33,325 bases of DNA, taken from the IMG/VR virus record IMGVR_UViG_3300011258_000882, positions 1 through 33,325 of that record; one strand, 5' to 3'. Positions 1 through 33,325 of the stretch are shown one piece after another. The first letter of the stretch is position 1. Each line of letters starts with the position of its first letter. Below the pieces are notes generated by a model. It was not told the DNA's origin. It did no database searches and was given only the letters and a program-made list of their open reading frames with translations. The stretch is from a virus. The position numbers and the translations under genes were made by a program.

Positions 1-678
1 GTCTATGAAGCCGTTGTTGCTATCCCCTACATCGTAGATGCAAACGAGGACTACTCTGGAGATCAAAAGAAAGATGCTGTCAACCGCAAGAAGTTTGTAA
101 GCATCCCCCGCCAGCGCTTTGACGCTGCTCTGATAGACAGAGAAGGCTCCAAAGATGGCGACTCTCTTGAAACAGCAGGCGAGAGCATCCGTAAGATGGT
201 CCAGAAGATGAAGCGCTACGTCCTCCCACCTCAGTTTGACTTTATCAACTTTGACGAGATCGACCCGGTTGTAATGTACTTCTTTGAGTTCAAGTACGAG
301 TTCGACAAAGACGACCTGTCTTACATCTGGCAAAACCTTGCCCCGAGAGACTACAAGAAGATTACATTCCAAGAGGCATCTGTCTCACACGACCTAATGA
401 ACACCGAGTTGCTCGAAGAGCAAAACATTATCGATAACCCCAACCTACGCTGGATGGTCTTCAAGGTCAAGCAGAAAGCCACCAAGGACTACTACGATCT
501 CATTCCGCCACAAATCAAGGCTGCGAGACCCACAACTAACCTCGATAAGCCCGAGACAGACAAGGATGATGAGTACCTACAGTTCAACTGGCCATACGAT
601 TACCTTTCCTTCGTAGAACTAGTTAAACTTGAGGCTGATGTTCTCTATAAAGAAGAGCCTGAAGAAGACACAGAATGA
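1..678 (+). CDS. Virion protein, C-terminal part (5' end outside window)
   Basis: The frame is open from base 1, so only the last 225 codons of a longer gene are present; internal ATGs such as 196 are not the true start. The protein is acidic and rich in aromatic residues, with WPYDYLSFVELVKLEADV near the end and an acidic tail. No enzyme motif is visible. It overlaps the next gene by ATGA at 675-678, so translation is probably coupled, and it opens a run of large structural genes. A virion or baseplate role is inferred from position and from a remembered resemblance to unnamed structural proteins of marine myoviruses. Confidence 0.75.
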   Translation, partial: VYEAVVAIPYIVDANEDYSGDQKKDAVNRKKFVSIPRQRFDAALIDREGSKDGDSLETAGESIRKMVQKMKRYVLPPQFDFINFDEIDPVVMYFFEFKYEFDKDDLSYIWQNLAPRDYKKITFQEASVSHDLMNTELLEEQNIIDNPNLRWMVFKVKQKATKDYYDLIPPQIKAARPTTNLDKPETDKDDEYLQFNWPYDYLSFVELVKLEADVLYKEEPEEDTE

Positions 679-1670
679 AGTTCCTGAACAAGAAAGAGCA
701 GGTGTTCGACATTCAGCTTACCCCTTACGGTAAGCAGAAGTTGTCTATGGGAAAGCTGAATCCAACTTACTATGCTTTCTTTGATGATAACGTGCTCTAC
801 GACATTCAGTATGCACACTCCGGCGCAACAGAAGTCCAGAACGAAACGCATAAACGCATCAAGCAAGAGACCGCCTACCTTGAAGGGCAGGTGCTCTTTG
901 ATCAGATTCTCTCCGGCACAACGGTTGCGGGCGGATTGTTTAATGAAGTCACCTTGGTTCAGAAAGATAATCTCTACACAACAGATGCTTTCATTGGTGA
1001 CGCGCTACTACAATCACAAGAACAAAATGTAGCGCCCGCCTGGAAGGTGATTGCTATGCAAGGCAACATCTCTTCATCTGTTCCAACATTCACAGGCATC
1101 CTATCTCCGAGCACAACCAGCCGAAATAGGATGGAAGCAGGGATTACACAAATTAACATCGATGCGAATTACGCCCTTGTAGCACAGGGCTCAGAGGTTC
1201 GCACTTCATTCGAAAACTTAAGAAATGTTCAAGACACATCTCGCTTATTTGCTGACGACACTGTTGTTCGTTTGGAACAAAGAGACGCGCTCATATATGT
1301 GGAAGAACTAAACACGGAACTTCTTGTTGATAACTTTGATGTAGAGGTGTTTGAGGTCCCTATCGGCGAAGACGCTGAACTACGCCGCCTCTACTTCAAG
1401 AACAAGGTGCCCCAAGTTGTAGACGGAATGCTCGTCCACTCTGCTCCGGTCGAGAACACACAAGAACTAGACACAGATAGTGTAGAATATTACTTCTCAA
1501 TTGATAGAGATTACCAGATTGATCGAAAGATTGCCTGTAAGTACATCAATCAGTTCAACACGGAGGACTATTTAATAGACCTAGATTTCGATTGTGAAGA
1601 CATAGAGGGCGAAGACCTCTACTTTGATATCTACGGCAGAGTTACGGAGTCAGAAATATGTCCAGACTAA
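675..1670 (+). CDS. Virion structural protein with N-terminal LTxxG/FFDD domain
   Basis: 331 aa, function not established. Residues 1-50 hold a compact motif set (VFDIQLTPYGKQKLSMGK, then YYAFFDDNVLYD) that I recall at the N-terminus of unassigned structural proteins of large marine phages. The same pattern recurs in the gene at 8193, so the two share a domain. The rest is acidic and beta-rich in appearance, with no catalytic motif. The start overlaps the previous stop as ATGA, and the 3' end overlaps the next gene by 13 nt. A tail or baseplate component is likely from context; this is inference. Confidence 0.8.
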   Translation: MKFLNKKEQVFDIQLTPYGKQKLSMGKLNPTYYAFFDDNVLYDIQYAHSGATEVQNETHKRIKQETAYLEGQVLFDQILSGTTVAGGLFNEVTLVQKDNLYTTDAFIGDALLQSQEQNVAPAWKVIAMQGNISSSVPTFTGILSPSTTSRNRMEAGITQINIDANYALVAQGSEVRTSFENLRNVQDTSRLFADDTVVRLEQRDALIYVEELNTELLVDNFDVEVFEVPIGEDAELRRLYFKNKVPQVVDGMLVHSAPVENTQELDTDSVEYYFSIDRDYQIDRKIACKYINQFNTEDYLIDLDFDCEDIEGEDLYFDIYGRVTESEICPD

Positions 1671-3925
1671 TCTTTGAAGGCGACACTGTAAGTCGTTTTG
1701 GTAAGAAGATTCCAACTCCGTTTATCGAAAAGATAAAGATTTTTGAAAATAAAATTGAAACTGAAATTGCAATCTATCTGCATATCACAGAAGACGCCAC
1801 CACTAATCAAGAAATTTATGGAGATTTGAACAACTTCGTGCTGTTCACCACGAAAGAGACAATTGGGGCTTCGATAGAAGATTCTTTTGAGATTGTTAGC
1901 GACAGAATTTACAACTCTCAGGCTCAGAGGTTTGCAAAACTTTTTTACAAAGAAAGTAAAACTCTTAACTTTGAAGATCTGGGGGATGGGGAGTTTTATT
2001 ATCATTGTTATGTTTCGATCTTGAGCGATGAAGACGGAAGCCCAAACACCAATTTGATTGAATCAACCATAAATCTACAAGCTGACGCCGTCCAAGCGGA
2101 AGAGTATAGTCAAAGAAGAAACTTTTCATCACCTCTAGTCTATGAAAAGGTTTTAAATTTCGGAGGTTTTCTATCGAATGAGCCTGTTGTAATCTATGAA
2201 GACGCTTCTGGACTTCCTTACGAATCTGTTCCGCTACAATCAATCCAGAAAGGATTTTACAAGACAACTGAGTCCTTCCGAGAACAACTAAAGAAAGAGA
2301 TCGACAACCTTGTAGCCTCTTACGGAACAACCGAAGATCAGCAACTACAATCGCTTCTAGACAGTATCTCATTTATAGCTCAGACCAAGAGCGAGGATGT
2401 TGACTTTATTGTAGAGTTAGATAAAGTCAGAAATTCATTCCCCTCAAGAACAAGCACAAGTGCTGTTGGAACTTTATACAACAGATTGAAAGACATCTTA
2501 TTTTCGGCGAATGATGCGTTGTTACTTGGCGAGAGCTTACAGAAGAAGCTCGTCCCCAACACGAAACTTATTGATCTAAGAGGGACAATCTCAGGACAAG
2601 AGTGGTCAAGAAGAGATGAGGTCACCTATGAGCCAAGAGTGGATGATACTGGGGACATTCTTTACAGCAAAGTTATGATGGAGAGACAAGAGCTAGAAAC
2701 CAGTGAGTTACTCACGGAGCCAGACTTTGATGTTACTTCTATTTTTGGCTACTTTTTTCTTGATTATGAAAAAGCACTCCACGGCAAAAGCAACATTTCA
2801 CAAATTTATGAAGTAGAAAAGCTGTTAAACATTCTTGGAAATAATGCTTTGGATTTGTTTTTTCCAATCACAAAAACAGAAGTTATTAAGTTCAATTCAG
2901 GTGCTAGAGTCAGAACAATTGAGACTGCCTATTTGAAAAATCGACAAGACGGCAGTAATCTGCTCCCCGCCGCCACCTCAAACAAAGTGGTTGACAAAAT
3001 AGTTCTAACTGAAGCAGATGGCACCTCGACCACAACCATCCCCTACACTCTGATGAGGGGCTTCGATCTTGTTGAGAGTCTTGGGGACTATAGATTATTA
3101 GCTTTTGAGTTTCAAGATTTTGAAGCGTCTGTGGATTCAACTGATTCAGGGCAATCTTATAGGTTTAACGTTTACATTGAAGACAACACACTTGATTTCT
3201 ATCAATTACTGATAGCTCAATTTGAGGCTACCCTGTCTGCCGTTAACGATTATTTATCATATGCTAGTGAATTCTGTAGCTATAACAACATAGATAATAA
3301 GTTTAATGACTTTTTTGTTGAAGCGATAGAACAATTGTACGGCTCCCGCTTTCCATGGTCCGAGGCAGCCAGGGTTTTTGCTATCCACCTTGACTTGTTG
3401 AATAATGTTTCGGATGGAATAAAAAGCGTAATAATAGATAACGCACAAAACCAAGCTGATCTGATTTCACCTAGAAATGGAACTTTGGATGCATTACAGG
3501 ATTTTGTGGAAAGAATGAGCAGCTTCTATGAAAAATATTATGGCGACGGCGGTGAGGTGACTATCCAGATTGCATCCAGAAGAAATGCTGATGGGACGTA
3601 TGAGCCAAGTCTTCGCGACAATACACAATTTATAGCCACCTTGGGATTTGATGCTTTGCCCAATATAGTAGATTTCTCAGTAGAAAATTATGGTCAAAGT
3701 GGCGACGACGATGACGGAACATCTAATGGCGGTTTCGCTGGAAATGATAGCCCGGCATTTATTTTAGAAGGTGTGGGACTAAAAGTCACTACTGAATTTG
3801 GAGCCCAAACACCCAATACTACACAAAACGGTGGAGGCAGCAATAATGATGCTGGAGGAAATGAGGGAGCCGATCTTAATACCTCCAATAACGCCGACAC
3901 AAGTGTCGGGGGACCGGATCTATAA
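1658..3925 (+). CDS. Large virion structural protein (755 aa)
   Basis: 755 aa, not recognised beyond being a virion-type protein. It starts inside the preceding gene with a GGAG-type ribosome site about 10 nt upstream. The body is mixed alpha/beta without signal peptide or membrane segments. From about residue 677 the tail becomes low-complexity, rich in Asp, Gly and Asn (for example GQSGDDDDGTSNGG), suggesting a flexible extension. The last codons contain an inverted repeat (3894-3909) that runs into the G-rich ribosome site of the following gene. It sits in a tightly packed structural operon, so a baseplate or tail role is likely. Confidence 0.75.
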   Translation: MSRLIFEGDTVSRFGKKIPTPFIEKIKIFENKIETEIAIYLHITEDATTNQEIYGDLNNFVLFTTKETIGASIEDSFEIVSDRIYNSQAQRFAKLFYKESKTLNFEDLGDGEFYYHCYVSILSDEDGSPNTNLIESTINLQADAVQAEEYSQRRNFSSPLVYEKVLNFGGFLSNEPVVIYEDASGLPYESVPLQSIQKGFYKTTESFREQLKKEIDNLVASYGTTEDQQLQSLLDSISFIAQTKSEDVDFIVELDKVRNSFPSRTSTSAVGTLYNRLKDILFSANDALLLGESLQKKLVPNTKLIDLRGTISGQEWSRRDEVTYEPRVDDTGDILYSKVMMERQELETSELLTEPDFDVTSIFGYFFLDYEKALHGKSNISQIYEVEKLLNILGNNALDLFFPITKTEVIKFNSGARVRTIETAYLKNRQDGSNLLPAATSNKVVDKIVLTEADGTSTTTIPYTLMRGFDLVESLGDYRLLAFEFQDFEASVDSTDSGQSYRFNVYIEDNTLDFYQLLIAQFEATLSAVNDYLSYASEFCSYNNIDNKFNDFFVEAIEQLYGSRFPWSEAARVFAIHLDLLNNVSDGIKSVIIDNAQNQADLISPRNGTLDALQDFVERMSSFYEKYYGDGGEVTIQIASRRNADGTYEPSLRDNTQFIATLGFDALPNIVDFSVENYGQSGDDDDGTSNGGFAGNDSPAFILEGVGLKVTTEFGAQTPNTTQNGGGSNNDAGGNEGADLNTSNNADTSVGGPDL
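3894..3909 (+). repeat. Inverted repeat over the next gene's ribosome site
   Basis: CCGACAC and GTGTCGG form a perfect 7-bp inverted repeat around AA; in RNA this would give a 6-bp stem with a 4-nt loop. Its 3' arm overlaps the G run (3908-3912) that is the only strong Shine-Dalgarno-like sequence before the ATG at 3926. It could reduce initiation until ribosomes translate through it. It lies in coding sequence and has no T run, so it is not a terminator. Confidence 0.35.
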
Positions 3926-4390
3926 ATGCTAAAACAAAAGAAAATATCCTTTTTCATAGGCAATGAACCCAACGTAATAGATAATTCCTTATTAGAGTTT
4001 GGTAAGTCTCTAGAAAAAAGTAAAATAATCAATTCATCTGAACCAGTTGAGATTCTATCTGCAATTGGTGTGTCGATAGATCCAGCGCTTCAAAAAGACT
4101 TCTCTTTCAAACAAACTCAAAAAAATGAAGAGGCTGTCTCCAACCCCAACATAATAGAACGAAAAGACTTCAAGAAATTTAATAACGAATATGACAAACC
4201 AGACGACAAATTTCCAAATGAAGATGATCCCTTCTATCAGCTTGATGACGCCCGCGACAAAAATGAAAAACAGATAACAAAAGAAAACTCAACTACCCTT
4301 AATGCTTCGCTCGTTAATGTGGCGGACGACATTTTGAGAATTAATCTAAATAATAACAATTCTATTAAACAATTTAGGAGCCAAAACTAA
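3926..4390 (+). CDS. Hydrophilic hypothetical protein in structural operon
   Basis: 154 aa, unrecognised. The ATG follows the previous TAA with no gap, and the stop overlaps the next ATG as TAATG, so it is locked into the structural operon. The composition is strongly hydrophilic and rich in Asn, Asp, Lys and Glu with few hydrophobic stretches, so much of it may be disordered. There are no cysteines, signal peptide or membrane segment. Its size and place suggest a small linker, chaperone or minor virion protein, but nothing in the sequence decides this. Confidence 0.65.
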   Translation: MLKQKKISFFIGNEPNVIDNSLLEFGKSLEKSKIINSSEPVEILSAIGVSIDPALQKDFSFKQTQKNEEAVSNPNIIERKDFKKFNNEYDKPDDKFPNEDDPFYQLDDARDKNEKQITKENSTTLNASLVNVADDILRINLNNNNSIKQFRSQN

Positions 4391-5268
4391 TGGCTAAAAT
4401 AAAAGAAGGAACCTTGCCCCCACTGTCTGGCTCGCTCGGCATCACGGGTACAATAGTGCCTCTACAAGCTGCCCGGCGCGCTGCTCTCCTGTCTCGGAGC
4501 GGTCGGACCAGCAGTAAGCCTAGCCAATATGGTGGCGGACAAGAGACAACCCGCCAGCAAACACGAGAAAGGGTAGCTGCTCGCCGCCGCCCCGGGCGCG
4601 CAGCCGATGATGCTTTGCGTGAAGAATTTGACCGCGTTCAGGAAGAAATTCAAGAGGAAATTGAAGAAAGACAAGACATCTTGGATGATAGCGGCGGCAG
4701 TTCGGATAGCACCATTGTCGTTGGCGACGACGCAGATGAAGAAGTTCGAGCTATTGGTGCCTATAATGTTTATTACAAGGTTAATCCCGTGGCTATCTCA
4801 GGAGGATATATACAATATATGTCTCTAAGTTTGATAGCCCTGAATGATGATCCTACCTACGCCAGTGAACTACAATACATTCAAGACAATAAAACAAACA
4901 GGGGCTTTATAATGTATAGGACAATTAGGTTCACAGTAGGCACTGACACAAGCAGCCTAGAAGATTTTTATTTCTTAACTGATATGCCAACACCAAGTTT
5001 ATCTACATCTTTGAATAAATACTTTTATTCTCAGGAAGAAAAAGATTTTTTAAACTCTAGGTTAAAAACCGGAACGCGACTAAATCTTGTTGGCTTGACC
5101 GCTGCTGTGGAATCATTCTTTCAAATCGAAGAAGCGGGCAGATTTGAGGGCTCGATTATCACAAACAGAATCGAGAGCACCAAAAAGCTTAAACTTACGT
5201 CACTCCCTTCAGATACACCCGCGCAGCCAAGGACAGAGTCAACAACTTCACCCGGGTCTAGTTACTAA
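4390..5268 (+). CDS. Virion-associated protein with Arg/Gly-rich N-terminus and coiled coil
   Basis: 292 aa, unrecognised. Residues about 20-75 are rich in Arg, Ala, Gly and Ser and look disordered and basic. They are followed by an acidic heptad-like helix (EEFDRVQEEIQEEIEERQ, about residues 78-95) and then a globular C-terminal domain from about 120. The DNA for the Arg-rich part (about 4450-4610) is visibly more GC-rich than its surroundings, partly because Arg, Ala and Gly codons are used. The ribosome site AGGAG lies at about 4377, and the start overlaps the previous stop. A tail or baseplate connector is possible; this is inference from context. Confidence 0.7.
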   Translation: MAKIKEGTLPPLSGSLGITGTIVPLQAARRAALLSRSGRTSSKPSQYGGGQETTRQQTRERVAARRRPGRAADDALREEFDRVQEEIQEEIEERQDILDDSGGSSDSTIVVGDDADEEVRAIGAYNVYYKVNPVAISGGYIQYMSLSLIALNDDPTYASELQYIQDNKTNRGFIMYRTIRFTVGTDTSSLEDFYFLTDMPTPSLSTSLNKYFYSQEEKDFLNSRLKTGTRLNLVGLTAAVESFFQIEEAGRFEGSIITNRIESTKKLKLTSLPSDTPAQPRTESTTSPGSSY

Positions 5269-5270
5269 AA

Positions 5271-8144
5271 ATGACAACCAAGACCATCAACGTAGCAGAC
5301 TCAAATCTCATTTCTGGCTCTTCTGAATTGATTCGCCAAGCCCTTGGTGGTTATTGGGAGCCGAGCGACACTACTTTAACTGCGATTAAGACCGAACAAC
5401 TTTCTCAACAAGTGATTACAGATTTTGACAGCAACTATGCGGGCACCAGCGAGCCTGTCGATCCAACTTCTTTGATCGATTCAGTTAAGTTTGCCTCTCG
5501 CCTTTACGGAACCTCAGACACATCAAAAATCCGTTCAGACGAAGAGTGGAAAGCCTATGTGGTTGGCGGCACTTTTGGGGCTGCATCCTACCCTGGTGTC
5601 TATGACGAGGCAATCTATTTCGACCATAGAACCGAGATCAAACTGCCGCTATTTAATAACGAATTGACTGGGGCAGACGGAATAACTGGAAAAGCAGTAG
5701 CTGGGTTTTACAAACAATATGATAGATACCAAAGCAACCTTACAAGTGTAGCATCTGAACATCTGATTCCAAACTTCTACTTCTTGATTGATAACGGAAT
5801 CGCAGATCTCGACATCGCCAAAATGATCACTCTTGATGGAACAATAGTGGATGATTACTTTAACTATGTCGGGTTTACATCAGAATTAGAAACTGAGCAA
5901 CCAGACTTGCTTCAAGACTCCACTACTACTGATGGTAGTGAAACAACTGTAGACGCAAATGTCTTGTACTATACAGAAGTTTCAGACCCTACATCTGGCT
6001 CCATCAACACCCTCTTCTCTAACGTCGCCTCCGACAAGGGCGTCCCCCGCTACAGTTACAACAACATCAAAGATTATCTAAACGTTTCTTATGTAAACCA
6101 CACTTACCAAGAGTCTACAGCCCAGAGACTACAGGCAAGATTACAAAACATTATATTTTTAAACCCAGACACCCTGACCGCCCATAACGATAAAAAGATA
6201 GCGACTGATTTCTCTTTTCTAAAAGATGATAAAAAACAGGCAGTCTATTCCTTGATGCCGATGGCTAACGACATAAGTTTTGATGTGGATGTTAGCACCA
6301 TCGGGCTAAAGCAAATAATAAAAGATAACGATTATGCTCCAAGATTCCTCAAGACTCTAAAAGAGATTTTTACAAACGAGATTGATCTCAAGCCAACACC
6401 TTATTCTTTTACTCTTGAAGACACTTACAACAAGGGTGTTGCCGCAAGACAACTAAACATAGTTGATCTCCCCGAGATGATTCTTTATGACTACGAGAAT
6501 TCTTTATCAAGAACTAACAACGCTTTCTTCTATGATAACTCATCAACAGAGGTGAAGGCAGCCTTCGATAACACAGGCGCTTACAGGTTTGTTAACTCCG
6601 AGATAGCAATCAACACCCTGAACGATGTTGTTGGAATGATTAACACAGATTTATCACCACGACAGACTTTAGAGGGTTTCTTGAATGAACCAGTAACAAT
6701 AGATAAGGGGCACGAAGTTCTTGCTTACAGAGTTCAGAAAATAGGCGGACCTCCTACGGGCGATTCACGAACTGAAAACACATTACAGAACTTCTGGTTC
6801 TTTAATCAGGGCAGCGCCATTAAGTATGTAGATACCCAGGTCAAGTACGGAACCGACTACACTTACAAGATCTTCTCTTATGTCGCAGTTCAGGGCTACA
6901 AATACAGATTATCAGATCTTGCTGTAACAAGACAGATAGCAATAGATGATGAAATTTATTGTCTTGAGTTTTATGATCCATCAACAGGGCAATCGACCAA
7001 GGCTTTGTTTGATAAGAGCCCCCTGATTGATGTAGATTTTGTTTTACGAGATGACCTAATTGATGAGATAAATGAGCTAGCAGGTCAGACAGAAATTGAA
7101 AGCATAGCGTCAACAATGAACCCAAGAGTTTCAGTCTCAGAGAATTACTTCAGAATCAAAGAGCTTTATAATGAAAACGATGTTAGCGCTTCTGTTTTCT
7201 TGAGAGCGATAAGAGAGGTCTATGTTAGTTCGAATCAAGATTTACCGGACGCTTTTAACCGAATAAATGTTTTTGCTACCGATGAGCAGACCAAAAGCAC
7301 TATTCCCTATCTTGCCGATCTCAACATCAGTGTTGAACCATCTCTCAAGATTGTAGAAGTCCCAATCCAAGAAAAGACATTCAAAATCTTGGATAACCCA
7401 CCAAACGATCTGATAGCAACCCCACACCATCTTAAGGACCAGAGCAATAGGCTATCATTCTTTTTGTCCTACGACACGTTCTCTCCAGACACAGTGCCCT
7501 ATCCAGTTGCCCTAACACCACAGGACGACCAGAATAAAGCTGACTATTTAGCAGCCAACGACTTAGCAGAGGACAGCTTTACCCAGAGCGAATCAGTCTC
7601 TATGGCTGAAACCTTTGAGGTCTATCGTTTATCAAGAATGCCGACATCTTACCAAGACTTTGAGAACAATCTCCGAAAGTCAATAGACTTGAGAATCTTG
7701 AAGCAAGGACGGATTAAGTTAGACGCTATGTTTATGGAACGAGTGCGCCCAAATCAAAAATACTACTACACCTTCCGCGCCATCAACGAAAACGGCATAG
7801 CAGGAGAGTTCACCCCAATCTTTGAGGCTGAACTAATCAACGATGGTGGCTACGTTTACGGAAACTTCAATCAATTAACAGCAGAAGATTTGGTTACAGA
7901 TAACATTTCAGAGCCGCTAATGTCTTTCAAGAAACTATTTAATGTCGTCCCCAACATTCAGCACCTGCTAATGCAATCAAATGACGCTGACTTCTCAGAC
8001 TCAGCATTTAGTCAAGTAGGGAAATTTGGACTCGGAACGGCAGAAGATAGAATCTGGGGTAAGACATTCAAGCTTCGGTTAACATCGAAGAAAACAGGAA
8101 AGAAAATCGACCTCAACATCAAGTTTAATGATAGTAAGGGTTGA
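5271..8144 (+). CDS. Large virion protein with Fn3-like segments (957 aa)
   Basis: 957 aa, the largest structural protein in the window. Two stretches resemble late strands of fibronectin type III-like domains: GTDYTYKIFSYVAVQGYKY at about residue 525 and NQKYYYTFRAINENGIAG at about residue 826. Such domains are common on phage tail and baseplate surfaces. No enzymatic motif, signal peptide or membrane segment is seen. It follows the previous stop by 2 nt with no convincing ribosome site, which suggests coupling. A gap with a CTATTTA motif follows it, so it probably ends a transcription unit. Baseplate wedge or tail-surface protein is the likely class, not proven. Confidence 0.75.
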   Translation: MTTKTINVADSNLISGSSELIRQALGGYWEPSDTTLTAIKTEQLSQQVITDFDSNYAGTSEPVDPTSLIDSVKFASRLYGTSDTSKIRSDEEWKAYVVGGTFGAASYPGVYDEAIYFDHRTEIKLPLFNNELTGADGITGKAVAGFYKQYDRYQSNLTSVASEHLIPNFYFLIDNGIADLDIAKMITLDGTIVDDYFNYVGFTSELETEQPDLLQDSTTTDGSETTVDANVLYYTEVSDPTSGSINTLFSNVASDKGVPRYSYNNIKDYLNVSYVNHTYQESTAQRLQARLQNIIFLNPDTLTAHNDKKIATDFSFLKDDKKQAVYSLMPMANDISFDVDVSTIGLKQIIKDNDYAPRFLKTLKEIFTNEIDLKPTPYSFTLEDTYNKGVAARQLNIVDLPEMILYDYENSLSRTNNAFFYDNSSTEVKAAFDNTGAYRFVNSEIAINTLNDVVGMINTDLSPRQTLEGFLNEPVTIDKGHEVLAYRVQKIGGPPTGDSRTENTLQNFWFFNQGSAIKYVDTQVKYGTDYTYKIFSYVAVQGYKYRLSDLAVTRQIAIDDEIYCLEFYDPSTGQSTKALFDKSPLIDVDFVLRDDLIDEINELAGQTEIESIASTMNPRVSVSENYFRIKELYNENDVSASVFLRAIREVYVSSNQDLPDAFNRINVFATDEQTKSTIPYLADLNISVEPSLKIVEVPIQEKTFKILDNPPNDLIATPHHLKDQSNRLSFFLSYDTFSPDTVPYPVALTPQDDQNKADYLAANDLAEDSFTQSESVSMAETFEVYRLSRMPTSYQDFENNLRKSIDLRILKQGRIKLDAMFMERVRPNQKYYYTFRAINENGIAGEFTPIFEAELINDGGYVYGNFNQLTAEDLVTDNISEPLMSFKKLFNVVPNIQHLLMQSNDADFSDSAFSQVGKFGLGTAEDRIWGKTFKLRLTSKKTGKKIDLNIKFNDSKG

Positions 8145-8165
8145 GAGCAATAAAAAAAATAAACT

Positions 8166-8173
8166 ACTATTTA
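8166..8173 (+). promoter_or_regulatory. Recurring ACTATTTA intergenic motif, copy A
   Basis: ACTATTTA followed by C, 19 nt before the ATG at 8193, within the 48-bp gap after the 957-aa gene. It is one of five copies in the longer gaps of this window and may be a phage-specific (for example late) promoter element or another regulatory site. The reverse strand of this copy reads GTAAATAG, a weaker resemblance to the T4 late box TATAAATA than in copies B, C and E. The function is inferred from recurrence only. Confidence 0.4.
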
Positions 8174-8192
8174 CGAGGAGAGAGGAAAATAA

Positions 8193-9221
8193 ATGGGATT
8201 TTTAGATAACTCAGGCGACATCATCCTTGACGCCGTGCTAACAGATGTAGGCAGAAAAAGGATGGCTGAAGGACAATTCAAAATTGCAAAGTTCGCCCTC
8301 GGCGATGACGAGATTGATTACTCGCTTTACAACGCAAACCACCCCTCTGGTTCCGCCTATTACGACCTTGAGATTCTACAGTCTCCGGTTATGGAAGCAG
8401 CCACAAAGCAAGCTTCTTCTATCAAATATGGATTGTTGAGCATCACCAGAACTGATTTGGTTTACATGCCGGTTCTTGAGCTTAACCAGAAATCTGGAAT
8501 AGATTCTGTGCTCAAGCATAACAACATCATTCTATTAGCTGCTAACAAGGCAACCTACAACACTCTCGCTAAAGATGCCGCCATCGGCGCATCAAAAGTG
8601 CTTGAGCCAAACACTCTAACTCCCGCTTCTAAGGTTATTGTTGAGTCTGGAATAAGCTCGGCTGATAGACAGCCCACAAGAGAAAACAGAGACAACATGG
8701 TCGTTAGCACCAATTTACTAGACCTACAGTTCAGCGTCAAATTCGACAGCAGGTTTGTTTCCAGTTTGGTCTCGGTGCAACCAAGACAAGATCAGAGCTT
8801 CGCTAACAACACAGACGGCTCTAGAAACATCACCCTAACAGCATTCGCTAGAAAGAAGGCTGTCTCTGCAACACAATTCATGGATAACTACGTGACTGCG
8901 ATTGCCGATGGTCTTGAAGACCTAGTGCTTCAGTACACAACCGACACTGGCGGTGATGCAACCGGCACAAACCTATCACAACTCGACGGTCCTCGCGGCG
9001 GAATGACTGCTATGTCTTTCGCACCTAGCACAGAAATTAACGCACAAGGCACCGCATCCCCAAGTTACTACACACTCTACGGCAGCACTGGTGTCGCTGC
9101 CGCTACTCTAGGCTTCACAGCCGGAACCTATGATTACATCGACACCACAATCTACGTCCAAGGTTTGACTACAGGCGCTTCAATTCAGTTGCCAGTCAGA
9201 ATCGTAAGACAACAGGCTTAA
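8193..9221 (+). CDS. Virion structural protein with N-terminal LTxxG/DD domain
   Basis: 342 aa. The N-terminus (DAVLTDVGRKRMAEGQFKIA, then FALGDDEIDY) follows the same pattern as residues 10-45 of the protein at 675: hydrophobic-D-x-x-LT-x-x-G-[KR], then G, then [FY]A-x-x-DD and Y. The remainder is Thr/Ser-rich and probably beta-structured, with no catalytic motif. The ribosome site GAGGAGAGAGGAAA directly upstream is strong and an ACTATTTA motif lies just before it, so high expression is plausible. I infer an abundant tail component; neither a sheath nor a tube signature is recognisable. Confidence 0.8.
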   Translation: MGFLDNSGDIILDAVLTDVGRKRMAEGQFKIAKFALGDDEIDYSLYNANHPSGSAYYDLEILQSPVMEAATKQASSIKYGLLSITRTDLVYMPVLELNQKSGIDSVLKHNNIILLAANKATYNTLAKDAAIGASKVLEPNTLTPASKVIVESGISSADRQPTRENRDNMVVSTNLLDLQFSVKFDSRFVSSLVSVQPRQDQSFANNTDGSRNITLTAFARKKAVSATQFMDNYVTAIADGLEDLVLQYTTDTGGDATGTNLSQLDGPRGGMTAMSFAPSTEINAQGTASPSYYTLYGSTGVAAATLGFTAGTYDYIDTTIYVQGLTTGASIQLPVRIVRQQA

Positions 9222-9233
9222 TCGGAGAACTAA

Positions 9234-10277
9234 ATGCCTATCAACTATGAAGTTATAAACCCAAACACAGACGTAGCAACAACAAAGACGCTACTTCACG
9301 AGGTCATCCCACTAACAGGAACAATCGTTAGTGGAACTTACGGGACATTCCCGAACGACGACAACATCAAGAACTACTCACACGGCATGTTTCAGTCTGT
9401 TTATGACTATCCTTACCTAAGTTCTTCAGCCAACCACATCTTTGACATCTCTGTTGGTTTTGACGAAAGTTCTCCGCTTTCTGGCTCAACTAACGCAGTT
9501 CAGGAAAAGAAGAAAATAAACATGTACAACCAGTTCTCCCAGGTTATGCTTGGCTACACTGGTTCTGCAAACCGCGTCCGTCTTTTTGAGTCTGATTTAC
9601 AACTAGACGAGAGTGCCGCAGACGTTATGAAAGAGGTTGTTTTCGTCAACCTTTCTCGCCTACTCACCAAGGACCAAATCAAGAAGGGCTCAGTGAGCCT
9701 AACAGTCGGCACGGCATCCTGGGCTGATCCTTTCTCTGGAACCAAGACCTTTGTTGATGACGAAGCCACAAATAACGGCGGCACCCTAAACACCGCAGCC
9801 GGCGACTATGGAATCCTAACTGGTTCAGATGGCGTTGGCGGAATAGTGTTCTATCAAGCAGGCGTCATGGTCCTTACCAGTTCTATCTGGGCAGGAACAA
9901 CTGACTTCTTTAGTCAGTCCGCGACAGCCAGGACATTTGACCAGCAATTGGTTTCTGGCTCCATCTCTGGCTCTGCCGACGCTCTACGCCACAGACTAAA
10001 AAATCTTCAGTTTAACAACACAACCGAGATTAACTCTTCTGTTTACTTCTGTCGTGCTTCACACAACAAGTTTAACTACTCAAGTAACCCGACTTACTTA
10101 AACTCAAGCGCAATTCGTGTAAAGAACCAGAACAGAGACAATCCCCCGGTCTCTTACATCACAACAATCGGTCTTTACAATTCACAGAATGAACTCTTGG
10201 CTGTCGCCAAATTGTCTGAGCCTCTAAAGAAGGACCCGACAAACGAACTAACTCTCCGCGTCAGGCTGGACTACTAA
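9234..10277 (+). CDS. Virion structural protein, paralogue of the next gene
   Basis: 347 aa, Ser/Thr/Asn-rich and probably beta-structured. Several blocks align in order with the protein at 10288: IKKGSVSLT against IKPGSLSLK, GGIVFYQAGVMVLTSS against AGVAMYEEGFLLLTGS, FNYSSNPTYL against VNYSNNPTFL, and the C-terminus (LTLRVRLDY against LSFKLKLDI). This shows a duplication. A ribosome site CGGAGA precedes the ATG. A surface or tail structural protein is likely from context; no enzymatic residues were noticed. Confidence 0.8.
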   Translation: MPINYEVINPNTDVATTKTLLHEVIPLTGTIVSGTYGTFPNDDNIKNYSHGMFQSVYDYPYLSSSANHIFDISVGFDESSPLSGSTNAVQEKKKINMYNQFSQVMLGYTGSANRVRLFESDLQLDESAADVMKEVVFVNLSRLLTKDQIKKGSVSLTVGTASWADPFSGTKTFVDDEATNNGGTLNTAAGDYGILTGSDGVGGIVFYQAGVMVLTSSIWAGTTDFFSQSATARTFDQQLVSGSISGSADALRHRLKNLQFNNTTEINSSVYFCRASHNKFNYSSNPTYLNSSAIRVKNQNRDNPPVSYITTIGLYNSQNELLAVAKLSEPLKKDPTNELTLRVRLDY

Positions 10278-10283
10278 GGAGGG
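10276..10283 (+). promoter_or_regulatory. Strong ribosome binding site AAGGAGGG
   Basis: A near-perfect anti-16S complement that overlaps the stop codon of the previous gene and sits 4 nt before the ATG at 10288. It fixes that start and suggests efficient translation. Confidence 0.7.
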
Positions 10284-10287
10284 CGAG

Positions 10288-11595
10288 ATGTCCCTCAAGA
10301 AGTTCGGACGCAGCGATGTAATAAGAAATGCTATGAGGGCTTATCCCCATAGCAGTTTCTTGGTTTATTCTTCTTCGGTCTATTATGATCATAGACCGAT
10401 AGAAGCAGGCGGCTTTAACGGAACCGACATCTTGTCGGCTTCCGGTGGCTTGAGTTTGTTTGAGTACAATGTCGATAAAAGCGGAAGCACGACATTCTCG
10501 ACTTCGGCATCTGCCGTGCAAAGAACGGAAGCCGGTCTTACATTTGCCGGCACAAATGCCCCAATAATTCCTTATGTTTTTAAAGCCGGCAACAAACAAT
10601 TCTTAAAACCAAATTCTAGAACATTGTCCATAGATAGTGTTACTGGTAATCGGACTGGTGGCATCCAAGAAGTCTCAGATGATTACGCCAGAATGAACAT
10701 AGGCTCTGTGCTTACAGGCTCTTCTTATGTGATGTCGGCATCTATAACAAGAGAATTGATGCTCACAGCAGGAGGCAAATCAAGTCCCGCCTCCAATGTC
10801 TACAGCACAAATTATCCTCACTACTATTCCCTACGAAACTCTCTTAACTTCTACGGCACACGCTCTCCTCATTACTTTGTTTCTAGTTCAAACTGGAACA
10901 AAGACGAACAAGACATAAACCTAATCTCTGTTCCAAAGATCTTTTATGGATCTCGGATTAAGCCGGGCAGCCTCTCGCTCAAGTTCTACATCACCGGCTC
11001 CTTGGTCGGAGAATTAAAAGACACAAAATACAATGGAGAGTTAATCCAAGTTGGTCCAGAAGGCTCGACCGGTTCAGGATCAGTCGCAGGCGTGGCGATG
11101 TACGAAGAAGGCTTCCTACTACTAACAGGCAGTTGGGATCTTACTGACGGTGTGAGTTATGGTTTTGATTCATCCACAACAGGTTCGTGGACCAGATTTG
11201 CCTGCGGCGCAAACGACGGTATAAGCTGCACGACATCTGCCTCATTCGATCTTTCCTTCAAAGGACACACAGAGACCCAGGTTCTAACGATGTTTGCCCA
11301 CGCACGTAGGGGCGAAGTAAACTACTCCAACAACCCGACGTTCTTGGATTATGGGCAGGATAGGCTACAACTTACATCTTCCAATGTCTATTTGGAAAAC
11401 GATGCCGTCACAATTAAAAACACCGTCTCTTCCAGCTACACCGGCTTTGACGCCCCCTTTGAGAGACAAGTCTACGTCTCGCGTGTTGCTATCTATGACG
11501 ACGACAAGAAGCTTATTGGAGTAGCAACTCTCGCCAACCCAGTGCTCAAGAAAGAAGCACAAGACTTATCATTCAAGCTTAAATTGGACATCTAA
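10288..11595 (+). CDS. Virion structural protein, paralogue of the previous gene
   Basis: 435 aa, Ser/Tyr/Gly-rich. It is the longer member of the pair with the gene at 9234, sharing the ordered blocks described there, including NYSNNPTFL and the hydrophobic C-terminal strand LSFKLKLDI. The N-terminus differs between the two (SDVIRNAMRAYPHSSFLVYS here), so divergence is concentrated there. The last base of its TAA is the first base of the next ATG. Likely a repeated ring or fibre component of the virion; the exact place is unknown. Confidence 0.8.
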   Translation: MSLKKFGRSDVIRNAMRAYPHSSFLVYSSSVYYDHRPIEAGGFNGTDILSASGGLSLFEYNVDKSGSTTFSTSASAVQRTEAGLTFAGTNAPIIPYVFKAGNKQFLKPNSRTLSIDSVTGNRTGGIQEVSDDYARMNIGSVLTGSSYVMSASITRELMLTAGGKSSPASNVYSTNYPHYYSLRNSLNFYGTRSPHYFVSSSNWNKDEQDINLISVPKIFYGSRIKPGSLSLKFYITGSLVGELKDTKYNGELIQVGPEGSTGSGSVAGVAMYEEGFLLLTGSWDLTDGVSYGFDSSTTGSWTRFACGANDGISCTTSASFDLSFKGHTETQVLTMFAHARRGEVNYSNNPTFLDYGQDRLQLTSSNVYLENDAVTIKNTVSSSYTGFDAPFERQVYVSRVAIYDDDKKLIGVATLANPVLKKEAQDLSFKLKLDI

Positions 11596-11936
11596 TGAAA
11601 CCTATTATAGTGGTGTCTCCCACATTCACAAAACTGATGTCTATAGTCATAGATGTCTACGCAATCACAATCTTTCCGTTTATCATCTCAAAAGAAAAGA
11701 TGAGCGAAATAACCCTCAACCATGAAACAATTCACATCGAGCAGCAGAAAGAACTACTTGTGCTTGGCTTCTATCCTCTTTACTTTTTCTATTATCTTTT
11801 GGGATTTATTAAATATAAAGATAAACAACAAGCATATTATAGGATACCATTTGAACAAGAAGCTTACGAAAACGATCAGAACCCAGATTACTTAAAAGAT
11901 CGTAAAGCGTATAGCTGGAGGAAGTTTAAGGTTTGA
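11595..11936 (+). CDS. Small membrane protein with HExxH zinc-protease motif
   Basis: 113 aa. Residues 41-51 read LNHETIHIEQQ, a clear HExxH zincin motif (H43, E44, H47), and a downstream FEQEAYEND (E87 or E89) could supply the third metal ligand. A hydrophobic segment at about 53-72 (GFYPLYFFYYLLGF) lies between the two halves. I recall similar short HExxH membrane proteins annotated as hypothetical in Bacteroidetes, which could hint at the origin but does not prove it. It sits between structural genes and the resolvase and overlaps both. Possible roles are envelope proteolysis or lysis; these are inferences. Confidence 0.7.
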   Translation: MKPIIVVSPTFTKLMSIVIDVYAITIFPFIISKEKMSEITLNHETIHIEQQKELLVLGFYPLYFFYYLLGFIKYKDKQQAYYRIPFEQEAYENDQNPDYLKDRKAYSWRKFKV

Positions 11937-12472
11937 TTTTAGGAATAGACGTATCGACAAGCATCACAGGCTTTGCGGTAACCGACATGGAAGGAAAAAT
12001 AGTCCTTTCCGAAGCCTGTGACCTTCGTAGAGACAAGGATTTTTTCTCCAAGTCTCTGACGATAAGGGCAAAAATTCTGGACATTCTGGAGTCTTATAGC
12101 GGCAAAATAGAGCATATCTATATCGAGCAACCATTCACGTTCTTTAACTCTGGAGGTTCCTCGGCAAAAACGATGGCGACCTTACAGAGATTTAACGGGG
12201 TTGTGTCTTGGATGGTCTATGAGTGCTTCGAGATCCAGCCAGAATACTTGGGAGCAACACAAGCACGCAAACTTGTCGGCATCAAAGTACCTCGCGGAAC
12301 AAAAGCCAAGAAGGTCGTGATGGAGCACCTGCTCGCTACTGACCCAGATTTTACAATCCAGCGCACTCACAAGGGCAACCCCAAGCCACAAGAGTTCGAC
12401 AGAGCCGACGCCCTCATTATCGCGAGAGCAGGACTCAAAGACATAGAGAATAAAGCACTTGCCGCCAGTTGA
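11933..12472 (+). CDS. RuvC-like Holliday junction resolvase
   Basis: 179 aa, RNase H-fold nuclease. It begins with the RuvC-type strand ILGIDVSTSITGFAV (D6), has a second acidic site IEQP (E65) and a C-terminal EFDRADALIIARAG (D156, D159), which is the expected acidic set for two-metal cleavage of branched DNA. Such enzymes debranch replicating phage DNA before packaging. The start is TTG at 11933, overlapping the preceding stop as TTGA, with GGAGG at 11917-11921 as ribosome site. The primase follows 21 nt later in the same frame. A T4 endonuclease VII-type enzyme is unlikely because no zinc site is seen. Confidence 0.87.
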   Translation: MILGIDVSTSITGFAVTDMEGKIVLSEACDLRRDKDFFSKSLTIRAKILDILESYSGKIEHIYIEQPFTFFNSGGSSAKTMATLQRFNGVVSWMVYECFEIQPEYLGATQARKLVGIKVPRGTKAKKVVMEHLLATDPDFTIQRTHKGNPKPQEFDRADALIIARAGLKDIENKALAAS

Positions 12473-12493
12473 TCGTCGTGTTATCTTACATGT

Positions 12494-13432
12494 ATGAACA
12501 AAACAGCCGCTACCAAAATCCTTCATGAAACTCTTGGAGGCTACTGGGACAAGGGATCAGAGCTTCTTTTCTCGTGCCCGTCGTGCGGTCACCACAAGCG
12601 CAAATTCTCTGTTAACTTGGACAAAAATGTGTTTAAGTGTTGGGTTTGTGATTACTCTGGTCGCAACATTAGGCGTGTTATTAGACGCTTTGGTCCGTAT
12701 ACTCAACTACAAAAATGGGACCAGATTACAGACCGGACAGATATTTCACGCTTTGCTGAACTCTTTATGGACGAAAGCGATGAAGAGATCGAAGCAAAGC
12801 TTGAACTCCCGCAAGAATTCGTAAGTCTCGCAAACAAGAATCTACCTCTGTCTGCTAATAGAGCACTACGCTACCTCACCGAGAGAGGAATAACAAGAGA
12901 AGACATCCAGCGTTGGAAGATTGGCTTCTGCTATGATGGAGAGTACGGCGGCAGGATCATCGTGCCGTCTTTCGGAATGACGGGTTATCCCAATTATTTT
13001 ATTGCCCGATCCTATGTGGGGCACGGGATGAAATACAAGAACCCACGATCATCAAAGAATGTGGTGTTCAATGATTTGTTTACAAACTGGAACAAGGATT
13101 TGGTAATTGTTGAGGGCGTCTTCGATGCTATCCGAGCAGGCAACTCTGTTCCAATCTTGGGCTCTACTCTACGCCAGGATTCCAATCTGTTGCGCAACAT
13201 CGTTCGAAACGACACGCCCTGTTACATCGCCCTAGATCCCGACGCAGCCAACAAAGAGCGCAGGATTATCCAGACGCTCCTGCGCTATGATGTGGAGTTA
13301 CACAAGATTGATGTTAGGGGCTATGATGATGTTGGCGAGATGCCGCAAGAAGTCTTTATGGAACGCAAAGCAAACGCGACGCTCATCGACAGAGACAATT
13401 ATGTTCTGCTAGACTTGCTATCAGCAGTTTAA
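12494..13432 (+). CDS. DNA primase (CHC2 zinc finger plus TOPRIM)
   Basis: 312 aa. An N-terminal zinc ribbon (CPSC at 28-31, CWVC at 49-52) is followed by a primase core and a TOPRIM domain with LVIVEGVFDAI (E206) and YIALDPDA (D247, D249), the metal-binding residues for RNA primer synthesis. The length fits stand-alone phage primases without a fused helicase; no helicase is present in the window. It lies directly after the resolvase in a replication block. No Shine-Dalgarno sequence is evident before the ATG, and the frame is continuous with the resolvase apart from that gene's TGA, so expression may depend on coupling. Confidence 0.92.
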   Translation: MNKTAATKILHETLGGYWDKGSELLFSCPSCGHHKRKFSVNLDKNVFKCWVCDYSGRNIRRVIRRFGPYTQLQKWDQITDRTDISRFAELFMDESDEEIEAKLELPQEFVSLANKNLPLSANRALRYLTERGITREDIQRWKIGFCYDGEYGGRIIVPSFGMTGYPNYFIARSYVGHGMKYKNPRSSKNVVFNDLFTNWNKDLVIVEGVFDAIRAGNSVPILGSTLRQDSNLLRNIVRNDTPCYIALDPDAANKERRIIQTLLRYDVELHKIDVRGYDDVGEMPQEVFMERKANATLIDRDNYVLLDLLSAV

Positions 13433-13442
13433 AGGAAGAGTT

Positions 13443-13922
13443 ATGAATAAAAAGATAAAGCATTACATCAACGATGTTCTTTCTGAAAGAAGAGCGGAGT
13501 TCGGCGGCAAAGCAGTTTGCCCCTTTGCTGCGCCTGAACTTGAAGCAGATAGACTGATGATAGCCAAGGTCGGCGATAAGAGCCTAATCGATCTGATAGA
13601 TGAATTTACAGACTCTGATTATGAGAGTGCCCTGTTTATTATCAAAGAGGACATCCCCGCCGAACAAACAAAGAAGTTCCAACACTTCGTCAACAGGTTA
13701 TTGAAAGACAGAGGGGCAGAGAACTACAAGAGCATTTGTTTTAATCCAAATGACGAGGTAGCAGTCGAAGAATTCAATCCGCGCGCTCTTGCCCCCCACT
13801 TTATGGTAAACATAGCAGATAAGAAAGTCTTATCAAAAGCCCACCGCGCCCTAAAAAAGACAAATTATTATGATAAATTACCAGATAACTATCGAAAGTT
13901 CCTCAATCTTAAAGAAAAGTAA
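13443..13922 (+). CDS. Hypothetical protein with CPFA motif
   Basis: 159 aa, soluble and charged. The motif AVCPFAAPELEADRLMIAKV near residues 24-43 is reminiscent of the CPFA signature in DUF1415-type proteins; that resemblance is from memory and weak. The ribosome site AAAGGAAGAG lies just before the ATG, and the gene follows the primase by 10 nt, so it is probably part of the replication unit. An ACTATTTA-containing gap follows. No function is assigned. Confidence 0.7.
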   Translation: MNKKIKHYINDVLSERRAEFGGKAVCPFAAPELEADRLMIAKVGDKSLIDLIDEFTDSDYESALFIIKEDIPAEQTKKFQHFVNRLLKDRGAENYKSICFNPNDEVAVEEFNPRALAPHFMVNIADKKVLSKAHRALKKTNYYDKLPDNYRKFLNLKEK

Positions 13923-13930
13923 ACTATTTA
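13923..13930 (+). promoter_or_regulatory. Recurring ACTATTTA intergenic motif, copy B
   Basis: ACTATTTATT lies immediately after the TAA of the 159-aa gene and 29 nt before the tagged gene at 13960. The reverse strand reads AATAAATAG, close to the T4 late box. This is one of five gap copies; a promoter or processing role is inferred from recurrence. Confidence 0.4.
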
Positions 13931-13959
13931 TTGCGAGATTTTGAAGGAACTAGTCATTA

Positions 13960-14823
13960 ATGAAACACACTTTTACAAAGAAACAAATAAAAAACATTAT
14001 CCTTGAAGAGATGCAGGCAGATCTTCTCATCGAGAACACCACAAATCAGATTATTGAAGAGGGCGTGCTCGACACTATAAAGAATCTAAAAAACAAATTC
14101 TTTCCAAACAAAAGTGATGATCAAGTAGAGAAAGAAGTAGACGCCGTCGAATCAAACCCAGAAATTCTAAACAAAATGCCTAGATCAAAGAGGATAGGCA
14201 TTCTATTTTTAGTTGGAATGCTGGGTGGTGCTGTAGAACAAGGCGTCTTTGACTACAGCGAACTCAGTTCTGACGCAGCCGCCGACGCTCAAAGAGTAAG
14301 ATCTTCACTCCAACAAAGCGCCGAGCAATCTAAAGATGTCCAGAACTTTATGCAGATGGCTGCTGCTGAAGCAGAAAGCGGCACCGCTACAACACCAGAA
14401 GAAGTGGACGCTAAGATCAAGGAAATTATCAAGACCTATGGCGGTTCTGTAGATGTTGCTCCCATTTCACCCGGGCGCGGAATCTTCATTGGAGGAGATC
14501 CAAGTAAAGGTAACCTAGAGGGGTTTGCCTATGTGCCTGCTTCTCAAATTCCAGATGATGAAACAATGCCTTTTATGGGAATTTCAAAGAAAGACTACGA
14601 AACCTTATTAAGAGCAACCTTTCTATCTGGAGAGGGCGGGGATGAAAGATTAGAAAATCTTGTTATGGGCAAGGGCACAAAAGGCTCTTCTGGTTTCTGG
14701 GCTTACGACAACAACAAGCTCTTCCAGGGATACACCGCAGACTCTCCCTATGCTATGTTGCCGCTTGAGTGGTCAGTTGCCTACGAACTCTTGAATAAGA
14801 GAAAGAGCAAAGGACGCCTCTAA
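13960..14823 (+). CDS. Tagged protein, putative capsid-targeted cargo
   Basis: 287 aa, function unknown. The N-terminus (MKHTFTKKQIKNIILEEM) is an amphipathic Lys/Glu helix like those of five or six other proteins in the window. It is followed by IIEE|G at residues 31-35, which fits the T4 gp21 cleavage consensus (I/L)xE|G. After that site the protein reads GVLDTIKNLK, echoing GFLDRLKARA after the equivalent site in the gene at 28835. A hydrophobic segment lies at about 80-100 (RIGILFLVGMLGGAV). I infer a prohead-targeted internal protein processed by the phage protease; the activity of its globular part is unknown. Confidence 0.7.
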   Translation: MKHTFTKKQIKNIILEEMQADLLIENTTNQIIEEGVLDTIKNLKNKFFPNKSDDQVEKEVDAVESNPEILNKMPRSKRIGILFLVGMLGGAVEQGVFDYSELSSDAAADAQRVRSSLQQSAEQSKDVQNFMQMAAAEAESGTATTPEEVDAKIKEIIKTYGGSVDVAPISPGRGIFIGGDPSKGNLEGFAYVPASQIPDDETMPFMGISKKDYETLLRATFLSGEGGDERLENLVMGKGTKGSSGFWAYDNNKLFQGYTADSPYAMLPLEWSVAYELLNKRKSKGRL

Positions 14824-14827
14824 TCGC

Positions 14828-14856
14828 TTGACAAATCGCCCTCCCTGCGTTATATT
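14828..14856 (+). promoter_or_regulatory. Near-consensus sigma70-type promoter
   Basis: TTGACA (14828-14833), a 17-nt spacer, then TATATT (14851-14856), which is perfect at -35 and 5 of 6 at -10. It starts 5 nt after the previous stop. Transcription would begin near 14863, just ahead of a strong ribosome site (14864-14869). It is the best bacterial-type promoter I see here and would drive the micro-ORF, the Mre11-Rad50 fusion and the FtsZ-like gene, probably early in infection. Confidence 0.75.
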
Positions 14857-14875
14857 ATAGGTGAAGGAGATAGTA

Positions 14876-14968
14876 ATGATCAAGTTTTGTTTTAACGCTT
14901 TGGTAGATGGCTTCACGATGTATGTCGGCTGGTTCGCTGGCATTGCCTTTTACAACATTTGTTTCTAG
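14876..14968 (+). CDS. 30-aa hydrophobic membrane micro-protein
   Basis: ATG to TAG, 30 codons (MIKFCFNALVDGFTMYVGWF and onward), almost entirely hydrophobic and aromatic, long enough for one membrane span. AAGGAG at 14864-14869 is ideally spaced 6 nt from the ATG, and a near-consensus promoter lies directly upstream, so this is the first gene of a transcript. It precedes the Mre11-Rad50 fusion by 12 nt. Possibilities are a leader peptide, a host-inhibitory early peptide or a membrane anchor; nothing favours one. Confidence 0.55.
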   Translation: MIKFCFNALVDGFTMYVGWFAGIAFYNICF

Positions 14969-14971
14969 CCT

Positions 14972-14975
14972 GGAG
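14972..14975 (+). promoter_or_regulatory. Ribosome binding site that fixes a TTG start
   Basis: GGAG five nt before TTG at 14981. The translation from this TTG begins a few residues before the first nuclease motif strand, where Mre11-family proteins normally start, so TTG rather than a later ATG is chosen. Confidence 0.55.
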
Positions 14976-14980
14976 ATAAC

Positions 14981-17900
14981 TTGAAACGCCCACCAGTTAA
15001 GATCGCACACATTGCTGATACTCACATCAAGAATCTGAAGTATCACGAAGACTACCGCGCCTGCTTTGAGCAGATGTACGAGACCTTGCGAGAGCAAGAC
15101 GTAGACTACATCATTCATTGCGGCGACATCGCACACACAAAGACGCAAATCTCACCAGAATTTGTAGAGATGGCGTCCGACTTTTTCAGCAATCTAAGTA
15201 AGATTGCGACCACTTTTGTTATTTTAGGAAACCACGACGGCAACCTAAAGAACAGCAGCCGCCAAGATGCTATCACACCAATCGTCCAGGCGCTTGATAG
15301 CCCTTACATCAGACTGCTAAAGAACTCTGGCGAGACCTCGCTTGCTTACGGTAATGTCGTCCTGAATGTCTTGTCGGTTTTCGACCGAGACAACTGGGTC
15401 CAACCTACCGATCCAGACAAGATTAACATCGCCCTCTATCACGGCGCAATCTCCAACTGCCAGACAGACGCTGGCTGGACGATGGAGCACGGCGAAGACA
15501 ACCTCTCAATCTTTGAAGAGTTTGACTTTGCGATGCTTGGCGACATCCACAAGCGCCAGTTTCTTGATGATGACGGGCGCATTTACTACGCAGGCTCCAC
15601 AGTCCAACAGAACCACGGAGAGAGCGACGACAAAGGCTTCTCTATCTGGACAATTGGTTCTAAAGATGATTGGGACATTGAGCACTTTACGCTCCAGAAC
15701 CCCCGACCATTTATCACAGTAGAACTAACCCCAACAGGTAAGATTCCACGCAGAGCATCGGTGCCCAGTAGAGCACGCCTGCGCATCGTCAGCGACAACA
15801 ACCTATCGCTCGATGTGATGCGCAAGGCTGTTGATGTTGCTCGCCATAAGTTTAAGCCAGAGTCGATCTCATTCTTAAACAGATCTGCTGGTAAGCGCGG
15901 CAATGTCGAAGAAATCACAGATGGGATTGGAATCCAGAACCTCCGAGATCCAGAGATCCAGCAGGAACTTATTTCAGAATACCTCAAAGACTATCAGGTC
16001 AAGCCCGATGTTATGTCTACAATTTACGAACTCAATTCAAAATACAACCAGCAAGTAGAAGCGAAAGAGGATGTTAGTCGTAATGTGAATTGGGAACTTG
16101 TAAACTTTGAGTGGTCTAATCTGTTTAACTACGGAGAAGACAACTCTATCGATTTCCGCAAAGTAAACGGCATCACGGGCATCTTTGGTAAGAACTTCTC
16201 AGGCAAGTCATCTATCATCGACGCAATTCTATTTACAATCTTTAACACCACAAGCAAGAACGAGCGCAAGAATGTTAATGTCGTAAATCAGAATCGCGAC
16301 TGGGGTGGTGGAAAGGTCACAATCGCGATTGGCGATAAGTCATTTACAATCCACCGCAAGGTCGAGAAGTACGAAAAGAAATCAAAGGGCGAAACCTCTA
16401 TTGAGGCAAAGACTCATCTTGATTTTTCTGTCTATGACCCTGTTACAGATGAGACTACATCACTAAACGGCACTACCCGCAACCAGACTGACGCGAACAT
16501 CCGTAAGCACTTTGGGACGATTGACGACTTTCTTATCTCGTCTCTTTCATCACAGCACGGCGCACTTGCGTTCATCAACGAGGGTTCGACTAAGCGTAAA
16601 GAGATTATCGCTAAGTTCCTAGACCTCCAGTTCTTCGATAAGAAGTTCAAGTTTGCTAAAGAGGACGCTCAGTCATCCAAGGTTCTAATCAAAAAACTAC
16701 AGGGTCGTGACTATGATAATGAGGTTCAGAAGGCTCAGGACGCCCTAGAGCAGCATAAGGCAGCAATCTTGTCGGTCGAAGCTGATAAGATCAAGCTTGA
16801 AGCAAAGCTCACCTTCGCTAGCCAAAATGTCCGTGACCTCTCTGCTAAGATCTCCAACATCCCAACGGATGTGATTGACATCTTCGAAGTTCAGTCCGAA
16901 ATCAAAAAGACAAAAAATAAGATAATTTCTTTATCAGATTCAATCATTGATGATGTGAGCAGACTACATAGTGAAAGAGAACGATTTGACAAGATCTCAA
17001 ATCTTCTAGAAACTCTAGATTATGATAATCTTACAAGTTCTCTTGTGAGCATTGAAGAAGCTGAAAACAGCCTTCAAACTCACACACAACTGATAGAGGT
17101 TGCGACTGAAAAGAAAAAGTTATTAGAAGACATTCCGTGCGGCACAACCTACCCTGCTTGTAAGTTCATTCGTGATGCCCATGTAGCCACAGCAGTTATT
17201 CCTGAAACGGAAAGCAAGATTGAAGAGCTACAGGACAGACTCTCTAACTTAAACCCACAGGTTGTTAGAGATCACCTAGGCAAGTATCGTAAGCTTGAAA
17301 AAAAGCAAAGCGAAACTGATGGTCTTATCAAAGACCTACAGTTGAGTATCGAGCGCCGCAAGTCTGCTCTTGATAGGCACAAAGCCTTGATGGACGAGCT
17401 AGCACAAAAGCAAGCTTCTTATAACGACAATAAAGAAGCAATTGAAAATCTAGAAAAACTACTAAAGGAGAAAGAACTATATGTCAAAGAAACGCAATCC
17501 GTTAAGGAACAAGTTGAGTCAAATAGCCAGAAGAAGATTGATTTTTACAAATCTCTCGGATCAGAAGAACAACGAATCCAAGACCTCAAAGAAAGAAGAC
17601 TAGAGTTTGAGACAATCCAGTCGGAGTATTCATCGTATGATCTATTCTTGCGGTGTATGCATCCGAACGGGATTGCTTACGACATCATTAAACAGAAGTT
17701 GCCTGTAATCAACGAAGAGATCGCAAAGATTCTAGCGAATGTTGTAGATTTTGAAATCTTTTTTGAGACTACAGGCAACAAGTTTGACATTTTTATCAAG
17801 CACCCCAAGCACGAGGCACGCCCTATTGAGATGGCGTCAGGCGCAGAAAAGACTATGGCTGCTATGGCTATTCGTCTTGCTCTGCTCTCCGTGTCTTCTC

Positions 17901-18106
17901 TGCCTAAGAGCGACCTGTTCATCTTAGATGAGCCAGGAACTGCTTTGGACGAAGAGAATATGGCTGGATTTATTCAGATCTTGGGACTAATTAAGGTGTA
18001 TTTCAAGAACGTCTTGCTGATTTCTCACCTTGATTCTCTCAAAGATTGTGTAGATATGCAGATTGTGATTGAGAAAGAAGCAGGTTTTGCAAAGGTAAAT
18101 CAATGA
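14981..18106 (+). CDS. Mre11-Rad50 (SbcD-SbcC, T4 gp47-gp46) fused in one polypeptide
   Basis: 1041 aa. The N-terminal half is an Mre11/SbcD nuclease: DTH (13-15), GD (48-49), GNHD (83-86), H154 and GDIH (187-190) are the dimetal phosphoesterase motifs. A linker at about 325-385 leads into a complete Rad50/SbcC ATPase: Walker A GKNFSGKSS (403-411), long coiled coil, a hook region with C720 and C727, a second coil, signature SGAEK (953-957), Walker B LFILDEP (979-985) and H-loop H1016. In T4 these are separate genes 47 and 46; here one continuous frame encodes both. The role is resection of DNA ends in recombination-dependent replication. The start is TTG; the stop overlaps the FtsZ-like gene. 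Confidence 0.93.
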   Translation: MKRPPVKIAHIADTHIKNLKYHEDYRACFEQMYETLREQDVDYIIHCGDIAHTKTQISPEFVEMASDFFSNLSKIATTFVILGNHDGNLKNSSRQDAITPIVQALDSPYIRLLKNSGETSLAYGNVVLNVLSVFDRDNWVQPTDPDKINIALYHGAISNCQTDAGWTMEHGEDNLSIFEEFDFAMLGDIHKRQFLDDDGRIYYAGSTVQQNHGESDDKGFSIWTIGSKDDWDIEHFTLQNPRPFITVELTPTGKIPRRASVPSRARLRIVSDNNLSLDVMRKAVDVARHKFKPESISFLNRSAGKRGNVEEITDGIGIQNLRDPEIQQELISEYLKDYQVKPDVMSTIYELNSKYNQQVEAKEDVSRNVNWELVNFEWSNLFNYGEDNSIDFRKVNGITGIFGKNFSGKSSIIDAILFTIFNTTSKNERKNVNVVNQNRDWGGGKVTIAIGDKSFTIHRKVEKYEKKSKGETSIEAKTHLDFSVYDPVTDETTSLNGTTRNQTDANIRKHFGTIDDFLISSLSSQHGALAFINEGSTKRKEIIAKFLDLQFFDKKFKFAKEDAQSSKVLIKKLQGRDYDNEVQKAQDALEQHKAAILSVEADKIKLEAKLTFASQNVRDLSAKISNIPTDVIDIFEVQSEIKKTKNKIISLSDSIIDDVSRLHSERERFDKISNLLETLDYDNLTSSLVSIEEAENSLQTHTQLIEVATEKKKLLEDIPCGTTYPACKFIRDAHVATAVIPETESKIEELQDRLSNLNPQVVRDHLGKYRKLEKKQSETDGLIKDLQLSIERRKSALDRHKALMDELAQKQASYNDNKEAIENLEKLLKEKELYVKETQSVKEQVESNSQKKIDFYKSLGSEEQRIQDLKERRLEFETIQSEYSSYDLFLRCMHPNGIAYDIIKQKLPVINEEIAKILANVVDFEIFFETTGNKFDIFIKHPKHEARPIEMASGAEKTMAAMAIRLALLSVSSLPKSDLFILDEPGTALDEENMAGFIQILGLIKVYFKNVLLISHLDSLKDCVDMQIVIEKEAGFAKVNQ

Positions 18107-19239
18107 GTAACGACGACGAGTTTGGCTTCTTGCCACCAGCAGAAGCACCCCCATCATTCAACCAAGAAAAGGACCACTTCCACGAAGAAGTAGAAGCGGA
18201 AGACTTTGGTATGGTTGAGGACTTCGGATTACAGATGGAATACTCTGACGAAGATATGCTCCCCGAGAACACAGCCCCATCATCTATAAATGTGGGCTTT
18301 GTTGGTGTTGGTGGCGGCGGCAACAAGATGGTGAATGCTATGATTGAGTTGGGCTTCAACAAGACCCTGTTAGTCAATAGCACAGGCAAGGACATTCCAA
18401 AGAATGTAGAAGAAGAACACGTCGTTCTTATCCCTGACTCTGACGGCATCGGCAAGAACATCTCCTACGGCAAAGAAGTTCTAACACAGAACGGCGCAGT
18501 TGTAGAAGATGCTCTACGCATCAAGTTTGGTAAGGTTGACTGGCTGTTCGTTATGGCTGGTGGCGGTGGAGGCACAGGTTCATCCGTAGTCGCCCTACAG
18601 CCCGTCTTTGAGCGCTACCTACAATCTGTTCAGGCGAGCGGTAAGGTCGTTTACATCGTCTCTTGGCCAACAGCGCAGGAGAATCTTAACCCTACAATCG
18701 CCCGTAATGCCCTGTCGCTCGCCAACGATGTTACCCCCTACCCACACATCATTCTAGATAACGAGAGAGCCACGCGCCTCCTACGCGGTCGCATAGGGAT
18801 GCTGGGAATGTATCCAGTCGCAAACACGCAGTTTGCTAAGTCATTCGCACAGATCCTCAAACTATCTACCGAAGACTCTCCGATCCAGTCGTTTGATTCC
18901 AAGGACTTGGAGACTTGCTTCAGCAAGGACGGGCGAGCCTTTATTGGTTCTACGATGATCAAAGATCCGAACACAGGCAAACTCGGCACAACTATTATGC
19001 ATAACTGCATGAACCGCTCTGCTTGTCCGCCACCCAAGGGCAAAGCCGCAGCAGGCTCACTTATCCTTGTAGCAAGTGAAGAGATGGTCGCCGACCCTCG
19101 CATCTCCAAGCACCTTGAATCTGCGATTGCTTATGTTGGTGGTCGCTGCGAGACACTTTTCTCTGGGGTTTATGTCCGAAAGAATGTCCCTGGACTGATT
19201 GCGATACTATCTATGAATGGGATCGAAAAAGGAAAATAA
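18103..19239 (+). CDS. FtsZ/tubulin-like GTPase
   Basis: 378 aa. After an acidic, probably disordered N-terminus (1-60), it has the FtsZ nucleotide loop VGVGGGGNKMVN (67-78), the tubulin signature GGGGGTGSS (153-161) and a synergy-loop-like segment SFDSKDLETCF (263-273). D265 and D268 in that segment match the FtsZ T7-loop aspartates needed for GTP hydrolysis between subunits, so the protein is likely polymerising and active. The short C-terminus lacks the FtsA/ZipA-binding tail. It looks closer to FtsZ than to PhuZ or TubZ in the T7 loop. ATGA overlap couples it to the Mre11-Rad50 gene. Filaments for phage DNA or capsid positioning, or interference with host division, are possible. Confidence 0.87.
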   Translation: MSNDDEFGFLPPAEAPPSFNQEKDHFHEEVEAEDFGMVEDFGLQMEYSDEDMLPENTAPSSINVGFVGVGGGGNKMVNAMIELGFNKTLLVNSTGKDIPKNVEEEHVVLIPDSDGIGKNISYGKEVLTQNGAVVEDALRIKFGKVDWLFVMAGGGGGTGSSVVALQPVFERYLQSVQASGKVVYIVSWPTAQENLNPTIARNALSLANDVTPYPHIILDNERATRLLRGRIGMLGMYPVANTQFAKSFAQILKLSTEDSPIQSFDSKDLETCFSKDGRAFIGSTMIKDPNTGKLGTTIMHNCMNRSACPPPKGKAAAGSLILVASEEMVADPRISKHLESAIAYVGGRCETLFSGVYVRKNVPGLIAILSMNGIEKGK

Positions 19240-19243
19240 ATAA

Positions 19244-20065
19244 ATGAAAATAACAAAAGCCAAACTAAAACAAATTATCAAAGAAGAACTCCAAGTAGTC
19301 CTCACGAATGAAGAGGTAGAGGAGATGTTTGGCGAAGAAGTCCGCGCCGAAGTAGAGGCGATGGAAAGCAAAGAAATCACAAAAGAAGCAATAATGGAAG
19401 AGATCCAATCTGACCCCGCGCTTCTTGACGCAATCGACAAGCTAATAGATTCCATTGATGGACTAGATGTTAGCATCGATTTCTTATCCTCAGCATTCAC
19501 AGGCGAGTCTGGTGTCTCTATTGGCGCAGCACAGCGACAACTTGGTCGCGCTTATAGACCAAAAGCTCGCCCGATGCCCGAGCCTGTTAGAGAATCAGAG
19601 CAGTTTAGAGATCAGCAAAAGATGGATGATGCCCAGGCTGCTGCCGGGCAGCAAATGTCTTTTGAAAGATGGATAGCCACTGCTTACAATAATGGTGCTC
19701 AGATCGATGATAACTCTCCAAATCCCTACGATGCTTGGATGAGCGGACAATCACCAGAAGACTATGCTAACGCATTAAGCGAGGGCTTGTTTGGTGGAGA
19801 ATTTGGAAAGAAAAAAGAAACACCCACCACTCGCAAGCCAAGCAAGACAGATAAGAAGACACCCCAAGACAAGCTTGATAGATTCTATTCTGCTGTAAAC
19901 AAGAAGATGGAAGAGAAAAAACTCTCTAAACCTGAAAAAAAGGAAAAAGAGAGAGTAGTTAAAGGTATGAAGAAATCTAAGGGTGACTTCAAGCAACGCT
20001 ATGGCGATGACGCCGAAAGCGTAATGTACGCAACGGCGACAAAGATCGCAAAGGATAAAAAATGA
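19244..20065 (+). CDS. Tagged protein with C-terminal RYGDxxxSVMYATATK domain
   Basis: 273 aa. It starts with MKITKAKLKQIIKEELQ, the recurring N-terminal helix. An LSE|G sequence at 178-181 fits the prohead protease consensus and separates an N-terminal acidic part from a Lys-rich C-terminal part. The last 25 residues (QRYGDDAESVMYATATKIAK) match a short domain I remember from T4-like cyanophage proteins of unknown function. The ribosome site AAAAGGAAAA precedes the ATG, and the stop overlaps the next gene as ATGA. A structural or packaged role is inferred; no enzymatic motif was seen. Confidence 0.7.
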   Translation: MKITKAKLKQIIKEELQVVLTNEEVEEMFGEEVRAEVEAMESKEITKEAIMEEIQSDPALLDAIDKLIDSIDGLDVSIDFLSSAFTGESGVSIGAAQRQLGRAYRPKARPMPEPVRESEQFRDQQKMDDAQAAAGQQMSFERWIATAYNNGAQIDDNSPNPYDAWMSGQSPEDYANALSEGLFGGEFGKKKETPTTRKPSKTDKKTPQDKLDRFYSAVNKKMEEKKLSKPEKKEKERVVKGMKKSKGDFKQRYGDDAESVMYATATKIAKDKK

Positions 20066-20114
20066 AAATCAAAAAGTCAGAACTACTCGCTCTAATCAAA
20101 GAAGAGATTATGGA
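20062..20114 (+). repeat. Tag-coding direct repeat, copy 1
   Basis: This DNA encodes the first MKIKKSELLALIKEEIMD tag. It differs from the copy at 20380 at a handful of mostly third-codon positions and shares an identical 26-nt block (20089-20114). Confidence 0.75.
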
Positions 20115-20862
20115 CGATCCGTCCGACGACAACACTATTCCAGCAGAAATGAAGAAAGAGGGAACAGCACCCTCTATAGAAATTGACACTGTTGACTTCT
20201 CACCACGCCACCCGGCTGCGATTGACCGCCTTGAGCTTGCCGGTTTCGACTTGAGCGGAATGAGGCGTCACAATGGCGGCTTCAGGATTACACTAAACAA
20301 AGAAGAGGCTGCCAAGTTGAGAGACCACATGGCGAAAAACCCATCGGCTTTCTTCGAATCTAAAAAGGGACAAAACACAATGAAAATAAAGAAGTCAGAG
20401 CTATTGGCTCTAATCAAAGAAGAGATTATGGATGAGATGCGTGGTCTCACGATGATGGACGACCCCATGGACGACGATGCCATTCCAGCAGGAATGGAGC
20501 ACGGCGGTGCTATGGATCAGGTCGGTAAAGAAATAGACGACATGATTACAGTTGAAATGGATGATGCCATCTCTATGCTCTCCAACTATCTCGTAACATC
20601 ACAAGCTAGCAGAGACCCAAGAAAAGCAGCCGCTATGGGAATGGAGATTTTGCATAACGCTGGCTTGCGTTTCCCCGATCAATCAACACTTGAGAGAATG
20701 ATTGCGGCAGATGATGGTATAATGCAAGAAGGCATAGACGCTGAATCTATGCAGGTTGTCGCTGATGTTGCCCAGAAGATGGCACCGCTAATCGGCGTTA
20801 TGTCCCTACCGGTTCTCATTGGACTTATCTACGAGAAACTAAAAGAAATGGGTGCTAAATGA
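20062..20862 (+). CDS. Protein with duplicated N-terminal tag, possible gene fusion
   Basis: 266 aa. MKIKKSELLALIKEEIMD occurs at residue 1 and again from Met107, each followed by an Asp-rich DDPxDD and an IPAxM segment. The protein therefore looks like two tagged proteins joined. The first half contains HPAAIDRLELAGFDLSG; the second half ends in a hydrophobic helix (PLIGVMSLPVLIGLIYEKL). The internal ATG at 20380 has a weak ribosome-like AAGGGA upstream, so a 160-aa second product is possible. The coupled ATGA starts and stops on both sides show operon membership. Function unknown. Confidence 0.7.
   Translation: MKIKKSELLALIKEEIMDDPSDDNTIPAEMKKEGTAPSIEIDTVDFSPRHPAAIDRLELAGFDLSGMRRHNGGFRITLNKEEAAKLRDHMAKNPSAFFESKKGQNTMKIKKSELLALIKEEIMDEMRGLTMMDDPMDDDAIPAGMEHGGAMDQVGKEIDDMITVEMDDAISMLSNYLVTSQASRDPRKAAAMGMEILHNAGLRFPDQSTLERMIAADDGIMQEGIDAESMQVVADVAQKMAPLIGVMSLPVLIGLIYEKLKEMGAK
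20380..20432 (+). repeat. Tag-coding direct repeat, copy 2
   Basis: Second copy, 318 nt downstream and in frame, with the identical 26-nt block at 20407-20432. Protein-level identity with mainly synonymous DNA changes indicates purifying selection on the tag after duplication. Confidence 0.75.
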
Positions 20863-21062
20863 TGAGCAAAGAACAAAGACAAGCTCTACTAGACAGAGGC
20901 ATCCAAAAACTAACTTCCCGCAAACTACTTGTGTGGCTTACTGCTACAGGTCTTATGGCTTGGGGCGGACTAGAATCAGCAGACTGGGTTATTATCTCTG
21001 GTCTTTATCTCGGCGGTCAATCCGTAATTGACGCTATTGTAAAGCTCAAGGGACTTGATTGA
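20859..21062 (+). CDS. Holin-like small membrane protein
   Basis: 67 aa with two predicted membrane segments (about 24-38, LVWLTATGLMAWGGL; and 43-60, WVIISGLYLGGQSVIDAI) joined by a short polar turn, with a charged N-terminus and a Lys-containing C-terminus. Size and topology suit a class II-type holin, which would perforate the inner membrane at lysis. It is followed by spanin-like genes, supporting a lysis cassette, although no endolysin is nearby. A general small membrane protein remains possible. The start overlaps the previous stop as ATGA. Confidence 0.6.
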   Translation: MMSKEQRQALLDRGIQKLTSRKLLVWLTATGLMAWGGLESADWVIISGLYLGGQSVIDAIVKLKGLD

Positions 21063-21439
21063 AAGAAAAGATTCTAGCATTCTGCTTAAAACACTGGAAG
21101 GAGATCGGGCTTGTCCTGCTCCTTCTTGTTGTGTTTGGTAAGTCGCAGTATGATGTGCGCAACATTATCAAAGCATACGAAGTCTCGCAGCAATCGCTAA
21201 AGACCCAGATAGAAGAACTACAGGGCATCCACGCAGAAGAGCTACAACAGCGAGATGAAGCTCTTGAAGAATACAGAATAAGAAATGAGAAGCTTGAGAT
21301 GCGCTATCAAGATGCTTTGATTGATTTATCAAATGAGATTGATAAAAAGAAGGAGCGTGTTATAAGAAACTACAGGGAAGACAAAGAAGCCCTCATAGTT
21401 CAGATAGAAGACATCTACGGATTCACTTATGTTCCTTAG
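21059..21439 (+). CDS. Inner-membrane coiled-coil protein, Rz-like (i-spanin candidate)
   Basis: 126 aa. An N-terminal membrane anchor (about 14-28, EIGLVLLLLVVFGKS) is followed by a long charged coiled coil to the C-terminus, the architecture of Rz-type inner-membrane spanins that fuse the two membranes during lysis of Gram-negative hosts. The start is TTG, overlapping the holin-like stop as TTGA. The next gene begins inside its 3' end. No lipobox partner is apparent, so the spanin call rests on topology and position. Confidence 0.55.
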   Translation: MKEKILAFCLKHWKEIGLVLLLLVVFGKSQYDVRNIIKAYEVSQQSLKTQIEELQGIHAEELQQRDEALEEYRIRNEKLEMRYQDALIDLSNEIDKKKERVIRNYREDKEALIVQIEDIYGFTYVP

Positions 21440-21848
21440 TTTATTATTTATGATCTCGACTGCTGGCGCAAGCCCAGAGTTTTCTATCGTTGATGAAGGG
21501 ATGCCGTCTCCCATAGAGGGCGTTGTCTTCAATCCCGAGGCTTTGTCCGAGGTTCTTACAGCACCACAGCGCGCGAAAGAAGAGTGCGAGATCGAATGGA
21601 CGAGAACTCTTGAGAAAAAAGAAAGCGATTTTACTCTCGAATTGAGACAAGAGGTGATAAGATATAACTCTCTCAATAAAAAGCATAACACTATGGTAAT
21701 AGAGAAAGACACCGAAATCGCAGAACTCCAGAAGATCATAAAGAAACAATCTCCAGCCTATAAATGGGCGTGGTTTGCTGGTGGTATTGCCCTAGGCGGT
21801 GCTACTTATTATGGTATCCAGCAAACTCTAAATGTCAATAATCCATAG
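21429..21848 (+). CDS. Exported coiled-coil protein with C-terminal membrane segment
   Basis: 139 aa. It begins with a short signal-peptide-like sequence (MFLSLLFMISTAGASPEF), with a plausible cleavage after AGA, continues with a coiled-coil region and ends with a hydrophobic, Gly-rich membrane-type segment (WAWFAGGIALGGATYYGI, about 113-130). It overlaps the preceding Rz-like gene, resembling nested spanin arrangements, but there is no lipobox cysteine, so it is not a classic o-spanin. A lysis or envelope role is inferred from topology and position. Confidence 0.55.
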   Translation: MFLSLLFMISTAGASPEFSIVDEGMPSPIEGVVFNPEALSEVLTAPQRAKEECEIEWTRTLEKKESDFTLELRQEVIRYNSLNKKHNTMVIEKDTEIAELQKIIKKQSPAYKWAWFAGGIALGGATYYGIQQTLNVNNP

Positions 21849-22068
21849 AATACAACCACCGATGAGCGTATCTACTCCGCTAGGGGAAGGATGGGCTCAT
21901 TTTCTTATTGACTATGGGCACGATTGGAATACTTGTTGGATTATCCAGATTTACCAGACAGGCGAAATAAAACACTTTGATGCTAATGACATAAGAATAA
22001 ATGGTAATCCAACTTACGGAACAGAGAAGCCAGACTTTTTTACACAAGACACAACAAAAGGCAATTAA
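21832..22068 (+). CDS. Small conserved-type phage protein
   Basis: 78 aa. The core LGEGWAHFLIDYGHDWNTCW, followed by TGEIKHFDANDIRI, resembles short proteins widespread in large phages that have no known function (from memory). The ATG at 21832 overlaps the previous gene by 17 nt; an in-frame ATG at 21862 is an alternative start that would remove ten residues, and neither has a clear ribosome site. The stop is immediately followed by the next ATG. Confidence 0.6.
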   Translation: MSIIHRIQPPMSVSTPLGEGWAHFLIDYGHDWNTCWIIQIYQTGEIKHFDANDIRINGNPTYGTEKPDFFTQDTTKGN

Positions 22069-22449
22069 ATGAGTAAAGACCAAGATTACATCGTCAAGGT
22101 AGAACAAGCCATAGCAAAGAAGTATGGCGACGAGACTATCCAGAATCCCAAAGCAGATTGGGACGAGACCAAGGAAAAAGTCTATCTAGAGCAGATGCGA
22201 GATCTCTACAAGAAGCAAAAGAAAAATGACGAAGCCAACGATAAAGTAGAACTAAATGGAATAAAGGTTTCAAGAAAACTACTTAATAGGGAATCCAAGA
22301 CAGGTTGTCCTGTTTGTGGAGCATTTTCACACTCTGTCCGTGATGATGTGTCTTTTGTAAAGTTTGAATGCTGCTACAAGTGCTACATCAAATGGATAGA
22401 AGGAAGAGAAGAACGTTGGAATGACGGGTGGAGACCCAAACAAGACTAA
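22069..22449 (+). CDS. Zinc-ribbon protein upstream of packaging genes
   Basis: 126 aa. The N-terminal half is a charged helix; the C-terminal half has a probable zinc ribbon, CPVC (80-83) with CCYKC (101-105), then a Trp-rich end. Such modules bind nucleic acid or stabilise small proteins. It starts directly after the previous stop and ends just before an ACTATTTA gap that opens the packaging block. The function is unknown; regulator or packaging accessory are possible. Confidence 0.65.
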   Translation: MSKDQDYIVKVEQAIAKKYGDETIQNPKADWDETKEKVYLEQMRDLYKKQKKNDEANDKVELNGIKVSRKLLNRESKTGCPVCGAFSHSVRDDVSFVKFECCYKCYIKWIEGREERWNDGWRPKQD

Positions 22450-22451
22450 CG

Positions 22452-22459
22452 ACTATTTA
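22452..22459 (+). promoter_or_regulatory. Recurring ACTATTTA intergenic motif, copy C
   Basis: ACTATTTATTT, 17 nt before the ATG at 22477 and directly ahead of its AAAGGA ribosome site. It is located where the packaging and head genes begin. The reverse strand reads AATAAATAG. One of five copies; its closeness to the ribosome site would leave a very short leader if it were a -10 type element on this strand. Confidence 0.4.
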
Positions 22460-22476
22460 TTTAAAGGAACATTATA

Positions 22477-23025
22477 ATGGCTACAGTTTACGAAATCATC
22501 CAGGGCTTATCACAAGCCGCAGCAAACGCCTACGACGGCGCAATGACCGAAGATGGCGAGCCCATCAAAGCAGGTCTAAAGAGAGAGGAGGGTGATCCCC
22601 TTATTGATAAGCGGGTGATGGACGGCTTCAATGTTAAGTTCCACGGTAACATGATGAGACTATCTTACATGTCCGAGGTCACTCTCAAAGAAGTTTACGC
22701 TAATGGCTTTGAGTCTGATGTTGAATCACAGATGGCTGAGATTGTAAAGTTCCTCAAGAAAGAAGCCCGCAAGATTACTGGCTCTACTGTTAAGCTCACC
22801 AAAGAAGGCGAGATCGACATCCGTGTTGAGAACTCCTCAAGAGTCCGTTCTTGGGTTACAGCCGTTATGGAATACAAAGTTGGCGGAATGGAAGAAGTCG
22901 CAGTTGTTGGCGAAGCCACCGAAGACAAACTTGCTGCTGGCTGGGAAGCCTTTATGAAGCAAGGTGGTCTGGGCAAGCGTCCCCCGAACGACAAGAGACC
23001 AAAGAACTCCGGCAAGAAAGACTAA
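22477..23025 (+). CDS. Unknown head/packaging-associated protein
   Basis: 182 aa, soluble, without recognisable catalytic motifs. The C-terminus is Lys/Pro-rich (KRPPNDKRPKNSGKKD), suitable for nucleic-acid contact. It sits 10 nt upstream of the large terminase, the usual position for a small terminase subunit, but the sequence does not show the helical DNA-binding pattern clearly. A virion protein is the alternative. The ribosome site AAAGGA and an ACTATTTA motif precede it, making it the first gene of the packaging unit. Confidence 0.65.
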   Translation: MATVYEIIQGLSQAAANAYDGAMTEDGEPIKAGLKREEGDPLIDKRVMDGFNVKFHGNMMRLSYMSEVTLKEVYANGFESDVESQMAEIVKFLKKEARKITGSTVKLTKEGEIDIRVENSSRVRSWVTAVMEYKVGGMEEVAVVGEATEDKLAAGWEAFMKQGGLGKRPPNDKRPKNSGKKD

Positions 23026-23035
23026 AGAAAGATGA

Positions 23036-24616
23036 ATGCCGAGACTAACAAAAAAACAAATTCTCAAAGAAGTCGTTAAGTGCGGTAAAGATCCTTCTTA
23101 CTTCCTGAAAAACTATGCCCGCATCTCTCACCCGATGCACGGGCTTATGTTGTTTAAAACCTATGATTATCAGGATGTCCTACTAAACGACTTTAACGAC
23201 TATCGCTTCAACATCATCAACAAGGGTCGTCAGTTAGGCATCTCAACGATTACGGCTGGCTACATTGTTTGGATGATGCTGTTTCACCGCGACAAAGCCA
23301 TCCTTGTTATGGCTACCAAGTTTGAAACCGCAGGCAACTTGGTTCGCAAAGTCAAGAACATTATGAAGAACCTTCCTGACTGGATCAGGATTGCAAGCAT
23401 TACGACAGACAACCGCACATCTTTTGAGTTGTCTAATGGTTCCTCTATCAAGGCTGCCTCTACTTCTGGCGACGCCGGTCGCTCCGAAGCACTATCACTA
23501 CTCGTGCTTGACGAGGCAGCACACATCGAAGGTCTCGATGATCTATGGACTGGTCTCTATCCAACACTATCTACTGGTGGTCGCTGCATCGCCATCTCCA
23601 CGCCGAATGGTGTCGGTAACTGGTTCCACAAAACCTGCGTAGGTGCCGAGAGTAACGACAATAATTTTAAACTCACAACGCTTATGTGGGATGTTCATCC
23701 AGAGAGGGATGAAGAATGGTTCAAGAAAGAAACCAAGAACATGTCCAGAAGACAGATCGCTCAGGAGTTGGAATGTAACTTCAACACCTCTGGTGAGACT
23801 GTTATTGATCCTGCTGGGATCGAATGGATGATGTCTTTGGTCAAAGAACCAAAGCATAGGACTGGCTTTGATAGAAACTTCTGGATTTGGGAAGAGCACG
23901 ATCCTAGCTGTAATTATCTTATCGCTGCTGATGTTGCGCGAGGCGACGGCGCTGATAGCTCTACATTCCACATTCTGAAATTAGAAACGATGGAGATCAT
24001 CGGAGAGTATCAGGGCAAACCAACACCCGACCTCTACGCCAACATGCTCAATCAAGTCGGTCGAGAATTTGGAAATGCTATGATGGTCGTGGAAAATAAC
24101 TCCATCGGCTATACGGTAATAGACAAGCTCATAGAGTATGCTTATCCAAATCTATACTGGTCTGTTAAATCTACACACCAATACATCGACCAACATCTCG
24201 GCGAGCATCAGACCGGAACTATCGCCGGTTTCTCTACGACGAGCAAGACTAGACCCCTCATAGTAGCCAAGTTGGAAGAGTTTATAAGAAACAAACTAAT
24301 TAAAACGTATTCTTCACGTTTAACAAATGAATTTAGGACTTTTATTTGGAACAACGGCAAGCCACAGGCAATGCGAGGTTACAACGATGACTTGGTTATG
24401 GCTCTTGCGATTTGTTGCTGGGTCAGAGACACAGCGATTCAATCAAACTCAAGAGACCTCAATTACCAAAAAGCATTTGTTGATTCTATTATGACTTCCA
24501 GAACTACTCTAAACACACAGATAAGAGGACAAATAGGCTACACAGGCGACGACACAAATAGTAAAATACGTGAAGCACAAAATCTATATTCCCAACATAT
24601 GTGGATAATAAAGTGA
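23036..24616 (+). CDS. Terminase large subunit (T4 gp17-like)
   Basis: 526 aa, packaging motor ATPase plus headful nuclease. The ATPase domain has a deviant Walker A KGRQLGIST (63-71), in which the usual GK[ST] lysine is Ile and K63 lies upstream, and Walker B LLVLDE (155-160). The nuclease domain has D299 in AADVARGDG, E353 in VVENN and D451/D452 in GYNDDLVMAL, matching the gp17 acidic triad. The length is slightly below T4 gp17. It is followed by the portal gene, the standard order. Confidence 0.93.
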   Translation: MPRLTKKQILKEVVKCGKDPSYFLKNYARISHPMHGLMLFKTYDYQDVLLNDFNDYRFNIINKGRQLGISTITAGYIVWMMLFHRDKAILVMATKFETAGNLVRKVKNIMKNLPDWIRIASITTDNRTSFELSNGSSIKAASTSGDAGRSEALSLLVLDEAAHIEGLDDLWTGLYPTLSTGGRCIAISTPNGVGNWFHKTCVGAESNDNNFKLTTLMWDVHPERDEEWFKKETKNMSRRQIAQELECNFNTSGETVIDPAGIEWMMSLVKEPKHRTGFDRNFWIWEEHDPSCNYLIAADVARGDGADSSTFHILKLETMEIIGEYQGKPTPDLYANMLNQVGREFGNAMMVVENNSIGYTVIDKLIEYAYPNLYWSVKSTHQYIDQHLGEHQTGTIAGFSTTSKTRPLIVAKLEEFIRNKLIKTYSSRLTNEFRTFIWNNGKPQAMRGYNDDLVMALAICCWVRDTAIQSNSRDLNYQKAFVDSIMTSRTTLNTQIRGQIGYTGDDTNSKIREAQNLYSQHMWIIK

Positions 24617-24624
24617 GAAATTAA

Positions 24625-26622
24625 ATGGCACCCAAAAACCCAAAACAAGGCAAGAACCCAGCTAACAGAGACTCTCAGTTATTTCAGTCTCTTACTCGGC
24701 TATTCTCAGGACCTATTGTTAGTTACAGATCTGAATCTGGTCGTAAGATTCGCAGACAGCATCTTGACAAATACTCTACTAGGTTCAAAACTGCGTCAGG
24801 GCAGCAGTTCAAGAAGCAGTCCTATAACCCTCTAGATACGATCGCAGCGAACGCTATCGCAAACCAGAGGCGTTCAGAGCGCTACATAGACTTCGATCAA
24901 ATGGAATACATGCCAGAGCTAGCTTCTGCTCTCGACATCTACGCAGATGAGATGACCACATTCTCTGCCCTATCTCCAATGCTAAACATCAAGTGCCGCA
25001 ACGACGAAATCAAAGCAGTCTTGAACATCCTTTACCATAAGATTATGAACATCGAACACAATCTTTTCGGTTGGTGCCGAACGATGTGTAAGTATGGTGA
25101 CTTCATCTTATACCTAGACATTGACGACAACGAGGGAATCCAATCAACGATCGCTATTCCTCTACAAGAAGTTGAGAGACTAGAGGGGCTAGACGCCACA
25201 AACCCAAACTACGTTCAATACCAGTGGAACTCTGCTGGAATGACTTTTGAGAACTGGCAGGTTGCCCACTTCCGCATTCTTGGAAATGATAAGTATGCTC
25301 CTTACGGAACTTCTGTTTTGGAGCCCGTCCGCCGCATTTGGCGTCAGCTTACTCTTATGGAAGATGCGATGATGGCTTACCGCATTGTTCGCTCTTCCGA
25401 GCGTAAGGTTTTCAAAATCGATGTCGGTGCTGTTCCTCCACAAGAGGTTGAGCAGTTTATGCAAAAGATTGTGTCCCAGCTAAAAAGACACTCTATTGTA
25501 AACAAAGACACTGGGCGCGTTGATCTTCGCTACAACCCAATGTCTATTGAAGAGGACTACTACATCCCAGTTCGTGCTGGTTCTGTGACCGACATCCAAA
25601 ACCTTGGCGGTGGACAAAACACTACAGCGATTGACGATGTGAAGTATCTCCGCGACAAAATGTTCTCTGGAATCAAGATCCCACAGGCTTACCTCACTAT
25701 GGGTGACGGCGCACAAGAAGATAAAACAACACTAGCCACGAAAGACATTCGTTTCGCTCGCACCATCCAGCGCCTACAGCGCTCTATGATTCACGAGCTA
25801 GAAAAGGTCGGCATCATCCACCTTTACACTCTAGGCTACAGAGGAGAAGATCTCTTAAACTTCAAGCTTGCTCTAAATAACCCAAGCAAGATTGCGGAAC
25901 TACAAGAGTTGGAGCATTGGAAGACCAAGTTCGACATAGCAGCATCAGCAACAGAGGGTTACTTCTCTCGCCGCTGGGTTGCCGACAACATTTTTGGAAT
26001 GTCTCACGAAGAGTTCCTACGCAACCAACGCGAACAATACTACGATCGCAAACACGACACAGCCCTTGAGGGTGTCGCTGAAGCCGCCGCAGGCGGTGAC
26101 GGTGGCGGCGGGGAAGCAGGCGGACTCGATCTTGGTGGCGGTGAAGGTGGTTTAGATCTCGGCGGCGACGAAGGCGGTGGCGATCTAGATCTTGGTGGAG
26201 ACGAGGGTGGCGCTGATGCTGGCGGTGAAGACGAGAGCGCACTCTTAGCAGCACCTCCGGGTTCTCGCAACTCGCCTCGTCTAGCCAAGTCCCTTGGTAA
26301 GCGTGCGAGAGCAGGCAAGAAATATGTAACCAAAGGCTCTAAAGGCAAAGCTTACCAAAAAGTAGCGACCGATAAGAGACCCCAAGGCGCTAGAACTCGC
26401 AATTATGCCAGCGTCCCGACCCCCGAAATGAACACCTACAGAACCAATAATCTTGGTGGCTCAGAACTAAGATCTCTCGCCAGGGGCATTTATGAAGAGC
26501 AAGACCCTAATTACTTGCGAGACCACGAAGAAGAGCAGGCTCTTCTTGAGGTCAACCATTCAGTAAAGATGCTCATTGAGAGTTTGGAAACTAAGATAAC
26601 GGAGAACAACAATGAAGAATAG
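24625..26622 (+). CDS. Portal protein (T4 gp20-like)
   Basis: 665 aa, the dodecameric head vertex through which DNA enters. The family-type core includes YMPELASALDIYADEMT, the QVAHFRI strand and the region around DIQNLGGGQNTTAIDDVKYL, typical of gp20 relatives. It is longer than T4 gp20 (524 aa) because of a Gly/Asp/Leu-rich insert at about 483-540 built of GGLDLGG-like units and a charged C-terminal extension. It lies between the terminase and head assembly genes, and its end overlaps the next gene by 11 nt. Confidence 0.92.
   Translation: MAPKNPKQGKNPANRDSQLFQSLTRLFSGPIVSYRSESGRKIRRQHLDKYSTRFKTASGQQFKKQSYNPLDTIAANAIANQRRSERYIDFDQMEYMPELASALDIYADEMTTFSALSPMLNIKCRNDEIKAVLNILYHKIMNIEHNLFGWCRTMCKYGDFILYLDIDDNEGIQSTIAIPLQEVERLEGLDATNPNYVQYQWNSAGMTFENWQVAHFRILGNDKYAPYGTSVLEPVRRIWRQLTLMEDAMMAYRIVRSSERKVFKIDVGAVPPQEVEQFMQKIVSQLKRHSIVNKDTGRVDLRYNPMSIEEDYYIPVRAGSVTDIQNLGGGQNTTAIDDVKYLRDKMFSGIKIPQAYLTMGDGAQEDKTTLATKDIRFARTIQRLQRSMIHELEKVGIIHLYTLGYRGEDLLNFKLALNNPSKIAELQELEHWKTKFDIAASATEGYFSRRWVADNIFGMSHEEFLRNQREQYYDRKHDTALEGVAEAAAGGDGGGGEAGGLDLGGGEGGLDLGGDEGGGDLDLGGDEGGADAGGEDESALLAAPPGSRNSPRLAKSLGKRARAGKKYVTKGSKGKAYQKVATDKRPQGARTRNYASVPTPEMNTYRTNNLGGSELRSLARGIYEEQDPNYLRDHEEEQALLEVNHSVKMLIESLETKITENNNEE
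26071..26240 (+). repeat. Low-complexity Gly/Asp/Leu repeat in portal gene
   Basis: Imperfect short repeats encoding GGLDLGG and GGDEGG units (portal residues about 483-540). Strand-biased G/C composition creates a spurious Pro/Ser-rich open frame on the opposite strand. Confidence 0.75.
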
Positions 26623-27442
26623 ACACAACAAGAAGCGCAACACGGCTTTTGTTTTTGAGGCTCTCGCTCGCGAAGCTACCGTAGCAATCATAAAGGGAGA
26701 CAACGAGAGAAAAGAAAAAGTTGTCTCTATCGTGCGTAAGCACTTCACCACCGATTCTCTGTTAAAGAAGGACTTGGAATGCTATCGCTCTCTTTACGAA
26801 AACCAAGATCTTGACGAGCCCACCAGCAAAAAGATTATGGAAGCGGCGATGGCTGCTAAGCGTCTCATCGACGCAGATGGTTTGTTCAAGCAGCAGACAG
26901 CAGTCATAAACGACATAAATAAAGACTTGAGCCCAGACACATTCAACAACTTTGTCCCGAACTACAAGTCACTAGCAACGATTGCTAAGATGTTTAACAC
27001 AAACTCTCCAAAGCAATCTGTTATGCTTGAGACAAGAATAGTAGAAGGAATGACCGGCAAGCTTGAAGAGCAAGTGATGGCTCCCATTGACTCTATTACC
27101 TTTTCTACTTTTACAAAGAAGTTCAACGAAAAATACGGAAGCTCCCTGCTAGAAGAGCAGAAGAACCTTCTTAACAATTACATTTCATCATTCTCTCAGG
27201 ATGATCTTGAAGCAAAAATCTACTTCAACAGAGAACTCGGCAGACTAAAACAGTCACTATCCGAAGCTACAAAGGTAGAAGAGATCGCCAATGATCCAGA
27301 GATGCTCAAGAAAACACAAGCCGTAAGAGAAAGACTTGAGACTCTATCAAAAGAAACAAGTCTAAACGAGTCTACCCTACTGACCATTATGAAAACACAG
27401 CAGTTAGTAAAGGAAATCCACGACGATGCCGATCACAGTTAG
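26612..27442 (+). CDS. Conserved-type head-region protein, unknown function
   Basis: 276 aa, predominantly helical and charged. The start NKKRNTAFVFEALAREATVA resembles an unassigned protein I recall near portal genes of marine myoviruses. There is no enzymatic motif, signal peptide or membrane segment. It overlaps the portal gene by 11 nt and the next gene by 17 nt. In T4 this position holds small prohead core genes (67, 68), so a core or scaffold role is possible but not shown. Confidence 0.7.
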   Translation: MKNRHNKKRNTAFVFEALAREATVAIIKGDNERKEKVVSIVRKHFTTDSLLKKDLECYRSLYENQDLDEPTSKKIMEAAMAAKRLIDADGLFKQQTAVINDINKDLSPDTFNNFVPNYKSLATIAKMFNTNSPKQSVMLETRIVEGMTGKLEEQVMAPIDSITFSTFTKKFNEKYGSSLLEEQKNLLNNYISSFSQDDLEAKIYFNRELGRLKQSLSEATKVEEIANDPEMLKKTQAVRERLETLSKETSLNESTLLTIMKTQQLVKEIHDDADHS

Positions 27443-28001
27443 AATTGTCCCAATCCCAGAGCCGATAAAGGTTACGATAAAGCCGAAAGCTCCACCCCCC
27501 ACGGTAACGCTAGAACTAGACATTCGCAAATCCCTGAGTGGTGACCTAATGATCTTCGACCACGGAGACCTAGACATCGTACTTTCTGGAAAAGACAAGA
27601 AGATCACTGCCTTTCCAAAGCAGACTATGACCGACTTTACCTACGGCGCACAAAACAGACTATTCGCCCATCTTGCTCGCAAAGGCATTATTATTCCTGA
27701 ATCAATCCAGGGCGGCTCTTATTACGGAGCGATGGAAGCCAAGCTACAAGAAGCTGCTGACGGCAAACTAAACGCTGCTAAGTTTGCTCTTGTAAACATT
27801 GAGAGATTCATCAAAGAAGAGAAGCCCTACTACGATAATGTTGAAGCGGTGGTCTCCGGCGTTGATGATGAATTCACAGATCCAGACAAGACCGATTCAA
27901 CAGAACTCGGTGAAGTCCCACAGCGCGACGAGCAGGGCTCTATTCGACCCGGCTATGGTCCCAATAATGGCTACGCCATGTCTTACATGTACACAGTATA
28001 G
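27426..28001 (+). CDS. Head-region hypothetical protein with Pro-rich N-terminus
   Basis: 191 aa. Residues 3-27 alternate Pro and Val/Ile/Lys (ITVRIVPIPEPIKVTIKPKA), suggesting an extended arm; the rest is a mixed alpha/beta domain containing HGDLDIVLSGKDKKITAFPK and ending in a Gly/Tyr/Asn-rich tail. No known motif. It overlaps the previous gene by 17 nt, with an AGGA ribosome site inside that gene. A neck or head-completion protein is plausible by position only. Confidence 0.65.
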   Translation: MPITVRIVPIPEPIKVTIKPKAPPPTVTLELDIRKSLSGDLMIFDHGDLDIVLSGKDKKITAFPKQTMTDFTYGAQNRLFAHLARKGIIIPESIQGGSYYGAMEAKLQEAADGKLNAAKFALVNIERFIKEEKPYYDNVEAVVSGVDDEFTDPDKTDSTELGEVPQRDEQGSIRPGYGPNNGYAMSYMYTV

Positions 28002-28009
28002 GAGTTCAG

Positions 28010-28351
28010 ATGGAACTATTATTATTCGTCTTGATAGCCTACGGACTAACACAAATTTTAGTCTATAGCGACATGCCCATAATAAAAAAACTAAGACCTC
28101 ACAAGGAGTCCTACCGGGGCTACGGCAAGGTTTTCCACTGCCCCATGTGTATGGGATTCCACGTCGGTTGGTTTTTGCTCCTGCTTTCTCCTTGGACCGA
28201 ACTATTTACGTTTGACGCTACAATAGTCAATGCTTTTCTATTTGGTTGTCTCTCATCTGCTACTTCCTATGTTTTAAACATGGTGTTTTCAGATGAAGGA
28301 ATTCAAATAAAGCATAATTATAAGCACGACAATTTTTTCACAGAGGAATAA
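28010..28351 (+). CDS. Small membrane protein with CPMC motif (DUF1360-like)
   Basis: 113 aa with an N-terminal hydrophobic segment, a central FHCPMCMGFHVGWFLLLL and a further hydrophobic segment (about 73-95). A CxxC followed by a Trp-containing membrane helix is the hallmark I recall for DUF1360-type membrane proteins, function unknown. The ribosome site AGGAG is well placed before the ATG. A membrane protein inside the head cassette is unusual; it might act in assembly at the membrane or simply be a passenger. Confidence 0.65.
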   Translation: MELLLFVLIAYGLTQILVYSDMPIIKKLRPHKESYRGYGKVFHCPMCMGFHVGWFLLLLSPWTELFTFDATIVNAFLFGCLSSATSYVLNMVFSDEGIQIKHNYKHDNFFTEE

Positions 28352-28354
28352 AAA

Positions 28355-28738
28355 ATGAAAATTACAAAAAACAGACTTAAGCAGATTATCAAAGAAGAAC
28401 TAGAATCAGTTATTAACGAAAACGAGGGAAGACCAGTGCTTGCATTGTTTGTGATTAAAAAACCTGAGCCTGAGATTCCTGGCGCAAGTGTTGGCGATCT
28501 TGTTGTTCTCAACAAGCAAACTACCGGACAAGATGGTAAAAAGTATGCAAGATATTCTGTTTATAAAAAAGGGCAAAAAGTTAGATATAAATCCCCATCC
28601 GGCGACGAAAGAGTAATGTCAATTCCTGATGATATAGCATATGGCTATGCAAAGACTGCACTAAATGGTGGCATGTCTGGTGAAAGTTACGTTGTTGAAA
28701 TGGAAAAACTAGGAAAACATCCTGGGCAACATGCATGA
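28355..28738 (+). CDS. Tagged small protein, putative capsid cargo
   Basis: 127 aa. It starts with the canonical tag MKITKNRLKQIIKEELESVI, nearly identical to that at 19244, followed by NENEG. The remaining domain is small and probably beta-rich (VGDLVVLNKQ, YARYSVYKKGQKV), resembling a KOW/SH3-like barrel in texture only. The ribosome site AGAGGAA precedes it. After its TGA the same frame stays open for 24 more sense codons to a TAA at 28811-28813, so the C-terminus may have been longer in an ancestor or be extended by readthrough. Function unknown. Confidence 0.65.
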   Translation: MKITKNRLKQIIKEELESVINENEGRPVLALFVIKKPEPEIPGASVGDLVVLNKQTTGQDGKKYARYSVYKKGQKVRYKSPSGDERVMSIPDDIAYGYAKTALNGGMSGESYVVEMEKLGKHPGQHA

Positions 28739-28800
28739 ACAACTTTCTACTATCTAAATGGGGACTACAACCAGTCCGTCGTTGCTGTAAAGGAAGCTAA
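28735..28800 (+). CDS. Possible 21-aa micro-ORF
   Basis: The ATG overlaps the preceding TGA as ATGA, the coupling used repeatedly in this genome, and 21 codons follow (MNNFLLSKWGLQPVRRCCKG and onward) to a TAA at 28798-28800. Codon use is compatible with neighbours, but the region also reads sensibly in the frame of the preceding gene, so this call is tentative. Confidence 0.25.
   Translation: MNNFLLSKWGLQPVRRCCKGS
28762..28777 (+). repeat. Hairpin 1 in 96-bp gap
   Basis: GGACT and AGTCC are complementary around a 6-nt loop. With the hairpin at 28806-28820 it gives the gap two small stems; neither has a T run, so a terminator is not supported. Confidence 0.35.
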
Positions 28801-28805
28801 CTCAC

Positions 28806-28820
28806 GCGGGTAATGCCCGC
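28806..28820 (+). repeat. Hairpin 2 upstream of tagged gene
   Basis: GCGGG and CCCGC form a 5-bp GC-only stem with the loop TAATG, ending 3 nt before the AAAGGA ribosome site of the gene at 28835. It could affect ribosome loading or act as an RNA-processing site. Confidence 0.4.
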
Positions 28821-28834
28821 ATAAAGGAATACAA

Positions 28835-29314
28835 ATGAAACTTACAGAATCCAAATTACAAGAACTAGTTCTTGAAGAACTTGAATTAATGGTCGAAAAT
28901 GGAGAGCTTGATGAAGGCTTCCTCGATCGCCTAAAAGCCCGCGCAGCAGGCGCAGGAGAGAAATTAAAAGGTTCCGCCAAGAGTGCTGTTCAGCGCGGTG
29001 TTGGAGCAGTGCAGGGGGCAATCGGAGATAAGGGCGATGCCGAGAGGACTAGAAGGAAAGCCCAACTTACTAAGTATGCCTCTGGGCAAGCAGCAACAAA
29101 TAAGCAAGCTTTAAGTGTAATGAAATCTTATGCAAAGAAAACTGATAAATTAAAAAAAGCTACTGGTAAGGTTTTGAAAGAACTAATGAATGACTTGAGA
29201 AAATTAGGTCTGGAAACAGAGGATTTAAACGAATTGCAAGATAACATAGCTGTAATTATTAGAATCTTGCATTCATTAACAAACCAACTCAAGACAGGTA
29301 AGCTTGGATACTAA
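28835..29314 (+). CDS. Tagged basic internal-type protein
   Basis: 159 aa. The tag helix MKLTESKLQELVLEELELMV is followed by LDE|G at residues 25-28, a T4 gp21-type cleavage site, and then GFLDRLKARAAGAGEKLKGS, a basic Ala/Gly/Lys-rich region. The mature part is strongly basic and helical, like T4 internal head proteins or prohead core components that bind DNA. It lies immediately upstream of the protease gene, as core genes do in T4. I infer a packaged or core protein processed during maturation. Confidence 0.72.
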   Translation: MKLTESKLQELVLEELELMVENGELDEGFLDRLKARAAGAGEKLKGSAKSAVQRGVGAVQGAIGDKGDAERTRRKAQLTKYASGQAATNKQALSVMKSYAKKTDKLKKATGKVLKELMNDLRKLGLETEDLNELQDNIAVIIRILHSLTNQLKTGKLGY

Positions 29315-29315
29315 A

Positions 29316-29915
29316 ATGAAACTACTACGAGAATACTACGAACTATGTGAAGGCGGCGTCTGTAAAGATCTGCTAACAGAAGACGAGAAGCGTTTTGTTG
29401 AGGGAGGCGGAATGATGCTGACTGGTAAACTGCAAGAAGCAGATGTCCAGAACGGCAATGGTCGCGTCTATCCGCACAAGGTTTTGATGCGAGAGGTCGA
29501 GAACTACAAGAAGCTCGTAAAAGAAAAAAGAGCACTTGGCGAACTAGACCATCCTGATGATTCAGTCATCAACCTAAAGAACGCTTCACACATGGTTACA
29601 GACATTTGGATGGAAGACAAGGCTGTTATGGGCAAAGTCAAAGTTCTAAACACAGACGCAGGCAAGACCCTGCGCGCCCTCGTAGAAGATGGCGTCAAGC
29701 TAGGCATCTCTTCTCGCGGGATGGGTTCAGTCTCAGAAGGCGCAGGAAAAGTTATAGTCCAAGAAGACTTCCAGCTTATCTGCTTTGACTTCGTGTCTGA
29801 GCCTTCAACTCCAAATGCTTTTATGATGCGAGAAGCAAAAGAGTTCAACAACAAAGTCTTTACAAAAGCAGATCGCATTAACAGATTACTCAACGAAGTA
29901 TTGAAGGAACAATGA
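29316..29915 (+). CDS. Prohead core protease (T4 gp21-like)
   Basis: 199 aa serine protease that matures the prohead. Family motifs: LTGKLQEADVQNGNGRVYP near the N-terminus, GELDHP with H79, LGISSRG with S132/S133, and a conserved FVSEPSTPNAFM. The N-terminus MKLLREYYELCE|GG contains its own LxE|G site at residues 10-13, consistent with self-cleavage. The ATG at 29316 is preferred over an in-frame TTG at 29304 because AGGTAAG at about 29296 is better spaced for it. It overlaps the next gene as ATGA. Confidence 0.9.
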   Translation: MKLLREYYELCEGGVCKDLLTEDEKRFVEGGGMMLTGKLQEADVQNGNGRVYPHKVLMREVENYKKLVKEKRALGELDHPDDSVINLKNASHMVTDIWMEDKAVMGKVKVLNTDAGKTLRALVEDGVKLGISSRGMGSVSEGAGKVIVQEDFQLICFDFVSEPSTPNAFMMREAKEFNNKVFTKADRINRLLNEVLKEQ

Positions 29916-30343
29916 ACAAAGCTCAGCTTAAAAAACTAATCAAACCAGTCGTAAAAGAGTGCATCCAAGAAGTCCTCATAGAAGAGGGTCTTCTTACAGA
30001 GGTCGTATCTCAGGTCACTGCTGGCTTGGCTAAACAACCAATTGTCGAGAACACACCAAAGAAAACAACCGACAACCTATTTAATGAAGACTTGCAAATG
30101 CAGCGTAAGTCCCGAGAGACGAATAAGAAACTACAAGAGCATCGCAGAAAGCTACTGGACTCAATTGGCAATGATGCCTACAACGGAGTTGATCTGTTTG
30201 AAGGCACAGAGCCTATGAAACAATCAGGGACTCCCGGTCAGGCACACAAGTCAAGTGTCCTCGGCGACGATCCTAGTGATGCAGGCGTAGACATCAGTTC
30301 TATCATGGGAAATGCAGGCAAAATCTGGCAAGCTATTAAATAG
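29912..30343 (+). CDS. Tagged small helical protein in scaffold position
   Basis: 143 aa. MNKAQLKKLIKPVVKECIQE is a variant of the tag helix, followed by IEE|G at residues 23-26, fitting the protease consensus. The centre is helical and charged (RKSRETNKKLQEHRRKLLDS) and the C-terminus is short and apolar. T4 places the scaffold gene 22 directly after the protease gene, so this may be a scaffold or core component, though it is much shorter than gp22. The ATGA overlap with the protease gene supports coordinated synthesis. Confidence 0.65.
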   Translation: MNKAQLKKLIKPVVKECIQEVLIEEGLLTEVVSQVTAGLAKQPIVENTPKKTTDNLFNEDLQMQRKSRETNKKLQEHRRKLLDSIGNDAYNGVDLFEGTEPMKQSGTPGQAHKSSVLGDDPSDAGVDISSIMGNAGKIWQAIK

Positions 30344-30351
30344 GATTTAAA

Positions 30352-30600
30352 ATGAGCAAAAGAAGAGGTTCAAACGTTGTCGTAAAGGCAAGAGAGTGTC
30401 GCGGTAATCACGACAAGATGATTCGTAAGTTCATCAAGAAGTGCAAGAAAGCCAAGATCATTGAACAGATCAGAGACAGAAGATACTTTAAGAAACCATC
30501 TGATGAAAAGCGCCATGCAAAGCAGGCTGCTATTCGTAGGCAGAAGCGAGACATCGTTAAGCAAAAGGCTAAAGAAGCCAGCCGCGAAAGAAATAGATAA
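30352..30600 (+). CDS. rpsU: Ribosomal protein bS21 homologue
   Basis: 82 aa, very basic. From residue 9 it aligns with bacterial bS21: VVKAREC, then RKFIKKCKKAKIIEQIRDRR, YFKKPSDEKR and AKQAAIRRQKRD, matching the E. coli pattern of KVRE, RRFKRSCEKAG, EVRRRE, EKPTTERKRAK and ASAVKR. bS21 sits near the anti-Shine-Dalgarno end of 16S rRNA on the 30S subunit and affects initiation. Phage bS21 genes are known from marine and huge phages, where replacing the host protein to favour phage mRNAs has been proposed. Its place among head genes suggests late expression. Confidence 0.88.
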   Translation: MSKRRGSNVVVKARECRGNHDKMIRKFIKKCKKAKIIEQIRDRRYFKKPSDEKRHAKQAAIRRQKRDIVKQKAKEASRERNR

Positions 30601-30601
30601 G

Positions 30602-30609
30602 ACTATTTA
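30602..30609 (+). promoter_or_regulatory. Recurring ACTATTTA intergenic motif, copy D
   Basis: ACTATTTACTTACGA begins 1 nt after the bS21 stop and the core lies 30 nt before the ATG at 30640. Fourth of five gap copies; it marks the switch from head genes to fibre-like genes. A TTACGAC string follows here and recurs in the gap before 33005. Confidence 0.4.
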
Positions 30610-30639
30610 CTTACGACTATGTAAAAACGGAGGTTTCTT

Positions 30640-31059
30640 ATGTCTAACTTTATCAAGTCCTACCAAGCGAATGTAGGACTAAACCACGCACCAGCTTATC
30701 AGGTTTCGGGACAGCCATTTGCTAGTGGCTCTATGGATGCTACTACTGGCACACCAGTAAAGATTGAATTTCCCCATGTAACAAGATGGGTTGAGATTGT
30801 GAATCATGCCGGAAGCGGACACTTAACAGCTTCTTTTTCCGAAGCTGGACTGTCGAGCGGAAACCACTTTAAAGTGAATAATGATAGTGGCTCGGGCAAA
30901 GGAACAAACAGAAGCGGAGTCCTTGAGCTTAAAGTTTCTGAAATGTGGTTTACCGGCTCTGCTAACTTTGACGTTGTTGCTGGACTAACCTCTATCCCTG
31001 CTTCTCGCACCACAACCGCTGACGGCACAAGCTGGTCAGGTTCCGCCGGGGTGGGCTGA
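30640..31059 (+). CDS. Small beta-rich virion protein
   Basis: 139 aa, Gly/Ser/Thr-rich, apparently one beta domain with alternating strands (VTRWVEIVNHAGSGHLTASF). No signal peptide, cysteine or catalytic motif. It has a strong CGGAGG ribosome site and stands first after an ACTATTTA gap, suggesting an abundant product. A head-decoration or fibre-base protein is likely; the sequence does not decide. Confidence 0.7.
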   Translation: MSNFIKSYQANVGLNHAPAYQVSGQPFASGSMDATTGTPVKIEFPHVTRWVEIVNHAGSGHLTASFSEAGLSSGNHFKVNNDSGSGKGTNRSGVLELKVSEMWFTGSANFDVVAGLTSIPASRTTTADGTSWSGSAGVG

Positions 31060-31062
31060 TAG

Positions 31063-31695
31063 ATGGCTCAGTTTGGTTGGGCATACGTCAATTGTGATGA
31101 TTCTAATCTTGGTGCCAACATGGGCATTAGGTATGTTTCTGGTTCTGCCGTAACTGCATCGTCTACTTTTATTTATGATGTAGACAATAACAAAGTTACC
31201 CTAGACGGAGACATCGAGATCAACGGCACTGTAACTGCTAGTTTCTTTGTCATTGATCACACAGAAGTCCTATCTGGCTCTACCATTTTTGGTAACACAA
31301 CTGATGACACCCACCAAATAACTGGCTCCTTGTTTGTTGGAGCCTCCGCTAGTGCTCCTGTCTTCAGGGTTGATCCTTACACAAGCCAGTCGGTTACGAC
31401 AGGCTTTAGAGTGGCTTATCAGTCGGTTACGGCATCTGGTGTCACATCATCAAACTCTAACTACATTATTGGAGTGGGTGGCAGCACTACTCTGGAGTTT
31501 AGAATTCATTCAGCCTCAGTGGCTGGTGCCGGCGGAATTCTGTTAGTGAAAGATGAATCAACTTCTCGATCGGGCCCAATCACCCTCTCGGCCTCCAGCG
31601 GAGATACAATTGATGGTGCCACATCTTATGAGATTTCTGGCTCTAGCCCTGCTATCTCGCTTTACTCCAACGGCTCAAATTGGTTTGTATTCTAA
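31063..31695 (+). CDS. Fibre-like virion protein, module paralogue of next gene
   Basis: 210 aa. Its central block (IDHTEVLSGSTIFGNTTDD, then TGSL) and C-terminal block (NYIIGVGG, then LLVKDES, ITLSASSGD, ISLYSNGSNWFVF) align in order with the last 180 residues of the protein at 31711. Such a C-terminal beta module is typical of phage fibre or tail-spike tips. It starts 3 nt after the previous stop. It is essentially a short form of the next protein lacking the tandem repeats. Confidence 0.75.
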   Translation: MAQFGWAYVNCDDSNLGANMGIRYVSGSAVTASSTFIYDVDNNKVTLDGDIEINGTVTASFFVIDHTEVLSGSTIFGNTTDDTHQITGSLFVGASASAPVFRVDPYTSQSVTTGFRVAYQSVTASGVTSSNSNYIIGVGGSTTLEFRIHSASVAGAGGILLVKDESTSRSGPITLSASSGDTIDGATSYEISGSSPAISLYSNGSNWFVF

Positions 31696-31710
31696 AATAG
31701 GAGATTTGTA

Positions 31711-32916
31711 ATGGCTTACAACGCTCTTACCGGAACAGTTATAGCAAACAGGGATCCGGTCTTTGCCCCAAGTTCAAACGGCGGATCTCACTCAAACGCT
31801 ATTCATGGTGAGTTTCATGGCGAAGGAATGTACCTTCAAAATGTTGCTCGCGTAGTGGCAAACGACATAAATGATTATGTCGTTACTCTCGGTAATCAAG
31901 AGCAAAGCTTAGTTGGAGAACCAAACCTGAGATTTAATGGCTCTCGCCTTTATGTAAATGCCCCAGTCACCGCATCAGCATTGCATCTCACCGATCTGCC
32001 TGATCTTGATAATCCCGATTCAACAGTGTTGCTGGCTATAGATGAAAACGGAAACGTTTTTAAAAGCAGCCCAACACCAACTAGTGGACCTCTCTATTCC
32101 ATTCAGTTTGAGGGCAACAACAATAGCATCACTGGATCGTCTAGTTTTATTTTTAATCCACTATCATCCAGCCTCTATGTGTCTGGAGCTATCAGTGGTT
32201 CAACGATGCAGCTAAGTGGGCTTAGTCAAAGCCCGAATCCAGAAAACACAACATTGATTGCAATCGATGACGATGGCAATTTGTTTAAAAGCACCCCGCC
32301 CCCATCGGTAGGACCAATCTATTCTCTACAATTCGAGGGAGACGACAACGGTGTTAGCGGTTCTAGCAACTTTACTTACAATCCTAATCTCAATAAGGTT
32401 AACTTAAGCGGAAATCTCATAATCTCCGGCAACATCACCGCCCACACTTTTGATATCATCCACACAGACATCATAGAGATTGATGCTTCTGGTTCTACAT
32501 TCTTCGGAAACACCAATGATGATGTTCACGTCCGCACAGGCTCCCTATCTATTATGTCCTCATCGGGAGAGCAGTTCGGAGTAGATGTAGAGAATAAGAT
32601 TACTTCTATCAACACAGGCATAGTTCTAAACAGAACAACCACCGCAGTAGATTACACAGCTAAGAAGTCAAACTACATAATAGGGGTAGACTCCACAAGC
32701 AACCCAGTAACTGTAACATTGCCCGACGCTGCTACCTTATCTAGTGGTCATGCATTTGTCGTGAAAGACGAAGGGGGCGCTACTTACACCAATAGCATAA
32801 CGATTTCAGCTTCAGGATCGCAAAAAATCAATAACTCAAATACAGCAGTTTTAGAAGTGCCCTATTCATCTATTCAGCTTTATTGTAACGGCACCAGTGG
32901 TTTCTTCATTTTCTAA
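31711..32916 (+). CDS. Fibre-like virion protein with tandem repeats
   Basis: 401 aa. Two tandem units of about 75 residues (about 88-163 and 164-239) share LLAIDENGNVFKSSPTPTSG against LIAIDDDGNLFKSTPPPSVG and YSIQFEG against YSLQFEG; the FNGSRLYVNA segment at 76-85 looks like the end of a degenerate earlier unit. They are followed by FFGNTNDD and a C-terminal tip-like module (NYIIGVDS, FVVKDEGG, IQLYCNGTSGFFIF) shared with the previous gene. The ribosome site AGGAG is well placed. A trimeric fibre or head-surface appendage is the likely class; receptor contact is possible but unproven. Confidence 0.78.
   Translation: MAYNALTGTVIANRDPVFAPSSNGGSHSNAIHGEFHGEGMYLQNVARVVANDINDYVVTLGNQEQSLVGEPNLRFNGSRLYVNAPVTASALHLTDLPDLDNPDSTVLLAIDENGNVFKSSPTPTSGPLYSIQFEGNNNSITGSSSFIFNPLSSSLYVSGAISGSTMQLSGLSQSPNPENTTLIAIDDDGNLFKSTPPPSVGPIYSLQFEGDDNGVSGSSNFTYNPNLNKVNLSGNLIISGNITAHTFDIIHTDIIEIDASGSTFFGNTNDDVHVRTGSLSIMSSSGEQFGVDVENKITSINTGIVLNRTTTAVDYTAKKSNYIIGVDSTSNPVTVTLPDAATLSSGHAFVVKDEGGATYTNSITISASGSQKINNSNTAVLEVPYSSIQLYCNGTSGFFIF
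31972..32199 (+). repeat. Tandem fibre repeat unit 1
   Basis: Encodes residues about 88-163 of the 401-aa fibre-like protein, including IDENGNVFKSSP, YSIQFEGNN and SLYVSGAISG. Offset to unit 2 is about 225 nt. Confidence 0.7.
32200..32427 (+). repeat. Tandem fibre repeat unit 2
   Basis: Encodes residues about 164-239, including IDDDGNLFKSTP, YSLQFEGDD and KVNLSGNLIISG. Similar to unit 1 at protein level but diverged in DNA, so the duplication is not recent. Confidence 0.7.
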
Positions 32917-32938
32917 TTTCCACTAATGATTTGAGATC

Positions 32939-32945
32939 CTATTTA
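32939..32945 (+). promoter_or_regulatory. Recurring CTATTTA intergenic motif, copy E
   Basis: CCTATTTAT in the 88-bp gap, 59 nt before the ATG at 33005; the reverse strand reads ATAAATAGG. TTACGAC at 32980-32986 and a strong AGGAGG at 32992-32997 follow. Fifth gap copy of the motif. Confidence 0.4.
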
Positions 32946-33004
32946 TGAGTGAATAGGCAAGGCTATGCCCTTGTTTATCTTACGACATTATAGGAGGATT
33001 TTAT

Positions 33005-33325
33005 ATGTCTAATTACGTTCCCGCAAAGGGTACTCAGGATCCACTCTGGAAGGGTGGTGGTCTTGAGGTTTCTGGTTCAGGCGTCTTGCGCGTTTCTGGT
33101 TCAGGTACAAATGGTGAGGATATCCATCAGGATTTCAAAGATCACCTTGGAATTACTTCCGTCGAGACTCGTCTCTCTCTAGCAGAGGATGAGGAAGCTG
33201 CCGACATGGTGTCTCTCGACACCCGCATCTCTACTCTAGATTCAGAGCAGGATGCCGATCAGGCTTCTCTTGATCTTCGCGTTTCTAACGAAGAAGATAA
33301 CCGCGTCGCTGCTGATGGTTCTCTC
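33005..33325 (+). CDS. Virion protein with coiled-coil repeats (3' end outside window)
   Basis: The first 107 codons are present and the frame is open to the last base. The N-terminus (MSNYVPAKGTQDPLWKGGGL) is followed by a doubled VSGSG segment (LEVSGSGVLRVSGSG) and then heptad-like repeats (SLDTRISTLDSEQDADQASL, then RVSNEEDNRVAADGSL), typical of trimeric coiled-coil fibre shafts. A strong AGGAGG ribosome site sits 7 nt upstream. A tail or head fibre protein is likely; the rest is needed to say more. Confidence 0.75.
   Translation, partial: MSNYVPAKGTQDPLWKGGGLEVSGSGVLRVSGSGTNGEDIHQDFKDHLGITSVETRLSLAEDEEAADMVSLDTRISTLDSEQDADQASLDLRVSNEEDNRVAADGSL

Follow-up and report, generated by a model that had tools for sequence, protein, structure and literature searches.

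We found that an uncultured T4-like phage carries, directly before its fused Mre11-Rad50 gene, a near-consensus sigma70-type promoter and a 30-codon open reading frame (ORF) under purifying selection. The arrangement is best explained, with a probability of roughly 0.75, as an early operon placed in a block of late-type genes, in which the promoter would be followed by a tiny protein, predicted to act at the membrane and encoded in an exchangeable slot, and then by Mre11-Rad50. The promoter class, the conservation of the slot, the selection on the frame and the predicted helix were obtained by computation on the 33,325-base virus record (hereafter, the window) and on its relatives. The window contains genes for a T4-type portal and a terminase, as well as RuvC-like and primase-like ORFs; the primase profile matches are weak, and the RuvC label is our own assignment.

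All parts of the unit lie on the plus strand. The -35 hexamer TTGACA (14828-14833) and the -10 hexamer TATATT (14851-14856) are separated by a 17-nt spacer, and promoter spacing would place the transcription start near 14863, with an expected leader of 13 nt. The Shine-Dalgarno sequence AAGGAG (14864-14869) keeps its GGAG core in 7/7 aligned relatives, including the window. The small ORF (14876-14968) runs from ATG 14876 to TAG 14966-14968, and its product is MIKFCFNALVDGFTMYVGWFAGIAFYNICF (30 aa). An alternative in-frame start, GTG 14861, would give a product of 35 aa; however, the start at 14876 is favoured because of the spacing between the Shine-Dalgarno sequence and the ATG. The initial annotation had described TTGACA-17-TATATT, the leader, AAGGAG and a 30-codon ORF packed before Mre11-Rad50, and direct reading of the sequence proved this exact to the base.

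The second gene of the unit (14981-18106) is preceded by its own Shine-Dalgarno GGAG (14972-14975), begins with TTG 14981 after a 12-nt gap from the small ORF, and encodes 1041 aa. Pfam placed Metallophos at residues 7-174 and SMC_N at 379-1002, together with AAA_23, and the protein matched SbcD-like and SbcC-like PHROGs. A phosphoesterase and an SMC/ABC ATPase are thus joined in one chain, as in the Mre11/Rad50 fusion family. The best cultured match to this nuclease is 29.7% identical. A search for the host through bacterial genomes returned 26 pattern matches and no relatives. Downstream, a tubulin/FtsZ-like gene (18103-19239, plus strand) overlaps the end of Mre11-Rad50; its Pfam Tubulin score equals the cut-off, and its PhuZ match is weak. 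In two relatives (L002 and L060) this gene appears to be absent, since a KITKxxL-type gene directly follows Mre11-Rad50. The same two relatives harbor a partial second copy of the Mre11-Rad50 C-terminal part, in frame past the stop codon, apparently the scar of a recombination event. A KITKxxLKxIIKEEL-like N-terminal stretch is common to otherwise different proteins of the window, at 13960, 19244, 20062 (twice), 28355 and 28835 on the plus strand, and is perhaps a shared targeting signal.

In the window, the site at 14828-14856 is the best sigma70-type match between 9000 and 24000, with 11/12 consensus positions and a 17-nt spacer, within the 16-18 nt of near-consensus early promoters. The same region holds 22 promoter-like sites against 19.4 expected. 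The strict promoter type occurs at a single site in the window, where 0.24 are expected, and at least one match appeared in 23/100 shuffles of the window. Taken alone, the window match is within chance, and the support beyond chance comes from the relatives.

For the Mre11-Rad50 relatives, which were collected in three scans, we scored the 250 nt upstream of the gene with a hand-entered sigma70 matrix, using a score of at least 12. As a result, 25/59 non-redundant loci carried a near-consensus promoter there, compared with 22/536 control genes from the same loci, where some of the sites may be real promoters. This count used 59/81 anchors, and the window itself was dropped as redundant with L002. 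In a broader set, 17 of the 221 Mre11-Rad50 loci were removed for having too little upstream sequence, and the removal of near-identical upstream sequences left 128. A script sorted these into four classes: promoter immediately before the gene (39), promoter and then a small ORF (39), far promoter (25) and no promoter (25); the classes are rough, as seven of the 39 loci of the second class (L067, L192, L198, L202, L211, L215 and L225) have a non-hydrophobic ORF. At 38/128 loci, the promoter lies directly at Mre11-Rad50 and no membrane ORF was counted. Most of the small ORFs in the slot have a Shine-Dalgarno sequence, and 13-27 nt separate their start from the -10 box. At five loci (L048, L051, L052, L056 and L164), the ATG of a tiny membrane ORF lies so near the -10 box that its transcript may lack a leader.

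Strand-biased consensus promoters and ACTATTTA sites were found in seven relatives, and ACTATTTA was strand-biased in 7/7 searched. In G001, the 191-kb record of locus L014, which has a peptide homologue, the coding strand has 52 copies of TTGACW-17-TANNNT and the opposite strand 5. Many of these sites, at about 39-55 kb, precede small early-type ORFs led by a Shine-Dalgarno sequence, and the promoter preceding the peptide gene stands isolated at 134.8 kb. Strand-specific recurrence before early-type genes, which marks early promoters, is therefore present in this relative. From its likeness to the G001 promoters, we infer that the window promoter is probably an early promoter. The proposal of an early host-type promoter made in the initial annotation is thus supported by comparison, through the strand-specific recurrence in relatives, the small early-type genes of G001 and the position of the window copy amid CTATTTA-marked genes.

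A similar promoter layout is seen at the primase gene of several relatives and, in weak form, of the window. In the window (12473-12494) and in six relatives (L053, L062, L072, L074, L075 and L076), 6 nt separate the end of a -10-like box from the primase ATG, an arrangement of the leaderless kind; the match is strong in these six and weak (9.3) in the window. We took the TTGACA-18-TAGAAT-like sites lying 76-79 nt before primase in many relatives to be part of the upstream RuvC-like coding sequence and gave them no weight.

The surrounding genes are marked by CTATTTA, which occurs 12 times on the plus strand and once on the minus strand of the window. The total of 13 compares with 4.48 expected, and 0/100 shuffles reached it. 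Using a hand-picked gene list, the motif occupies 5/9 intergenic gaps of at least 15 nt (8167, 13924, 22453, 30603 and 32939, plus strand), and it is absent from the gap holding the promoter (14824-14875). This strand bias, excess over expectation and distribution among the gaps suggest that CTATTTA is a second, late-type promoter class and a candidate late promoter element. The motif of T4 late promoters, TATAAATA, has no occurrence in the window. Related phages have similar late consensus sequences, according to a review (PMC2988020).

The small ORF has features of a coding sequence. In the window group, pN/pS was 0.47 in frame, and the two other frames gave 0.67 and 1.09; a related 31-aa group had 0.32 in frame versus 1.45 and 1.13. 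The comparison indicates purifying selection on the small-ORF frame. Evidence on the other side is that pairs with L005 showed weak constraint and that two non-synonymous changes and one synonymous change separate the window from L002. The codon-usage index was 0.85 in frame, compared with 0.65 and 0.71 for the two other frames; eleven window genes ranged from 0.72 to 0.80. An antisense ORF (14855-15148, 97 aa) is open in L002 and L060 and differs at its far end in L013; it was read as a shadow because it lies opposite conserved plus-strand frames.

AlphaFold2 predicted one helix spanning residues 2-29 with a mean pLDDT of 92.1, although a single 30-residue helix is a weak prediction. With 30 aa and this predicted helix, the peptide fits the single-helix type of membrane protein (under about 50 residues, with a helix long enough to span the membrane). 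The initial annotation had called the ORF hydrophobic; the membrane-type character is supported by comparison, but the hydropathy of the window peptide is moderate (best 18-residue mean 1.38). Its summed insertion energy is positive (3.65 on a hand-entered scale). Membrane insertion is likely but not certain, and, given this moderate hydrophobicity, the helix may instead lie on the membrane surface. Residues G18, G22 and A24 are invariant in the window group of six. The window peptide matched no Pfam or PHROG family and no cultured phage at E values up to 10, and a 31-aa relative gave one match to cultured phages, at E = 10.

Homologues of the peptide were identified at L002 and L060 (near-identical), L003, L014, L005, L009 and L013. 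A peptide-family scan gave 65 pattern matches, of which six were confirmed, and 6/6 lie just upstream of Mre11-Rad50 and nowhere else. The 31-aa group (L093, L094, L095, L097, L113, L135 and L168) aligns to the window group without internal gaps, and profile cross-recognition between the two groups exceeded that of shuffled peptides in 7/7 cases at p ≤ 0.013 and in 6/7 at p ≤ 0.010, with L005 missed (0.153). A single family for all slot peptides was rejected: the window and 31-aa groups are related, but the other groups are so only partly, with several pairs at chance.

A hydrophobic small ORF lies directly upstream at 39/128 Mre11-Rad50 loci versus 19/569 control genes, with a hydropathy cut-off fixed after the window value was seen and with loci that are related to each other. 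Four loci missed by the hydrophobicity filter (L003, L009, L010 and L095) were added by hand, resulting in 43/128 (30 tiny and 13 mid-sized). In the clade of the window, a membrane-type ORF fills the slot in 10/10 leaves; the whole Mre11-Rad50 tree requires the presence of a membrane ORF to change at least 13 times. In the window, the slot contains the tiny gene (A), whereas L004, L006, L010, L011 and L012 have a longer ORF of 59-71 residues with one hydrophobic segment (B). Both occur at L003 and L005, as A then B, and at L013, whose Mre11 part is 98.75% identical to that of the window, as B then A. In Microcystis phage Mel-JY01, a 57-residue ORF with no evident hydrophobic segment precedes the fused gene. 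Since some lineages are without the tiny ORF or have a different, longer membrane ORF, the locus comparison indicates that the slot between the promoter and the nuclease gene is an exchangeable cassette. The peptide would likewise be dispensable in many lineages, given the 38 loci at which the promoter immediately precedes the nuclease gene. The tiny membrane protein claimed in the initial annotation gained support from the homologues in the same place, the purifying selection, the predicted helix and the other hydrophobic peptides that occupy the slot elsewhere.

Other readings of the locus were weighed against the early operon. The small ORF might serve as a translation leader, with ribosomes recruited by its strong Shine-Dalgarno sequence re-starting at the nearby Mre11-Rad50 TTG and the peptide itself mattering little. 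The 12-nt gap, the weak TTG start and, in several relatives, the overlap of 4 nt or 1 nt between the upstream small ORF and the start of the nuclease gene all agree with it; however, the amino-acid-level selection, the hydrophobicity kept among peptides of different sequence and those 38 loci make it unlikely. Translational coupling is compatible with a working peptide. We consider it quite unlikely that the peptide is a membrane anchor, bound to Mre11-Rad50 and keeping the nuclease with its DNA ends at the host membrane: the peptide is absent from many relatives with the same nuclease, and unrelated or longer membrane ORFs occupy the slot in either order, even though its close relatives are found only beside Mre11-Rad50 and the three invariant residues would allow helix packing. 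The most elaborate version, in which a one-helix family of roughly 27-42 residues in an exchangeable early slot of an uncultured T4-like clade tethers the nuclease and DNA ends to the membrane and organises recombination-dependent replication there, is decidedly doubtful.

A toxin-like peptide of the type I toxin-antitoxin kind is very improbable. Its length and hydrophobicity resemble those of small hydrophobic toxins, but the consensus scan gave no antisense RNA candidate: transcription from the sole promoter-like site on the minus strand there (14883-14854) would head away from the small ORF. A cis-acting RNA, such as an attenuator or riboswitch with an incidental ORF, could draw on the terminator-like stem at 14922-14943, yet the leader RNA folds no better than shuffles in 6/6 tested (z from -0.68 to 1.45), the window has no Rfam match, and selection acts in the small-ORF frame. 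With neither a stable fold nor a known family, it was rejected as extremely improbable. The same low standing applies to a chance promoter-like sequence beside a chance ORF: the shuffles yield such promoter matches, but the same place, promoter, start, length, frame and hydrophobicity are found again among the relatives.

Under the early-operon reading, the promoter at 14828-14856 would be used by host RNA polymerase shortly after infection. The first product would be a tiny one-helix protein, with its last 19 residues probably in or on the host inner membrane, and the second the fused nuclease, perhaps followed by the overlapping tubulin-like gene. In T4, the proteins gp46 and gp47 serve recombination-dependent replication. 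We infer early timing, translation, membrane location and co-transcription with the nuclease gene. The peptide would most likely be a small takeover or exclusion factor at the host membrane, acting independently of the nuclease; this is a guess, made because the slot is exchangeable and because at many loci the promoter adjoins the nuclease gene directly, with no membrane ORF counted.

T4-like phages have sigma70-type early promoters read by the host polymerase. The window resembles them in its near-consensus TTGACA-17-TATATT and in having a separate late-type motif on the same strand, but its late-type motif is CTATTTA instead of TATAAATA, and its early and late timing is predicted. YohP is reported as a 27-aa small bacterial membrane protein (PMC7549839), and Gp11 of phage PhiNM1 as a small early membrane protein acting on the host (PMC11237401). 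The peptide is like YohP in having about 30 residues and one helix, here predicted and moderately hydrophobic, but it is a phage gene at a putative early promoter and belongs to no Pfam or PHROG family. It is like Gp11, by description, as a proposed early, small membrane product that acts on the host, although the phage and host differ. Mre11/Rad50 fusions are reported to be abundant in viral metagenomes from aquatic sources, where their scaffolds also bear primases and other phage-like genes, and the excerpted account (PMC3175470) does not mention a promoter or a tiny upstream gene. No paper on the tiny gene was found in a search within one open-access library. The gene looks real, because related phages keep the same arrangement, and it looks undescribed, though of a familiar kind.

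The combination of promoter, position and frame-level selection can recognise tiny membrane-type genes of uncultured phages where homology search is too weak. It also gives a putative early/late promoter layout for a phage clade whose nuclease is 29.7% identical to its best cultured match, and it provides a defined 30-residue candidate for an effect on the host membrane.
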